From the NCBI RefSeq assembly GCF_002584535.1, contig NZ_NUOT01000008.1:516996-580995 (forward strand): a DNA stretch of 64,000 nt. The letters are read 5' to 3'. The stretch comes from Bacillus cereus (lineage in GTDB: Bacteria; Bacillota; Bacilli; Bacillales; Bacillaceae_G). A model generated the notes under the pieces. The model was not told the DNA's origin. It ran no database searches and saw only the letters and a program-made list of their open reading frames with translations. Every line of letters begins with the position of its first letter. The stretch's first letter is position 1. A program made the position numbers and the translations under genes. Shown piece by piece: positions 1 to 64,000 of this stretch.

Positions 1-1311
1 TTATCTTTTTTTATTGCTATATTTTTTCTTCACTTTTTCACGTTCAGTGGCAAGCTTTTTCTTATATCCCGGCTTAACCTTTTTCGGTTTTTTAACAACT
101 TTAGTCGCCATAATATCTAATTCATTATTCGGCTTTTTGCGACTTTGACGACGACGGCGATCGCCTAAGTCCACCCATTCATCTCCACGTAAATCTACAT
201 GGTTAAATGTGATATTCCGTTGTTTCTCTAAGCTATCTAATGCTTCTTCATTTGCTGGGTCATAAATCGTCACTGCAATACCTGAATAGCCTGCACGAGC
301 TGTTCTTCCAACGCGGTGAACGAAGAAATCTAAATCAGAAGGAAGTTCGTAGTTAATTACATGACTGATTCCCTCGATATCAATACCACGTGCTGCTAAA
401 TCCGTCGCAACAATATATTGGAATTCTAAATCACGAATTTGTTTCATCATTTTTTTACGATCACGCGGAGATAAATCACCATGAATACGTCCAACTTTTA
501 ATCCACGCTCCGTTAATCCATTCGCAACTTCTTCTGCCATCTTTTTCGTATTTGTAAAGACAATTGCTAAATACGGCTTAAATTGAAGTAACATTTTGTT
601 CACTAATTCAATCTTATTACGATGTCTAGAAGGAACTAAATAATGCTCAATATTTCCCGCCGCAACTTGTTTCGGATTAATATGAATGTGCTCTGGATTC
701 TCCATGTATTTTTTCATAAACGGTTTTAATTTTTGAGGAATCGTTGCAGAAAAAACGAGCATTTGCAAGTTTTTAGGCATACGTGCTGCAATTTTATCAA
801 CATCTTGAATGAATCCCATATCAAGCATCAAATCTGCCTCATCGACAATGATAGTAGAAGCCGTGTGCACAAATAGTGCTTGTTCTTCTACTAAATCTTT
901 AATACGCCCTGGTGTTCCAACAACAACATGAGGTTGCTTCTTAAGCTTTTCAATGGATCGTTGTTTGTCTGTTCCACCAATTAAACAACGCGCTGTAATC
1001 ATTTGACCTTCTGCACAAAACTTTGTTAACTTTACAATCTCTTGATAAATTTGTTGTGCTAATTCACGAGTAGGCGCTGTAATAACTAATTGTACCTCTT
1101 CTCGTTTTGCATCAATTCTGTTTAAAGTTGGAAGTAAGTATGCGTGTGTTTTTCCAGAACCCGTTTGAGACTGTCCAATTACACTCACACCTTTTTTCAC
1201 AACAGGAAAAATTTTCTTTTGAATTTCTGTCGGCTCCGAAAAGCGTAGTTCACGAACTGCATCTATTAAAAATGGTTGAAAATTATATTGTGTAAATGTT
1301 TGTAGTGTCAT
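1..1311 (-). CDS. cshB: DEAD-box ATP-dependent RNA helicase CshB
   Basis: This 436-residue protein is a two-domain superfamily 2 RNA helicase that unwinds RNA duplexes, in Bacillus chiefly during cold adaptation and ribosome assembly. Visible motifs in order are the Q-motif region (EPTEIQKKIFP), Walker A (SQTGSGKT), PTRELAQQ, the DEAD box (VDEADLMLDMGF), SAT, and motif VI (HRVGRTARAG). The C-terminal tail of about 60 residues is very lysine/arginine rich, as expected of an RNA-binding extension. The stop codon lies at the very first bases of the window and the ATG is at 1311, so the gene is complete. It has the same neighbours as B. subtilis yqfR (yqfQ, ispH, yqfO). CshB rather than CshA is inferred from length and context. 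Confidence 0.93.
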   Translation of the reverse strand: MTLQTFTQYNFQPFLIDAVRELRFSEPTEIQKKIFPVVKKGVSVIGQSQTGSGKTHAYLLPTLNRIDAKREEVQLVITAPTRELAQQIYQEIVKLTKFCAEGQMITARCLIGGTDKQRSIEKLKKQPHVVVGTPGRIKDLVEEQALFVHTASTIIVDEADLMLDMGFIQDVDKIAARMPKNLQMLVFSATIPQKLKPFMKKYMENPEHIHINPKQVAAGNIEHYLVPSRHRNKIELVNKMLLQFKPYLAIVFTNTKKMAEEVANGLTERGLKVGRIHGDLSPRDRKKMMKQIRDLEFQYIVATDLAARGIDIEGISHVINYELPSDLDFFVHRVGRTARAGYSGIAVTIYDPANEEALDSLEKQRNITFNHVDLRGDEWVDLGDRRRRQSRKKPNNELDIMATKVVKKPKKVKPGYKKKLATEREKVKKKYSNKKR

Positions 1312-1492
1312 AAGTTACACCTTCTTTCTAAAATTTCTACTGCGCGCACAAATCAGTCAAGTCTACATTATATCGAAATCTAATAGTAAAATCCATCTTT
1401 AGTTTAGGTTTTTACTTCAAAAACTAACCTTCTTTCTTTTCATTGCATATTGTATGTGTATATACCTAACTAAAGAAAGGAGGATTTCTCTT

Positions 1493-2125
1493 ATGTATCC
1501 GAAACCCCCTATGGGGCAAATGTATGCAGGACAACAGCAACCATACAGCCCATATCCCATACCTAATTTACCGCCTATGATGCAAAAAAAGAAAGGATTT
1601 CTCGCTAGACTATTCAAAAAACACGATCCAACTCAGCCATTTATGCAAATGGCTCCCCCCTATCGACAAATGGAAGGGCAACCGATGATGCATCAACATC
1701 AGCAACCCTATATGCAGCAACCTCAACAAATGATGCCGCCTCAAATGAACGATCCGAATGAAATGCGCGGCTCAGCACCGGTAGCACCTAGCGGCGGTAT
1801 AGGTAGCTTTTTTTCCAATTTAATCTCCAATCCTACAGGCATGTTAAATAATATTGAAAAGGTTGCTCAAGTCGCTCAATCTGTTGGACCTGTCGTGCAA
1901 CAATACGGTCCCATTGTCCGCAGTATACCGAGCATCGTAAAAATTCTCACTTCTGGAAAAGGTACTGCTGAAGAATCGGCGGAAGAAGTGGAAGTAATCG
2001 CTACACCTCCACCACCTTCACAAGGGAAAAAAAAGAAGAGAATAGTTTTGGAGCCAGTTATTGAAAAAGAGCCCATGAAAGAGAATATCCCGCGTACGGC
2101 ACCAAAACCCAAACTATATGTCTAA
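1493..2125 (+). CDS. vrrA: VrrA/YqfQ family protein
   Basis: The product has 210 residues. I chose the ATG at 1493 because AAAGGAGG lies about 8 bases before it; an upstream in-frame ATG at 1454 has no ribosome binding site. Residues 1-90 are rich in Pro, Met, Gln and Tyr (stretches such as HQHQQPYMQQPQQMM), then there is a middle region compatible with an amphipathic segment and a lysine-rich tail after a PPPP stretch. It matches the VrrA/YqfQ family, which lies between cshB and ispH in Bacillus and is known from B. anthracis for a variable 12-bp repeat. That repeat is not present here; only a short irregular Gln-rich tract remains. The molecular function is unknown. Confidence 0.85.
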   Translation: MYPKPPMGQMYAGQQQPYSPYPIPNLPPMMQKKKGFLARLFKKHDPTQPFMQMAPPYRQMEGQPMMHQHQQPYMQQPQQMMPPQMNDPNEMRGSAPVAPSGGIGSFFSNLISNPTGMLNNIEKVAQVAQSVGPVVQQYGPIVRSIPSIVKILTSGKGTAEESAEEVEVIATPPPPSQGKKKKRIVLEPVIEKEPMKENIPRTAPKPKLYV

Positions 2126-2216
2126 CAATCCTTTGTTTTCTGTCCGCTCCTCCTTTATAATGGAAAAGACTATGTACAAAAAAGGATCTCTTGTTTAGAA
2201 GGAGAGGATTACTCAC

Positions 2217-3164
2217 ATGAAGATTGTAAAAATTTCCCCTCGTGGTTATTGCTACGGTGTTGTTGATGCAATGGTCATTGCACGCAATGCCGCACTAGAT
2301 AAAACATTACCGAGACCAATTTATATTTTAGGTATGATTGTTCACAACAAGCATGTAACCGATGCTTTCGAAGAAGATGGCATTATTACATTAGATGGTC
2401 CAAGTCGATTGGAGATTTTAGACAAAATCGATTCTGGTACTGTTATTTTCACAGCGCATGGTGTTTCTCCAGAAGTTAAACAACGTGCAAAAGAAAAAGG
2501 ATTAACGACAATCGATGCAACATGTCCAGATGTTACGAAAACACATGACCTCATTGAAGCAAAAAAAGCGGAAGGATACCATGTGATTTACATTGGCAAA
2601 AAAGGACATCCAGAACCAGAAGGCGCGGTTGGTATCGCACCTGATATCGTTCATCTTATTGAAAAAGCAGCGGATTTAGAGACACTGGAAATCCCAACAG
2701 AGAAAATTTTAGTTACAAATCAAACAACAATGAGCCAATGGGACGTTCAGCACCTTATGGAGGACATTCAGAAAAAATTCCCAACAGCTGAATTTCACAA
2801 AGAAATTTGCTTAGCAACACAAGTACGTCAAGAAGCTGTTGCTAAGCAAGCTGATGTTGCTGATTTAACGATTGTTGTTGGTGATCCAAAAAGCAACAAC
2901 TCAAACCGTTTGGCTCAAGTATCCGAGGAAATTGCCGGTACAAGGGCATACCGCGTTGCAGACGTAAGCGAAATTCAATTAGAGTGGCTGCAAGGTATTG
3001 AAAACGTCGCTATTACCGCAGGTGCATCTACACCAACGCCAATTACAAAAGAAGTAATCGCCTTTTTAGAACAGTACGATCCGATGAACCCAGCAACTTG
3101 GGAACGCAAACGGAATGTACCGCTTCAAAAAATCTTGCCGCGTGTAAAAGCAAAAAAACAATAA
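2217..3164 (+). CDS. ispH: 4-hydroxy-3-methylbut-2-enyl diphosphate reductase
   Basis: IspH (LytB) is the last enzyme of the MEP isoprenoid pathway. It converts HMBPP into isopentenyl and dimethylallyl diphosphate using an iron-sulfur cluster. In the 315 residues I see the three cluster-ligand cysteines in conserved settings: GYCYGV (C12), DATCPDV (C103) and EICLATQ (C198), plus the family motif [19 protein letters not shown] precedes the ATG by a normal distance. The gene stands alone between vrrA and a strong hairpin terminator shared with the convergent yqfO. Length and motifs are normal for the family. Confidence 0.97.
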
Positions 3165-3206
3165 AAAAAATCCGTTGCTAATGGGCTAGCAACGGATTTT
3201 TTTATT
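3165..3206. terminator. Bidirectional terminator ispH/yqfO
   Basis: A perfect hairpin with stem AAATCCGTTGCTA / TAGCAACGGATTT and a short loop is flanked by A-runs on the left and T-runs on the right. It therefore works for ispH on the plus strand and for yqfO on the minus strand. Confidence 0.9.
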
Positions 3207-3210
3207 TTAC

Positions 3211-4332
3211 TTATACAAAAGTAAACGGATCTGTATGTAACTGAGAAGCATGAATTTGCACAGCAAATTTTTTCTCATCTACCTTTTGTTGTAATTGTTT
3301 TTGTACACCTTGTTTCATCACTTTTTCCACATTATGTCCTGGGTCAACAATATTTAATCCAAGCATCATCGCATCGTGTGCAACATGATAATACATATCG
3401 CCTGTCACATACACATCTGCTCCTTTATATTTTGCTTGCGTAATATATTTATTCCCATCACCGCCAAGCACTGCTACTTTCCGTACTTTATCGTCTAATT
3501 TCCCAACAACTCGCGCTCCGTTTACATCTAATGCCGATTTCACATGTTCAGCAAACTTCCCTAATGTCATTTCTTCTTGCAAGTATCCAATCTTTCCAAG
3601 CCCCAATGTCTCCCCCTTATTATCAAGCGGGTATACATCGTAGGCAACTTCTTCATATGGATGTGTTGTTAACATTGCTTTTACTACTTTTCGCTCCAGT
3701 GAAGCTGGAATAATTGTTTCGATCCTTATCTCTTCCACACGCTCTAACTGTCCAGTTTCGCCTATATAAGGATTTGTTCCGTCCTGAGGTATAAATGTAC
3801 CTATTCCTTCGCTATTAAACGTACAGTGGCTATAGTTACCGATATATCCAGCTCCAGCATTTCCGAGAGCTTTGCGAACATCTTCAGCATGTGTTACAGG
3901 CACAAACACAACAATTTTTTTCATTTCTTCCGAGTATGTCGGAACAAGTACTTCTGTATTTTGCAAGCCTAATGCATCTGCAAGTAAATCATTCACCCCA
4001 CCTTTTGCGACATCGACATTTGTATGCGCCGCATAAACAGCGATATCATTTTTGATGCAAGTTTCAATAATCCGCCCATACGCCTTATCTGTATGGATTG
4101 CTTTTAATGGATTAAAAATAAGCGGGTGATGAGCAATAATTACATTTGCTCCTATTTGAATCGCTTCTTCTACAACCGCTTCTGTAACATCCAGTGCAAT
4201 CAATACATGCCCGACCTGCTTATTTAACGCCCCAATTTGTAAGCCTATCTTGTCACCTTCCATTGCTAGATGTTTTGGATACATGCTTTCAAATAAAGAA
4301 ATCACTTCATGACCATTTGGAATTTTACTCAT
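3211..4332 (-). CDS. yqfO: Nif3-like dinuclear metal centre protein YqfO
   Basis: This 373-residue protein belongs to the Nif3/DUF34 family. The N-terminal part has the metal-binding segment VIIAHHPLIF and AAHTNVDVA, and the C-terminal part has YVTGDMYYHVAHDA, which together form the two-metal site. The length exceeds minimal Nif3 proteins (about 250 residues) because of an inserted PII/CutA-like domain around residues 130-230, which is typical of Bacillus YqfO. The biochemical role is unsettled; a hydrolase or metal-delivery role is often proposed. Its ATG overlaps the trmK stop by four bases, so the two are translationally coupled. Confidence 0.92.
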   Translation of the reverse strand: MSKIPNGHEVISLFESMYPKHLAMEGDKIGLQIGALNKQVGHVLIALDVTEAVVEEAIQIGANVIIAHHPLIFNPLKAIHTDKAYGRIIETCIKNDIAVYAAHTNVDVAKGGVNDLLADALGLQNTEVLVPTYSEEMKKIVVFVPVTHAEDVRKALGNAGAGYIGNYSHCTFNSEGIGTFIPQDGTNPYIGETGQLERVEEIRIETIIPASLERKVVKAMLTTHPYEEVAYDVYPLDNKGETLGLGKIGYLQEEMTLGKFAEHVKSALDVNGARVVGKLDDKVRKVAVLGGDGNKYITQAKYKGADVYVTGDMYYHVAHDAMMLGLNIVDPGHNVEKVMKQGVQKQLQQKVDEKKFAVQIHASQLHTDPFTFV

Positions 4333-5036
4333 GATAAAACCTCCTCTATCATTTTCATTTTCTCGACTACTTCAATCCGTTTCGCTTTTGTATCTTCCGA
4401 TTCTGTCGCACGTTCCAGCTGCTTCAAGATATTTTGAAAGTTTTTTAGTTCATTTTCCCATTTTTCTACAAACGCATCACTTTTTTCCTTCATCAAAAAT
4501 GGTCCGATAAATAGCTCAGCTTGTTTGTCTTCATGATAAGGAGTGAGTGGATCACCTTTTTCTCCCACTAAAATCTCATAAATCTTTCCATCTTCTTTTA
4601 TAATTTTCTCATGGATAAGCTCCCAGCCATTTTCAATAAACCATTCACGAATATGATGCGCTGCAATATTAGGTTGTAAAATCAAGCGGGTTACACCACT
4701 TAGCTTCTCTTTTCCACTCTCTAAAATATCACGAATTAACGCTCCACCCATGCCAGCAATTGTAATAACATCGACTTCTCCTGGTGTAATAACAGCTAGA
4801 CCATTCCCTTTACGAACATCTACTTTTTCTTGCAAGCCGCTCTCAGCTACCGTAGCTTGCGCAGAACGGAACGGTCCATCTACCACTTCTCCTGCTACTG
4901 CCTTTGTAGCAATATTATTTATAATTGTATAGCACGGTAAATACGCATGATCAGAACCAATATCCGCAACTGTAGATCCTACTGGAATCTCCCGTACTAC
5001 TTCTTCTAATCTTTTGGAAAGCTTCACTTCATTCAT
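4329..5036 (-). CDS. trmK: tRNA (adenine(22)-N1)-methyltransferase
   Basis: TrmK (YqfN) makes m1A22 in the D-arm of tRNAs with S-adenosylmethionine. The 235-residue protein has the class I methyltransferase fold: motif I is VADIGSDHAYLPCY, followed by ITIAGMGGALIRDIL and LQPNIAAHHIREW, the latter typical of the TrmK family. A C-terminal helical region of about 60 residues is rich in Lys and Glu, as in B. subtilis YqfN. The gene lies directly upstream of yqfO with a four-base overlap, an arrangement seen across Firmicutes. Confidence 0.94.
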   Translation of the reverse strand: MNEVKLSKRLEEVVREIPVGSTVADIGSDHAYLPCYTIINNIATKAVAGEVVDGPFRSAQATVAESGLQEKVDVRKGNGLAVITPGEVDVITIAGMGGALIRDILESGKEKLSGVTRLILQPNIAAHHIREWFIENGWELIHEKIIKEDGKIYEILVGEKGDPLTPYHEDKQAELFIGPFLMKEKSDAFVEKWENELKNFQNILKQLERATESEDTKAKRIEVVEKMKMIEEVLS

Positions 5037-5161
5037 TTATTTCCATTACTCCTTCTCTTGTCAGTCTGTCTCCATGATAATGAATTTACAGTAGTTGTTG
5101 CAAGTAAAGGAATAAAACAATTCCTTTATCTAATCGTATTCTAGAAAGAAAAGACAAGAAA

Positions 5162-5199
5162 AACAAGCCTTTTGCTATAAGCAAAAGACTTGTTTTTTA
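5162..5199 (-). terminator. cccA terminator
   Basis: A hairpin with arms ACAAGxCTTTTGC and GCAAAAGxCTTGT around a five-base loop lies just after the cccA stop. A T-run follows on the minus strand, and also on the plus strand. Confidence 0.85.
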
Positions 5200-5203
5200 A
5201 ACT

Positions 5204-5563
5204 TTATTTTTTCTTCGCTAACCAGTCTGCTACTTTAGAAGCTTGATCTGCCGGAATTAAATTCGGTGGCATGTTTCCTTTTCCTTTTGAAATCACTTCT
5301 TTAATTTCATCTTTAGAGAGTTTTCCGCCAATTTTTTGTAAATTCGGCCCCACAGCACCTTGCAACTGATCACCATGACAACTCGTACAATTTTGCTTCA
5401 CAATGTCCTCTGGTTTTGATGCCGCTTGTGTAGTTTTCCCTCCATTTTTTTTCGCTTCAGCTAGTTCTTTTGATTTATACAATCCCTCAAACGAAAATAC
5501 AAACATAATAACAATTCCTAGTACAGCAATGAGTGCAAACGGAATCAACGGATTACGTTTCAT
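5204..5563 (-). CDS. cccA: Membrane-anchored cytochrome c-550
   Basis: This is a 119-residue small c-type cytochrome that carries electrons on the outer face of the membrane. Residues 8-25 form one hydrophobic segment that acts as an uncleaved anchor. A charged linker follows, then the haem motif CTSCH (C59, C62, H63) and a likely methionine axial ligand in GNMPP (M98). Length matches B. subtilis CccA, and so does the position between trmK and sigA. It is transcribed alone, with its own terminator and a long upstream region. Confidence 0.94.
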
Positions 5564-5948
5564 ATTTCTTCTCCCCCCTCTATGCCCCCTAATAATTAGA
5601 TGATTCAGTTATTTCCATTGTACTTGAAAACGCTCTATCAGAAAAGACAAAACTATCAGTTGTTACAAATATTCCATAAATTCAGTTTATTTACTTTCTT
5701 CCTTTTATCACATATTATTTTGATAAATATCAACGCTTTTCATCATATTTTTTGTTTTTCTACATATATTTTTGTATAGAATAAACGAAATTAATCGAAA
5801 AATCGAAAAATGAGCATTTGCAAATCAAAAGACAATTCTGTAAAATAAATTACAAGAATTGTAATCGTTACTGACAACTAAATTTTAACAAAAATTAACA
5901 AAATAAAAAAGTTTACTTCACAAATGTGAAGTAAACTTAGAAAGAACC
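5564..5948. other. Intergenic region upstream of cccA
   Basis: This 385-base AT-rich gap holds the cccA promoter region on its left and the sigA terminator on its right. I see no open frame with a ribosome binding site and no recognisable RNA. Confidence 0.6.
5905..5941 (-). terminator. sigA terminator
   Basis: A hairpin with the 13-bp stem AAGTTTACTTCAC / GTGAAGTAAACTT and an AAAT loop lies just beyond the sigA stop. A T-rich stretch follows on the minus strand. Confidence 0.9.
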
Positions 5949-7076
5949 CTATTCTAAGAAATCTTTTAGACGTTTGCTACGGCTTGGATGTCTTAATTTA
6001 CGAAGCGCTTTTGCTTCAATTTGACGAATACGCTCTCTCGTTACGCCGAATACTTTTCCAACTTCTTCAAGCGTACGAGTTCGTCCATCATCTAAACCGA
6101 AACGAAGACGTAGAACATTTTCTTCACGATCTGTTAATGTATCTAACACATCTTCTAATTGTTCTTTTAGCAGTTCATACGCTGCATGATCTGCAGGTGA
6201 TGTTGCTTCTTGGTCTTCAATGAAGTCACCTAAATGGGAGTCATCCTCTTCACCAATTGGTGTTTCAAGAGAAACCGGCTCCTGTGCAATCTTTAAAATT
6301 TCGCGTACTTTTTCTGGAGCAAGATCCATTTCTTCACCAATTTCTTCTGGAGATGGTTCACGTCCTAAATCTTGTAACAATTGACGCTGTACACGGATTA
6401 ATTTATTAATTGTTTCAACCATATGAACTGGAATACGAATTGTTCTCGCTTGGTCTGCAATGGCACGTGTAATCGCTTGGCGAATCCACCAAGTTGCATA
6501 CGTACTAAATTTAAATCCTTTACGATAATCGAACTTTTCAACCGCTTTAATTAGACCCATATTCCCTTCTTGAATTAAGTCTAAGAAAAGCATACCTCGG
6601 CCAACATATCGCTTTGCAATACTTACTACCAGACGTAAATTCGCTTCCGCAAGACGGCGCTTCGCTTCTTCATCGCCTTCTTCAATACGCGTTGCAAGTC
6701 GAATTTCTTCTTCAGCAGATAGTAAGTCAACGCGGCCGATTTCTTTTAAATACATGCGAACAGGGTCATTGATTTTCACACCAGGTGGTACGCTTAAATC
6801 ATTTAAGTCAAATTCTTCTTCTGTCTTTGAGATTTGATGAGTATTAGGACCTTCATCGTTGTCGTTGTCACCAACTAGGTCAATCCCTTGTTCACCTAGA
6901 TATTCATAATATTCATCCATTTGATCGGATTCAATTTCAAATCCACTCATGCGTTCTGCAATCTCTTCATATGTAAGAACGCCACGTTTTTTTCCGAGCT
7001 CAGTGAGTTGTTCTTTCACTTGCTCAAGGGTCATTTCAGTTTCAATTTGTTTAGAACGAGCTGGTTTGTCAGCCAT
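5949..7076 (-). CDS. sigA: RNA polymerase primary sigma factor SigA
   Basis: The housekeeping sigma factor directs RNA polymerase to -10/-35 promoters. The 375 residues contain region 1.2 ([10 protein letters not shown]), region 2 with the core-binding and -10 melting helices ([33 protein letters not shown]), region 3, and region 4.2 with the helix-turn-helix for the -35 element ([19 protein letters not shown]). AGGAGGGG lies at a good distance before the ATG. The order yqxD-dnaG-sigA reproduces the classical macromolecular-synthesis operon without rpsU, which in this genome lies near 20.2 kb. Confidence 0.98.
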
Positions 7077-7135
7077 CTGTTCCCCTCCTTACGCGAGATA
7101 CAAACATTCATTATACTAAAATTTTATCGAAAAAG

Positions 7136-8932
7136 CTATTTTCTTGCTTTTTGATTTTGTAAATATGCTGCATAATATTTAGCAGCCTCTACAGGATCTG
7201 TTTTTTCCATTTGCTTTAATTCAAAGATAATTTTCATCTTTTCAAGCTTTTCCTTATGACGTTTTAACGCCTCTAAATGACCTTGTAACACTTCTTCTGT
7301 GTATTCTGGATTAATAAATTCATCCGTTGAAATGTTAGTGATAATATTTTTCAACTTTTCATCAGAGAGCCAGCTTAAGAAATTTCCGATTGAAGGTTCA
7401 TTTCCCTTTTCATAATATGCGTATAGTTCATATAAAATCCCTTTATGTTCTTCTGTATGAAAATCTTCTATATGAGGTTCAATGCGGAAAGCAACTTCTG
7501 CACTTTGTAGCATATGGTAAATGAGCTCTCTTTCTGCCCTTTCAAAACCTGAAAATTTCGGTTTCGCCTGAACAATTTGAGTCAGCTTAGAAATTTGCTT
7601 CGTTTGTTTTTGCTGTATCTTTTGTTCTTTGCGATATTGGTGCAATTGGCCTAAAAGTGTTTCCATTGAGTAAGCAAATTCTTGTGATAATGATTTTAAA
7701 TATGACTCCGCTTGCATTGCATCTTGCAATAATGCTAACTCTTTTAAAACACTTTTCACATATTCTTCTTTACCAGACTCATCTTGCAAATTTTTCCCTA
7801 AACGCAAGTAATTTATTTTGAATCCAACAAAACTTATACTAGCCTTTACAAGATTTTCAAACGCCGCTGTTCCATATTGTTGCACATATTCATCAGGATC
7901 AAGCTTATCTGGCAATGAAGTAACCTTTATTTGACAACCAACTTGTAATAACAATTGGCCTGCTTTCATTGTCGCTTCTCTTCCTGCTTTATCACCATCA
8001 TAGCAAAGAACAACAGTTTCAACATTACGCCGCAGAAGTTTCGCTTGTTCTTCTGTTAAAGCTGTTCCCATCGTTGCAACTGATTCTTCAACCCCGCTCT
8101 TTACAGCAGCTAATACGTCAGCATATCCTTCAAATAGAACAACTTGCCCTCTTTTTCTGATAAACGGCCTTGCTTGATGGAAGTTATACAGCAACTTACT
8201 TTTGTAAAAAATAGGTGTTTCTGGGCTGTTTAAATATTTCGGAGTATCATCTCCTAACGCCCTTCCACTAAACGCTGCAACTTTCCCTTGCAGTGTGTGA
8301 ATTGGAAACATGACCCTTCCACGAAAACGATCATGATGACTGCCATCCCTCTCACTTCTTACAAGAAGACCTGCTTGTTCCATAAGAGACAGCGAAAAAC
8401 CTCTTTTTTGCAATATTTTCGCTGCATCATCCCAAGCTGGTGATGCATAACCAATTTCAAACTTCTCAATCATCTCTTTTGTAATACCACGTTTTAATAA
8501 ATACGAAAGAGCTTCATTCCCCTCTTCTGTATTTACCAATAAATGATGATAATACTTTTTCAGAAGTTCATGTGCTTGTAACATGATGGCATTGTCATCA
8601 GATATATTTTCTTGTTGCCCTTGCCCTGATGTATACTCTGCAACCGCAACGCCATTTCTTTCTCCAAGCTTTTGCACAGCTTCTATAAAAGAAAGTCCTT
8701 CCATTTTCATAAGAAAAGAAAAAACATTTCCACCCTCTCCACATCCGAAACAATGGAAAATTTGCTTGTCGGATGAAACTGAAAACGAGGGAGAATTCTC
8801 ACCATGAAATGGACAAAGTCCAAAATAATTGCGCCCCTGCTTTCTCAGCTGAACATACTCACCAATCACTTCTACGATATCGGATGATGTCCGAATCTGT
8901 TCAACAACTTCTTCGGGAATTCTGTTCCCCAT
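7136..8932 (-). CDS. dnaG: DNA primase
   Basis: DnaG lays RNA primers at the replication fork. The 598 residues begin with the CHC2 zinc ribbon (C40, H43, C61, C64), followed by the RNA polymerase/TOPRIM core with FEGYADVLA and LCYDGDKAG as the acidic metal sites. The C-terminal third is helical and corresponds to the helicase (DnaC in Bacillus) interaction domain. It lies 59 bases upstream of sigA in the same direction, so the two are probably cotranscribed. Confidence 0.97.
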   Translation of the reverse strand: MGNRIPEEVVEQIRTSSDIVEVIGEYVQLRKQGRNYFGLCPFHGENSPSFSVSSDKQIFHCFGCGEGGNVFSFLMKMEGLSFIEAVQKLGERNGVAVAEYTSGQGQQENISDDNAIMLQAHELLKKYYHHLLVNTEEGNEALSYLLKRGITKEMIEKFEIGYASPAWDDAAKILQKRGFSLSLMEQAGLLVRSERDGSHHDRFRGRVMFPIHTLQGKVAAFSGRALGDDTPKYLNSPETPIFYKSKLLYNFHQARPFIRKRGQVVLFEGYADVLAAVKSGVEESVATMGTALTEEQAKLLRRNVETVVLCYDGDKAGREATMKAGQLLLQVGCQIKVTSLPDKLDPDEYVQQYGTAAFENLVKASISFVGFKINYLRLGKNLQDESGKEEYVKSVLKELALLQDAMQAESYLKSLSQEFAYSMETLLGQLHQYRKEQKIQQKQTKQISKLTQIVQAKPKFSGFERAERELIYHMLQSAEVAFRIEPHIEDFHTEEHKGILYELYAYYEKGNEPSIGNFLSWLSDEKLKNIITNISTDEFINPEYTEEVLQGHLEALKRHKEKLEKMKIIFELKQMEKTDPVEAAKYYAAYLQNQKARK

Positions 8933-8970
8933 AACTCCATCTCCGTGTCGTATTTTGTATTCGATACAAA

Positions 8971-9429
8971 TTAAAAGATTCCTTTATAATTCGACAATAT
9001 TTTTTCTAAATTTGTTAGAAAGTACTGTCGATCACGCTTTGTAAATGATTTTGGACCTTTTGTATAAGTCCCTTGTCTGCGTAGCTTCGCAGATACATAC
9101 CTACTATATAAAATTGTATCCATTTGCTCATCTGTCACAAATGTACCCCGTGGAGATAATACATATACTCCTTTTTTGACAAGAAGACCAGCAAGTCCCA
9201 TATCCTGTGTGATCACGAGATCCGAAGCTTTGGCATGTTTATAAATATAAAAATCCACCTCATCTTGCTCAGAATCTACATAAATCCAATTCCCTTGCTG
9301 TTTTCTCGAACGATGGGCGTAGGATGCGACAAACAAAATTTCGACATGAAATTTTGTTCCCACTCGCACAATTTCATCCTTCACGGGACATGCATCTGCA
9401 TCAACTAATATCTTACTGATGTTTTGCAT
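8971..9429 (-). CDS. yqxD: UPF0178/DUF188 family protein YqxD
   Basis: This 152-residue protein of the YaiI/YqxD family starts with the hallmark LVDADACPVKDEI and has DLVITQDMGLAGLLVKKG in the middle, features shared with PIN-like nuclease folds (acidic residues at strand ends). No reaction is established. It precedes dnaG by 38 bases on the same strand, as in B. subtilis, and is likely the first gene of the dnaG-sigA operon. Confidence 0.9.
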   Translation of the reverse strand: MQNISKILVDADACPVKDEIVRVGTKFHVEILFVASYAHRSRKQQGNWIYVDSEQDEVDFYIYKHAKASDLVITQDMGLAGLLVKKGVYVLSPRGTFVTDEQMDTILYSRYVSAKLRRQGTYTKGPKSFTKRDRQYFLTNLEKILSNYKGIF

Positions 9430-9798
9430 ATTTCTGTATTCTACATCCCTTCTGTGAATCCTTCCATAATGTGCGTTTTCTTGTTCAGATTTTTGTCGAT
9501 TTTACGTAAATATATACCTTTTCCGTAAATCCTATCCCTAGTTTATTCTGAAAAATTAAAGTCTAAACGTAAAATGTACGTTTTTATCACAATTTTTTAT
9601 TATAATATATTTTCTCTAACTTCGCTACATATCCTTTAAAATTTTATTATTCTATTGATAGGCAATAAATTTTCCTATCTAACATGAATACAGAAGAAAA
9701 GAATATAGGTTCAATCATTCTAGCGTGAAATAAAAAATACTAAGAATGCATGCCCTTTATTTTGAGCGAAAAAAGCACATTCACCTTTGGTAAATGTG
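9430..9798. other. Intergenic region upstream of yqxD-dnaG-sigA
   Basis: This 369-base AT-rich gap should contain the promoters of the yqxD-dnaG-sigA operon. It also has a small inverted repeat, AAACGTA / TACGTTT, near 9566-9584. I see no credible small gene. The yqfL terminator occupies its right edge. Confidence 0.5.

Positions 9799-9800
<2 letters not shown>
9765..9800 (-). terminator. yqfL terminator
   Basis: A hairpin with arms AGCACATT and AATGTGCT overlaps the yqfL stop codon. It is followed on the minus strand by six T residues. Confidence 0.85.
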
Positions 9801-10620
<820 letters not shown>

Positions 10621-10640
10621 TCACTTTAAACAAATTACAT

Positions 10641-11270
10641 TTAATCATTGTTTACTAAATTTACAAACGCTCGCGTAATATTTGTTTTTGTAATTCTACC
10701 AACAACTTCTAATCCTTGTTTTGTGTCTTTTACAACTGGCATCGCATCAATCTGTCTTTCTATTAATTCCATCGCAACATCATATAGAGAGTCCTCCCTA
10801 CGACACATTGCGATATTTGGCATCCTAGTCATGATAATATTAACCGGAAGTGATGTTAAATCCTGCTTTCCTAAGCTTGCACGTAATAAATCTTTACGAG
10901 AAACTACCCCAACTAGAAGCGTTGCTTGCTCTACAATAAACAAAGTACCTACGTCTTCTAAAAACATAGTGCAAATCGCGTCGTATACGGAAATATTTTT
11001 ATCAACAACTACCGGCCTAGATTGATAATCTTGCACCTTAACTTTCTTAACTGCTTCTGATAATAACTGTCCCCCAGTTTTCCCTGTATAAAAATACCCC
11101 ACACGCGGACGTGCTTCTAAATAACCTGCCATCGTTAAAATCGCTAAATCAGGTCTTAACGTTGCACGTGTTAAATTTAACTGTGCCGCAATTGATTCCC
11201 CTGTAATAGGACCGTGATCTTTTACAATCTGAATGATATGTTCTTGCCGTTTATTCAGTTCTATGATAAT
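10641..11270 (-). CDS. ccpN: Transcriptional repressor CcpN
   Basis: CcpN represses gluconeogenic genes (gapB, pckA) on glycolytic carbon sources. The roughly 209-residue protein has an N-terminal winged helix (KRQEHIIQIVKDHGPITGE, LTRATLRPDLAILTMAGYL) followed by two CBS domains that sense ligands. The start is uncertain. The only conventional upstream starts, TTG at 11282 and GTG at 11276 and 11273, lie inside the ribosome binding site GAAGGTGGTG, so I place the start at the ATT at 11270, which aligns with the remembered B. subtilis N-terminus to within a residue. The frame itself is secure. It forms an operon with yqfL. Confidence 0.9.
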   Translation of the reverse strand: MIIELNKRQEHIIQIVKDHGPITGESIAAQLNLTRATLRPDLAILTMAGYLEARPRVGYFYTGKTGGQLLSEAVKKVKVQDYQSRPVVVDKNISVYDAICTMFLEDVGTLFIVEQATLLVGVVSRKDLLRASLGKQDLTSLPVNIIMTRMPNIAMCRREDSLYDVAMELIERQIDAMPVVKDTKQGLEVVGRITKTNITRAFVNLVNND

Positions 11271-11355
11271 CACCACCTTCAATGCAAAACGAAAAAAGTT
11301 ATACTATCTCTTAAATATTATATACTAAATATGCTTTTCGAAAAAGAAAGTATGT

Positions 11356-11380
11356 AAAAAGGACCTACATATGGTCCTCG
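11356..11380 (-). terminator. recO terminator
   Basis: The stem AGGACC / GGTCCT with a seven-base loop is followed on the minus strand by five T residues, directly after the recO stop. Confidence 0.75.
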
Positions 11381-12127
11381 TTATATCCGAAATTTATCAA
11401 GTTGCTCCAGAAAACGTCTTGATTTCAAATAGATTCCACAATATTCATCATAATATGTATTTAATACTGTACGCATTTGTCGCTTCGTTCCATCTTTGAC
11501 AGATACATTGCCAAGGCGAGCTAAATCAAAATGATAAAAGAGACGTAACAATTTATGAACGGCCTCTCCCACTGGAATACGGTACGGATCTTGCTCAGCA
11601 TGACGCGAGCACAGAAAACCGCCTTCTCGGACAGAGAAGGCGACAAAATCTGTTTCTTGGTGACAAATGGCACATGTATCAAAATATGGATGCATCCCGA
11701 GTACAGGGAGCATTTTCGTTTGATAAATTAACGACAATACTTCGGAATCAACACCCTCACACATATAGTGCAACGTTTGATATAGCATTTCAAATAAGTA
11801 CGGATTATGTTTCTTATCTTCAGTTGCTTTATCAGTCAATTCAACGATAAATGATGCATATGCAGTTAAAAATATATCCTCACGAATTTCTTTCATCGAT
11901 GAAATTATTTCACCTTGCTGCAAAGTCCCAAGTCCAGACCCCATTTGAATCAGAAAGTGACCATGTGTCATAAGTTGCGAAATAGATGCTAACCTACTTT
12001 TCGGTTTTTTCGCCCCTCTTGCCATTGCACTTACCTTTCCAAGTTCACGGGAGAATATCGTAACAATTTTATTCGTTTCTCCGTAATCTGTTGTCCGGAT
12101 GACAATTCCCTCAACTTTTTGAAACAT
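11381..12127 (-). CDS. recO: DNA repair protein RecO
   Basis: RecO helps load RecA onto SSB-coated DNA in the RecFOR recombination pathway. The protein begins [17 protein letters not shown], an OB-fold N-terminus, and carries a C-terminal zinc finger ([10 protein letters not shown], then C near SRH). I use the ATG at 12127, preceded by GGATGGTGA; nine further upstream in-frame codons lack a good binding site. The 248-residue length is normal. It is the distal gene of the run from yqfC to era. Confidence 0.94.
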
Positions 12128-12160
12128 GTTCGTCACCATCCAAGGTTTGAACAAAACGGG

Positions 12161-12304
12161 TCAAGAAATTGGAGAATCTAGATGCGCTAGCTCCTCTTCA
12201 TGTTGATCCATCTCATCGTTTACGTCTTTTTCCATTTCCTTCAAAAGCAAATACGTTTCAATGCTTCCTGTCTTGGAGAAAAACTTCCAGGTAAAATCTA
12301 GCAT
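12161..12304 (-). CDS. yqzL: YqzL family small protein
   Basis: This 47-residue frame starts MLDFTWKFFSKTGSIETYLL, which matches the YqzL family found between era and recO in bacilli. AAAGGTGG lies at the right distance before the ATG. The second half is acidic (EMEKDVNDEMDQHEEE). The function is unknown. Its stop lies 33 bases before the recO start. Confidence 0.88.
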   Translation of the reverse strand: MLDFTWKFFSKTGSIETYLLLKEMEKDVNDEMDQHEEELAHLDSPIS

Positions 12305-12414
12305 AAGAATCCACCTTTCTCAGTAAGAGTAGCATATAAACCAATTTCTTTTGTTGTTATTAAAATGACCCATTTTGTCCATTTTCATGTGAGAAAAATT
12401 TTTCCTAATTTTTA

Positions 12415-13732
<1,318 letters not shown>

Positions 13733-13814
13733 TCAATTGTGAAAAGATAAAATGAAACTTTTATTAATGGTGTTTTGAACGCTACCAAAGCATAACAAAA
13801 ACTTTGGAATGCAA

Positions 13815-14168
13815 CTATACCATATAAGGTAAAAAGATAATAGCACCAATTATAACAGCGATAACAGTAAATAACAGTACTGATCCAGCAGCAACATCTT
13901 TTGCAATTTTAGCAAGTGGTTTAAAATCTTCAGTAGCTAAATCAACCGTTTTTTCAATTGCCGTATTAACCATTTCCAAACTCATTACAATTCCAATTGT
14001 AATGAGTAATATGAGCCATTCCGTTATCGTTACATGGAAATAAAAGCCGCAGCATATAACAATAACTGCGGCCCCAAAATGAATTTTCATATTTCTTTCG
14101 TGACGAAGACAAAAGTATATGCCAGCTATAGCATATCCGAAACTATTTATAAGCTTTCCTTTTTTCAT
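13815..14168 (-). CDS. dgkA: Undecaprenol/diacylglycerol kinase DgkA
   Basis: This 117-residue integral membrane kinase has three predicted membrane helices and the family signature [13 protein letters not shown] between helices 2 and 3. The Gram-positive members act mainly on undecaprenol and so feed the lipid carrier pool for wall synthesis. Its ATG overlaps the ybeY stop by four bases. It lies in the same run as pgpH-ybeY-cdd-era. Confidence 0.93.
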
Positions 14169-14635
14169 CGCCCTAATCCAAATACCTCTAAAATTTCCTT
14201 TTGCTTTCCAAACATTTCTTTTTCGTCTTCATCTGTCATATGATCATAACCAAGTAAATGTAGGAATCCATGTAACGCTAAAAAACCTAGCTCACGATCA
14301 AAGGAATGTCCATATTCTTCAGCCTGTTCTTTCGTTCTTGGGATAGAAATAATAAGATCCCCTAACATACGTGGCATTTCCGCGCCAACGATCTCCATCT
14401 CTCCCTCTCCCATATCCTCCATCGCAAAAGAAATAACGTCTGTCGGTTGATCTTTATCACGATAATCACGATTAATTTCTTGAATACGTTTATTATCAAC
14501 AAATGTAACAGAAAGCTCTGTTCCATCTTCTACGTTCTCCATTCGTGCGGCTTGCTCTAACAAATCGCGAATCATATTCACATATTCTTCTTTCACTTCT
14601 TCTGTTTCATCAAAAAAATCTATTAACAAACTCAT
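14165..14635 (-). CDS. ybeY: Endoribonuclease YbeY (rRNA maturation)
   Basis: YbeY is a single-strand endoribonuclease needed for 16S rRNA 3 prime end maturation and ribosome quality control. The 156 residues contain the zinc-binding signature [11 protein letters not shown] near residues 120-130. The start overlaps the pgpH stop and the end overlaps dgkA, so three consecutive genes are translationally coupled. Proximity to era fits their linked role in 16S processing. Confidence 0.95.
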
Positions 14636-16776
14636 TCTTTCACCTTTTCTTCCGGCGGCTCCGGATATTTAATACGAGAATGGAAAATACCGTTTAACGT
14701 TTCACACAAAGTTTTTCCAACAATTTGTAATTCTTTAAATGTCAAATTACATTCACTAAATTGGCCATCCTGCAAGCGATCTTTTATAATACTTTGTACT
14801 AAATTATTAATTTGTTCTGGTGTTGGATGGTTCATGGAACGCACTGCCGCTTCAACGCTGTCAGCAATCCCAACAATCGCAGATTCTTTTGACGTCGCTT
14901 TTGATCCTGGATAACGGAACATTTCTTCTGTATATTTCTCTTTATCTTCTTTAATTGCTTTATAGTAAAAATATTTAAGTAATGTTGTTCCATGATGCTG
15001 TCCTGCAATATCAATAATTTCTTGTGGAATATGATGTTCTTCTAACATTTTTACTCCATTTGTCACATGAGCAATGATAATATCTCTGCTCGTTTCAGGA
15101 TCTAATTTATCATGCGGGTTTTCAATCCCCATTTGGTTTTCTATAAAGAAATGAGGTTGCAGCGTTTTTCCGATATCGTGATAATACGCACCAACACGTG
15201 CTAAAACTCCATTTGCTCCAACCGCCTCACAAGCTGCCTCAGAAAGATTAGCAACCATAACGCTATGATGATACGTTCCCGGTGCTTCTAATAAAATCTT
15301 ACGAAGGAGTGGATGATTCGGGCTTGAAAGCTCCATAAGCTTCATACTTGATACAATACCAAGACCACTCTCTAAATACGGTAAAATACCCATAGCTAAA
15401 ATAGATGAAATGATACCAGAAGCTGCAGCCATTAATAATTGCGAACTAATTTCAAGCGGTGAGAAATTTCCATTTCGTAAAAGTAATAGGGCAGCTAATA
15501 CAACTACATTCAAAACGGAAACAAGGATACCAGCTTGCAAGATCATTGTACGTCTGTTTTTCTCTCTCAAAAAGATGCTAACAGATAAAGAACTCAGTAA
15601 AACGTAAATACCTACACTATAATTCAGTGTACTCGTTACACCTTCATTAAACAGGATACTCCCACATACAGAGAAGATCATACTTGTTATAAAAACAAAA
15701 CGATCACCAATCATTAATTTTACCAATATTGTTCCCATCGCGACCGGAACAACATACGCGATTCCTGCATATTCCAACTTTTGAAACAAACTAATAATTT
15801 TCATCAAAACAACTGTAATTGCTACAATTGTTGTATACGCTAAAATATACGGTTTTTCTTCTCTTTTCAATTTTAAAAACGATTCAAATTGTTTATGCAT
15901 AAAGAATACGAGTACACCAATAATGATTGCTAATCCTACAAATGGTTGGAATGTATTCCCTTGTTCGAGAAGTCCAACCAATTTTAACTGATCGTATACT
16001 TCTCTTGTAATTGTGTCGCCTTCCTTAACCAGAATTTGTCCTTGTAAAATATACACTGGTGCTACCGCATCCATCGCCATTTGCTTTCGTTCTTTTGTAG
16101 CAACTGAATCATAGAAATAATTCGCTTCAATTGCATATTTTCCAAGTACATTAAGTGCTTCTTTCAAATCACTATTTACATTAACATTGCGTATTTCATT
16201 AACAAATCGTTCTCTCGCATCATTTTCTTCATTCATTTTAATGTGCGTACTCATAATATTATTAATTGCTGTTACCACAGCATCCCTCGCCAATGACAAT
16301 TGATCTGGCTCAGCATTTACAAACTGCAACAGTACAGAATCAGATAAACTTTTTGTCAAATCAGCCGGCAATTTCTTTTTAAGCTTTTCTAATCGTTCCG
16401 CAGCAGAAATCTTTTTCTGTTCATCAGGACCGGCAGGCTTCGTTTCAGCTTCCACTTCTTTTATCGCATCAAAGACAGAATTTACAATATCCACTTTATT
16501 TTGCTTATATTCGCTTCGATATGTATATTGATCTTCAATCTTTTGAGCGGCTTCCCTCTTTTTTCTATCTGTCGTTACTTTATCTTCAATTTTAATAGGA
16601 GAGTGGATTGTTTGTTTAGAAATAGATAGCATTTTAACATCTAGTTGTTCTGGTTTCACATTGTTCATAAGTGCAAAAAACAGTACCGCTCCTAATAAAA
16701 TATAAGAAATCCAGCTTAATTTTTTCGAATGTTGTATGTTACGAAACCACCTAGAAATTTCTTGAGATCTTGACAT
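14632..16776 (-). CDS. pgpH: Cyclic-di-AMP phosphodiesterase PgpH (7TM-HD)
   Basis: This 714-residue membrane protein (YqfF) degrades c-di-AMP. One N-terminal membrane helix ([15 protein letters not shown]) is followed by an extracytoplasmic 7TMR-HDED domain of about 230 residues, then seven membrane segments from about residue 275 to 465, and a cytosolic HD domain with [21 protein letters not shown] and GQHHGT as metal ligands. The length is normal for the family. It heads the coupled pgpH-ybeY-dgkA set; a hairpin terminator separates it from phoH. Confidence 0.95.
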
Positions 16777-17000
16777 GATTTCAATACCTTCTCCTCTCCA
16801 GACATAAAGTGAAACTTTAATTAATCGAGAACTTTCTTCATCTCCACTAATGATTAATCCTCACCAATCAAGCTTTTTACAAGCAGGCTTTTAAATTGTA
16901 TTGTACACTCACAAATACATAAATCTACTTGTCCATCCTTTAATGATAGTAAAAAATAAGCTATTCGCCAACCCTTTCCTCTATCTCTATCATACAAAAA

Positions 17001-17034
17001 GAAATGATCCTTACAAATAGGATCATTCCATTTT
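17001..17034 (-). terminator. phoH terminator-like hairpin
   Basis: The stem AATGATCCT / AGGATCATT with a short loop overlaps the phoH stop codon and is followed by TCTTTTTG on the minus strand. It lies inside a 61-codon frame (16854-17039), which I rejected partly for this reason. Confidence 0.7.
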
Positions 17035-17982
17035 ATCATATGCCTCGATAATCCGCTGCACAAGGGGATGTCTTACAACATCTGATTGTTCTAATATAAC
17101 AAATGAAAGACCTGATACTCCTGATAAAACGTTTGCAGCAATTGAAAGACCTGACTTTACTCCCTTTGGTAAGTCAACCTGTGATGGATCGCCAGTAACA
17201 ACCATTTTTGAGCTAAAGCCTAGGCGAGTTAAAAACATTTTAATTTGAGCACCAGTTGTATTTTGAGCTTCATCCAAAATAACGAATGAATCATCCAACG
17301 TACGCCCCCTCATATACGCAAGAGGTGCAATTTCAATCGTTCCTCTCTCTAGCATACGCTGCGTATATTCTTGCCCAAGAATATCATGAAGTGCATCGTA
17401 TAAAGGACGTAAATAAGGGTCTACCTTTTCTTTTAAATCACCTGGTAAAAAACCTAAGCTTTCCCCTGCTTCTACAGCTGGTCTCGTTAAAATAATCTTT
17501 TTTACATACCCTTGCTTTAATGCTCGTACAGCCATTACCACAGCTAAATACGTCTTCCCTGTACCAGCAGGCCCTATTCCAAATACAATATCATTCTTCT
17601 TCATCGCATGAATGTACTGTCTTTGCCCCATTGTTTTCATACGGATGGATTTACCTTTTGCTGTTTTAAAAATTTCCTCTTCATATAGCTCTTCAAAATG
17701 AGTTATTTTTCCTTGCCGACCAAGCTGAATTGCATATGCAACATCTCGTTCAGAGATTGATACACCTTTACGAATAACAGCAAGTAATTGCTGTAAGATT
17801 TTTTCAACAAGCACCACCGCTTCATCTGTTCCAGATACACGGACAGATTCACCTCGCGTTACGATAGATACAGCAAGTTCTCGCTCAATTACTTTCAAAT
17901 GTGCATCATTCACTCCAAATAGAGCAATTGCTTCATTATGATTTTCCACTTGTTGATTCATTTCTACTAATTGTTCTGCCAT
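17023..17982 (-). CDS. phoH: PhoH-family ATPase (PhoH/YbeZ type)
   Basis: This 319-residue cytosolic P-loop ATPase has Walker A GPAGTGKTYLA, Walker B FVILDEAQN, and TRPAVEAGESLGFLPGD, which define the PhoH family. An N-terminal region of about 100 residues is KH-like. Family members cluster with ybeY and are thought to act on RNA; PhoH is not clearly linked to phosphate here. It starts three bases after the yqfD stop, so it is likely cotranscribed with yqfD. Confidence 0.93.
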   Translation of the reverse strand: MAEQLVEMNQQVENHNEAIALFGVNDAHLKVIERELAVSIVTRGESVRVSGTDEAVVLVEKILQQLLAVIRKGVSISERDVAYAIQLGRQGKITHFEELYEEEIFKTAKGKSIRMKTMGQRQYIHAMKKNDIVFGIGPAGTGKTYLAVVMAVRALKQGYVKKIILTRPAVEAGESLGFLPGDLKEKVDPYLRPLYDALHDILGQEYTQRMLERGTIEIAPLAYMRGRTLDDSFVILDEAQNTTGAQIKMFLTRLGFSSKMVVTGDPSQVDLPKGVKSGLSIAANVLSGVSGLSFVILEQSDVVRHPLVQRIIEAYDKME

Positions 17983-17985
17983 TAC

Positions 17986-19185
17986 TCAGTCTCCTTGAAT
18001 GTCGGATTCAGATATCGGTTGTGGCTCTGCAATATTTTCAATCACTGTATAATGTAATGTCACTCTTAGATGATCTACCTCAACCTCTTTACGCAAAATC
18101 TTATCACTTACAATCATAGCATGTTCATCCAATTTTTTCTTTAGTTCTTTTGCAGCCATTTCCTTTGCTACTTGCATCGCTTGTTTTTCTGTATATTCAC
18201 GGTTCGCTTCTTCCTCTTCACGCACAATTTCCTTCTCATAAGAAATAGGCAATGAAAAACCGAATAGTTTCACATCATGTTTGATATTCTCAGTACGAGG
18301 CCGCTTATACTTATCATGCTGAAATCCCCATATTTTTATTTTAACACTTCCAAAACGAAGATAATGCTCATTATATGAATTTCCTGTATACACTTGAAAC
18401 GTTGTTTTTAAAGGAACTGTCACTTCAGATTCATACCATGTTTCGCCATATACAATTCCTTTAGCAGAAACAATCGTTGGATTATCCTCTTTTCCAAACA
18501 TTCCTGACACAAGAAGTTGTCCCTTTTGCACATAATCATTTTTCATTACAACTGGTTTTCCAGTTTCCACAAATGTTTTTGTAACTATCGCCTCTTTTTT
18601 TGCAACTAAATGTTGTGGCTTTTGCTCTTTCTCCTTCTCCGGCTCATTTTTTTCAACGATTTTAAAATGATATGTTGTTCCCTTTATCTCTAAACCAGCC
18701 CACGTAATTGCATTAATATTATCTGTTAAATGACGTTGAACATCCTCTACACTCGGCATTTGAAATTGCAATCTTCCTTTTTTAATGCCCATTTTGTCCA
18801 ATTCTTTCATAAGAATATATTCTGTTTCCGGTTTCGCCCCTGTAATCTCAATTTTCCAGACCATGTTTGATAAAGCAATCATACCGAAAAAAAAGATAAG
18901 AAACCCAATTAGAAAACCACTATTCTTAAGCAATCGCTTATTCCAAAACGGAAAACCGAAACGTCCAATAAAGTATAGCTCGCATTCATTTTTTCGATAA
19001 ATCGGTCTCAGCCGTTTCACATCACGAAGTAACATAAAAAATACTAATGTATCTTCTGCAATCTTTTTTACATCCCATACAACTAAATTTCTACGCACAC
19101 ATTCATTAATAAAACGCTCCGCTCCTCTACCTTCAATTCGAACCTTCACATATCCAACCCATCGTGTAAACCATTGATTTTTCAT
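17986..19185 (-). CDS. yqfD: Sporulation protein YqfD
   Basis: This 399-residue protein has a single membrane helix near residues 85-108 (SGFLIGFLIFFFGMIAL) between a roughly 85-residue N-terminal domain and a large extracytoplasmic C-terminal domain. It matches YqfD, whose gene is sigma-E controlled in the B. subtilis mother cell and needed for normal spore formation. The C-terminus is charged. The upstream neighbour yqfC and downstream phoH are as in B. subtilis. Confidence 0.92.
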   Translation of the reverse strand: MKNQWFTRWVGYVKVRIEGRGAERFINECVRRNLVVWDVKKIAEDTLVFFMLLRDVKRLRPIYRKNECELYFIGRFGFPFWNKRLLKNSGFLIGFLIFFFGMIALSNMVWKIEITGAKPETEYILMKELDKMGIKKGRLQFQMPSVEDVQRHLTDNINAITWAGLEIKGTTYHFKIVEKNEPEKEKEQKPQHLVAKKEAIVTKTFVETGKPVVMKNDYVQKGQLLVSGMFGKEDNPTIVSAKGIVYGETWYESEVTVPLKTTFQVYTGNSYNEHYLRFGSVKIKIWGFQHDKYKRPRTENIKHDVKLFGFSLPISYEKEIVREEEEANREYTEKQAMQVAKEMAAKELKKKLDEHAMIVSDKILRKEVEVDHLRVTLHYTVIENIAEPQPISESDIQGD

Positions 19186-19297
19186 CGTCAGCCCCCACTA
19201 CCTTTCTCAAAAGCACAGGTGTTATGCGACTATTTTCATAGTGCTTTTTTCAACTTTTAACATTCAAATAGCTCGTACGAAGCGAGATAAGAAGAAA

Positions 19298-19321
19298 AAC
19301 TTCACTAATGGAAGTTTTATT
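19298..19321 (-). terminator. yqfC terminator-like hairpin
   Basis: The stem AAACTTC / GAAGTTT lies at the yqfC stop and runs into T residues on the minus strand. It may only reduce readthrough into yqfD. Confidence 0.55.
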
Positions 19322-19616
19322 ATGGTGTATCTTTCTTCTCACTTTCTAAAAACATTACTTGTTCAATATTCCCCTCCAACAAAAGTTCTTCTGGAAGAAT
19401 CGTTTTAATCACAAATGATTGCCCTTTTATTAATAATTGACCATGTTTTAATAACAACCGTACTTCTTTATCTGTAAATACTAATAATCCTCGATGATTT
19501 TCTATATAAATATGCACTTGCCCGACAAGAGTAATACGAGGTAGATCCATTAACACATCCACTGGTAGGTCTATTTGCTTCGTTAGCCAATTTTTCATTT
19601 GCACTAATTTCTTCAT
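19320..19616 (-). CDS. yqfC: Sporulation protein YqfC
   Basis: This 98-residue YabP/YqfC-family protein contains the conserved core PRITLVGQVHIYIENHRG and LLLKHGQLLIKG. I place the start at the ATG at 19616, eight bases after GAGGGGGG; the frame stays open for 30 codons upstream, but this part is hydrophobic, lacks a binding site and is absent from homologues as I recall them. In B. subtilis yqfC-yqfD are expressed in the mother cell under sigma-E. Confidence 0.9.
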   Translation of the reverse strand: MKKLVQMKNWLTKQIDLPVDVLMDLPRITLVGQVHIYIENHRGLLVFTDKEVRLLLKHGQLLIKGQSFVIKTILPEELLLEGNIEQVMFLESEKKDTP

Positions 19617-19685
19617 CTCCAAGACCCCCCTCTCATCCCATATGTATGAAAAAAGGGCTTGTAATATCACGTCCAAATAGAAAAA

Positions 19686-19732
19686 AAGCATAAAAAAACG
19701 TCTCATTTCTCATGAGACGCTTTTTTATGCTA
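19686..19732 (-). terminator. yqeY terminator
   Basis: A long hairpin (GCATAAAAAA-CGTCTCAT / ATGAGACG-CTTTTTTATGC) overlaps the yqeY stop and ends in a run of T on the minus strand. Confidence 0.85.
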
Positions 19733-20168
19733 ATAGCTGTGCAACCAGCTTATTCACTTGTGATCCGTCTGCTTTACCTTTTACTTTCGGCATAACAGCA
19801 CTCATCACTTTACCCATATCTGCTTTAGAAGCAGCACCAACCTCAGAAATTACTTGCTTAATTACATTCGCTAGCTCTTCTTCTGTTAGTTGTTCAGGTA
19901 AATACGTATTTAAAATCTGAATTTCACTTTGCAGTTTATCAACAAGGTCATCACGACCCGCTTTTTTAAATTCAAGGAGGGAGTCCTTACGCTGTTTTAC
20001 TTCACGAGTTAAAACTGTTAATTCCTCTTCTTCAGTAAGAGTTTGTTGCAGTTTAATTCCTTCATTTTGCAAAGCAGCCTTAACCATACGAATAACGGTT
20101 AATTTTTCTTTTTGTTTATTCTTCATCGCTTGTTTCATATCATCGTTTAAACGACCGAGAAGACTCAT
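19725..20168 (-). CDS. yqeY: GatB/YqeY domain protein
   Basis: This 147-residue helical protein matches the YqeY family, which resembles the C-terminal tail domain of the GatB amidotransferase subunit and may bind tRNA. Visible signatures are [31 protein letters not shown] and [17 protein letters not shown]. Its gene follows rpsU by 15 bases, a pairing found widely in bacteria. The precise role is not established. Confidence 0.92.
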
Positions 20169-20183
20169 AACTTACACCCTCTC

Positions 20184-20357
20184 TTAGAATTTACGCTTTC
20201 TTGCCGCTTCAGATTTCTTCTTACGTTTTACACTTGGTTTTTCATAAAACTCGCGCTTTCTTGCTTCAGCAAGTGTACCAGTTTTAGAAACCGATCTTTT
20301 AAAACGGCGAAGTGCATCCTCCAAAGACTCGTTTTTACGAACGACTGTTTTTGACAT
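20184..20357 (-). CDS. rpsU: 30S ribosomal protein S21
   Basis: S21 is a small basic protein of the 30S platform, near the anti-Shine-Dalgarno region. The 57 residues begin [19 protein letters not shown] and end in a strongly basic tail. The ATG at 20357 is preceded by GGAGGGAGGG; the open frame extends nine codons upstream through this site and is not coding. It is cotranscribed with yqeY. Confidence 0.96.
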
Positions 20358-20545
20358 TCTCTTTCCCTCCCTCCGAAACATCACACTTACATACTAACTT
20401 CAGCATGCAAAAAGAAACACTTCTTCAGCATGTCTTTTACGATTATAATACATTTTGTCACTTCAGGTCAACTATTTGACAGAATAAAAGAAGAGTATCA
20501 GCTTCAATACCCTCCAATTCTGAACGAACAACTTCCACTTTTAAA

Positions 20546-21211
20546 TTAATAATCCGTTGTTGCTGTTTTTCCACTCACTAAAGCTACGCCTGCACTTGTA
20601 CCGATACGCGTCGCTCCTGCTTCTACCATTCTATCCATATCTTCTCCGTTACGAACACCACCAGAAGCTTTCACACCAATTTCTGGTCCAACTGTTTTTC
20701 TCATTAGTGCTACGTCTCCCACTGTTGCTCCACCTGTTGAGAAGCCTGTTGATGTTTTTACAAAATCCACACCTGATTTTACAGATAATTTACAAGCACG
20801 AACTTTTTCTTCTTCTGTTAATAGGCACGTTTCAATAATAATTTTCACAAGCGCTTTTCCTTTTGCAGCCTCTACAACCGCACGAACATCACGCTCTACT
20901 AATTCATCATTTTTATCTTTTAATGCACCAATGTTAATTACCATATCAACTTCCGTTGCACCTTTTGCAATTGCATCTTTTGTTTCAAACGCTTTTGTTT
21001 CTGGTGTATTCGCCCCAAGCGGGAAGCCGATTACTGTACAAACTTTTACATCTGTACCTTTTAATAATTCAGCTGCAGTCTCAACCCAAGTAGGGTTTAC
21101 ACATACAGACGCAAAGTCATGCTTTTTTGCTTCTTCACATAACGTAACAATCGCTTCTTTTTTTGTATCCGGTTTTAATAATGTGTGGTCAATTAATTTT
21201 GCATAGTTCAT
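20546..21211 (-). CDS. deoC: Deoxyribose-phosphate aldolase
   Basis: DeoC cleaves 2-deoxyribose 5-phosphate to glyceraldehyde 3-phosphate and acetaldehyde in deoxynucleoside breakdown. The 221-residue TIM barrel shows the Schiff-base lysine in [10 protein letters not shown], the proton relay lysine in GVKASGGVR, and [11 protein letters not shown] at the N-terminus. It follows the mtaB end of the heat-shock operon but is separated from it by a strong hairpin terminator. Confidence 0.96.
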
Positions 21212-21317
21212 TTTTCATATGCCCCTTTCTTCACTACACGGTCGTCTGACAACCATAACGGTTAGCATTATAGCATGAAATATTACATCTTCATATCTTA
21301 ACTTCTCCAGCAAAGAA

Positions 21318-21354
21318 AAAAGCATGCAAACCCTTTTTCGTTTGCATGCTTTCC
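21318..21354 (-). terminator. mtaB (heat-shock operon) terminator
   Basis: A hairpin with stem AAAGCATGCAAAC / GTTTGCATGCTTT lies immediately after the mtaB stop, with T residues on the minus strand. Confidence 0.88.
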
Positions 21355-21356
21355 TA

Positions 21357-22709
21357 TTACGCGCTTGCTGATTCTTTTTTCACATCATCTTCAAGAACAC
21401 GAACAAATTGCGCTTCGTTATATGGATAACCAGCTTTTGTAATCTTCACTTTTACTAGTTTACCGATTAATTCTTCAGATCCTTCAAACACAACTTTTAA
21501 GTAATTATCTGTATAACCTACATATAATCCTTCTCGATCGCCATCTTTGAAAGGCTCTTCTGGAATAATTTCAAGAACTTCCCCTTCAAATTGAGAAGCA
21601 TACTCTTTCGCCAATTGATTTGATAATTCAATTAGGCGGTGCACACGATCATTTTTGACTTCCTCGGGAATTTGGTCATCCATACGAGCCGCAGGTGTTC
21701 CTGTACGTTTCGAATAAGGGAACACGTGTAATTCAGAGAAACGGTTTTCTTTAATGAAATTATATGTTTCCATAAACTCCTCTTCCGTTTCACCAGGGAA
21801 ACCAACAATTACATCAGATGTAATCGCAAGGCCTGGTAACGCTTCTTTTAAACGATCTAAACGCTCTTGGAAAAACTCCATTGTATACTTACGGCGCATA
21901 CGTTTTAGTACAGTGTTAGAACCTGATTGCAGCGGAATGTGCAAGTGACGCACAACTACTTCAGATTTATCTAGCACTTCAATTACTTCATCTGAAATTT
22001 GACTCGCTTCGATTGAAGAGATACGAAGGCGTTTTAAACCAGTTACCTCTGCTTCCATATCGCGAAGTAATCCAGCTAAGTTATAATCCTTCATGTCTTC
22101 ACCGTATCCACCTGTATGAATACCAGTTAATACGATTTCTTTATACCCTGCATCAACTAATTGCTGCGCCTGATGAATAACTTCTTTTCCATCACGAGAA
22201 CGCATTAAACCACGTGCCCAAGGAATGATACAGAACGTACAAAAGTTATTACAACCTTCTTGTATTTTTAAAGATGCACGTGTACGATCAGTGAAATACG
22301 GTACATCAAGCTCTTCATATACACGTGTTTTCATAATGTTGCGGACGGCATTGATTGGCTGACGTTCTTTACGGAACTCTTCAATATACCCTAGCATTTT
22401 TTCACGATCTTGTGTACCAACTACGATATCTACACCTGGAATCGCCATGATTTCCGCTGGAGATGTTTGTGCGTAACATCCTGTTACACAAATAACAGCG
22501 TCCGGATTTTGACGTACCGCACGTCGAATAACTTGACGGCTTTTTTTGTCTCCAGTATTTGTTACTGTACATGTATTGATTACATATACATCAGCTTTCT
22601 TTTCATACTCAGTTCTTTCATAACCACCCTGTTTAAATAATTGCCAAATTGCTTCTGTTTCATAGTGGTTTACTTTACAACCTAACGTGTGAAACGCAAC
22701 AGTTGCCAT
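21357..22709 (-). CDS. mtaB: tRNA t6A37 methylthiotransferase MtaB
   Basis: MtaB (YqeV) is a radical-SAM enzyme that adds a methylthio group to t6A37 of tRNAs reading ANN codons. The 450 residues have the N-terminal UPF0004 domain (LGCKVNHYETEAI, INTCTVTN, CVTGCYAQ) with one cluster, the radical-SAM motif GCNNFCTFCIIPWARG with the second, and a C-terminal TRAM domain. It starts six bases after the rsmE stop and is the last gene of the dnaK operon. Confidence 0.95.
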   Translation of the reverse strand: MATVAFHTLGCKVNHYETEAIWQLFKQGGYERTEYEKKADVYVINTCTVTNTGDKKSRQVIRRAVRQNPDAVICVTGCYAQTSPAEIMAIPGVDIVVGTQDREKMLGYIEEFRKERQPINAVRNIMKTRVYEELDVPYFTDRTRASLKIQEGCNNFCTFCIIPWARGLMRSRDGKEVIHQAQQLVDAGYKEIVLTGIHTGGYGEDMKDYNLAGLLRDMEAEVTGLKRLRISSIEASQISDEVIEVLDKSEVVVRHLHIPLQSGSNTVLKRMRRKYTMEFFQERLDRLKEALPGLAITSDVIVGFPGETEEEFMETYNFIKENRFSELHVFPYSKRTGTPAARMDDQIPEEVKNDRVHRLIELSNQLAKEYASQFEGEVLEIIPEEPFKDGDREGLYVGYTDNYLKVVFEGSEELIGKLVKVKITKAGYPYNEAQFVRVLEDDVKKESASA

Positions 22710-22715
22710 TAATCA

Positions 22716-23465
22716 TCACTCCATCAATTCAAAATGATAAGAAGCAGCACTTAACGCGTAAAGCGGCGCCGTTTCCGTTCGTAAAATCCTCGGTCCTAAA
22801 CTACATGGTACAAATTTATGTTCACGAAGCGCAGAAATTTCTTCCTCAGATAGACCACCTTCTGGGCCAAATACAATCAACAGCCTTTGACCGCGTTCAA
22901 GTGCTGCTAAAGCCTTCGCAAAATTAGCTTTTTCGCCTTGCTTTGCTTCCTCTTCATACGCAACAAGACAAGCATCATAATCACTACTCATCGCAAGCAA
23001 TTGTTTAAATGATGCCGGGGCCTGTACATCTGGAATTTCACTTCTATGCGATTGTTCTGCCGCTTCTTTCACAATTTTTTTCAAACGCTCAACTTTTTTA
23101 TCTGCTTTTTTCGCATCCCATTTTACGATAGAACGAGATGCTTGAAATGGTAAAAATGCAGCTGCTCCAAGCTCAGTTCCTTTTTGGAAAATAAGCTCTA
23201 ACTTGTCTCCTTTAGGCAGTCCACTTGCAATCGTTACGAACACTGGCAGTTCGCTTGACGCCTCTACCCATTCTACAATAGCACTATCCACAAATTCACT
23301 GGTAATTTCAGCAATTGTACACATTGCCGTTTTACCGTTTACACAGCAATAAATGTGATCACCTGCTGACATGCGCATCACTCTTGCGATATGATGTACA
23401 TCATCGCCTACAATGCGAATACTTGCATTATTTACATATTTTTCTTCTACAAAATAACGTTGCAT
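22716..23465 (-). CDS. rsmE: 16S rRNA (uracil(1498)-N3)-methyltransferase RsmE
   Basis: RsmE (YqeU) methylates U1498 near the 30S decoding site. The 249 residues have an N-terminal PUA-like domain and a C-terminal SPOUT knot methyltransferase, with the knot motif IVFGPEGGLSEEE and LGPRILRTETAPLYAL. GAAGGTGATG-like bases precede the ATG. It lies between prmA and mtaB, in the same order as the B. subtilis dnaK operon. Confidence 0.95.
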   Translation of the reverse strand: MQRYFVEEKYVNNASIRIVGDDVHHIARVMRMSAGDHIYCCVNGKTAMCTIAEITSEFVDSAIVEWVEASSELPVFVTIASGLPKGDKLELIFQKGTELGAAAFLPFQASRSIVKWDAKKADKKVERLKKIVKEAAEQSHRSEIPDVQAPASFKQLLAMSSDYDACLVAYEEEAKQGEKANFAKALAALERGQRLLIVFGPEGGLSEEEISALREHKFVPCSLGPRILRTETAPLYALSAASYHFELME

Positions 23466-23479
23466 CTCATCACCTTAGC

Positions 23480-23530
23480 AAAGTTTCGTTCCTTTCGTAA
23501 GTCCATACTTACGAAAAGAACGAAACGTTA
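23480..23530. repeat. Long intercistronic hairpin upstream of rsmE
   Basis: Arms at 23483-23501 and 23508-23526 are inverted copies (GTTTCGTTCxTTTCGTAAG / CTTACGAAAxGAACGAAAC), 18 paired bases with one mismatch and a six-base loop. It is not followed by a T-run on the minus strand. It lies between prmA and rsmE inside the heat-shock operon and may be a processing or stability element. Confidence 0.8.
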
Positions 23531-23551
23531 TCATTTTCATATAACAAACGG

Positions 23552-23580
23552 CAAGTCCCTCGCTTTATACAGCGAGAGAC
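23552..23580. repeat. Second hairpin downstream of prmA
   Basis: AGTCxCTCGCT and AGCGAGxGACT form a stem of 10 pairs with one mismatch and a six-base loop. The T-run expected of a strong terminator is lacking, so it may be a weak terminator or an RNA stability element. Confidence 0.6.
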
Positions 23581-23611
23581 TTCTACGTTTATTATAAATA
23601 TAAATTATATA

Positions 23612-24550
23612 TTACGCATTTCGTGCAATGATTGCTACCCAATCTTCCATTCTTAAAACTTCTTCAATTGTAAATCCAGCTTTTTCTAGAGCTTCAGAAA
23701 TTATTTTTTCTTTTGCTGCAATAATACCAGATGTAATAAATAGTCCGCCCTGCTTTACAACTCTCGCTGCATCTTCAGGGAATAAAAGAATAATTTCCGC
23801 AAGTAAATTCGCTACAATTAAATCTACTGGGCCTTCAATACCTTCTAATAAACTATTTTGTCCTACAGATACGACATCGTCCGTTTTATTTAAACGAACA
23901 TTCATCTCTGCACTTTCAACTGCAACTGGATCTAAGTCATATGCTTGAACAGACGCTGCACCTAATTTTGCTGCTGCAATACTTAATACACCTGAACCTG
24001 TTCCAACATCAATTACTGTATTACCTGGCTGAACTGTTTTTTCTAACGCACGAATACACATCGTTGTTGTTGGATGCGTCCCTGTACCAAACGCCATACC
24101 TGGATCTAACTCAATAATTTTTTCATTTGGAGAAGACGGTGTATATTCTTCCCATGTCGGCACAATTGTGAATGTATCAGAAATTTGAACTGGATGATAA
24201 TATTTTTTCCAAGCAGTCGCCCAGTCTTCCTCATCGACTTCATTAATCGTGATATTTCCTGTACCAATTTCGATGTCGTAAGATGGAAGTACATCAATAG
24301 ATGATTTTACACTTGCAACTGTTTCATGTAAAGAATCCGTTTGTGGGAAGTATGCTTTTATTATCACGCCATCCTCTGGATATTCAGCTGGATTCAACGC
24401 ATAAATTTCTCCATACTGTTGCTCACGCTCTTTTGTTAATTCTGCCGGATCTTCAATCGCTACGCCACTAGCACCTGCTTCATGTAAAATATGAGAGACA
24501 GCTTCTACTGCTTCCTCTGTTGTATGAATACTAATTTCTGACCATTTCAC
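23612..24550 (-). CDS. prmA: Ribosomal protein L11 methyltransferase
   Basis: PrmA trimethylates ribosomal protein L11. The 312 residues have an N-terminal substrate-binding domain and a C-terminal class I methyltransferase domain with motif [16 protein letters not shown] and motif [12 protein letters not shown]. The start is a GTG with GGAG about 10 bases upstream. It follows dnaJ by 28 bases in the heat-shock operon, as in B. subtilis. Confidence 0.95.
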
Positions 24551-24578
24551 AATTTACCAACTCCATTTTTTATTTCCA

Positions 24579-25691
24579 TTATTCCCCTTTGAAAGCCCGT
24601 TTAAGCTTTCCAAATAAGCTATCATCTTGATCTTCCTGTCCTGCAAATTCACGCAATAATTCTTTTTGATGTGCTGTTAATTTCGTTGGTACAACAACAC
24701 GAACTACTACGTATTGATCTCCTTGTCCATACCCACGTACATTTGGAGCCCCTTTTCCTTTTAGACGGAATTCCGTTCCAGTTTGTGTACCCGCTGGAAT
24801 TTTTAGTTTTATTTTCCCATGAACCGTTGGGACTTCCACTTCAGCACCAAGTGCTACTTGTGCGAATGTTAATGGCATTTCACAAATAATATGATCCCCA
24901 TCACGCTCGAAGAATTCGTGATCTCTTACCTGAACAACAACATATAAGTCCCCAGCTGGGCCTCCGTTCACACCCGCTTCACCTTTACCAGACACACGGA
25001 TTTGTTGGCCATTATCAATACCTGCTGGAATTTTAACGTTAATTTTTTTACGTTTACGTACTTTTCCAGATCCATGACATGTTGTACATTTCTCTTTAAT
25101 CATTTGTCCTGTTCCTGAACAATGTTTACACGCTTGACGATTTACAATGCGACCAAACGGCGTATTTTGTTCTACACTCACTTGCCCTGTTCCTGAACAG
25201 TGTTTACATGTCTCTTTTGAAGTTCCTGGTTTTGCACCGCTACCATGACATGTATCACAAGGATCTTCCACTGGAATTTCGATATTTAATTCTTTACCAA
25301 AAATAGCTTCTTCAAAATTTAAAGTAACTTGATATTGCAAATCAGCGCCTTGGCGTGGTGCATTTGGATCACGACGTCTGCCGCCACCTCCGCCAAAGAA
25401 TGAGCTAAAGATGTCTTCAAATCCGAATCCACCACCAAAATCTCCACCGCCAAAGCCACCAAAGCCTTGATTTGGATCCGCATGACCAAACTGATCGTAT
25501 TGCGCACGTTTTTGATCATCACTTAACACTTCATACGCTTCTTGTACTTCTTTAAATTTTTCAATTGCATTTTCTTCTTTACTTACGTCTGGATGATATT
25601 TTTTCGCCAAACGACGGTATGCTTTTTTGATTTCATCTTTTGATGCGCCCTTGCTAAGGCCAAGCACCTCATAATAATCTCTTTTATTCAT
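24579..25691 (-). CDS. dnaJ: Chaperone DnaJ
   Basis: DnaJ is the co-chaperone that stimulates DnaK ATPase and delivers unfolded clients. The protein of about 370 residues starts [14 protein letters not shown], with the J-domain HPD motif, a Gly/Phe-rich linker ([13 protein letters not shown]), four zinc-finger repeats of the CxxCxGxG type, and the C-terminal client-binding domains. The ATG at 25691 was chosen over 15 upstream codons that lack homology. It is separated from dnaK by 219 bases including a terminator, so readthrough or a separate promoter must supply expression. Confidence 0.97.
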
Positions 25692-25843
25692 AAATTTGTA
25701 ACCCCCGAATCTTTCACATAAACGTAATTTTAACACCGAAAGAAAGTGCTTTGCAACAAAGTTTCCTTACTTACAGTATGCAAAAACAAAAACGTAAGAC
25801 CCTTAACTAAAATACTTAGTTCATACTAAGCCCTTTTCTTATT

Positions 25844-25883
25844 CGTGAAAAAAGCCAAAGTCAAGGCACGCTTGACTTTGACT
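25844..25883 (-). terminator. dnaK terminator
   Basis: The stem CAAAGTCAAG / CTTGACTTTG with a five-base loop lies 28 bases after the dnaK stop, followed on the minus strand by GCTTTTTTC. It splits the operon into hrcA-grpE-dnaK and a distal part, probably by partial termination. Confidence 0.85.
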
Positions 25884-25910
25884 TTTTGTCATCTTACTTA
25901 TTTTGTTTTA

Positions 25911-28333
<2,423 letters not shown>

Positions 28334-28355
28334 AACTTTCACCTCCTTAAAAGGC

Positions 28356-28388
28356 ACCTGGGCTCATGCTAAGCATGAGCACCCAAGC
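28356..28388 (-). repeat. Hairpin between hrcA and grpE
   Basis: CTGGGCTCATGC and GCATGAGCxCCCAAG form a stem of at least 12 pairs with a three-base loop in the mRNA just upstream of the grpE binding site. It has no T-run. The B. subtilis dnaK operon mRNA is known to be processed between hrcA and grpE, so a cleavage or stabilising role is plausible here. Confidence 0.75.
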
Positions 28389-28441
28389 ATATTTTATGTT
28401 ACACACCAGCAATGATTATGTTCACCGCTTGAGCGAATTTA

Positions 28442-29473
28442 TTATTTTGATTTATACAATCCGTTTAAGCCGTCTGTAAATTGTCTTGTAAACAATTGTA
28501 ACAGACTAATCACGCGAGAGTATTGCATTCTCGTTGGTCCTAAAATTGCAATGGTCCCAATCTGTTCTTCACCAATGGAATAAGTTGCAGAGATTAAACT
28601 ACAATCCTCCATAGCAATCGAAGAATTTTCTCGACCAATTTTCACTTGAATACCGACTTGTTTATTACGCAAAATATCGTAAAATGCGGCTTCATTATCA
28701 ATCATAGTTAGCAAGGAACGTACCTTTTGGATGTCATGAAACTCCGGTTGCGAAAGCATATTGGCTTTCCCGCCAAAGTATATTTTTTCCGATAAAGGCA
28801 CTTGAAATGTACCATCCAACATTTTTATTGCACTATCATAATTATGGACGTAGCCACGCAGAACCGTCACAATCTCTTTGAAAATTTTATTATGCAATTC
28901 CGCCATCGGTACACCCGATAGTTTTTCATTTAAAATATTAACCATTTTTTCTAAATCTGATAAATCAACAGATTTCGGAACGGTAATCGTTTTGCTTTGC
29001 ACATGCCCTGTATCTGTTACAATAATTGCGACTGCTGTTTGATGATCAAGCGGAACGATTTGTACATTTCTCAACTTATTTGTACTCACTTTCGGCCCAA
29101 GAACTATCGCCGTATAATTTGTGAGTTCTGATAAAATTTGAGCTGATTGCTGTGCAACCTTCTCTGCTTCAAAAATTCTTTCAGCAAATAAATCTTTAAT
29201 CTGTACAATCTCCTCGTTTGGTAAATTCTGTGGCGCTAAAAGATGATCTACATAAAATCGGTATCCCTTTTCTGAAGGAACCCTTCCTGAAGAACTGTGT
29301 GTTTTTTCAATAAAACCTAGTTCCTCTAAATCAGCCATTTCATTTCGAATAGTAGCGGAGCTAAATGTAATTTCATCTTTTTTAGCCAACGTCCTTGACC
29401 CAACAGGCTGCGCTGATCCAATAAAGTCATCAATAATTGTTTGTAAAATTAAGAGCTGACGTTCCGTAAGCAT
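28442..29473 (-). CDS. hrcA: Heat-inducible transcription repressor HrcA
   Basis: HrcA binds the CIRCE operator and represses the class I heat-shock genes; its activity depends on GroEL. The 343-residue protein has an N-terminal winged helix ([50 protein letters not shown]) and a GAF-like dimerisation domain. The ATG at 29473 follows GAGGTG. The C-terminus ([12 protein letters not shown]) is a few residues longer than the B. cereus form I remember. A CIRCE element lies 17 bases upstream of its start, so it controls itself. Confidence 0.97.
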
Positions 29474-29489
29474 CTCATCATCACCTCTG

Positions 29490-29516
29490 TTAGCACTCTT
29501 TGTCTTCGAGTGCTAA
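29490..29516 (-). promoter_or_regulatory. CIRCE operator
   Basis: TTAGCACTC and GAGTGCTAA are separated by exactly nine bases, a perfect match to the CIRCE consensus. It lies between the hrcA promoter region and its ribosome binding site, as expected of the HrcA-repressed dnaK operon. Confidence 0.97.
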
Positions 29517-29607
29517 ATCTATTAATAACTTACCAAAATTGACATTCAATTGTCAACGGAAACGTCACGAAATATTAAAACTTTTTCATATACATGAAAC
29601 ATCTAAG

Positions 29608-30744
29608 TTAATCAACTAAAAACGATTGAAACACTTCATTACCTAATAACTTCCCTTGTCTCGTTAAACAAACATGACCATCTTTTTCCTCTAGCAATCC
29701 ATGCTCTTTGTTATATAGTAACTGTCTCGCAAAGATTTCATCCATCTCCACTCCAAATTTCTGTTGAAATCCTATTCTAGAAACACCTTTTGTTTTTCGA
29801 AGTCCTAAGAATAATTCCTCTTCCATTTTTTCTATTTTTGTTACCTCATGGACATCTAAATAAGGAAATCCTGTCTCATCGATTTTTGAAAAATACTGTT
29901 TAAGGGGCCCGACATTTTGAATACGCTCACCATTTACATAACTATGAGCACCAGCTCCAAAACCATAATACGTTTCATTATTCCAGTATGTGAGATTATG
30001 CCTACTTTCATAGCCTTCTTTTGAAAAATTACTAATTTCATACTGATGGTAACCGTACTTCTCCATCTCATCCATTACTATTTCATACATTCGTGCCTCA
30101 TGATCTTCCCCTGGAAGCCTTAATTTCCCCTTATTCATTAAATTATAAAAAACTGTTTTGGGTTCGACAATTAATGAATATGCAGAAAAATGTTGAACTC
30201 CAAGCGTAAAAGCAATGTCCAGTGTGTCTTTCACGTCTTCTATCGTTTGTCCTGGCAGCGCGTAAATTAAATCAACATTAATATTCGTAAAGCCAACTTC
30301 CTGCGCCTCACGAATCGCTACAAATGCATCTTCCCTCGTATGCTTACGTCCAATCTTCTCTAGCAATTCATCTCGAAACGTTTGCACACCAAAACTGATT
30401 CGGTTCACGCCACCTTCTAATAATAGGTTTAATTTTTCTTTCGGTAAATCTCCAGGATTCGCTTCAAACGTTAATTCACACTCTGGAGCGAACGGACGTA
30501 AACGACGATTAATAATAGCAAGCAACTTTTTAGTCTGCTCCATATTTAATGCTGTTGGTGTCCCGCCCCCAACAAAAATCGTTTTCATATTTTCAAACGG
30601 TACCTTTTGAACCGTATTTATTATCTCTTTCTCTAAATACTCCAAATATTGATCAACTGGCTGACGTTCAATAAAAACTTTATTAAAATCACAATAGTGA
30701 CAAATATGCTGACAAAACGGAATATGAATATATGCAGTTTGCAT
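29608..30744 (-). CDS. hemW: Radical SAM haem chaperone/coproporphyrinogen oxidase-like HemW
   Basis: This 378-residue protein starts MQTAYIHIPFCQHICHYCDFNK, whose CxxxCxxC binds the radical-SAM cluster, followed by FVGGGTPTAL and the HemW C-terminal domain. HemW proteins lack the extra features of the true HemN oxidase and transfer haem to target enzymes. I use the ATG at 30744 (TAGGAG nine bases upstream); a TTG three bases earlier is possible. In B. subtilis this gene (hemN/yqeR) lies between lepA and hrcA; here a regulator gene separates it from lepA. Confidence 0.92.
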   Translation of the reverse strand: MQTAYIHIPFCQHICHYCDFNKVFIERQPVDQYLEYLEKEIINTVQKVPFENMKTIFVGGGTPTALNMEQTKKLLAIINRRLRPFAPECELTFEANPGDLPKEKLNLLLEGGVNRISFGVQTFRDELLEKIGRKHTREDAFVAIREAQEVGFTNINVDLIYALPGQTIEDVKDTLDIAFTLGVQHFSAYSLIVEPKTVFYNLMNKGKLRLPGEDHEARMYEIVMDEMEKYGYHQYEISNFSKEGYESRHNLTYWNNETYYGFGAGAHSYVNGERIQNVGPLKQYFSKIDETGFPYLDVHEVTKIEKMEEELFLGLRKTKGVSRIGFQQKFGVEMDEIFARQLLYNKEHGLLEEKDGHVCLTRQGKLLGNEVFQSFLVD

Positions 30745-30763
30745 CAAATTTTACTCCTACCTT

Positions 30764-30796
30764 TCTAAAAAGAAAACCTCCGCATTTCGGAGGCCC
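30764..30796 (-). terminator. HxlR-gene terminator
   Basis: The stem CCTCCG / CGGAGG extended by flanking pairs lies just after the regulator gene and is followed by TTTTCTTTTT on the minus strand. Confidence 0.85.
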
Positions 30797-30798
30797 CT

Positions 30799-31173
30799 TT
30801 ACTTCTCTAACCCATTACGAATTTGCTTCATCCGCATTTTCCCCCAATCATACATCATTTCGACGATTGGTAAAAGCGACATGCCTAAATCCGTCATAAA
30901 ATATTCTACGCGCGGAGGCACTTCTGGATATACCGTCCGATCAATAATCCCATCTTCCATTAATTCTTTTAGTTGATTAGACAATACCTTATGAGAAATG
31001 TTCGGGAATAAGCGTTGCAACTCACTAAAGCGATGTGGTCCTTCTACACCTAAATGCCACAAGATTACAACCTTCCACTTCCCACTAATAATAGAGAGGG
31101 TTAATTCTTTTTCACAATTAAAATCACCATTTTGCATTTTTTCTTGAATATCTTTTCGAATATTTTCAGACAT
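30799..31173 (-). CDS. HxlR-family winged-helix transcriptional regulator
   Basis: This 124-residue protein has the HxlR pattern: FNCEKELTLSIISGKWKVVILWHL at the N-terminus, RFSELQRLFPNISHKVLSNQLKEL as the recognition helix and PPRVEYFMTDLG for the wing. The single early cysteine (C20) is at the place used by redox- and quinone-sensing members such as YodB/HypR, which suggests electrophile sensing, but this is inference. The start is ATG at 31173 after AGGAG; an adjacent ATG at 31176 is also possible. It lies between lepA and hemW, which are adjacent in B. subtilis, and it has its own terminator. Its target genes are unknown. Confidence 0.88.
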   Translation of the reverse strand: MSENIRKDIQEKMQNGDFNCEKELTLSIISGKWKVVILWHLGVEGPHRFSELQRLFPNISHKVLSNQLKELMEDGIIDRTVYPEVPPRVEYFMTDLGMSLLPIVEMMYDWGKMRMKQIRNGLEK

Positions 31174-31227
31174 CATTCGTCTCCTAACTCTATAGCAATC
31201 CTTACTTTCTTCCTTGTACGAAAGATA

Positions 31228-31262
31228 CAGAAAAAGAAGCCGCACAAACGGCTTCCTTTCTT
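31228..31262 (-). terminator. lepA terminator
   Basis: The stem GAAGCCG / CGGCTTC with a six-base loop follows lepA directly and runs into TTTTTC on the minus strand. It overlaps the region upstream of the HxlR gene. Confidence 0.82.
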
Positions 31263-31263
31263 A

Positions 31264-33087
31264 TTAGTTATCATCCATTTTCAACACAGCCATGAATGCT
31301 TCTTGTGGTACTTCTACAGAACCAACAGACTTCATACGTTTTTTACCTTCTTTTTGTTTATCAAGAAGTTTACGCTTACGAGAAATGTCACCACCGTAAC
31401 ATTTTGCAAGTACGTTTTTACGCATCGCTTTAATTGTAGAACGCGCTACAACTTTGTTCCCAATTGTCGCTTGAATTGGCACTTCAAACTGTTGTCTTGG
31501 AATTAATTCTTTTAATTTTTCTACAATTACTTTACCACGGTCATACGCTGAATCACGATGTACGATAAATGATAATGCATCAACTTGTTCAGAATTTAAA
31601 AGAATATCCATCTTCACAAGTTTAGATGGTTTATAGCCGATTAACTCGTAGTCAAATGACGCATATCCCTTCGTATTTGATTTTAGTTGATCGAAGAAAT
31701 CATATACGATTTCAGAAAGTGGGATTTCATATGTCAATGTAACACGTGTTTCATCTAAATATTGCATATCAATAAACGTACCACGTTTACCTTGGCAAAT
31801 TTCCATTACAGCTCCAACATAGTCATTCGGAACCATGATTGCAGCTTTTACAAATGGTTCTTCTACACGGTCAATGGACTGCGGATCTGGCATGTTAGAT
31901 GGGTTATCGACAATCAAATCTTCACCGCTTGTTAAATATACTTTATAAATAACACTTGGTGCTGTTGTAATTAAATCAATCTTGAATTCACGTTCAATAC
32001 GTTCTTGAATAATTTCCATATGAAGTAAACCTAAGAATCCACAGCGGAAACCGAAACCTAATGCTTGAGATGTTTCAGGTTCAAACTCAAGTGCAGAATC
32101 ATTTAATTCCAATTTTTCTAATGCATCACGTAAATCATTATAACGCGCAGAATCAATTGGGTATAAACCACAGAATACCATTGGGTTTAATTTACGGTAA
32201 CCTGGTAATGGCTCTGCTGCTGGGCGTTTTGCATGTGTGATTGTATCACCAACGCGTGTGTCTCCCACATTTTTAATAGATGCTGCTAAGAATCCTACAT
32301 CACCTACTGTTAATTCTTCACGCTGCGTTGTTTTCGGTGTGAATACACCTACTTCTGTTACTTCGAACTCTTTACCAGTTGCCATCATACGTACTTTATC
32401 GCCAACTTTTACTGTCCCATTTACAACACGGATATACGCAATTACACCGCGGTACGGATCATATAAAGAGTCAAAAATCATACATTGAAGCGGCTCTTCT
32501 GGGTCGCCGTCTGGAGCTGGTACTTTTTCAACAATTTGTTCTAAAATGTCTTCAATACCAATACCAGCTTTCGCCGAAGCAAGTACAGCTTCCGATGCAT
32601 CTAAACCGATTACATCTTCTACTTCTTGACGAACACGTTCTGGATCAGCGCTCGGCAAATCGATTTTATTAATAACTGGTAAAATTTCCAAATTATTATC
32701 AAGCGCTAAATATACGTTTGCTAATGTTTGTGCTTCAATACCTTGCGCTGCATCAACAACAAGGATTGCACCTTCACAAGCCGCTAAACTACGAGATACT
32801 TCATACGTAAAGTCGACGTGTCCTGGTGTATCGATTAAGTGAAGAATATATTCTTCACCATCTTTTGCTTTATACGTTAATTGAACTGCATTTAATTTAA
32901 TTGTAATACCACGCTCACGCTCTAAATCCATAGAGTCAAGTAACTGAGCTTTCATTTCACGTTGTGTTAAAGCGTTTGTTTTCTCCAAAATACGGTCTGC
33001 TAACGTTGACTTTCCGTGGTCAATATGAGCAATGATGGAGAAGTTACGAATGTTAGACTGCCTTTTTGCTCTTTCTTCTTTATTCAT
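31264..33087 (-). CDS. lepA: Elongation factor 4 (LepA)
   Basis: LepA is a ribosome-bound GTPase related to EF-G that acts in initiation or in back-translocation and stress. The 607 residues contain G1 [10 protein letters not shown]2 [10 protein letters not shown]3 DTPGHVDF, G4 NKIDLP, EF-G-like domains II, III and V, and the LepA-specific C-terminal domain ([20 protein letters not shown]). The length is normal. It is preceded by 210 bases and followed by a terminator. Confidence 0.98.
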
Positions 33088-33245
33088 CTATGTTCTCAAC
33101 TCCTAATAGTCTCGCCAATATACACTAGCACTGATTATATCAATAGAGCAGCAAAGATTCAATGAAAACTAGTGCTGCTTATCAGACAAATCTTTCTCTC
33201 TTTATCTTATGCGAGCAAAACATAAGAGACAAACCTTTTTGTAAC

Positions 33246-33290
33246 AAAAAATGGTTGTCTTACAAAATTATAAGACAACCATTTTTTATT
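33246..33290 (-). terminator. yqxA terminator
   Basis: A long perfect hairpin (AAAAATGGTTGTCTTA / TAAGACAACCATTTTT, eight-base loop) follows yqxA, with A and T runs on its sides suited to termination on both strands. Confidence 0.9.
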
Positions 33291-33297
33291 CTCCCAA

Positions 33298-33639
33298 TTA
33301 ATTAAAAATATCTTTTATTTTTCCAACTACTACATCTGTACTAAACTTAGTGATACTTCGCATACATTCCGCAATTCCCATTCCCAACCCTTCTACAACA
33401 TTAAAGCTTCTGAGATTTTCTAACTGCTTTTGTTTTTCACGTGCCGAAAATATGCCTCCTAAAATTTCGGGATTAACATCCCCACTCCCAGTTCCCGTCA
33501 TTTGGGCAACTTGTTCATACGTTGGTTGCCGATAACCTTTCATGCTTTTTAAGCCATGATTAGCCATCCCAATTCCCATTATCATAAAAAAAAGAAACAG
33601 AATCACACAGCTCATACACTGAAGCGTAAATCGACTCAA
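33298..33639 (-). CDS. yqxA: YqxA family protein (DUF3679)
   Basis: The 113-residue product has one N-terminal membrane helix (CVILFLFFMIMGIGMA), a KSMKGY motif and a C-terminal helical region with EKQKQLENLRSFNVVEGLG, resembling YqxA of B. subtilis, which is the same length. I set the start at a TTG at 33639, six bases after AAAGGGGCGG; the frame continues upstream into gpr and is not coding there. In B. subtilis spoIIP lies between gpr and yqxA; here only 19 bases separate them. The function is unknown, probably related to sporulation or germination. Confidence 0.82.
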   Translation of the reverse strand: MSRFTLQCMSCVILFLFFMIMGIGMANHGLKSMKGYRQPTYEQVAQMTGTGSGDVNPEILGGIFSAREKQKQLENLRSFNVVEGLGMGIAECMRSITKFSTDVVVGKIKDIFN

Positions 33640-33658
33640 TTTCGGCCGCCCCTTTTCA

Positions 33659-34762
33659 TCAATGCGTATATGCACCTGTGTTATCTTGATCAATTTGATG
33701 ATGAAGTGCGGCATTTAAACCACTCGCGATTACATTTGCCATATCTTCAATAAACGCATCTACTTCTTTTGGGGTCACCATTAAATTATGTCCAAGAGGT
33801 GATAATACCTCATAAATTAACTTTCGCTTTTCTTCTTCTTCCAATGTACCGACTGCTCCTAAAAACATATTACGGCTTTTTTCATCCGGCATATCTTCCT
33901 CTGTTAATTTTTTCTTTTCTCCAAATGTAAAGCCGGCTGGTAATAAAGAACGAGACGGTTTATCGCCTTCTCTCATTTCACGACCAAAATGTTTTAAAAT
34001 AAAATCAATTGTATCGCTCGTAATGGAAACAGCATCTACAACCGTCGGAACACCAATGGCAATTACCGGGATTCCGAGCGTCTCTTTACTCAGTTCTTTT
34101 CGTTTATTTCCTACACCAGACCCAGGATGAATTCCCGTATCTGAAATCTGTACCGTACTATTTACTCGTTCAATAGACCTAGCAGCAAGTGCATCAATCG
34201 CAATAACAAAATCTGGTTTTGTTTTTTCAATGATGCCGTAAATGACATCACTCGTTTCAATCCCTGTAATCCCCATTACACCTGGGCGAATTGCACTAAC
34301 GGGACGATACCCTTCTTCCACGCTTTCAGGCTGTAATTTGAAAAGGTGACGTGTCACAAGCACATTTTCTACAACGATTGGACCGAGCGCATCTGGTGTT
34401 ACATTCCAATTCCCTAATCCGACGATTAAACAGCTTGCCTCTTTAGAGACTCCAATTTCTTCCAAAAAATGAGAGAATTCTTTTGCAAAAATACGTTCCA
34501 CTTTTTGTTGTAATTCTGTATCTTGTTGACGAATCCCCTGCACTTCAAGCGTTAAATAATTTCCAGGCTTTTTACCCATCGCTTCCGAAGCACTCTCATC
34601 GATGATCACTTTCGTAATCGTAACCCCTTCTTCTTCACGCTCTTTTACAACAACACCTTTAATTCCCGTTTGTTCTTGCTGACGTTCTTGCAACATTTGA
34701 TGAGCTTCTACCGCAAGGTCTGTTCTAACACTGTATTTACTTAAATCTAATGGTTCTTTCAT
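33659..34762 (-). CDS. gpr: Spore germination protease GPR
   Basis: GPR degrades small acid-soluble spore proteins at germination, releasing amino acids and DNA. The 367-residue protein begins [20 protein letters not shown], which includes the pro-sequence removed during late sporulation. It then has [14 protein letters not shown] and [10 protein letters not shown] with conserved acidic residues characteristic of peptidase family A25. The ATG at 34762 lies seven bases after GGAGGAG; 15 upstream codons are not coding. The gene is divergent from rpsT, and forespore expression is expected from the family. Confidence 0.95.
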
Positions 34763-34943
34763 CGTATCTCCTCCGCAATTCATAGTAAATATAGTTAGAT
34801 TCCCCAAAATTATATAAGGTCATTCTTTCCTTTACATGAAATTTCATTGATCTCGCTATTGCAATTCTCTTCTTCGTTTGATAGAATATCACTTGTTCTA
34901 TGTAAGTATCGAGTCACTCGATCGCACCAGGGAGGTGAAAAGT

Positions 34944-35201
34944 ATGGCAAACATTAAATCTGCTATCAAACGCGCTAAACTTAGCGAAGAGCGTCGTGCA
35001 CATAACGCTTCTATCAAATCTGACATGCGTACAGCTGTTAAAACTGTAGAAGCTTTAGTTACTAATAACGATCTTGAAAATGCTAAAGAAGCTTTCAAAA
35101 CTGCTTCTAAAAAACTTGACAAAGCAGCTCGTAAAGGTCTTATCCACCAAAACGCTGCAGCTCGTCAAAAGTCTCGCTTAGCGAAACAAGTAAACGCGTA
35201 A
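34944..35201 (+). CDS. rpsT: 30S ribosomal protein S20
   Basis: S20 binds 16S rRNA early in 30S assembly. The 85-residue, lysine/alanine-rich protein starts [18 protein letters not shown] and ends [18 protein letters not shown] precedes the ATG at 34944; 22 upstream in-frame codons are leader. It is on the plus strand, opposite to gpr and holA, and has its own terminator. Confidence 0.97.
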
Positions 35202-35207
35202 GGCGTT

Positions 35208-35238
35208 TAAAAACGATCCATTCGGGTCGTTTTTTTAT
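35208..35238 (+). terminator. rpsT terminator
   Basis: The stem AAACGATCC / GGGTCGTTT (one G-U pair) with an ATTC loop is followed by a run of T on the plus strand. Confidence 0.88.
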
Positions 35239-35273
35239 ATACAAAAAAGTTCACGCAGCAAACGGCATGAACT

Positions 35274-35520
35274 TTTTATTTTATCCAGCTACGGCAACTA
35301 GAAACTCCAGCCATTTCACACTCTCGGTCGAAGCCAAAAGCGCTTCTCAGTCGAGCGCTCCAATGCCTTACGCTTCTTAGCAAGCTGCCTTCGCTTTTAT
35401 TTTATCCAGCTACGGCAACTAGAAACTCCAGCCATTTCACACTCTCGGTCGAAGCCAAAAGCGCTTCTCAGTCGAGTGCTCCAATGCCTTACGCTTCTTG
35501 GCAAGCTGCCTCCGCTTTTA
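35274..35520. repeat. Tandem duplication of a 121-bp intergenic element
   Basis: Two head-to-tail copies (about 35274-35394 and 35395-35515) have a period of 121 bases and differ at only three positions. Each unit starts TTTTATTTTATCCAGC and ends CGCTTTTA; a further TTTTAT follows the second copy, so a TTTAT-type sequence bounds every unit. Each contains the potential stem AGCGCT / AGCGCT; the AGCGCT to AGTGCT change in copy 2 keeps pairing through G-U. No protein is encoded. It resembles the dispersed bcr-type repeats of the B. cereus group, but I cannot assign it to a specific class. Confidence 0.85.
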
Positions 35521-35524
35521 TTTT

Positions 35525-36538
35525 TTATCCAATATGATTTAAACGCATTAAGAAAAACTCTAAGACAAGTTTCTTATCCATTTTCCCCGTTTTCATACTA
35601 TAATCAGCTTCAGCTAATTCTAAAATAACCTTTTTTAATTCTTCAAACGAGAAAAGTTTCGTTTGATTCATCGCCAACTTTACTCGGTATGGATGAACAC
35701 CAATATGCGAAGCAATTTGATTTTGTCCGTATCCGCGTTGCTGCAATTCTTTTACTTGGTATAGCAAACGAAATTGACTTACTAATAATGCCAATAATTT
35801 AATCGGTTCCTCTTGCTGCGTAAATAATCCATCTAAAATTTGCATAGCCCCAGCAATATCTTTTTTCACTACCTTTTCTGTTAACGCAAACACATTTTGT
35901 TCAACCGATTTTGGTACAAGTTCTGCCACAAGTCCTGTTGTAATTTCTCCTCCCATACCAACATAAAGGGTCAACTTGTCCATTTCCTTTGCTAACATCG
36001 TTACATTGCTTCCTACAAGCTCTAACAGCAAACCAACAGCTGTTTCCTCAATATGTACATGCACTTCATCCGCACGAGCCACAATCCATTTACGAACGTC
36101 CTGCACTTGCATCGCATTGGCTTCTACCACATCTGCAGTTTTCTTTAATAATTTTGTGATTTTTTTCCGCTCATCTAATTTTTCATAGGGGGCCACAAAT
36201 ACAACAAGCGAAAATGGAGATGGTTCTGCAATATACTCCTCTAAAATCTTTATATTTTGTTCTAATTTCTCTTTTTGTGAAGTTAAAAACAACGGGGATT
36301 TAATTAGTAATATTTTACGTTCTCCAAAAAAAGGAAGCGTCCGTGCATCTTCTACTACATCTTCTAAATACGCTTCTTCTAAGTCATACGTTACAACATT
36401 AAATTCACGATCTTCTTCAGCTAGCGATTCATTCGTTATAAGCTTTATTGTTTCATTTATAAAATAAGCTTCCGTTCCATATATTAAATACAGCGGCGCA
36501 AACTGTTTCTTTTTAATCTTCTTATGTATATCACTCAT
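35525..36538 (-). CDS. holA: DNA polymerase III subunit delta
   Basis: HolA (YqeN) is the wrench subunit of the clamp loader and opens the beta clamp. The 337 residues fit the family: N-terminal APLYLIYGTEAYFINETI, the AAA+-like core without a working Walker A, and a C-terminal collar domain with LALLVSQFRLLYQVKEL and ADYSMKTGKMDKKLVLEFFL. The neighbours yqzM, comEC and rpsT match B. subtilis. The repeat element lies only a few bases beyond its stop. Confidence 0.95.
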   Translation of the reverse strand: MSDIHKKIKKKQFAPLYLIYGTEAYFINETIKLITNESLAEEDREFNVVTYDLEEAYLEDVVEDARTLPFFGERKILLIKSPLFLTSQKEKLEQNIKILEEYIAEPSPFSLVVFVAPYEKLDERKKITKLLKKTADVVEANAMQVQDVRKWIVARADEVHVHIEETAVGLLLELVGSNVTMLAKEMDKLTLYVGMGGEITTGLVAELVPKSVEQNVFALTEKVVKKDIAGAMQILDGLFTQQEEPIKLLALLVSQFRLLYQVKELQQRGYGQNQIASHIGVHPYRVKLAMNQTKLFSFEELKKVILELAEADYSMKTGKMDKKLVLEFFLMRLNHIG

Positions 36539-37030
36539 ATTTTTTCCTACTCCCTAACTTGGCAATATATCTATATACTAATGCGGTATCTTTTGTTTTA
36601 CAAGTACAAAGGAACAGGCTTAAGGCCCGTCCCTTTATCTATATAAAACGCCACGCAATAAGTCCCGGGATTCTTATTGGTGTGCGGTAACCGCTTTACT
36701 ATTATTATTCGCAACTGCCTGATAAGTATAATTGTTAACTGTTAACATGCATGGAAATCAAATTCCCGCCTTTTACTCACATAAGATTCAACACTTACCT
36801 CTACTCATATCTTCTCATTTCTTTCGCTATTTACGAGTAAAACCCTCACTCAAAATTTAACGAAAGAAAAGAAGTTAGATACAGGATCAAACGCTCAATT
36901 AGTTAAGAGAGATAATGAGTAAGGGCGAAAGTATCACTGATTAAAACCTCCCTTTATCTTCATATGGAAATTGTAGATTTTTTTCTGACAATATTTTATA
37001 CTAAAATGGAATGTTGGGGAGGGATTCTAA
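36539..37030. other. Long intergenic region holA-yqzM
   Basis: This 492-base gap is unusually long. It holds an imperfect hairpin (AGGAACAGGC / GCCCGTCCCT, about 36610-36634), a palindromic stretch CAATAAGxCCCGGGA-CTTATTG near 36656-36680, GTTAACTGTTAAC at about 36737-36749, and on the minus strand a 24-codon frame (MLTVNNYTYQAVANNNSKAV...) with no well-placed binding site. I make no confident gene call here. Confidence 0.45.
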
Positions 37031-37165
37031 ATGAATGAATTTGAGCAAAACGTTCAAAGTAAACGCAATGACGCTATTGATTCAGGGGTAGGTTTTATCG
37101 TCTCATTTGGTTTTTTCGCAACACTTTTCATTATCGCAACAATTATTAAATTTATTGGTTCTTAA
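37031..37165 (+). CDS. yqzM: YqzM family small membrane protein
   Basis: This 44-residue protein starts MNEFEQNVQSKRNDAIDSGV and ends with one membrane helix (FIVSFGFFATLFIIATIIKF). It is nearly identical to B. subtilis YqzM as I recall it, and lies next to comEC as there. GGGGAGGG precedes the ATG. The function is unknown. Confidence 0.92.
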   Translation: MNEFEQNVQSKRNDAIDSGVGFIVSFGFFATLFIIATIIKFIGS

Positions 37166-37192
37166 AGGCTGCTACTTGCAGCCTTCTTTTTT
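37164..37192 (+). terminator. yqzM terminator
   Basis: The stem AAGGCTGC / GCAGCCTT with a five-base loop is followed by TCTTTTTT on the plus strand, starting at the yqzM stop codon. Confidence 0.9.
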
Positions 37193-37208
37193 CACTTCAT
37201 CTTTTCTA

Positions 37209-39521
37209 TCATTCATCATATGTCATTTTACTTTGAAACGTTCCCTTTTCACCTTCAAAAACATAGGAAATAGCTCCTTGCTTGTCCGTTCGCCATATTT
37301 CAATATCCATTTCTAACAAACGTTCTAACACTTGCTGATGCGGATGACCATATCGATTATGTTCTCCAGCGGAAACAATTGCTTTACGGGGCTGGATGAG
37401 TTGCAAAAAAGATGATGAGGTTGATGTCTTACTACCGTGATGCCCAACCTTTAAAATATCAGCTCGCAATTCTGGGTACTGTTCTACAATTCGACGCTCG
37501 CCCTTCTCTTCTAGATCTCCAGTAAACAGCCATGCAAGTTCACCTATCTTTGCCCATAACACAATTGAAGAATCGTTATCCCCATTTTCTCTGCCCTCTG
37601 GAGATAACACAACAAATTCCGCTTCATCTATTTGCCACCTATCCCCTTCTCCCACGATGTTCGTTCGTATATTCTTTTGTTTTGCCATATGCTTCAATTC
37701 TTTTTCTAACACCGTATCCTCTAGCTTCCTTCCAAACACAATTTCTTCTACAGTAATAGATGATACTACTTCTTTTGCAGCTCCCATATGATCTGTATCA
37801 CCATGCGTCACAATCAACTTATCAATTTTTCGAATACCTTCTTTTTGTAAAAATGGGAGAAGAATATCATGTCCAACAGAAAACTCATGTTTTTTCTTCT
37901 GCCACACTTCTTTTTTTACAGGAATCGTCCCTCCTGTATCAACGAGATAAATTCCCTTGTCATATGGAAGACGAATCAAAATTGCATCCCCTTGTCCAAC
38001 ATCAATAAAAGTCACACTTCCGCTAGCACGGAAATAAGGCGAAACATAATGAAAAATACACATAGAGAGGAAAATTCCGGCGACTAGGAACAAATAACGT
38101 TTTTTGGCCGCTTTTTCCCAGACAACAAATATACCAATAATACTAAAACAATATAAAACCATAAGAAATAGAGGTGTTTGTCCAAAAGTAAGACGAAGAA
38201 GCGGGAGGGTTTCACAATATTGAAGAATCTCATTCGAAAGCGTTAAACAGACTGATAATCCGTGTGCCATCCATGTCGATATAAAAGGAACAAATAACAT
38301 ACAAAGAAACATAACGATGCTACATGGTAACACAATACAAGATAAAAACGGGACATATATAAGATTGAGGAAAATACTGTATGGGGAAAAATAACCAAAA
38401 TGATATAACAAAATAGGAATACTAGCAAGTTGTGAAATCAATGAAAGATAGATTGTATTTTGAATTAGACCGTTATCCTGTTTTAATAAACGATTCGTTG
38501 AAAGCAATAGCGCAAAACTACCAACAAACGAAAATTGAAATCCAATATCAAAAGCCATATAAGGATCATATAAAAACATCAATATAGCCGTCATACTAAG
38601 TGCATCTAAACTCGTAACACGGATAGAATGCATGAGTGCTAGCAACAACATAACACCCGTTACAGAAGCTCTCACGACAGATGGAGATGCCCCAGCTAAA
38701 AACATATAAAGGGGAATACAAACAATGAGACATATTGTTGTCATTTCCCTAGTTATTCCAATCCTAAGCAAAACAAAGTAGCCAATTGCCGTTAACAGCA
38801 CAATATGCGACCCCGAAATCGCCAATAAGTGAATAAGGCCAAACTGTTGGTATTGTTCTTCTACTTCAAATGTCATCTGTTGCCGATCACCAAACAACAA
38901 CGCATTCATAAATGCTCCAGGTTGCCCAGGAAACATTTCTGTCACTATCGACACTGCGTTTTGGCGTAATAAAAAAAACCACTGTGTGAACGTCAAAGAT
39001 TTTTGGGTACAATTCGAAATCTCTTTTGCTTCAAATAAAAAATGAATCTTTTGCTTATACAAATAGTCACGATAGTCAAATCCATGAAAATTCCTTGCTT
39101 CTGATGGTACTTTCATTTCTCCTTTAAATGTACAACTCATACCCGCATGTAATTGCTCCAACTGTTCTTTTTGTTTAGCTGACTGAATTTTGTAAAATAA
39201 TTGCAACGTATCCCTCTCATTGACCTCTATTTGAAAAGAAAGCCGATCACCATTTATAAGAGGTGTCGTTTGAATTACACCATCTGTCATTTCAAATTCT
39301 AACCCTTTTGAAGGCTGATTTTCCAGTTCCATATATGAGGTATAGAGGAAACCACATAAACCTGCCAGTATACAAAAAATGAGGACTTGGTGCGAAGTAC
39401 GATATATACAGAATAAAATATAACAACCAAACACACTAACAGACAACAACTGAAACGAGGAACAGGAAATTGCAATCCCCATAGCAAACGAGATTGCAAC
39501 ATAGCTCCATTGTCCACGCAA
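37209..39521 (-). CDS. comEC: DNA internalization competence protein ComEC/Rec2
   Basis: ComEC forms the membrane channel for transforming single-stranded DNA. The 770-residue protein has N-terminal membrane helices, an OB-like DUF4131 region, a multi-helix competence domain (LLAISGSHIVLLTAIGY) and a C-terminal metallo-beta-lactamase domain with THGDTDHMGAA and VGHHGSKTS. I place the start at a TTG at 39521 (MRGQWSYVAIS) preceded by GGGGTGAG. The frame stays open 30 codons upstream through a repeat-like sequence. It is the distal gene of the comE operon; nothing appears broken. Confidence 0.95.
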   Translation of the reverse strand: MRGQWSYVAISFAMGIAISCSSFQLLSVSVFGCYILFCIYRTSHQVLIFCILAGLCGFLYTSYMELENQPSKGLEFEMTDGVIQTTPLINGDRLSFQIEVNERDTLQLFYKIQSAKQKEQLEQLHAGMSCTFKGEMKVPSEARNFHGFDYRDYLYKQKIHFLFEAKEISNCTQKSLTFTQWFFLLRQNAVSIVTEMFPGQPGAFMNALLFGDRQQMTFEVEEQYQQFGLIHLLAISGSHIVLLTAIGYFVLLRIGITREMTTICLIVCIPLYMFLAGASPSVVRASVTGVMLLLALMHSIRVTSLDALSMTAILMFLYDPYMAFDIGFQFSFVGSFALLLSTNRLLKQDNGLIQNTIYLSLISQLASIPILLYHFGYFSPYSIFLNLIYVPFLSCIVLPCSIVMFLCMLFVPFISTWMAHGLSVCLTLSNEILQYCETLPLLRLTFGQTPLFLMVLYCFSIIGIFVVWEKAAKKRYLFLVAGIFLSMCIFHYVSPYFRASGSVTFIDVGQGDAILIRLPYDKGIYLVDTGGTIPVKKEVWQKKKHEFSVGHDILLPFLQKEGIRKIDKLIVTHGDTDHMGAAKEVVSSITVEEIVFGRKLEDTVLEKELKHMAKQKNIRTNIVGEGDRWQIDEAEFVVLSPEGRENGDNDSSIVLWAKIGELAWLFTGDLEEKGERRIVEQYPELRADILKVGHHGSKTSTSSSFLQLIQPRKAIVSAGEHNRYGHPHQQVLERLLEMDIEIWRTDKQGAISYVFEGEKGTFQSKMTYDE

Positions 39522-39529
39522 CTTATACT

Positions 39530-39690
39530 CACCCCTTATAGTGGGTGTTCGAAAAGGCCGGTAAAGATGACTATTACATTTCTTCACCTGCACCGCCAGT
39601 CCGGTACTCATGTAGTCCCACCTACACTCCGCACTCTCCTAGCTTCCGTGCCTCGAACCACCAGCCTCTCTTTATCCTCCTTTTTGAACA
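39530..39690. repeat. Repeat-like GC-richer element upstream of comEC
   Basis: The gap between comEB and comEC has a base composition unlike its surroundings and contains, on the minus strand, GTTCGAGGCACGGAAGC, GAGAGTGCGGAGTGTAG and GAGTACCGGACTGGCGG. I believe I have seen near-identical strings in many intergenic sites of B. cereus-group genomes, where they create false N-terminal extensions of the following gene. This is memory, not a search. Confidence 0.5.
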
Positions 39691-39695
39691 CACAT

Positions 39696-40253
39696 CTATA
39701 TGATCTCTTTTGCTTTAGCGAATACTTGTTGTAATTCATTCATTGTTAAATCATCTTTTTCTAAAGATGAAAACAGTTCTTTTAATTGTACATTACGCTT
39801 TTGTTGCTCTATTGATGTAATATCATATTCTAGTGGAACATGTTTCACTTTCACATTTGCTTGCTCAAACAATTCTATAGCGTAAGGGTGATTTTTATAA
39901 TCTTGTGCATAATAAACAGCTGTAATACCACTTTGAATAATGGCTTTACAACATTGTAAACAAGGAAAGTGCGTGACATACATCTCCGCATCTTCTGTTT
40001 TCGCACCAAATTTCGCACATTGCAACAGTGCATTCATTTCAGCATGAATTGTACGAACACAGTGATTATCAATGACGTAACATCCATCATCTATACAATG
40101 CACACCACCCTTGATTGAACCGTTATATCCGCCCGCGATAATTCTCTTATCACGGACAATTGTCGCTCCTACCGCAAGCCTTGTACATGTGCTACGCAGT
40201 GATAACAAGTGACTTTGCGTCATAAAATATTGATCCCAAGAAATTCGTTCCAT
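39696..40253 (-). CDS. comEB: ComE operon protein 2 (dCMP deaminase-like)
   Basis: This 185-residue cytidine/dCMP deaminase-family protein has the zinc site in TIHAEMNALLQC and FPCLQCCKAI, with RDKRIIAGGYNGSIKG before it. It sits second in the comE operon. In B. subtilis ComEB is not essential for DNA uptake and has been linked to polar localisation of competence proteins. dCMP deaminase activity is likely from the motifs. The C-terminal 45 residues are an extra helical tail. Confidence 0.94.
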   Translation of the reverse strand: MERISWDQYFMTQSHLLSLRSTCTRLAVGATIVRDKRIIAGGYNGSIKGGVHCIDDGCYVIDNHCVRTIHAEMNALLQCAKFGAKTEDAEMYVTHFPCLQCCKAIIQSGITAVYYAQDYKNHPYAIELFEQANVKVKHVPLEYDITSIEQQKRNVQLKELFSSLEKDDLTMNELQQVFAKAKEII

Positions 40254-40314
40254 ATGTTCACCTACTTTTTCATCTACTTGTAGTGTAGCGAAAGAAGAAA
40301 AAGTTCGTCAATCC

Positions 40315-40911
40315 TTACGGAATAATTATTTTATTTTTTATTTTTTCAAGAGACTTCTCTCCGATACCATCTACCTCCAGTAAATCTTCTATTTTTTGAA
40401 ACGGACCATGTTCTTCTCGATATTTCATAATATTTTCTGCTTTTCGAGGTCCAATTCCCGTTATTTTTTCGAGTTGCTCTTTTGATGCAACATTAATTTG
40501 AACTTTCTCCTCCTGCCCTGAAGGTAGATTGGCTCCCTGAACCTGCTCTCCTTTTTTTGGGACATAAAGTAGCATTTGATCTTGCATACGCTGTGCTAAA
40601 TTTACTTTTGCACGATCCGCTTCAGGTAAAAAACCACCTGCTTTTTCAATCCCATCTTTTACACGTGCATCCATCTCTACCTCATATACCCCTTCACGGT
40701 GCACTGCTCCTTTTATATCAATCATCATTGTTTTTTTCTTTTCTTTTGAATCTGCTAATTTCAATTTTCCTTTTTTCTCTTCACTCTTTATATTTGTGTC
40801 AATTTTCACAGCCGATTGCATAGCTTGCTGCTTCGTCTGCCACATAAAAAGGATACCTACAACACCAACAACTCCTAATAAAGCGAGCCACTTCTTTTGA
40901 AAATTCCGCAT
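40315..40911 (-). CDS. comEA: Competence DNA receptor ComEA
   Basis: ComEA is the membrane-anchored receptor that binds double-stranded DNA outside the cell during transformation. The 198 residues have one N-terminal membrane helix (LALLGVVGVVGILFMW), a charged linker, a SLBB-like domain (MIDIKGAVHREGVYEV) and two C-terminal helix-hairpin-helix motifs (LEKITGIGPRKAENIMKYR, IEDLLEVDGIGEKSLEKI). It is the first gene of comEA-comEB-comEC and diverges from comER with 82 bases between. Confidence 0.96.
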   Translation of the reverse strand: MRNFQKKWLALLGVVGVVGILFMWQTKQQAMQSAVKIDTNIKSEEKKGKLKLADSKEKKKTMMIDIKGAVHREGVYEVEMDARVKDGIEKAGGFLPEADRAKVNLAQRMQDQMLLYVPKKGEQVQGANLPSGQEEKVQINVASKEQLEKITGIGPRKAENIMKYREEHGPFQKIEDLLEVDGIGEKSLEKIKNKIIIP

Positions 40912-40993
40912 GATTTTAATACCTCCAATTCATAAATTCACAACATGGTTCATATTGTTTAGGAGAAAGATGTTACGAAGGAGGGATGAAACA

Positions 40994-41821
40994 TTGAACA
41001 TAGGAATTATAGGGACAGGAAACATGGGGAATATACTGATCGATGCATTTTTAGAAACCCATGCTGTCAAACCTTCGTGCCTTACTATTATTAATCGTAC
41101 GCCTGCCAAAGCATATCATACAAAAGAGAAGTATCCTTCTGTTCATATAGCAAAGACTGTGGAAGAGGTAATTGAACGCTCTCAACTTATTTTTATTTGT
41201 GTTAAACCTTTAGACATTTATCCAATTTTAAAAAAACATGCTGACCACTTTACTGATGAAAAATGTTTAATTTCTATTACAAGCCCCATATCAGCAGATC
41301 AAGTAGAAAAGGTTGTATCTTGTAACGTCGCACGTATTATTCCGAGCATCACAAACCGAGCGTTCTCTGGCGCCTCACTATTTACATTCGGCAAAAACTG
41401 TTCGAAGGAATGGAAACAAAAGTTACTTCGTCTATTTGAAAATATTTCCACACCTATTGTAATTGAAGAAGGTATTACACGGGTTTCATCTGATATCGCA
41501 AGCTGCGGGCCTGCATTTTTCAGCTACTTACTACAATGTTTCATTGATGCTGCTGTAGATAAAACAAATATTACCAATGAAGAAGCAACTATTTTAGCAA
41601 GTGAAATGATTATCGGGATGGGGAAACTACTAGAGAAAAAAGTTTTCACATTACCAACTCTGCAAGAAAAGGTATGTGTAAAAGGCGGCGTTACAGGAGA
41701 GGGTATTCGGGTTTTAGAGGCTCATGTCGGAAATATGTTCCATAAATTATTCGAGCGAACACACGAAAAATATGATGAAGATTTAGAAGGCGTTGAACAA
41801 CAATTTAAGAAGCACACGTAA
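40994..41821 (+). CDS. comER: ComER, pyrroline-5-carboxylate reductase-like protein
   Basis: This 275-residue protein has the Rossmann motif GIIGTGNMGNILIDAF and the ProC-family C-terminal motif (CVKGGVTGEGIRVLE). It is divergent from comEA, as in B. subtilis. The start is a TTG at 40994 after AAGGAGGG; 28 upstream codons would run into the comEA start region. B. cereus-group comER has been connected with sporulation and biofilm control through Spo0A. Whether it reduces pyrroline-5-carboxylate is not known. Confidence 0.9.
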   Translation: MNIGIIGTGNMGNILIDAFLETHAVKPSCLTIINRTPAKAYHTKEKYPSVHIAKTVEEVIERSQLIFICVKPLDIYPILKKHADHFTDEKCLISITSPISADQVEKVVSCNVARIIPSITNRAFSGASLFTFGKNCSKEWKQKLLRLFENISTPIVIEEGITRVSSDIASCGPAFFSYLLQCFIDAAVDKTNITNEEATILASEMIIGMGKLLEKKVFTLPTLQEKVCVKGGVTGEGIRVLEAHVGNMFHKLFERTHEKYDEDLEGVEQQFKKHT

Positions 41822-41959
41822 ATAATACGCCGCAATGATACAAAACCCTCTAAAAAACGATGATCTTTTCTCATCCTATTTTTTATCAAACTTTTATTTT
41901 TATATTTTCTAGGTATTACTTTTCTACTTTTCTATAAATAAAATATCATATTCTAAACA

Positions 41960-41994
41960 AGACAAAAGCAACCTAATCGGTTGCTTTTGTTTTA
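41960..41994. terminator. Terminator between comER and yqeM
   Basis: The stem AAAAGCAACC / GGTTGCTTTT with a TAATC loop overlaps the yqeM stop codon. T-runs are present on both sides, so it can serve yqeM and comER. Confidence 0.85.
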
Positions 41995-42741
41995 TCTATT
42001 CTTTTTCACCATAAAAAAGATACGTTCCGTTTGTTCAGTTACTTCTATTCGTTCAAAATCACCTGTTACACGAAGGATTGTAAATCCAGCTTCTTCAAGC
42101 CATTTTGTTACTAATTCAACTGAATAAGCACGTTGCATATGGCATTCATCAAAGCGATGATATACACCTTCCTCTGGATCCTGTACAAAAAATGACAAGT
42201 CATGTTCTACACTATTTGATTCTTCATCAAGGAAGCAGTTCCAAATAAGAGCTATCTCTTCCCCATTAACTGTGTACGTTTCATTTTGAAATACATGATG
42301 AATTTTATATAAAGAGTGTATATCAAATAAGAACAAACCATCTTGGCGCAAGTGATGATATACGCGTCTGAAAGTCTCTTGTATCCCTTCTTCTTCCAAT
42401 ACATAATTCAATGAATCACAAAAGATTGTAATACAATCAAATTCACCTGGAACATCCAGCTCTCTCATATCTTGTTGATAAAAAGGAATAAAAAATCCTT
42501 CTCCTCCAAGTTTTTGTTGTGCAACTGTTAACATTTCTTCTGAAAGATCGACACCAATCACGTCATAACCTTTTCGCACAAGCGGAAGTGTTACATTCCC
42601 AGTCCCGCATGCTACATCGAGAATCTTCGCCTCTTTCATACCTGCCTGCTGTAAGCTTTCTTCTGTGAATTCTACCCATTTATCATATGGAACATCATTC
42701 ATAAGTTCATCATACAACAAAGCAAATTGCTCGTACCTCAT
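41992..42741 (-). CDS. yqeM: SAM-dependent methyltransferase YqeM
   Basis: This 249-residue class I methyltransferase has motif I ILDVACGTGNVTLPL, then DVIGVDLSEEML and FDCITIFCDSLNY. The substrate is unknown. Its ATG overlaps the rsfS stop, and the run nadD-yqeK-rsfS-yqeM is the B. subtilis order, suggesting a role linked with NAD or ribosome metabolism that is not demonstrated. Confidence 0.9.
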   Translation of the reverse strand: MRYEQFALLYDELMNDVPYDKWVEFTEESLQQAGMKEAKILDVACGTGNVTLPLVRKGYDVIGVDLSEEMLTVAQQKLGGEGFFIPFYQQDMRELDVPGEFDCITIFCDSLNYVLEEEGIQETFRRVYHHLRQDGLFLFDIHSLYKIHHVFQNETYTVNGEEIALIWNCFLDEESNSVEHDLSFFVQDPEEGVYHRFDECHMQRAYSVELVTKWLEEAGFTILRVTGDFERIEVTEQTERIFFMVKKNR

Positions 42742-43094
42742 TGACCTAACTCTTCTGTAATATCTTCACGTGGTACATCGCCCCATAGGCGCTCTAAATT
42801 ATAATGATCACGCTCATCTTTATGGAATACATGTGCAACTACATCGCCAAGGTCCACTAAAACCCAACGTGCTTCATCAAAACCTTCCATGCGTTGTACG
42901 TCGATTTGAAACTCATGTGCCTTCGCTTTAATTTCACGTGCAATTGCTTGTACCTGCTTATCTGAATTCCCGTGACAAATAATAAAATAATCTGCAATTG
43001 GTGAAATACCTTGCATGTTTAGTACAACCATATCTTCTGCTCTTTTATCATCAGCTGCTTTTGCTGCTAACACTAATAACTCTTTATCTTTCAT
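42738..43094 (-). CDS. rsfS: Ribosomal silencing factor RsfS
   Basis: RsfS (YqeL) binds ribosomal protein L14 and blocks subunit joining when nutrients are scarce. The 118 residues contain the family signatures DYFIICHGNSDKQVQAIA and DEARWVLVDLGDVVAHVF. It overlaps both yqeK and yqeM by four bases, a tightly coupled set. Confidence 0.95.
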   Translation of the reverse strand: MKDKELLVLAAKAADDKRAEDMVVLNMQGISPIADYFIICHGNSDKQVQAIAREIKAKAHEFQIDVQRMEGFDEARWVLVDLGDVVAHVFHKDERDHYNLERLWGDVPREDITEELGQ

Positions 43095-43660
43095 TCCGTA
43101 ATTTCCTCCTTGATAACTGCGTTGTATGTTTGAAATGTTAACGGATAGATCGTTTGATCTTTTTCCATTAAAAATTGAATTGTGCGCTTTAATGCAAATA
43201 ATAAGGCTTTATTTATATCTTCTCCTGCTAACTTCCGCGCTTCTTCCACACCTGGAAATTTGCGGCCTGGTTCAATATAATCCGCCACATAAATAACTTT
43301 ATCAAGCATTGTCATCTTTTCATGACCACTTGTATGATATGTAATAGCTTGCAGGATTTCTGGATCCGTAATGCCGACTTCTTTTTCTACTAAGTATGCC
43401 CCAACTGGCGCATGCCATAACTCTTTGTTGTAGTGAAGTAAATCTTTTGGCAACTCTTCCTGCTTAATAATATCTTCCATTTCTTGAATCGGTCTACATT
43501 TTGCATAATCATGAAATATAGCAGCCATTTCCGCTTTTTTCTCATCCACACCATATAACTTAGCAAGTTTAATTGCCGTTTCCATCACACCAATTGTATG
43601 TATATAGCGCTTTTCATGCATTTGTTGTTTTACAATCTTAAGTGCTTTCTCACGATTCAT
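43091..43660 (-). CDS. yqeK: HD-family hydrolase YqeK (probable Ap4A hydrolase)
   Basis: The protein of about 189 residues begins [21 protein letters not shown] and has the HD metal site [15 protein letters not shown] and ITYHTSGH. The family has been characterised as symmetrical diadenosine tetraphosphate hydrolase in Firmicutes, and it is often linked or fused to NadD. I use the ATG at 43660, with AGAGGA upstream; 35 upstream in-frame codons overlap nadD and are not coding. It overlaps the nadD end by 11 bases. Confidence 0.93.
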
Positions 43661-44219
43661 ACAACCCATTCCTCTCGATATATACGTGTACTTGTTCTGG
43701 AAGCAAATATTTACACGTTTTCTTCTCCTTATACCTCTTTCGTAATAAGGAGGAAGAAACCGCAAATTCCGGAATCTCTACTGTAACGATTTCATAAGGT
43801 GTATGTAATGTATATCCCGGTCTTGCAACTCCAACAAAGGTTACAAGCTGCAGTAATTTCTCAATGTTATACCATTTGGGCAAATACTCAACCATATCTC
43901 CGCCAATAATAAAATAAAACTCTACATCCGGATACTTCTTTGTTAATTGTAACATAGTGTCATATGTATAGGATGGGCCCTCTCTTTTTAGCTCTTCTAA
44001 ACAAACCGAGAAATACTCCTCTTTCCCAATTGCTAACTCTAGCATGTTTAATCGATTTTCCACACTTGTAATATTGCGACCCTGTTTATGAGGTGGAATT
44101 TGATTCGGCAAAAACCATACTTCATCAAGAGCGAGTGTATCATACACCTCATTTGCAATTAACAAATGTCCATAATGAGGCGGATCAAACGTACCGCCAA
44201 TGATTCCGATCTTTTTCAA
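43650..44219 (-). CDS. nadD: Nicotinate-nucleotide adenylyltransferase
   Basis: NadD joins nicotinate mononucleotide and ATP to give deamido-NAD. The 189 residues show [15 protein letters not shown] (the HxGH nucleotidyltransferase motif), [10 protein letters not shown] and the C-terminal ISSTxxR-like [10 protein letters not shown]. It is preceded by a 160-base gap with a strong hairpin and followed by coupled yqeK. Confidence 0.96.
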
Positions 44220-44244
44220 AGGAAACGCCTCCTTTAGTTCACAA

Positions 44245-44284
44245 GCAGTAATCTTTCCGAAACAACATGAGGAAAGATTACTGC
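44245..44284. repeat. Hairpin between yhbY and nadD
   Basis: GCAGTAATCTTTCC and GGAAAGATTACTGC form a perfect 14-bp stem around a 12-base loop. There is no T-run on either strand, so it is not a standard terminator. It would lie in the nadD leader on the minus strand, about 25 bases before the start codon. Confidence 0.8.
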
Positions 44285-44379
44285 CCGTAAAAGTTCAATT
44301 GGTCTAAACCCTATTAACAAGAACAAATCCCGAACATAGCGGGCATAAACTATGGAAACGACCTACACCATTCTAATTA

Positions 44380-44673
44380 CTATTGTGGAAGTTTGATTTG
44401 TTTATTTTCTCTTGATTCTTTATATAAAACAATTGTGCTTCCAATTACTTGGACGATTTCTGCTCTCGCACCTTTAGATAGTTCTTCTGCAACTTCACGA
44501 CGATCAAATTCACAGTTTTGTAGTACGCTCACTTTAAATAACTCACGAGCTTCTAATGCATCTGCAATTTGTTTTACCATATTTTCATTTACGCCGCCTT
44601 TTCCCACTTGAAAAATCGGTGTTAAATGATGTGCTTTTGCACGTAAAAATCTTTTTTGTTTTCCTGTTAACAT
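44380..44673 (-). CDS. yhbY: Ribosome assembly RNA-binding protein YhbY
   Basis: This 97-residue CRM-domain protein (YqeI in B. subtilis) binds pre-50S particles. It starts MLTGKQKRFLRAKAHHLTPIFQVGKGG, contains the GKGG-type loop of the CRM fold, and ends with a short Lys-rich tail. The ATG at 44673 lies after GGAGG; five upstream codons overlap the aroE end. It is downstream of aroE by four bases. Confidence 0.95.
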   Translation of the reverse strand: MLTGKQKRFLRAKAHHLTPIFQVGKGGVNENMVKQIADALEARELFKVSVLQNCEFDRREVAEELSKGARAEIVQVIGSTIVLYKESRENKQIKLPQ

Positions 44674-44677
44674 ATAG

Positions 44678-45511
44678 TTAGCCTCCAAGCTTTCTCATTA
44701 CTAATTGTTTCATTCTTTCGATATTTGGCATACGTCCTGTCCACATTTCAAATGCAAGTGCCCCTTGATAAACAAACATATCAATTCCATTTTGTACGAT
44801 TGCTCCTTTTGCCTTCGCCTCTTGCAGAAGCTTTGTCTCAAATGGATTATAAATAATATCCGAAACAATCGTTCCTGGTTTCAAGGATTGAATTTGCAGT
44901 GGTGTATTTTGGACATGTGGATGCATACCTATTGTTGTCGTATGAATGATAATATCATAATTGTTTTGTTTTTCTGTTGCTTGCTCCAACGATAGTGCAT
45001 ACGACAGAATTCCCTCTTTACATCCAGCAATTAACTGCTCTGCTTTCTCTATTGTTCGATTAGCAATATCGATTTCTTTTACACCTGCATCTACAAGTGA
45101 AAAATAAATACCACGACATGCCCCACCAGCACCAAGTAATAAAATACGCTTTTGATAAAGTGGCTCTTTACTAATTGATTGTAAAGAACGAACATAACCA
45201 ATTCCGTCTGTATTATAACCAATTAATTTTCCATCTCTATGAACTACCGTATTCACAGCACCAATTTGCATTGCTAACGGATCAATTTCATCTAAGTATT
45301 TCATAATCGAGACTTTGTGTGGAGTCGTTACATTAAATCCCGAAACTCCTAATGCCTTTAATCCTTTCACTGCTTCCCCTAGCGTCTCTTCTTCAACAAG
45401 AAAAGCATGGTAATGGGCATCTATACTTAAATGTTCAAATGCATCGTTATGCATCAGCGGTGATAATGAATGTCCAATTGGATTTCCGATCACACCATAT
45501 AATTGTTTCAT
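44678..45511 (-). CDS. aroE: Shikimate dehydrogenase (NADP+)
   Basis: AroE reduces 3-dehydroshikimate to shikimate in the chorismate pathway. The 277-residue protein has the substrate site [11 protein letters not shown] and NVTTPHK, the Rossmann motif [10 protein letters not shown], and the NADP-type ANRTIEKA. It lies between yqeH and yhbY as in other bacilli, all transcribed together. Confidence 0.96.
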
Positions 45512-45526
45512 AAATTCCTCTCCATA

Positions 45527-46633
45527 TTAAATTAAAGATTTACGTAATGAAACACTAACTCCTTTTGGTACATGAGCAACAATCTTTGCCCCAGGCTCAT
45601 TTACAGTAACCCATCCTAAGCCAGAGAATACAACATCTGTTTTTGGCTCACGAATATTAAATTCGTATTTCACAAACTCAGGCATATTTTCTAGTTCCTC
45701 TGGGGTTGGTGGATTTAATAATTCCCCTGCATGTTTTTCATACAATTCATCTGCTTTTTCAAGCTTTGTACGATGAATCGTTAAGCGATTTGAGAAATGG
45801 CAAGTGAATGCACGACGACCGCCACTCACGTAATCAAAGCGTGCTAATCCACCAAAGAATAACGTTTGTTCTTCGTTTAATTGGAATACCATCGGCTTAA
45901 TTTCTTTTGTCGGTGTAATCAGCTTTAAGCTTTGTTTTCCAACATAATGTGCCATTTGATGATGATTAATAATACCTGGTGTATCATATAAAGACGATGT
46001 TTCATCTAGCGGAATATCAATCAAATCAAGCGTTGTTCCTGGGAAATGAGACGTTGTAATCACATTCTCAGTTTCTTCACTGAATTCCTTAATCATACGA
46101 TTAATAAATGTAGATTTACCAACGTTCGTACATCCAACAACATATACATCTTTACCATCACGGTACTCTTCAATTGCCTCAGCTAGTTCACGAATACCTT
46201 GTCCCTTTGCTGCACTAATTAAAAAGACATCTTCTGGTTTTAAGCCAAGTTGTTTTGCACTATAGCGCATCCAATGTCTCAGTTTATCGTGTTTCACTGA
46301 TTTTGGAATTAAATCCGCTTTATTTCCAACAAGCAATACTTTGTTGTTCCCTACAAAACGATGTAAACCTGGTAACCAGCTACCATTGAAGTCAAAAATA
46401 TCTACAATTTTAACAACAAGCGCATCTGACTGACCAATTCCATTTAAAATACGCAAAAAGTCATCGTCTGTTAACGACACATCTTGAATTTCATTATAAT
46501 TCTTTAAACGAAAACAACGCTGACAAATCACTTGTTCTTTTTCTAAAGATGAAGCTGGTGCATATCCTACTTCATTTTTATTTTCTGTTTGAATTTCTAC
46601 ACCGCAACCAATACATTTAATTCTTTCAGTCAA
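45527..46633 (-). CDS. yqeH: Ribosome biogenesis GTPase YqeH
   Basis: YqeH is a circularly permuted GTPase needed for 30S assembly. The 368 residues start with a zinc finger (CIGCGVEIQ, CQRCF), then the permuted order G4 NKADLI, G5 SAAKG, G1 GCTNVGKST and G3 DTPG, and a C-terminal RNA-binding domain. The start is a TTG at 46633, eight bases after GGGAGG. It follows yqeG by three bases. Confidence 0.95.
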   Translation of the reverse strand: MTERIKCIGCGVEIQTENKNEVGYAPASSLEKEQVICQRCFRLKNYNEIQDVSLTDDDFLRILNGIGQSDALVVKIVDIFDFNGSWLPGLHRFVGNNKVLLVGNKADLIPKSVKHDKLRHWMRYSAKQLGLKPEDVFLISAAKGQGIRELAEAIEEYRDGKDVYVVGCTNVGKSTFINRMIKEFSEETENVITTSHFPGTTLDLIDIPLDETSSLYDTPGIINHHQMAHYVGKQSLKLITPTKEIKPMVFQLNEEQTLFFGGLARFDYVSGGRRAFTCHFSNRLTIHRTKLEKADELYEKHAGELLNPPTPEELENMPEFVKYEFNIREPKTDVVFSGLGWVTVNEPGAKIVAHVPKGVSVSLRKSLI

Positions 46634-46636
46634 ACT

Positions 46637-47149
46637 TTATTCCTCCCAGTTAATCAAGCCTTTTTTCTTCATATTTCTCATAATTCTTCGTTCAATCTTT
46701 CGATTAAAGCGCGTTACTAATCCATCTGTTTGCGCTACTGGTACAACTAAAATCGTATGAAGACCAACACGATTTCCACCCAGTACATCTGTTAGCAATT
46801 GATCTCCAATTACTACTACCTCATCAGCAGTTAAATTCATTTCTCGTATTGCACGTTTAAAAGCACGAACAAGCGGTTTACGTGCACTATGGATAAAAGG
46901 AATACCAAGTGGATCAGCGAAATCCTTTACACGTTGCTCATTGTTATTCGAAACAACCGTTACTTGAATGCCCTGTTCTTTCATTTTTAAAAACCACTGT
47001 TCAAGCTTAGGCGTTGCATTCGGACGATCCCATTCAATTAAAGTATTATCTAAGTCAGTAATAATACCTTTAATTCCGCGTTTCTTTAAATCTTCTGGTT
47101 GAATATGGTATACGTTTTTTACGTATTCATTTGGTAAAAACAATTTCAA
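46637..47149 (-). CDS. yqeG: HAD-superfamily phosphatase YqeG
   Basis: This 170-residue HAD IIIA phosphatase has motif I IITDLDNTLIEWD, motif II VVSNNNEQRV and motif III VVIGDQLLTDVLGGN. The family is associated with phosphatidylglycerophosphate phosphatase activity in some organisms; the substrate here is not proved. The start is TTG at 47149 with GAGGTG upstream. It heads the yqeG-yqeH-aroE-yhbY-nadD-yqeK-rsfS-yqeM run and is divergent from sda. Confidence 0.92.
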   Translation of the reverse strand: MKLFLPNEYVKNVYHIQPEDLKKRGIKGIITDLDNTLIEWDRPNATPKLEQWFLKMKEQGIQVTVVSNNNEQRVKDFADPLGIPFIHSARKPLVRAFKRAIREMNLTADEVVVIGDQLLTDVLGGNRVGLHTILVVPVAQTDGLVTRFNRKIERRIMRNMKKKGLINWEE

Positions 47150-47212
47150 TTTCTTTCACCTCTTTGAGGAGTTTTCATAAAATTTTTCGACAACATTTTT
47201 CGATATCGAGCT

Positions 47213-47311
47213 TGTGGATAACATTGTACACATTTTCCACATTATTTTTTCAGTCAATTAAGAAATTATTAACATTTCATACACACCTTATCCACGGTGT
47301 TATGTGGATAA
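47213..47311. promoter_or_regulatory. Cluster of four DnaA boxes upstream of sda
   Basis: Two perfect boxes (TGTGGATAA at 47213-47221 and 47303-47311, the complement of TTATCCACA) and two one-mismatch boxes (TTTTCCACA at 47233-47241, TTATCCACG at 47288-47296) lie between yqeG and sda. The B. subtilis sda promoter is likewise DnaA controlled, so this should tie sda expression to replication initiation. Confidence 0.9.
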
Positions 47312-47393
47312 ACAGCCGTTTGTGACTGTCATATTTTTTTGGTACATTAGATGCAACAAAGAACCTATCCTTAATTATCGGAGGTGGCTCACC

Positions 47394-47549
47394 TTGAAAA
47401 TGAAACATATGGAACAGTTATCTACTGAGTTACTCACTGAGTCTTATTATAAAGCAAAAGAACTAAAATTAAATCCTGACTTCATTTTACTTATAAAACA
47501 AGAAATCATTCGGCGATCATTAGAGGACAAGCTTGCCAAATCGTCTTGA
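47394..47549 (+). CDS. sda: Sporulation checkpoint inhibitor Sda
   Basis: Sda is a helical hairpin protein that inhibits KinA autophosphorylation and so blocks sporulation while DNA replication is active or damaged. The 51 residues match Sda: [20 protein letters not shown], then [17 protein letters not shown] take the TTG at 47394, six bases after GGAGGTGG; ATGs at 47400 and 47409 are alternatives and would remove only two or five residues. The upstream DnaA boxes and the place beside yqeG fit B. subtilis. A hairpin terminator follows. Confidence 0.93.
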
Positions 47550-47578
47550 GTACATATAGATGACTACTTCACCTGTAA

Positions 47579-47607
47579 AAAGAGCCATCTTGAAGATGGC
47601 TCCTTTA
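47579..47607 (+). terminator. sda terminator
   Basis: The stem GAGCCATC / GATGGCTC with a tight loop is followed by CTTTAT. The T-run is modest. Confidence 0.7.
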
Positions 47608-47697
47608 TAAAATGAAACTTCCATCCAGAGGAACTTTTCACCCTGCACATAAGCTCATCTAACTTCTTCGTGCCCTTATAAGTTCGTGATAAAACTT

Positions 47698-48495
47698 TTA
47701 CTGTACGTTACCATTAGATAAGCGAGTTGCAATTTTTTCACCAAGGAGAAGTTCTTGGCCACTCGTTAACGTTGAAACAACTTCAACCATTCCTTTTTCA
47801 AACAGTAACACGACTGTAGAACCAAATGTAAAGTATGCCATCTCTTCACCTTTTTGAACAGTGTTTCTTTCATGAAGAAGCTCAATACTATTTACAAACA
47901 TCGCTCCTACTTTTACAAGTGACATATGCTGACCTGCACTATCAACCTCTGTAACAGAACGATAATTCTTTGACAATGGCTCTTTTCCATACTTCATCCC
48001 TGCTGCGTTGACTGGATATGATTTTCTTCCAAGTACAAATCGCTCTGTCACAGTACCTGTGAGAGGACTATGAATACGATGATAATGACTTGGACTTAAA
48101 TAAATAACCATATATGTACCGCCAGCATAGCGGCTTGCTCTCTCTTCATTACCTAGCATGTCCACAATTGAATAACGCTTGCCTTTAATATCAAATGTTT
48201 TCGTTTCTTCGATAGGTCCATAATCAGCAAATACTCCATCAACAGGACTAACAATACTTGATGGTGCCGCATCAATTTCTCGCTTTCCTTCTTGTAACTT
48301 ACGTGTAAATAATTCATGCAGCGTCTTATATTCCTTTAAATCTTTTTCCATCTCATCTTGATTCAATTGAAACACTTTCGCATAAGAGGAAATAATAATG
48401 GAACTTAAACGAGACTGTGCAAATTTACGTAGTATATAAGAAGTAAAACGTCCATTTGTAAGTTCGATCATAAGTCGATATAATTTACGTCGCAA
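47698..48495 (-). CDS. psd: Phosphatidylserine decarboxylase proenzyme
   Basis: Psd makes phosphatidylethanolamine. The 265-residue proenzyme carries the self-cleavage site FGSTVV near its C-terminus, where the serine becomes the pyruvoyl group, and the family segments VDGVFADYG and [13 protein letters not shown]. The start is a TTG at 48495 with AGGAGG upstream. It is transcribed alone; pssA is not in the window. Confidence 0.95.
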
Positions 48496-48802
48496 ACCGC
48501 GAAACCTCCTAATAATTCTTCATGTAACAATTAAGTTTAGCTTTCCCTTCTTTTCTTTCTATATCATACAGTAGAACTCCTGAAAATAGTTTTTATATTC
48601 AATTATCGTAAACAAAGCTGATGATAAAAAAGAAAAGGTATGTACTATTTCATTCTTAAATTCGTTAGCACCTTTTAATATTACAGATAGAACCCATCAT
48701 TTTCAACAGTGAACGTATATTTCTTCTTAGAGTTTCTTGTTTTATTCCCTTTTCATTAAAAGAAAAACGGCTGCGTTTCAACCGCAGCCGTTTCATGCAT
48801 CT
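48496..48802. other. Intergenic region psd-sigK
   Basis: This 307-base AT-rich gap holds the psd promoter region and, at its right edge, the sigK terminator. I see no small gene or other structure. Confidence 0.5.
48763..48797 (-). terminator. sigK terminator
   Basis: The stem AAACGGCTGCG / CGCAGCCGTTT with a seven-base loop follows sigK and continues into TTTTCTTTT on the minus strand. Confidence 0.9.
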
Positions 48803-49516
48803 TTATGCTTTTCCTTTTTTCTCCTTTTCTGCCCGCACAAATTCATGAAACATTTTCATCAGTGCCCGCTTCTCAATCCGTGACACGTAACTTCTTGAAA
48901 TCCCTAGTGCTTTCGCAATTTCTCGCTGTGTTTTTTCTTTATCCAATCCAAGCCCAAAGCGCTTCACAATGACTTCTTTTTCGCGCTCATCTAAAATATC
49001 GATATACTCTTTAATTTTTTCTAATTCCATACTAAGCTGAATCATATCAATGACATCTTCAGACTCAGATTTCAAAATATCGATAAGTGATATTTCATTT
49101 CCTTCCTTGTCCTGTCCAATCGGGTCATGAAGTGAAACGTCTTTTTTGGTTTTCTTTAGTACACGCAAATGCATTAAAATTTCGTTTTCAATGCAACGAG
49201 CCGCATATGTCGCCAACTTCGTCCCTTTCCCTGCTGAATAACTTTCAATTGCTTTAATAAGCCCAATCGTTCCGATAGAAATTAAATCTTCCGCATCTTC
49301 ACCTGTGTTTTCAAATTTCTTAACAATATGAGCCACAAGCCGTAAATTATGTTCAATTAACAAATTTCTCGCATGAGCATCACCTTGTTCCATCAGCTCT
49401 AAGTACTTTTTTTCATCATCTGATGACAGTGGTTGTGGAAATGCATTGTTTTTAACATAAGAAACAAATATAAACACTTCGCGAATCATGTATCCAATTG
49501 CGGCGAACAGACTCAA
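48803..49516 (-). CDS. sigK: Sporulation sigma factor SigK (pro-sigma-K)
   Basis: Sigma-K drives late mother-cell genes for coat and cortex. The 237-residue protein starts [20 protein letters not shown], the hydrophobic pro-sequence that SpoIVFB removes, then has region 2 ([32 protein letters not shown]) and region 4 ([20 protein letters not shown]). The start is a TTG at 49516 after GGAGGTG; about 39 upstream codons are not coding. The gene is continuous, without the skin element that interrupts it in B. subtilis. Confidence 0.96.
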
Positions 49517-49607
49517 ACTCTTCACCTCCGCAAAAATAATGGTCTTTACTATATGTATGTGGGCGGGTGGTTGTTTGTGTCTGTACCTACTTAAGAATAG
49601 CGATGCA

Positions 49608-49640
49608 TAAAAAAATTCTTGTGACATAGCCACAAGAACT
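49608..49640 (-). terminator. Terminator upstream of sigK
   Basis: The stem TTCTTGTG / CACAAGAA with a seven-base loop is followed by seven T residues on the minus strand. It ends transcription from the rpmG side before sigK and follows a 19-codon orphan frame. Confidence 0.85.
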
Positions 49641-49721
49641 TTTAAAAACTTATCCTATGTACTCCAAATCACCTCTCCAGTATGTGCATCAGTATAGCGA
49701 ATTCCTCGTCCCATGGAAGAA

Positions 49722-49753
49722 ATAAAAAAACAGCTAGATTTCTCTAGCCGCTT
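49722..49753 (-). terminator. rpmG terminator
   Basis: The stem GCTAGA / TCTAGC with a GAAA loop is followed by GTTTTTTTA on the minus strand, right after rpmG. Confidence 0.85.
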
Positions 49754-49902
49754 TACTTCGTTTCACGATGCAACGTCACTCGCTTTAAACGTGGACAGTA
49801 TTTTTTTAGTTCAATACGTTCCGGATTATTTCGCTTATTTTTCTTCGTAATATAATTACGATCACCGCATTCTGTACAAGCTAATGTAATATTCACGCGC
49901 AT
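49753..49902 (-). CDS. rpmG: 50S ribosomal protein L33, Zur-box-controlled paralogue
   Basis: The 49-residue protein [20 protein letters not shown]... is an L33. Three zinc-ribbon cysteines are present (C9, C12, C36), but the fourth position is Leu (YCPRLK), so zinc binding is probably weakened. The ATG at 49902 follows AAGGAGG. The gene has a textbook promoter, and a near-perfect Zur operator covers the predicted transcription start, so it should be induced when zinc is scarce. In Bacillus, Zur controls zinc-free ribosomal protein copies that replace zinc-containing ones; this gene fits such a role, though its three cysteines are odd. Confidence 0.95.
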
Positions 49903-49934
49903 ATGTAGGCCTCCTTTTCTTAAAAAATCACAAC

Positions 49935-49957
49935 TAAAACGTAATCATTACGATTTA
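49935..49957 (-). promoter_or_regulatory. Zur box in the rpmG promoter
   Basis: The palindrome TAAAACGTAATCATTACGATTTA differs at one base from TAAATCGTAATnATTACGATTTA, the Zur consensus as I know it. It begins two bases downstream of the -10 element, a position suited to repression. Confidence 0.85.
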
Positions 49958-49958
49958 T

Positions 49959-49987
49959 ATAATAAATGCTATTATTCTTTTTGTCAA
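49959..49987 (-). promoter_or_regulatory. Sigma-A promoter of rpmG
   Basis: On the minus strand a perfect TTGACA (49987-49982) and TATTAT (49964-49959) are separated by 17 bases. The Zur box follows directly. Confidence 0.82.
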
Positions 49988-50168
49988 TTTCCCTATTATA
50001 AACTCTATCCAAATGATTTGTTGAAATCATTCTAAAAAGACAAAAAACTGAAACAATTAGTTCATACGAAATTCACATCAATCTATTATTATTAGAGCTG
50101 TACATAATCAATTTACTAACAATCCATTTTATTGATATATGAAATTTAATTAGAAAGGAGATACAGAA

Positions 50169-50240
50169 ATGAAAGCCAAATACCGTTTTATGATCTCATC
50201 ATTTGCTGCATGTGCTTATATGATCTGGTATTTAGTATAA
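50169..50240 (+). CDS. Possible 23-residue membrane microprotein
   Basis: The frame MKAKYRFMISSFAACAYMIW... has 23 codons and is preceded at the ideal distance by AGAAAGGAGAT, a stronger site than most genes nearby. Residues 8-22 are hydrophobic and could span the membrane. It ends 42 bases before the alarmone synthetase gene on the same strand, so the two may share a transcript. I know no family. It could be a translated leader rather than a functional protein. Confidence 0.5.
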   Translation: MKAKYRFMISSFAACAYMIWYLV

Positions 50241-50282
50241 ATAAGCAACCTTATTTGCAAATATGAAAAGGTGTGTATATAA

Positions 50283-50933
50283 ATGAAATATAATCAATCA
50301 ACCGTTAACTATTGGAAGGCATTTGTATTACCTTATACATTCGCTTTAGAAGAGTTGAAAACAAAATTCGAAATTATGAACCGGGAAGCTCAATTTCTAG
50401 AGGACTATAACCCGTTTGAACATATAAAAACAAGATTAAAACAACCTGACAGCATCGTTAAAAAACTCGAGCGCAAAAATTTAGCACCAACTATCGAAAA
50501 CGCGCAAACGCATTTGCAAGACATTATCGGCATCCGGATTACATGTTGCTTTGTGGAAGATATTTATCACTTAAAGCAAGTCATTGAAAATCGTGAAGAT
50601 ATGGAAATTGTAGAAGTAAAGGACTACATCGATAATCCAAAATCCAATGGCTATAAAAGTTTGCATATGATTATTAAATATCCATTAGCGTTAAATTCTG
50701 GTACAAAAGAGGTATTTGCAGAAATTCAATTGCGTACACTCGCAATGGACTTTTGGGCAAGTTTAGAGCATAAACTCTACTATAAATATGAAGGGAATAT
50801 TCCCGATTATTTAAAAGATGAACTTCACGATGCTGCCATGAAAGCAGAAGAACTAGATAATAAAATGGCGACCATTCGCCAAGATATCGATGAGATTGAA
50901 GCATGTTCAAGTCAAATTTTACTCCCATTATAA
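50283..50933 (+). CDS. Small alarmone synthetase (GTP pyrophosphokinase, SasA/RelP-like)
   Basis: This 216-residue single-domain synthetase makes (p)ppGpp-type alarmones from ATP and GTP or GDP. It has no hydrolase or regulatory domains. Motifs are the ATP-binding NPFEHIKTRLK, IIGIRITCCFVEDIY with the catalytic acidic strand, NGYKSLHMII and EIQLRTLAMDFWASLEHKLYYK. By these features it looks closer to YwaC (SasA/RelP) than to YjbM (SasB/RelQ). Without a hydrolase domain, control must be at transcription or by allostery. A hairpin terminator follows. Confidence 0.92.
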   Translation: MKYNQSTVNYWKAFVLPYTFALEELKTKFEIMNREAQFLEDYNPFEHIKTRLKQPDSIVKKLERKNLAPTIENAQTHLQDIIGIRITCCFVEDIYHLKQVIENREDMEIVEVKDYIDNPKSNGYKSLHMIIKYPLALNSGTKEVFAEIQLRTLAMDFWASLEHKLYYKYEGNIPDYLKDELHDAAMKAEELDNKMATIRQDIDEIEACSSQILLPL

Positions 50934-50972
50934 AGAAAGGTTCTCCTCATATGAGAACCTTTCTTTCTTTAT
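50932..50972. terminator. Bidirectional terminator after the alarmone synthetase
   Basis: AAAGAAAGGTTCTC and GAGAACCTTTCTTT form a stem of about 14 pairs with T-rich flanks between two convergent genes. Confidence 0.88.
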
Positions 50973-51448
50973 GTCTTTTCTATCGTCCGAACTTCTTCAA
51001 TTCTCCAATGTTCTTCTTCTTTCCCAAGTGCATACTGTACCTTTTTCTGAAAAGATCTTCCACCATCTATTTCTTTCTCCGCTGTTTCAACAACAACATA
51101 ATCCCTCTTGAAGTTTTTCACCTGCACATCATTCAACTCAATTTTCTTATTTTCTCTTTGAAATGCAGCTGCCTTTTGTGTTCGTAAGTCTTCAGCACCA
51201 ACTATTTTGTCCGAAAACAGAGCCATATGTTGATCGAATTTTTTTTCGTTTGTCGTCTGTACAAACGCCTCTATTACATTATGAATTTCTTTTTCTTCTT
51301 CTGGTGTTACATGTATCTTCGTTTCTTTTTGTACCATTACTCCTTTCTTCTCTCCATCTATTTTCTTCATTTCCTGCTCTGATTGACATCCCATTAACAA
51401 TAGTCCCACTATACTAACAAATCCTATTTTCTTAGTGAAATTTCGCAT
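50969..51448 (-). CDS. Uncharacterised lipoprotein
   Basis: This 159-residue protein has a lipoprotein signal: positively charged MRNFTKK, a hydrophobic core and the lipobox LLMGC with the lipidated Cys at residue 21. The mature part starts with a Lys/Glu-rich linker, followed by a domain of about 100 residues with alternating charged helices and strands (EIHNVIEAFVQTTNEKKFDQHM ... WRIEEVRT), reminiscent of NTF2-like folds. I do not recognise a named family. It is convergent with the alarmone synthetase and lies downstream of the phosphatase gene on the same strand, separated by a terminator. Confidence 0.8.
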   Translation of the reverse strand: MRNFTKKIGFVSIVGLLLMGCQSEQEMKKIDGEKKGVMVQKETKIHVTPEEEKEIHNVIEAFVQTTNEKKFDQHMALFSDKIVGAEDLRTQKAAAFQRENKKIELNDVQVKNFKRDYVVVETAEKEIDGGRSFQKKVQYALGKEEEHWRIEEVRTIEKT

Positions 51449-51465
51449 TCAATATTCCTCCCAAA

Positions 51466-51498
51466 AAGAAAAAGCAAGGCAAAACGCCTCGCTTTACT
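51466..51498 (-). terminator. Alkaline phosphatase terminator
   Basis: AAAGCxAGGC and GCCTxGCTTT form a stem with one mismatch and a five-base loop just beyond the phosphatase stop, followed by TTTTTCTTTTT on the minus strand. Confidence 0.8.
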
Positions 51499-51504
51499 CC
51501 ATAA

Positions 51505-52890
51505 CTATTGTCTGCCTTTATTAGGGTCACCGCCACCAACAATATCGAAGACACGTTTTGCTATGTTTGTATTTTCTTGAACGCCTGTGAATAGATATTT
51601 ACCTGGTCCAAATGCATATACATTCACGTCTTCCCCAGTATGTCCACCTGTTGTCCAGCCTGTAAATGAACGTTTATTGAAGATTTCCTCAATCGCATTA
51701 TCAATTTTTGTTACATCTTTTGATGACGCAATATCATTCACAGCTTTAATTTCTTCTGGTGTTAATTGTAAATCAATGTATGTTTTCAACGTTTCTTCTA
51801 CATTTGCACCTTTTGCAATTTCATTTGCCATAAAGTCCGGTGTACGTTTTGCCGCTTTAATTGCATTTGCATCAAAGTTATATTCACCATTTACACCAAG
51901 AGAGAACCCACCTGTAGAATGATCAGCTGTTGCAATAACTAATGTATGTTTATCTTTCTTCGCAAATTCAATCGCTGCTTTAAATGCTTTCTCAAAGTCT
52001 TCCATTTCACTCATCGCACCAACAACGTCGTTATCATGTCCAGCCCAGTCAATTTGGCTACCTTCTACCATTAAGAAGAAACCTTTATCGTTTTTATTTA
52101 AACGATTGATTGCTGCATTTGTCATTTCTTCTAACGAAGGTGCTTTTTCATTACGATCAATCATTTTATCTAAGCCACCTGGTGCGAACAAGCCAAGAAT
52201 TTGATCACTTTTATCATTCAATAATTGCTCACGATCTGTTACATAACTATAACCTGACTTCTTAAATTCTTCTGTAAGATTACGATCTTTTCTTACAAAG
52301 TTATTTACACCACCACCAAGAAGAACATCTACCTTGTGTTTCCCGTTAATTTTCTCATCGAAGTAATCATTTGCAATTGCATCCATATTTTTACGGCTAA
52401 TATCATGCGCTCCAAAAGCAGCTGGCGTTGCATGTGTAATTTCAGAAGTGGCAACTAAACCTGTTGATTTCCCTTGCGCCTTTGCTTGTTCAAGTACTGT
52501 TTTTACTTCTGCCTTATCATTATCCACCGCAATTGCTGCATTGTATGTTTTTACACCTGCCGACATTGCTGTTGCAGCTGATGCAGAATCTGTAATATTT
52601 TGATGCTCATCTTCTGGATATGTTTTTTGTGTTCCTACAAGATGTTTATCAAATTCTGTTGACTCCATTTCAAATGTTTTTGGATTATCTTTCATATAAC
52701 GATGGGCAGTCATATACGAAGGTCCCATGCCATCTCCAATTAAAACAATTACATTTTTAATTTTTGTATCACCTGCTTTTCCATCCGCTTTAATTACATC
52801 TGAACGTGTTACGCCCCACGTTACAGCTGAAGTAAGTGCTAACGATGTCACAACCGCAAATGGCCATGCTTTCTTCATAAACTTTTTCAC
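51505..52890 (-). CDS. Secreted alkaline phosphatase (PhoA/PhoB family)
   Basis: This 461-residue phosphomonoesterase has an N-terminal signal or anchor peptide (WPFAVVTSLALTSAVTWGV). Active-site elements are the metal ligand in VIVLIGDGMG, the nucleophile serine in TDSASAATA, SQIDWAGHDND, ATADHSTGGF and WTTGGHTGED. It should release phosphate from extracellular phosphoesters. The start is a GTG at 52890 with GGGGG nine bases upstream; an in-frame ATG at 52878 is an alternative. PhoP-like repeats lie about 90 bases upstream, consistent with phosphate-starvation control. It resembles B. subtilis PhoA/PhoB; I do not assign a symbol. Confidence 0.93.
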   Translation of the reverse strand: MKKFMKKAWPFAVVTSLALTSAVTWGVTRSDVIKADGKAGDTKIKNVIVLIGDGMGPSYMTAHRYMKDNPKTFEMESTEFDKHLVGTQKTYPEDEHQNITDSASAATAMSAGVKTYNAAIAVDNDKAEVKTVLEQAKAQGKSTGLVATSEITHATPAAFGAHDISRKNMDAIANDYFDEKINGKHKVDVLLGGGVNNFVRKDRNLTEEFKKSGYSYVTDREQLLNDKSDQILGLFAPGGLDKMIDRNEKAPSLEEMTNAAINRLNKNDKGFFLMVEGSQIDWAGHDNDVVGAMSEMEDFEKAFKAAIEFAKKDKHTLVIATADHSTGGFSLGVNGEYNFDANAIKAAKRTPDFMANEIAKGANVEETLKTYIDLQLTPEEIKAVNDIASSKDVTKIDNAIEEIFNKRSFTGWTTGGHTGEDVNVYAFGPGKYLFTGVQENTNIAKRVFDIVGGGDPNKGRQ

Positions 52891-52963
52891 TTTTCATGTC
52901 CCCCTAATAGGTTATTAGTTATTAAGTTCCCAATACCCAATTTAAAGGAAGACTATTAAGGAA

Positions 52964-53002
52964 AAGTTAGCTTCATGTAAACATTTTGTTAAGTTGTGTA
53001 AA
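52964..53002 (-). promoter_or_regulatory. Putative PhoP operator of the alkaline phosphatase gene
   Basis: On the minus strand TTTACA (53002-52997), TTAACA (52992-52987) and TTTACA (52981-52976) recur every 10-11 bases, followed by a weaker CTAACT. This matches the TT(A/T/C)ACA direct repeats bound by PhoP. It fits a Pho-regulon gene but is unproved. Confidence 0.7.
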
Positions 53003-53039
53003 TTTTCGTTATAATTTGTATATCTTTGTCTTATATTAT

Positions 53040-53080
53040 CTAGTTTGGTCACCTTTACAAAAAAGAAAGGTGATCATGTG
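53040..53080. repeat. Inverted repeat between the phosphatase and GNAT genes
   Basis: GGTCACCTTT and AAAGGTGATC (one G-U pair) flank a short A-rich loop in the divergent intergenic region. It could be a hairpin or an operator; no regulator is evident. Confidence 0.55.
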
Positions 53081-53175
53081 TATTTTTCAATACTTTACAT
53101 TCTCTCTATTTATAATTGAATATTTATTTTTCATGATAAAATATTTCTACTAGATTAGAAATGTGGTGATTCAAT

Positions 53176-54015
53176 ATGCAAATACAAAAGCTAAACGACC
53201 CAAGTATTCCACAGCTCATTTCTCTTTGCGAAGCTGTTGGATGGTTACAACCCCGATTATTTATGCAAAAACAATTTAAAATGTACCTATCTATCGGAAA
53301 TTTATTTGGCTATACACATCATGAAAAACTAATTGCTACTTGTGGGGTATTCCCTTCTGAATCTGGATTTTCTTCTATCGGTATGCTAATGGTTCATCCC
53401 GATTTTCAAAAACAAGGGCTTGGTCGTACTTTACTCGATATTTGCATGCAGCAAACATCCGCTTCCCTTCCTGTTATGCTCATTGCAACAGATGCTGGTA
53501 TACCTTTGTACCAAACATGCGGCTTTACGACCGTTACAACAATCCATCGCTTTGAAAAATTTGTTACGAACACACCTACGAACCACTCCCATTTAAAGCA
53601 GATTGAGCCATATGATCTTAACTCTCTCATTAAGCTTGATCAAACCGTGACAGGGGCGCATCGTCCAAAGCTCTATTCGATATTACTATCTAGAGCAACA
53701 CTCGCATTCAAAATTGAAAAAAAACATAGAATCGAAGCTTTTGCACTGTGTATACAAAAAGGAAATACACTCTGCATTACCCCTCTTATAGCTAAGCGTG
53801 ATGAAGATGCAATCCAATTATTACAATCCATTTGCATGAGCTGGAATGGAACAGTCCGTATAGATGTTCCACACTCACAATTCACATTTCGAGCACACTT
53901 GGAATCGAAAGAGTTTCAAGAAACACTTCTTTCGCCGCTTATGATAAAAAATGGAAGTCACCCATCTGGAAATCGCGACCATTTATTTGCTATGATGGAT
54001 ACAGCGTTATGTTAG
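53176..54015 (+). CDS. GNAT-family N-acetyltransferase
   Basis: This 279-residue protein has an N-terminal GNAT domain: MLMVHPDFQKQGLGRTLLDI is the acetyl-CoA pyrophosphate loop (Q/R-x-x-G-x-G/A) and YQTCGFTTV is the terminal motif. The second half (residues about 140-279) looks like a degenerate second domain with no visible CoA loop. The substrate is unknown. It lies 15 bases upstream of the hydrolase gene on the same strand, so the two are probably cotranscribed. Confidence 0.88.
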   Translation: MQIQKLNDPSIPQLISLCEAVGWLQPRLFMQKQFKMYLSIGNLFGYTHHEKLIATCGVFPSESGFSSIGMLMVHPDFQKQGLGRTLLDICMQQTSASLPVMLIATDAGIPLYQTCGFTTVTTIHRFEKFVTNTPTNHSHLKQIEPYDLNSLIKLDQTVTGAHRPKLYSILLSRATLAFKIEKKHRIEAFALCIQKGNTLCITPLIAKRDEDAIQLLQSICMSWNGTVRIDVPHSQFTFRAHLESKEFQETLLSPLMIKNGSHPSGNRDHLFAMMDTALC

Positions 54016-54030
54016 AAAGGGGACACCTGC

Positions 54031-54915
54031 TTGAAACGAATGAAGTGTTATATGGTAAGTTGCCTTGCTATTACATTATTAGTGGGTTGCAATGCAGCAG
54101 ACAAGCCAGTAGAAGCAGTAAAACAAGTTAAAAATACAATTGAAACAAAGCTAACAACAGATGAAAAAATGGTCGAGATAGACGGGCAAACTATTTACTT
54201 TAAACAAATTGGGGAAAAGAAACCACCATTACTTATGCTTCATGGGTTTGGCGGTTCATCCAATGGCTTTAGCGATATTTATTCAGACTTAGCAAAAGAT
54301 CATACAATTATCTCCGTTGATGTTTTAGGATTTGGCCATTCTTCTAAACCAATGGATTTTCCATACTCTTTTCCTAATCACGCCAACCTTTATTATAAGT
54401 TAATGAAAAAACTAGGATATGATACTTTTGCAGTACTAGGTCACTCTATGGGCGGGGAAATTTCCCTTAATTTAACATATTTATATCCAAGTGCAGTTAC
54501 CCATCTCATTTTAACGGATGCTACAGGGGCTATATCATTAACAAATAGAAATGCTTCACCTAAACCACAGTTATCCACTGATTTGAATACTGTATCTTCT
54601 ATTACGGATTATGATGAAAGCAAAGTGAAATTTAAACGCGATGATACAGAACATTATAACCAAATGAAAATGTGGCCAAGGCGACTTAAGATTAATGCTA
54701 GTGAAATCAAACTTCCGACTTTAATTATTTGGGGCAGAAATGATAGTAGTGTATCATGGAAAGAAGGCGAATCTTATCATCAGTTTTTAAAAAACAGCAC
54801 CTTCCATATTATTGAAAAGGGTTATCATGCCCCATTCCGCCAAGAACCGAAAGAATTTATAGGCTATGTAAAAGAATTCTTTGAAAAGAATCCAATCGAA
54901 ACAACAAAGCAATAA
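54031..54915 (+). CDS. Alpha/beta-hydrolase lipoprotein
   Basis: This 294-residue protein begins at a TTG (54031) eight bases after AAAGGGG. It has a lipoprotein signal with lipobox LLVGC, so it should sit on the outer face of the membrane. The hydrolase core shows LMLHGFGGSS (oxyanion region), the nucleophile elbow GHSMGGE, an acidic residue in IIWGRNDSSVSW and the catalytic His in KGYHAPFR. It resembles carboxylesterases or dienelactone-type hydrolases; the substrate is unknown. A terminator follows. Confidence 0.9.
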   Translation: MKRMKCYMVSCLAITLLVGCNAADKPVEAVKQVKNTIETKLTTDEKMVEIDGQTIYFKQIGEKKPPLLMLHGFGGSSNGFSDIYSDLAKDHTIISVDVLGFGHSSKPMDFPYSFPNHANLYYKLMKKLGYDTFAVLGHSMGGEISLNLTYLYPSAVTHLILTDATGAISLTNRNASPKPQLSTDLNTVSSITDYDESKVKFKRDDTEHYNQMKMWPRRLKINASEIKLPTLIIWGRNDSSVSWKEGESYHQFLKNSTFHIIEKGYHAPFRQEPKEFIGYVKEFFEKNPIETTKQ

Positions 54916-54948
54916 AAATGGGTATCTCATCTTTGAGATACCCGTTTC
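54916..54948 (+). terminator. Hydrolase-gene terminator
   Basis: The stem GGGTATCTCA / TGAGATACCC with a short loop is followed by GTTTCAT between convergent genes; the T-run is short. Confidence 0.75.
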
Positions 54949-54953
54949 ATATG

Positions 54954-55454
54954 TTAAGCAGCTTGCTTCTGTCTTTTTTGCCTTTTTGATCCTAGTAATT
55001 TAGGTACAATCCAACCATCCACTCCAAGTTTTCCAGCATTCATGCCAGCAACTAAAACGAACATAGATAAAATAACCATTTGTGGATTTACACCTAGAGA
55101 CCCACTAAACATATAGGAAAAGTTCATTACAAGGCCAAAAAAGACAGCTGTTTTCGTTAAACAACCTACAATTAAACCTATTCCAACTAGAATTTCTCCC
55201 CACATTACAAGCGTGTTAAACATATCAACATTCGGAATTGCGAAGTCTTGCAAGAATGACGCCCACCAAGATTGTACGGCTGGTTGTGCTCCTTTTGACT
55301 TTTCAATAGCCCCCTGTAAATAACCTGTCGCATCAAATCCTTTCCCTTGTAACTTTCCGATTCCAGCCATCAACCATGTGTACCCCAGATAAACACGGAT
55401 AACTGCTAATACAAAAGAAACTGCTTTGTTTTCTCTTAAAAATTGAATAACCAT
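54954..55454 (-). CDS. DoxX family membrane protein
   Basis: This 166-residue protein has four predicted membrane helices and the DoxX signature (YLGYTWLMAGIGKLQGKGFD near the N-terminus, LVGIGLIVGCLTKTAVFFGL in the middle) and ends in a basic tail. Relatives include the thiosulfate:quinone oxidoreductase small subunit and CatD/MhqP. The upstream region has a Fur-like box over an extended -10 promoter and repeated TTAGTTAC motifs. It is a single-gene unit; the function is unknown. Confidence 0.88.
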   Translation of the reverse strand: MVIQFLRENKAVSFVLAVIRVYLGYTWLMAGIGKLQGKGFDATGYLQGAIEKSKGAQPAVQSWWASFLQDFAIPNVDMFNTLVMWGEILVGIGLIVGCLTKTAVFFGLVMNFSYMFSGSLGVNPQMVILSMFVLVAGMNAGKLGVDGWIVPKLLGSKRQKRQKQAA

Positions 55455-55480
55455 ACTCTCCTCCTCAAGATGTAATTAAG

Positions 55481-55512
55481 TTAGTTACAGGTAATATAAT
55501 AACATTAGTTAC
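55481..55512. promoter_or_regulatory. Direct repeats upstream of the doxX gene
   Basis: TTAGTTAC occurs at 55481-55488 and 55505-55512, 24 bases apart, with a related TAGTTAC at 55582-55588. They lie in the doxX leader and could be a regulator site. No protein is assigned. Confidence 0.45.
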
Positions 55513-55616
55513 TTATTTTTTAAATATTAATTATGAATAATTTGTGAAGATTACACGAAATGTTAAAAACTAACATTTATATAGTTACTTTTATTCTCCT
55601 GTAAAAACTTGAAAAT

Positions 55617-55649
55617 ATCATACCATAATTGATAATGATTTTCATTATT
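55617..55649 (-). promoter_or_regulatory. Fur-like box and extended -10 promoter of doxX
   Basis: GATAATGATTTTCATTATT (55631-55649) matches the 19-bp Fur palindrome at 17 positions. On the minus strand TGGTATGAT gives an extended -10 at 55622-55617, so the box would cover the -35 region. It suggests iron-dependent repression of doxX. Confidence 0.6.
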
Positions 55650-55678
55650 TTTCACAAAGAAACTATGCGGTAAATGTG

Positions 55679-55713
55679 AAACGTGCTTATCCAATATTCG
55701 GATAAGTACGTTT
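55679..55713 (-). terminator. Hairpin after the CHAT-like gene
   Basis: AAACGTGCTTATCC and GGATAAGTACGTTT form a 14-bp stem with one G-U pair at the stop codon. The T-run is weak, so termination efficiency is uncertain. Confidence 0.65.
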
Positions 55714-56249
55714 CATTCTCTATATAATTCAAATGTCAAAGTCTCATCATCTAATAATTTCGCATCTTGAAATGCATCATCTATTGTTTTTTGATGATTA
55801 ATAAGCCCGTAAAATAAACGTATTGTAAACATAAGTGCTGCATTTCCATCCACATAATCTGTTGAGCCTATATAAACTTTTACACCACTATTTAAAAATG
55901 CTGTTGCAAGTTTTGGATCTCCTAAAGTACACCCGCTATTGATAATATACTTGTTATGCAATTTTGCATATTGTTTAATTTCAGCTACACCAAAGTTCCC
56001 TCTTGGTTCATCTTCTTCATATATATCTTCCCCTAATTCCCCCATTACAAATTCGCCTTCTTCACCATGAAAGCAAAAAATAATATAATCCATATCTTCA
56101 TACAAACTTTTCCCCGAAAGAACATCCATCAAATCTTGCGGTCGACCAATCCAATATGTAATAACTCTTGCTCCAAAATACTCAAGCGTCGCTCGAAGCG
56201 ATTGTGCTTCTAAATCTGAATTATCGCCAACTACTAATGCAATATTCAA
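55713..56249 (-). CDS. CHAT/caspase-like putative cysteine protease (stand-alone)
   Basis: This 178-residue protein is not assigned by me to any named Bacillus family. Its layout fits a clan CD (caspase/CHAT) fold: strand NIALVVGD, then DYIIFCFHGEEGEF with a candidate catalytic His61, then KYIINSGCTLGD with candidate Cys107, then LATAFLNSGVKVYIGSTDYVD and AALMFTIRLFYGLI, which closely follow the CHAT C-terminal pattern. No TPR or other partner domain is present. The start is a TTG at 56249, eight bases after GGAGG that overlaps the end of the phosphatase gene, so translation is coupled. Protease activity is inference. Confidence 0.75.
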   Translation of the reverse strand: MNIALVVGDNSDLEAQSLRATLEYFGARVITYWIGRPQDLMDVLSGKSLYEDMDYIIFCFHGEEGEFVMGELGEDIYEEDEPRGNFGVAEIKQYAKLHNKYIINSGCTLGDPKLATAFLNSGVKVYIGSTDYVDGNAALMFTIRLFYGLINHQKTIDDAFQDAKLLDDETLTFELYRE

Positions 56250-56264
56250 ATAAAAAACCTCCAT

Positions 56265-56840
56265 TCATACGTTTATTTCATACACACCTGTTTCTTCTAA
56301 AAAATCCTCTCTTGTTAATCTCTGCTTTTGTAAATATTGTCTATATGCTGTAATTGTTCCATCATGGGAAACGATGCAGATCCTTGCAACCTTTAATGTA
56401 TAACACCAATTGATAAATTCATCTGCTCTATTCTGAAATTTCTTCTCTGAAATCGTATTTATTCCCTGATTCCATAACATATCGTTTGTACTTTCTCTTA
56501 AAGAAAAACTAGGAAATAACTCTTGGATTACCTTTGTACTTAACAACCTGTCACATGGTAATGTTCTTGCTCCTTCACGATAAGGAAAAATATGCGGGGA
56601 AATATACGGATGTGTTATTTTGCGGCAAACTACTTGTGAGCTCCATATCGCTGCAGTTTGTAATGTTCGAAGCGTAGGGCTTGCGATTAATACATCATTT
56701 TCTTGTAGTGGTAAACTGCTTTGAAGTAACAATGCTTGTTTTTCGCCTTCTTCTGTTAAAGGTGGATTTTCTAATTGCAAGCTCATAGGTAAATCTTTTG
56801 TATGTTTCCCTTCACCATGTCTTATGAAAATAAGTTTCAT
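56265..56840 (-). CDS. Histidine phosphatase family protein
   Basis: This 191-residue protein has the phosphohistidine motif FIRHGEG (H8), the second Arg in ASPTLRTLQTA, an acidic proton donor in PYREGARTLP and the distal His in CIVSHDGTI. It belongs to the broad phosphoglycerate mutase-like superfamily; the substrate is unknown and it is not a glycolytic mutase by length. AGGAGAG precedes the ATG. Its stop is followed after 15 bases by the CHAT-like gene, whose binding site overlaps its end. Confidence 0.88.
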   Translation of the reverse strand: MKLIFIRHGEGKHTKDLPMSLQLENPPLTEEGEKQALLLQSSLPLQENDVLIASPTLRTLQTAAIWSSQVVCRKITHPYISPHIFPYREGARTLPCDRLLSTKVIQELFPSFSLRESTNDMLWNQGINTISEKKFQNRADEFINWCYTLKVARICIVSHDGTITAYRQYLQKQRLTREDFLEETGVYEINV

Positions 56841-57032
56841 AGTTTTATCTCTCCTACTACTAAATGAATATGTATATTTTTTGCTACACTCTCTACTCTT
56901 CCATATCTTTTTCCCAATTCCTTCTCCCTTACCTGTAAAAAACCTTTGACATATAACTTGGAAATTATTATGATAATATATGTAAAAAACCTTTTACAAC
57001 ACTTATTTTTAATAGGGAGGAACTTACCAATT

Positions 57033-57371
57033 ATGAATTGGGTAATTTATTTTATTGGCATGATAATATGGGGATACATAAATGGCTTCTTTACAAGCGA
57101 TAAAGCTTCTACACCTTGGATGAAAGACGATGAACGCGAGACGAAAATTAAACAGAAAGCTATTTCAGCAAGTTGGTCCGCCGTTTTTATGTTTTGTATC
57201 ATTAGTCTCTTTAATAAACTATTAGGCCTAAGTGGCGGAGGCAAATCTCCTTACTTACCAGATCCTTTAGCAACAATTTTAAAAGAGAATGTAGAATTAC
57301 AAGTTTTACTCATCCTTTTCCTAATGTACGGAATGTATTATTTATATTATCGAAAAAAAATGAGTGCTTGA
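57033..57371 (+). CDS. Uncharacterised membrane protein
   Basis: The 112-residue frame starts MNWVIYFIGMIIWGYINGFF and has three hydrophobic segments (residues about 3-20, 50-68, 90-108), with a charged loop DKASTPWMKDDERETKIKQK between the first and second. GGGAGG lies about 12 bases before the ATG, a little far. I do not recognise the family. It stands alone between the phosphatase gene and a DUF4023 gene. Confidence 0.72.
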   Translation: MNWVIYFIGMIIWGYINGFFTSDKASTPWMKDDERETKIKQKAISASWSAVFMFCIISLFNKLLGLSGGGKSPYLPDPLATILKENVELQVLLILFLMYGMYYLYYRKKMSA

Positions 57372-57553
57372 ATATACGAAAAGTAGCGTGATACAAAACG
57401 AAGTCTTTCTTACTCGATTTATCTCTAATTCAACCGAGTCAATTATTTTTAAATACAGAAAAAAACATACAACCTTTTAATTTTCAACTTATGATTCCTT
57501 CCTAAATGGATATAGTAAAAAAGATAAAACGAAACCTACGGGAGGATTCATTA

Positions 57554-57676
57554 ATGAACAACTCAAACGATTTTTTAGATACAATACACGAAAAACAAGC
57601 AAAAGACGAGCAGAATAGAAAGCGTCAAGGTAATGGAAATCCTGGAAAAAAGAAACCAAACAAAACACATAAATAA
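57554..57676 (+). CDS. DUF4023 family small protein
   Basis: This 40-residue hydrophilic protein, MNNSNDFLDTIHEKQAKDEQ..., ends with the family hallmark RQGNGNPGKKKPNKTHK. GGAGG lies at a normal distance before the ATG. DUF4023 proteins are common in spore-forming bacilli and have no known function; their basic, Gly/Pro-rich tail resembles small spore proteins. A strong terminator follows. Confidence 0.85.
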   Translation: MNNSNDFLDTIHEKQAKDEQNRKRQGNGNPGKKKPNKTHK

Positions 57677-57678
57677 TT

Positions 57679-57721
57679 GTGAAAAAGCCACCTAAAAGTA
57701 TCTTTTAGGCGGCTTTTTTCA
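57679..57721. terminator. Bidirectional terminator after the DUF4023 gene
   Basis: AAGCCACCTAAAA and TTTTAGGCGGCTT form a 13-bp stem (one mismatch) with T-runs on both strands between convergent genes. Confidence 0.9.
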
Positions 57722-58957
57722 ATCTTCTTTTACAGCAATAACATTTTCCCAATTCCATTTTTCATAATACCACTCGGGTACATCTATATTTTCAATCCAT
57801 TTCTTCGCTTTTGCTCCATCCCCATTCGCCAACCACATATCTGCCTTTTTACGGTCAGAACGCATCCATGTCAGTTGATTTTCACGCTTTATATAAACTG
57901 GATTGTAATCCCCATATTTTTTTGGGGGAGTTGTAATTTGGCGCTGGCGATTTGATTGAATATTTACTTGGTATAAAGAAGGGAATGATCTTTTTTCTTC
58001 TTCATTTTTCCACTCCATTTCTCGAGCTCTTGAAAGTGTAATAAGTTCGTCATTATGCCATGTGAAATCCCAATCAACATCCCCTTTAGGCGTAAATTTT
58101 TCTTGCTGAAGGGCAGGGACTTCTTTTGTTTTTAAATGTTTATTTTCTAATGCAATTCTCCCGCTTCCTTCAATATAAGCCAATGTATTTTTCGATGGAG
58201 CCCATTGTATCCACTGGCTATTTAATAACATTTGATCTACTTTTTCAAAATGACTCCCATCCGCTTTCAAAAGACAAAGTGTATTACTATCCGCTGACCA
58301 CGAAGCGGTTGGAACAGCTAAAAATGCAATCCACTTTCCATTTGGAGACCACTTGAAATTACTTGCAACATAAGCGAGAAAATCCTCCTGCATACTCGGT
58401 AATGTATACAGGTGTTTCATTTTATTAGGATTCATTCCAGCATCCTTTTGTACTTCATATAACTGTGCTCCTGTCCAACCCGTTGGAAGCAACTGAGCCT
58501 CAGACGAAACAAGAAATTTCTTTCCATCTGGATACCATGCATAATCACCAACACCCGATGATACATTTTCAAACGTTGCATTCTTCTTCTCTGCATCAAA
58601 TGTATTTAATGTACCTGTAAATTCAAATGCAATTATATTTTCTACCGGCGACCATTGATAATTCGTTGCTTCTGTTTGAGAAGGAACAACTTTTTCCCCA
58701 TCCACAACGTGGTACAATTCGAGCTCTTTTTGCTCTTCACCTTTTGCATATGCAATCCACTTTCCATCATGTGACCATTTGGGTTTTGTTATGTATTCTC
58801 CTTTTGTTATTTGTTTTTCTTTTCCATCAAGTTTGATCCAGAGATCATGATTACGAATAAACGCTACTCGTATATCTTTTTCCTCAGCTTGAACATCAAG
58901 AGTAGTTTCTTGCAAGTAACAAATACAAAGTATAAAAATAAGCAGTTTTTTCCACAT
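57719..58957 (-). CDS. Secreted TolB-like beta-propeller protein
   Basis: This 412-residue protein has a signal peptide (WKKLLIFILCICYLQETT..VQA, cleavage about residue 25) and repeated propeller blades of the pattern PKWSHDGKWIAYAKG, YQWSPVENIIAF, YAWYPDGKKFLV, FKWSPNGKWIAFL, TASWSADSNTLCL and IQWAPSKNTLAYI. These W-S-x-D/N-G-K-x-I-A repeats are typical of TolB-N/PD40 blades. No enzymatic domain is seen, so binding is the likely role. It is divergent from the phhA leader. Confidence 0.85.
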   Translation of the reverse strand: MWKKLLIFILCICYLQETTLDVQAEEKDIRVAFIRNHDLWIKLDGKEKQITKGEYITKPKWSHDGKWIAYAKGEEQKELELYHVVDGEKVVPSQTEATNYQWSPVENIIAFEFTGTLNTFDAEKKNATFENVSSGVGDYAWYPDGKKFLVSSEAQLLPTGWTGAQLYEVQKDAGMNPNKMKHLYTLPSMQEDFLAYVASNFKWSPNGKWIAFLAVPTASWSADSNTLCLLKADGSHFEKVDQMLLNSQWIQWAPSKNTLAYIEGSGRIALENKHLKTKEVPALQQEKFTPKGDVDWDFTWHNDELITLSRAREMEWKNEEEKRSFPSLYQVNIQSNRQRQITTPPKKYGDYNPVYIKRENQLTWMRSDRKKADMWLANGDGAKAKKWIENIDVPEWYYEKWNWENVIAVKED

Positions 58958-59032
58958 CTTTCTCTTTCATCCTCCCATAATTAATCTCCTTTATCATGCC
59001 CGCCTATTTACTATTTGAAAAAGATTATTACA

Positions 59033-59062
59033 TTGACAACTTTTTAAATATATTTTTATAAA
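59033..59062 (+). promoter_or_regulatory. Promoter upstream of the phhA leader
   Basis: TTGACA (59033-59038) and TATAAA (59057-59062) are 18 bases apart. Transcription would begin near 59069. Confidence 0.75.
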
Positions 59063-59068
59063 AAACAT

Positions 59069-59298
59069 AATTTAATTGAACGAATTATAGCTTTTAAGGC
59101 ATCCCTAGTAGCGGCTTATATCTATGACTCAGTGAACTGATGGTTTGTGCAAATTATAATTTTTCATAATGCTTTGTACATGAAGAAAAAGACGGATTTT
59201 TCCGTTATCAGTAACTGAGATGTAAGCATTCTCGTACCTAAGGTGATCCCGCTATTTTTCCGCCCCTATCGGATTTTCCGATAGGGTCTTTTTCTGTT
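59069..59298 (+). ncRNA. Structured leader with terminator (T-box-like attenuator candidate)
   Basis: Long-range pairing joins GCTTATATC..TCAGT..ACTGAT (about 59114-59140) with ATCAGTxACTGAGATGTAAGC (about 59207-59227). Inside are the hairpins ATTATxxATAAT and ACGGATTTTTCCGT. GGTGATCCCGC (59242-59252) resembles the T-box GGTGGnACCGC with two changes, and the terminator CCCTATCGG / CCGATAGGG with TCTTTTTC follows, the spacing expected of an antiterminator/terminator pair. It could be a T-box (phhA makes tyrosine), another riboswitch or an independent small RNA. Confidence 0.5.
59262..59298 (+). terminator. Leader terminator upstream of phhA
   Basis: CCCTATCGG and CCGATAGGG form a perfect stem with an ATTTT-type loop followed by TCTTTTTC on the plus strand, before any coding sequence. 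Confidence 0.88.
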
Positions 59299-59345
59299 TC
59301 TCACAAAACAAATATTAAATAATTCCGAATCTTGTGATAAAATTT

Positions 59346-59359
59346 TATAAGCGCTTACA
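59346..59359 (+). promoter_or_regulatory. cre-like box (CcpA site) upstream of phhA
   Basis: TATAAGCGCTTACA matches the TGWAANCGNTNWCA cre consensus at 13 of 14 positions. It lies about 70 bases before the phhA start, downstream of a possible extended -10 (TGTGATAAAAT). Carbon catabolite repression of phenylalanine breakdown is plausible. Confidence 0.6.
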
Positions 59360-59378
59360 AATTTTGAAAGGAGGTGAT

Positions 59379-59412
59379 ATACGTAAAAGAAACGAGAGCA
59401 GTTTTTACGTAT
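59379..59412 (+). repeat. Hairpin between two ribosome binding sites before phhA
   Basis: ATACGTAAAA (59379-59388) and TTTTACGTAT (59403-59412) form a perfect 10-bp stem with a 14-base loop. AAAGGAGGTG lies just before it and AAAGGAGG just after it, the latter serving the phhA ATG. Confidence 0.8.
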
Positions 59413-59430
59413 AAAAAGGAGGATGTATGA

Positions 59431-61188
59431 ATGACAACAAAAACAGAAATTCCATCACATTTAAAACCATTTGTATCCACGCAGCATTACGATCAATATA
59501 CACCAATTAATCACGCTGTATGGCGTTACATTATGAGACAAAATCATAACTTTTTAAAAGATGTTGCTCATCCAGCCTATGTGAACGGACTGCAATCATC
59601 TGGTATTAATATAGATGCGATTCCAAAGGTGGAAGAAATGAATGAATGTTTAGCACCAAGTGGCTGGGGCGCCGTAACGATTGACGGTCTTATTCCTGGC
59701 GTAGCGTTCTTTGATTTTCAAGGGCATGGTTTATTACCGATCGCAACAGATATTCGTAAAGTAGAAAACATTGAATATACGCCAGCGCCTGATATCGTTC
59801 ATGAAGCAGCTGGGCATGCACCGATTTTACTTGACCCTACATATGCAAAATATGTAAAACGATTTGGACAAATTGGAGCAAAAGCATTTTCAACGAAAGA
59901 AGAGCACGATGCTTTTGAAGCTGTACGTACTTTAACAATTGTGAAAGAAAGTCCAACTTCTACACCAGAAGAAGTTGTAGCAGCTGAAAAAGAAGTTGCA
60001 GAAAAGCAAAAGCTTGTTTCTGGCTTATCAGAAGCAGAACAAATTTCTCGTCTTTTCTGGTGGACAGTCGAGTACGGCTTAATTGGAGATATAAATAATC
60101 CAAAAATTTACGGTGCTGGTCTTCTTTCCTCTGTTGGTGAGAGCAAACATTGTTTAACAGACGCTGTTGAAAAAGTTCCATTCTCCATTGAAACTTGTAT
60201 CCAAACGACATATGATGTTACAAAAATGCAGCCACAGCTATTTGTATGCGAGTCATTTGAAGAATTAACAGAGGCACTTGAGAACTTCTCTGAAACAATG
60301 GCTTTCAAGACAGGTGGCGCAAAAGGATTAGAAAAAGCAATTCGTTCTGAAAACAATGCAACCGCTCAATTAAGTAGTGGTTTACAAATTACAGGTACAT
60401 TTGCAGAAAAAATTCAAGATGATGCAGGTAGAGTGATTTACATGAAAACAAACACACCGACTGCATTAGCACTAAATAATAAACAACTACCAAATCATTC
60501 TACAGCTGTACATCAAGATGGCTTTGGTACACCAGTTGGTTTATTAGAAAGAAATATCTCACTCGAGGATTGTACAGATGAAGAGTTACAATCATTAGGC
60601 GTTATCATTGGTAATCAAGCGGAACTCTTCTTCACAAGCGGTGTTCACGTAAAAGGAACAGTGACTGATATTGTGAAAAACGATAAAAAAATCGCTCTTA
60701 TTTCATTTACAAATTGCACAGTGATTTACAAAGATCGTCTATTATTTGATGCCTCATGGGGAGCGTTTGACATGGCAGTTGGTTCAGAAATCACTTCTGT
60801 ATTCCCAGGTGCAGCAGACGTGGCAGCATTCTTCGGAGTAGAGGAAGAAGCAGAAGAAACACCTACATCACTTACCTTAACGGAGCTTGATCGTATGTAT
60901 CAAACTGTTCGCGATATTCGAAATGAAGGCATGTTACAAAATTCACATGTAGAACAATTAGTAACAATTCAAGAAGTCCTAAATCAGTTCTTTACAAAAG
61001 AATGGTTACTTCGTCTTGAAATTTTAGAATTGCTTTTAGAACATAACAAAGGACACGAAACATCTGCTCAGTTGTTACAACAGCTATCTACTTTTACAAA
61101 AAACGAATCTGTTCAACGTTTAATTAATAATGGTCTTACTCTACTCTCAATAAAGGATGTGAAAAATAATGCAACGACTAACAGATGA
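59431..61188 (+). CDS. phhA: Phenylalanine 4-monooxygenase, long Bacillus form
   Basis: This enzyme hydroxylates phenylalanine to tyrosine with tetrahydrobiopterin, iron and oxygen. The 585-residue protein has its iron site in DIVHEAAGHAPILLDP (H124, H129) and the third ligand in FWWTVEYGLI (E214). The catalytic part ends near residue 300; the remaining roughly 280 residues have no counterpart in the short bacterial enzyme of about 260 residues and contain no motif I recognise. AAGGAGG precedes the ATG. It overlaps phhB by 20 bases. The upstream region shows an attenuator-like leader and a cre-like box. Confidence 0.93.
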   Translation: MTTKTEIPSHLKPFVSTQHYDQYTPINHAVWRYIMRQNHNFLKDVAHPAYVNGLQSSGINIDAIPKVEEMNECLAPSGWGAVTIDGLIPGVAFFDFQGHGLLPIATDIRKVENIEYTPAPDIVHEAAGHAPILLDPTYAKYVKRFGQIGAKAFSTKEEHDAFEAVRTLTIVKESPTSTPEEVVAAEKEVAEKQKLVSGLSEAEQISRLFWWTVEYGLIGDINNPKIYGAGLLSSVGESKHCLTDAVEKVPFSIETCIQTTYDVTKMQPQLFVCESFEELTEALENFSETMAFKTGGAKGLEKAIRSENNATAQLSSGLQITGTFAEKIQDDAGRVIYMKTNTPTALALNNKQLPNHSTAVHQDGFGTPVGLLERNISLEDCTDEELQSLGVIIGNQAELFFTSGVHVKGTVTDIVKNDKKIALISFTNCTVIYKDRLLFDASWGAFDMAVGSEITSVFPGAADVAAFFGVEEEAEETPTSLTLTELDRMYQTVRDIRNEGMLQNSHVEQLVTIQEVLNQFFTKEWLLRLEILELLLEHNKGHETSAQLLQQLSTFTKNESVQRLINNGLTLLSIKDVKNNATTNR

Positions 61189-61480
61189 AGAAGTACGAGA
61201 GGAATTAACAAAGTTAGATAAATGGACAGTGAAAGATGAAAAATGGATTGAAAGAAAATATATGTTTTCCGACTACTTAAAAGGTGTCGAATTTGTCTCT
61301 GAAGCAGCCAAACTATCAGAAGAACACAATCACCATCCATTTATCCTTATTCAGTATAAAGCAGTCATTATTACTTTGTCATCATGGAATGCAAAAGGTT
61401 TAACAAAACTTGATTTCGAACTCGCAAGACAGTTTAATGAACTTTTTTTACAAAATGAAAAAGCAATTATAAGAAAGTAA
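61169..61480 (+). CDS. phhB: Pterin-4-alpha-carbinolamine dehydratase
   Basis: PhhB dehydrates the 4a-carbinolamine formed by PhhA and so regenerates the pterin cofactor. The 103 residues carry the signature SEEHNHHPFILIQYKAVIIT with the catalytic histidines. The ATG lies inside the last codons of phhA, so the pair is translationally coupled. A terminator follows at once. Confidence 0.95.
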   Translation: MQRLTDEEVREELTKLDKWTVKDEKWIERKYMFSDYLKGVEFVSEAAKLSEEHNHHPFILIQYKAVIITLSSWNAKGLTKLDFELARQFNELFLQNEKAIIRK

Positions 61481-61481
61481 A

Positions 61482-61513
61482 AAAAGAGAAGCCTTTATTT
61501 AGGCTTCTCCTTT
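61482..61513. terminator. Terminator phhAB/catE
   Basis: The stem AGAAGCCT / AGGCTTCT with a short loop lies between convergent genes, with A-runs on the left and TCCTTTT on the right. Confidence 0.82.
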
Positions 61514-62356
61514 TGTAATTAAGTGAATACAGTGGCCAAATGGATCCTCTACTTGTAATATTCCCTCTTTGTACATAACAACCGCGCCAATATATTTTAA
61601 GCTTTCACACATTTGCTCTTTTTGTTTTTCATCTGCTAGTACAATGGTGAAATATTTCAAACCAACGGAATCTTGCATTTGCGGCGGCACACCTTCGCCT
61701 TGCCATGTGTTTAAACCAACATGATGATGATAACCACCTGCTGAAACAAATAATGCACCGTTTCGAGCTGGAATCGTTACTTCAAATCCAAGTCCATCTA
61801 CATAGAAACGTTTTGCTTCTTCTAAATCAGCAACATGCAAATGGATATGCCCCATTACCGTTCCCCTTGGAAATCCGTTCCACGCATTTCCTTGTTGCAA
61901 TAATCCTTCACCATCTAATGGGTTGCTAACAAACGGAAGCTCTCCCTTTTCATCTCGCCACACTTCTCTTTGACGATCTTGATAAATTTCAATTCCATTT
62001 CCATCTGGGTCAGCTAAATAAATTGCTTCGCTAAAGTAATGATCTGCCCCGCCATGTAACGGATATACTTTCTGCACAAGGTGACGAAGAATATTTGCTA
62101 AATCTTGTCTACTTGGTAGTAAGATTGCAAAGTGATATAAACCAGTTCGACTTCTTTGTTTTGGAAGAGCATTTTCTTTCTCCTCTATTATAAGAAGCGG
62201 TTCATTATTTTCATTACCAAGCGTAACGATCATTTCTTCTTCTTTTATCACTTTCAAACGTAATACCTCTGTGTAGAACGTCAGTGATGTCTTTACATTC
62301 GATACATATAAATGCACAACACCGAGTGTTGTATTGGGATGAAGTTGAAAGCTCAT
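61499..62356 (-). CDS. Glyoxalase-fold dioxygenase, CatE-like (catechol 2,3-dioxygenase family)
   Basis: This 285-residue protein has two vicinal-oxygen-chelate halves. Metal ligands are likely H in GVVHLYVSN and MGHIHLHV and E in DPFGHCIHLI/ADPDGNGIEIYQD. The combination of a DoxX gene directly upstream and this fold matches the catD-catE pair of B. subtilis, which removes catechols and is controlled by YodB/CatR. The substrate here is inferred from this context. It begins 21 bases after the doxX-like gene. Confidence 0.85.
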   Translation of the reverse strand: MSFQLHPNTTLGVVHLYVSNVKTSLTFYTEVLRLKVIKEEEMIVTLGNENNEPLLIIEEKENALPKQRSRTGLYHFAILLPSRQDLANILRHLVQKVYPLHGGADHYFSEAIYLADPDGNGIEIYQDRQREVWRDEKGELPFVSNPLDGEGLLQQGNAWNGFPRGTVMGHIHLHVADLEEAKRFYVDGLGFEVTIPARNGALFVSAGGYHHHVGLNTWQGEGVPPQMQDSVGLKYFTIVLADEKQKEQMCESLKYIGAVVMYKEGILQVEDPFGHCIHLITKGEA

Positions 62357-62377
62357 ATTGTTATGCCCCCATTTCGA

Positions 62378-62782
62378 TTAATCTTTTTTGAATACAGTTG
62401 CTTTTAAGAAATTATCTACAAAACCTTCAGCTTTAACAACGAATAAGTAAAGGCCCATTGCTAATAAAGCAAGGTCTAGTTCATACCCTGGATTCTTTCC
62501 ATCGCCTAATAAACCAGCAGACCATTTCACTTTTACAATTGCCCCAACTAAAATAAGTGCGAATAATAATCCAATATAACGTACACCTAAACCAATAATC
62601 AATAATAGACCACCAACTAATTCTACCGTCGCTACGCCGTATGCAAGCGCTCCAGGTAAACCAATGCTTGTAAACCATCCTGCAATATTATCAATCCCTG
62701 ATTGAAACTTTGTCAAACCATGCATAAAGAACGTTACTCCTAATACGATACGAATAATTAAATTACCAATATGTTGATTCAT
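62378..62782 (-). CDS. DoxX family membrane protein, CatD-like
   Basis: This 134-residue protein starts MNQHIGNLIIRIVLGVTFFMHGLTKF, the DoxX N-terminal signature, and has four membrane helices. The ATG at 62782 follows GAGGGGAG; 42 upstream in-frame codons lie in the promoter region and are not coding. With the following dioxygenase it forms a two-gene unit like catDE. It differs from the other DoxX gene in the window (54954-55454). Confidence 0.86.
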   Translation of the reverse strand: MNQHIGNLIIRIVLGVTFFMHGLTKFQSGIDNIAGWFTSIGLPGALAYGVATVELVGGLLLIIGLGVRYIGLLFALILVGAIVKVKWSAGLLGDGKNPGYELDLALLAMGLYLFVVKAEGFVDNFLKATVFKKD

Positions 62783-62800
62783 TTTGTTCTCCCCTCTATT

Positions 62801-62863
62801 GTTTTGTAATATAAATCTTTTATTCACATCACAAAACATACAATAAAAATTTTTATTCGTCAA
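62801..62863 (-). promoter_or_regulatory. catD-like promoter and inverted-repeat operator
   Basis: On the minus strand TTGACG (62863-62858) and TATGTT (62840-62835) are 17 bases apart. GTTTTGT (62801-62807) and ACAAAAC (62831-62837) form a perfect inverted repeat with a 23-base spacer that overlaps the -10. A repressor of the YodB/CatR type or the divergent cupin regulator could bind here. Confidence 0.5.
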
Positions 62864-62873
62864 TTTATTTTTC

Positions 62874-62904
62874 TTGAGAAAAAAATGTTTTTTTTTGCTA
62901 TGAT
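62874..62904 (+). promoter_or_regulatory. Promoter of the XRE-cupin regulator
   Basis: TGCTATGAT is an extended -10 (62899-62904 for TATGAT) and TTGAGA (62874-62879) lies 19 bases upstream. The long spacer is offset by the extended -10. Confidence 0.5.
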
Positions 62905-62940
62905 ACAAATAGTTGTCTACAAAAAAGGAGCTTGATTATT

Positions 62941-63486
62941 ATGAATATCGGTTCTGCAATACGTGAAATTCGTCAACGCAGAGGCGTTACTATCGCCCAA
63001 ATTTGTGAAGGGACGGGACTTTCTAAAGGTTTTATGAGTCAAGTCGAGAATAATAAAACGTCCCCATCCATCTCAACTTTAGAAACAATTTCCAAATTTT
63101 TAAACGTTCCTCTTCCTTATTTATTACTTGAGCAAAAAGATCACATGAAAATTGTAAAAAAAGAGGAACGAAAATATAGTGTATATGGAAAAGATGAACA
63201 AAGGATTGAGCATGTCGCTGAACAAGGAGGCCTTCGTTTATCTTTAGTAGAGATTCCAGTTGGATTCCCAAAAGAAAACACACCAAATGCTCATGAAGGT
63301 GAAGAATGTCATCTTGTATTACGTGGTAAATTAGAAGTACAACATGGAGAAGATATCGCGATTGTGGAAGAAGGAGATTCTTTCTCCTGGAGTGCATGCG
63401 TGCCACATATTGTGCGTAATATTGGCGAAGAATCTGCATTATTACTCATCTCTAGCCATGCTGAAAATCGAAAGCGCGTATATTAA
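62941..63486 (+). CDS. XRE-family transcriptional regulator with cupin domain
   Basis: This 181-residue protein has an N-terminal helix-turn-helix (IGSAIREIRQRRGVTIAQIC, LSKGFMSQVENNKTSPS) and a C-terminal cupin barrel (HEGEECHLVLRGKLEV, EEGDSFSWSACVPH) that should bind a small ligand or metal. The ATG at 62941 lies 10 bases after AAGGAG; a TTG nine bases upstream overlaps the site. It is divergent from the catD-like gene, so control of that unit is a reasonable guess. It is close in architecture to PuuR-type regulators. Confidence 0.88.
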   Translation: MNIGSAIREIRQRRGVTIAQICEGTGLSKGFMSQVENNKTSPSISTLETISKFLNVPLPYLLLEQKDHMKIVKKEERKYSVYGKDEQRIEHVAEQGGLRLSLVEIPVGFPKENTPNAHEGEECHLVLRGKLEVQHGEDIAIVEEGDSFSWSACVPHIVRNIGEESALLLISSHAENRKRVY

Positions 63487-63524
63487 AAGGCATTGCAAAC
63501 GATATGTTTGCAATGCCTTTTAAC
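63484..63524. terminator. Terminator between the cupin regulator and the MaoC gene
   Basis: AAAAGGCATTGCAAAC and GTTTGCAATGCCTTTT form a perfect 16-bp stem with a five-base loop, suited to termination on both strands. Confidence 0.92.
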
Positions 63525-63546
63525 TTTTATATGAACAATATACACG

Positions 63547-63924
63547 TTACTCTCGTATGATCCCGTAACTTGTTCCTACTAATACGTCTTTACCTTTTTG
63601 ATTACGATAAATCAACTCCATAGATACCTTTTTGTACCCTTCCATTTGTTCTACACTTGTAAGAGTTACATCACAAGTAATTGTATCTCCAGTAAAAACG
63701 GGCCTGATGAATTCACTTACAAATTCCCGTGCTATGTAATGTACATCTCCACCAATTTTCGTTCCAATGCTTGCAGTTAATAAACCATGTACCATTAAAC
63801 GTCCCTGCTCATCATGTTCCATATGATGTCTCCCTTTATCCCCTGTAAGATGAGCAAATTCCAAAACCTCTTCTTCTGTAAATGTTCTTTCATAACGAAA
63901 CATATCTCCTACTTTAATATTCAA
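63547..63924 (-). CDS. MaoC-like hot-dog dehydratase
   Basis: This protein of about 125 residues has the MaoC hot-dog layout: FTEEEVLEFAHLTGDKGRHH (the D/H hydratase region, although the usual N-P pair is not seen), MVHGLLTASIGTKIGG and the C-terminal strand pattern. It probably acts on an acyl-CoA or a related thioester. I choose a TTG at 63924, six bases after AAAAGGGGG; an ATG at 63930 and a TTG at 63942 are alternatives that sit too close to or before that site. It is the last complete gene of the window. Confidence 0.8.
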   Translation of the reverse strand: MNIKVGDMFRYERTFTEEEVLEFAHLTGDKGRHHMEHDEQGRLMVHGLLTASIGTKIGGDVHYIAREFVSEFIRPVFTGDTITCDVTLTSVEQMEGYKKVSMELIYRNQKGKDVLVGTSYGIIRE

Positions 63925-64000
63925 TTCCATCCCCCTTTTCAAGATTCTGAATTTTCTTTATAATTTTAACATAAAAAAACTATAAAATGAATGATAGTTC

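What the first reader, a model, noticed from the sequence alone, without database searches (positions are those of the whole stretch)
55713..56840. Stand-alone CHAT/caspase-like protein coupled to a histidine phosphatase
The downstream protein keeps the His (FHGEEG) and Cys (NSGC) and the C-terminal pattern of CHAT proteases, but has no TPR or effector domain. Its ribosome binding site overlaps the end of a histidine-phosphatase gene, so the two are made together. CHAT proteases are known mainly in defence and cell-death systems; a two-gene protease-phosphatase unit in a spore former, apart from any defence island, may be an undescribed signalling or stress module.
Basis: partly seen in the sequence, partly recalled or inferred. 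Interest (0 to 1): 0.7.

Follow-up and report, generated by a model that had tools for sequence, protein, structure and literature searches.

The report
Stand-alone caspase-like protease, stress-leader family
The gene encodes a minimal caspase-like protease whose two catalytic residues are unchanged in its relatives; the phosphatase next to it looks like a local neighbour, but in many relatives the gene sits behind an RNA switch of the kind that turns on antibiotic-resistance genes when ribosomes stall, which hints at a protease made in response to translation stress.

Summary
Observation confirmed, interpretation half right. The product of 55713-56264(-) is a stand-alone clan CD (CHAT/caspase-like) peptidase by predicted fold (pLDDT 94.5; best matches clan CD), with His66/Cys112 invariant in 41 of 41 aligned rows and 74 of 74 distinct near-full-length relatives. 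Pfam CHAT is not met (15.4 bits, cut-off 24). Its start abuts the phosphatase stop, but the pair is not a family-wide module: 0 of 41 other loci hold a phosphatase homologue, and of 37 genomes with the peptidase 4 have one, none linked. Near kin of the window could not be searched. Unexpectedly, 27 relatives carry a leader with a 3-8 codon uORF and a hairpin burying the gene's ribosome-binding site; a similar leader precedes two ANT(6)-like aminoglycoside-resistance genes, one truncated, and a hydrolase. That is the architecture of translation attenuation, so I infer a translation-stress-inducible protease in that clade. The window copy lacks the leader. Induction and proteolysis are untested.

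The parts
55713..56264 (-). CHAT/caspase-like peptidase ORF (183 aa from ATG 56264; 178 aa from TTG 56249, the start favoured by the Shine-Dalgarno spacing)
   Evidence: family alignment; fold
56067..56069 (-). codon of putative catalytic His66 (FHGEEG)
   Evidence: invariant in 41 of 41 and 74 of 74
55929..55931 (-). codon of putative catalytic Cys112 (NSGC)
   Evidence: invariant in 41 of 41 and 74 of 74
56258..56262 (-). GGAGG Shine-Dalgarno of the peptidase gene, 2 nt behind the phosphatase stop codon
   Evidence: sequence
56265..56840 (-). histidine phosphatase (branch 1), upstream neighbour; linkage not seen in the relatives searched
   Evidence: PF00300 53.8 bits, cut-off 21.7

Best explanation
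The gene encodes a minimal, stand-alone clan CD cysteine peptidase (His66/Cys112), of a family found patchily in Bacillus-, Paenibacillus- and Brevibacillus-type spore formers. Shown by computation: fold, invariant dyad, no conserved partner gene in the loci examined. In 27 relatives the mRNA leader holds a 3-8 codon uORF ending in TAAC and a hairpin that pairs CCTCC with the gene's GGAGG; a similar leader precedes two ANT(6)-like aminoglycoside-resistance genes and one hydrolase. Inferred: in those relatives the hairpin keeps the peptidase off and it is made when ribosomes stall or slow on the uORF, as for vmlR or toiL-topAI; it then cleaves cell proteins (or a drug or its products) as part of the answer to translation stress. 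In the window, where the leader is absent, the gene is instead expressed by coupling to the phosphatase in front of it, so its trigger there may differ.
Against: No activity or induction data. The window copy and all 22 rows of the Bacillaceae-type clade lack the leader, so translation control is a property of one clade (18 of its 30 rows), whose support is 93/86, not starred. Three of six stem pairs never vary, because they are the Shine-Dalgarno itself; only one pair changes on both sides, and it is unpaired in 5 of 28 rows; the number of such pairs (435 of 500 shuffles as high) and of further pair types (199 of 500) do not exceed shuffles. The leader rows include close relatives and are not independent. 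The alternative, open form of the leader was not identified. The Pfam CHAT cut-off is not reached.
Confidence: 0.6

Rival explanations
1. A conserved two-gene protease-phosphatase signalling module: the phosphatase and the peptidase act on one pathway.
For: In the window the peptidase start follows the phosphatase stop directly, typical of translational coupling; the phosphatase meets its family profile.
Against: 0 of 41 other loci hold a phosphatase homologue; 4 of 37 genomes have one and none is linked; the Planococcus plasmid homologue has no peptidase annotated beside it and that plasmid did not match the peptidase.
Confidence: 0.12
2. A defence or cell-death effector: a caspase-like suicide protease set free when a phage or toxin shuts down translation.
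For: Some CHAT proteases with solved structures are CRISPR-linked (titles); patchy distribution (12 of 299, 24 of 198, 20 of 39 genomes at E <= 0.001, seed genomes, distant kin and fragments included), broken copies and a plasmid copy fit accessory defence genes; the leader would sense translation arrest.
Against: No PADLOC model matches the window protein; two models match 1 of 41 members each, best E 2.2e-4. Among 80 of 131 listed neighbour ORFs no defence model recurs in more than 3; there are single strong hits, to Csx1, WYL, Cas12f-type, AriA and others. No conserved partner or sensor domain.
Confidence: 0.25
3. A drug-answering enzyme: the peptidase itself degrades a ribosome-targeting peptide antibiotic or a by-product of its action, and so shares its leader with drug-modifying enzymes.
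For: The leader is shared with ANT(6)-like genes and a hydrolase.
Against: No substrate evidence; clan CD peptidases known to me cleave proteins at specific sites (recalled).
Confidence: 0.12
4. An ordinary housekeeping or degenerate clan CD domain with binding rather than proteolytic function.
For: Very small, no activation segment recognised, Pfam CHAT below cut-off.
Against: Dyad His and Cys kept in 74 of 74, down to relatives that match the family profile only at E 1e-31 to 2e-27; a non-catalytic binder would be expected to lose one in some lineages.
Confidence: 0.1

Closest known systems
CHAT peptidases: SAVED-CHAT (8tl0) and TPR-CHAT/Csx29 of type III-E CRISPR (7y85, 8eex)
   Different: those chains are 473-724 residues with added sensor parts; this is a single 178-183 aa domain with no conserved partner seen and below the Pfam CHAT cut-off
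Separase, gingipain RgpB, legumain, caspases (clan CD)
   Different: 7-16% identity over the aligned parts; no pro-domain or regulatory subunit found here
vmlR leader of Bacillus subtilis (PMC9226507, passages seen)
   Same: tiny uORF (Met-Ile-Asn; natural variants MDN and MDK work as well, MRK less well) and a hairpin that sequesters the main gene's Shine-Dalgarno; lincomycin-induced
   Different: vmlR also has a transcription terminator; the leaders here have their own conserved TAAC ... CCTCC sequence and precede a peptidase
toiL leader of the E. coli topAI-yjhQ toxin-antitoxin operon (PMC12121999, abstract and outline seen)
   Same: uORF that senses several drug classes and opens a buried ribosome-binding site, in front of a gene that is not a resistance gene
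   Different: other host and other kind of protein; sequences were not compared

Membership tests
Clan CD cysteine peptidases | caspase-like alpha/beta fold | tested here: met
   AlphaFold pLDDT 94.5; by their titles the 50 rows shown by VIA-align are clan CD peptidases, their inactive kin or complexes of them, apart from anti-sigma factor DdvA
Clan CD cysteine peptidases | catalytic His after strand 3 and Cys after strand 4 (arrangement recalled) | tested here: met
   H66 follows strand 60-64, C112 follows strand 106-109; invariant 74 of 74. Distance between the two side chains not measured
Clan CD cysteine peptidases | proteolytic activity | not testable with these tools
   needs purified protein
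Pfam CHAT (PF12770) | score above gathering cut-off | tested here: not met
   15.4 bits, cut-off 24; 3 of 41 members match at E <= 1
Pfam CHAT (PF12770) | fusion to TPR, SAVED or other sensor domain (usual, not universal; recalled) | tested here: not met
   single domain in the model; about 180-195 aa in most relatives
Histidine phosphatase branch 1 (PF00300) | profile above cut-off | tested here: met
   53.8 bits, cut-off 21.7
Translation-attenuation leaders (relatives' leader, not the window's) | short translated uORF | tested here: inconclusive
   uORF with Shine-Dalgarno 17 of 18, shuffles 1.6%, 9 of 9 further; translation itself not shown
Translation-attenuation leaders (relatives' leader, not the window's) | hairpin burying the main Shine-Dalgarno | tested here: met
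   94.0% of cells paired, 41-57% when slid; only one pair covaries
Translation-attenuation leaders (relatives' leader, not the window's) | drug-induced switch to an open form | not testable with these tools
   no shared alternative fold seen by eye; needs reporter tests
Known anti-phage defence systems (PADLOC) | match to a defence protein model | tested here: not met
   window protein 0 families; two models match 1 of 41 members each, best E 2.2e-4

The most novel reading that the evidence does not exclude
A caspase-fold protease family that is switched on by ribosome stalling through an attenuator shared with aminoglycoside-resistance genes: a bacterial caspase-like enzyme that belongs to the antibiotic/translation-stress response, either executing a protective or suicidal cleavage programme or destroying a ribosome-targeting peptide drug.
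Probability: 0.4. Interest if true: 0.85.

Novelty: new variant of a known kind. Interest (0 to 1): 0.6.

Why it matters
The bacterial caspase-like proteases I know of are mostly large and fused to or paired with sensors, often CRISPR ones (recalled, and titles). A minimal one with no partner seen, whose mRNA leader looks like that of antibiotic-resistance genes, would connect regulated proteolysis to ribosome stalling, and it can be tested with one reporter fusion. It also gives a searchable leader motif that may point to further drug-responsive genes in spore formers.

Tried and rejected
Phosphatase pairing: rejected as a family feature (first seen, whose printout lists only clusters of three or more loci by number, so one search was added as a direct check). 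Viral origin: the viral-contig scan found 14 pattern stretches and no relative; phages, no match. Rfam: in 11 loci no family reached its gathering score at the leader. Sequence search of PDB: no meaningful hit by sequence alone. Stem length in single sequences: of 18 leader loci, shuffles gave a stem as long in 0 to 31 of 40, at most 2 of 40 in 6 loci, and in 6 the longest stem was not the CCTCC/GGAGG one; the case for the hairpin rests on recurrence and one covarying pair. Regulator motifs (LexA, CtsR, SigB, SigW, HrcA; patterns recalled): none in the last 200 nt of 61 upstream stretches. Model hits dismissed: L086-L088 (partial model matches, no uORF test made), L122 (lies in an ORF by eye), L126 and L127 (no stop TAAC at the model's start, ORFs of 21 and 55 aa). 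The genome-wide leader searches score only the best 13-21 candidates of a genome with strict filters, so leaders can have been missed. The viral contigs with the leader-like pattern, L089-L096, and the fragment L116 were not examined.

Literature: searches listed no paper whose title or abstract start describes a stand-alone CHAT protease under a uORF leader; only open-licence PMC papers are held.

Full report
What is in the window. Two genes lie on the minus strand: a histidine phosphatase (56265-56840, 191 aa) and, directly behind its TGA, the CHAT-like ORF (55713-56264). The phosphatase meets PF00300 with 53.8 bits (cut-off 21.7); the other protein reaches only 15.4 bits for PF12770 CHAT (cut-off 24), over its C-terminal part, and no NCBIfam model. 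Seven neighbours scanned with Pfam include a DoxX protein, an alpha/beta hydrolase, a GNAT acetyltransferase, alkaline phosphatase and an aromatic amino acid hydroxylase, and nothing that looks like defence.

Relatives. One scan of genome contigs with a two-row alignment gave 40 loci with 45-59% identity in the best segment, besides a Priestia filamentosa plasmid copy. In the 41-row alignment (window, L001 and 39 of the 40 loci; L038 left out as broken) His66, Gly67, Gly111, Cys112 and Gly115 are invariant. With the later loci added (eight viral pattern loci left out), 74 of 79 distinct matching segments cover at least 130 of 184 positions, and in all 74 His66 and Cys112 are kept; the set includes a distant Paenibacillus-side family with HGDKGG and TACSAG motifs that matches the profile at E about 1e-28 to 2e-27. 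In sampled genomes a match at E <= 0.001 occurs in 12 of 299 (order of the Priestia endophytica genome), 24 of 198 (order of the Paenibacillus genome G005; of these, 9 genomes have the close family, 8 only the distant one and 7 only partial or fusion matches) and 20 of 39 (order of Brevibacillus porteri, fragments included); the seed genomes are counted in. One weak match is the C-terminal part of a larger, apparently exported protein that keeps a THG and a GSC motif (L073).

The phosphatase. A tblastn of the window phosphatase against the 41 other loci finds nothing better than 23 residues at E 0.097. In the clustering of their ORFs only one neighbour family (12 loci, several copies) exceeds 5 loci. 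Searching 37 genomes that carry the peptidase (39 handles given, L018 and L021 not held) found a phosphatase homologue in 4, on another contig or about 700 kb away. A Planococcus plasmid homologue has no peptidase annotated beside it. No genome is held for the window; in 299 sampled genomes the best DNA match was 72% over one gene, and in the family of that genome 1 of 19 had a partial phosphatase match. The pair may be conserved among near kin of the window; that could not be tested.

The leader. Upstream stretches of many Paenibacillus- and Brevibacillus-type copies share a feature not in the finding. A Shine-Dalgarno and a uORF of 3-8 codons (MKK, MIKK, MTTN, MKPNKK, MIRDQM, MKITIL, MISKHL and others) end in TAAC 85-108 nt before the gene; some 30-40 nt on comes CCTCC, which pairs with the gene's own GGAGG. 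The uORF with Shine-Dalgarno is present in 17 of 18 leaders, against a mean of 1.6% in mononucleotide shuffles of the 60 nt before the stop, and in 9 of 9 further leaders from the Brevibacillus order. Of the 19 upstream stretches printed, 14 have the leader by eye, five of them from genomes already counted. That makes 27 peptidase leaders; several are close relatives of each other. On 29 leaders (27 and the two below; 28 distinct) the six-pair stem holds in 94.0% of cells, 41-57% when slid; three pairs never vary; the sixth changes on both sides in 7 rows and is unpaired in 5; two of the five measures do not exceed shuffles. In a tree of 57 proteins the 18 leader rows all fall in one 30-row clade (support 93/86, not starred); the 22-row Bacillaceae-type clade has none; the window sits outside both on a long branch, place unsure, and has no leader.

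Other genes with this leader. In 198 genomes of the Paenibacillus-side order the strong hits were three, all before the peptidase; three weak ones were not pursued. The third model, which included those two leaders, added a second ANT(6)-like gene with its own uORF (MKKVFVKL) at E 1.1e-5; its frame ends after 74 codons, and that piece matches NF033084 at 4.3e-25. Two further hits have no uORF. The uORF start and its Shine-Dalgarno lie outside the models, so their presence at these three hits is independent support. E-values are per genome and the calibration is rough.

Reading. In Bacillus subtilis, a Met-Ile-Asn uORF and a Shine-Dalgarno hairpin help to make the resistance factor VmlR lincomycin-inducible; MDN and MDK variants work as well and MRK less well (PMC9226507, passages). 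toiL is proposed to do the like for topAI with at least five drug classes (PMC12121999, abstract). The leaders here have the same parts. I therefore infer, at about 0.6, that this peptidase family answers translation stress in the leader-bearing clade; the catalytic role is inferred from fold and dyad, and the substrate is unknown. The window copy is a diverged member that has the enzyme without the leader and may use coupling to a phosphatase instead.

Limits. Presence of a leader is not induction; the open form was not found; the leader-bearing genomes of the Priestia-side order are unnamed; and literature was searched only in open PMC texts.

Noticed in passing
   Followed up: partly
L064-L071: A second, distant stand-alone family (HGDKGG ... 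TACSAG; L064 intermediate) in the Paenibacillus-side order keeps the His/Cys dyad; L064 and L065 have no CHAT match in Pfam.
   Followed up: partly
L073 (790-3234, minus): Large, apparently exported protein with a stretch that matches this family weakly and keeps THG and GSC motifs; possibly a secreted clan CD peptidase. The piece held has no Pfam match at E <= 0.1.
   Followed up: no
window 55677-55715: Inverted repeat (TGAAACGTGCTTATCC / GGATAAGTACGTTTCA) at the 3' end of the peptidase gene, seen by eye; not called as terminator.
   Followed up: no
L038, L052/L054, L072, L074, L114: Broken or truncated copies of the peptidase or its distant kin, in keeping with an accessory, dispensable function.
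   Followed up: no
L089-L096 (viral contigs): Eight viral contigs match the leader-like pattern GGGCYCGACCNCCTCC...GGAGG; not examined, may be chance.
   Followed up: no
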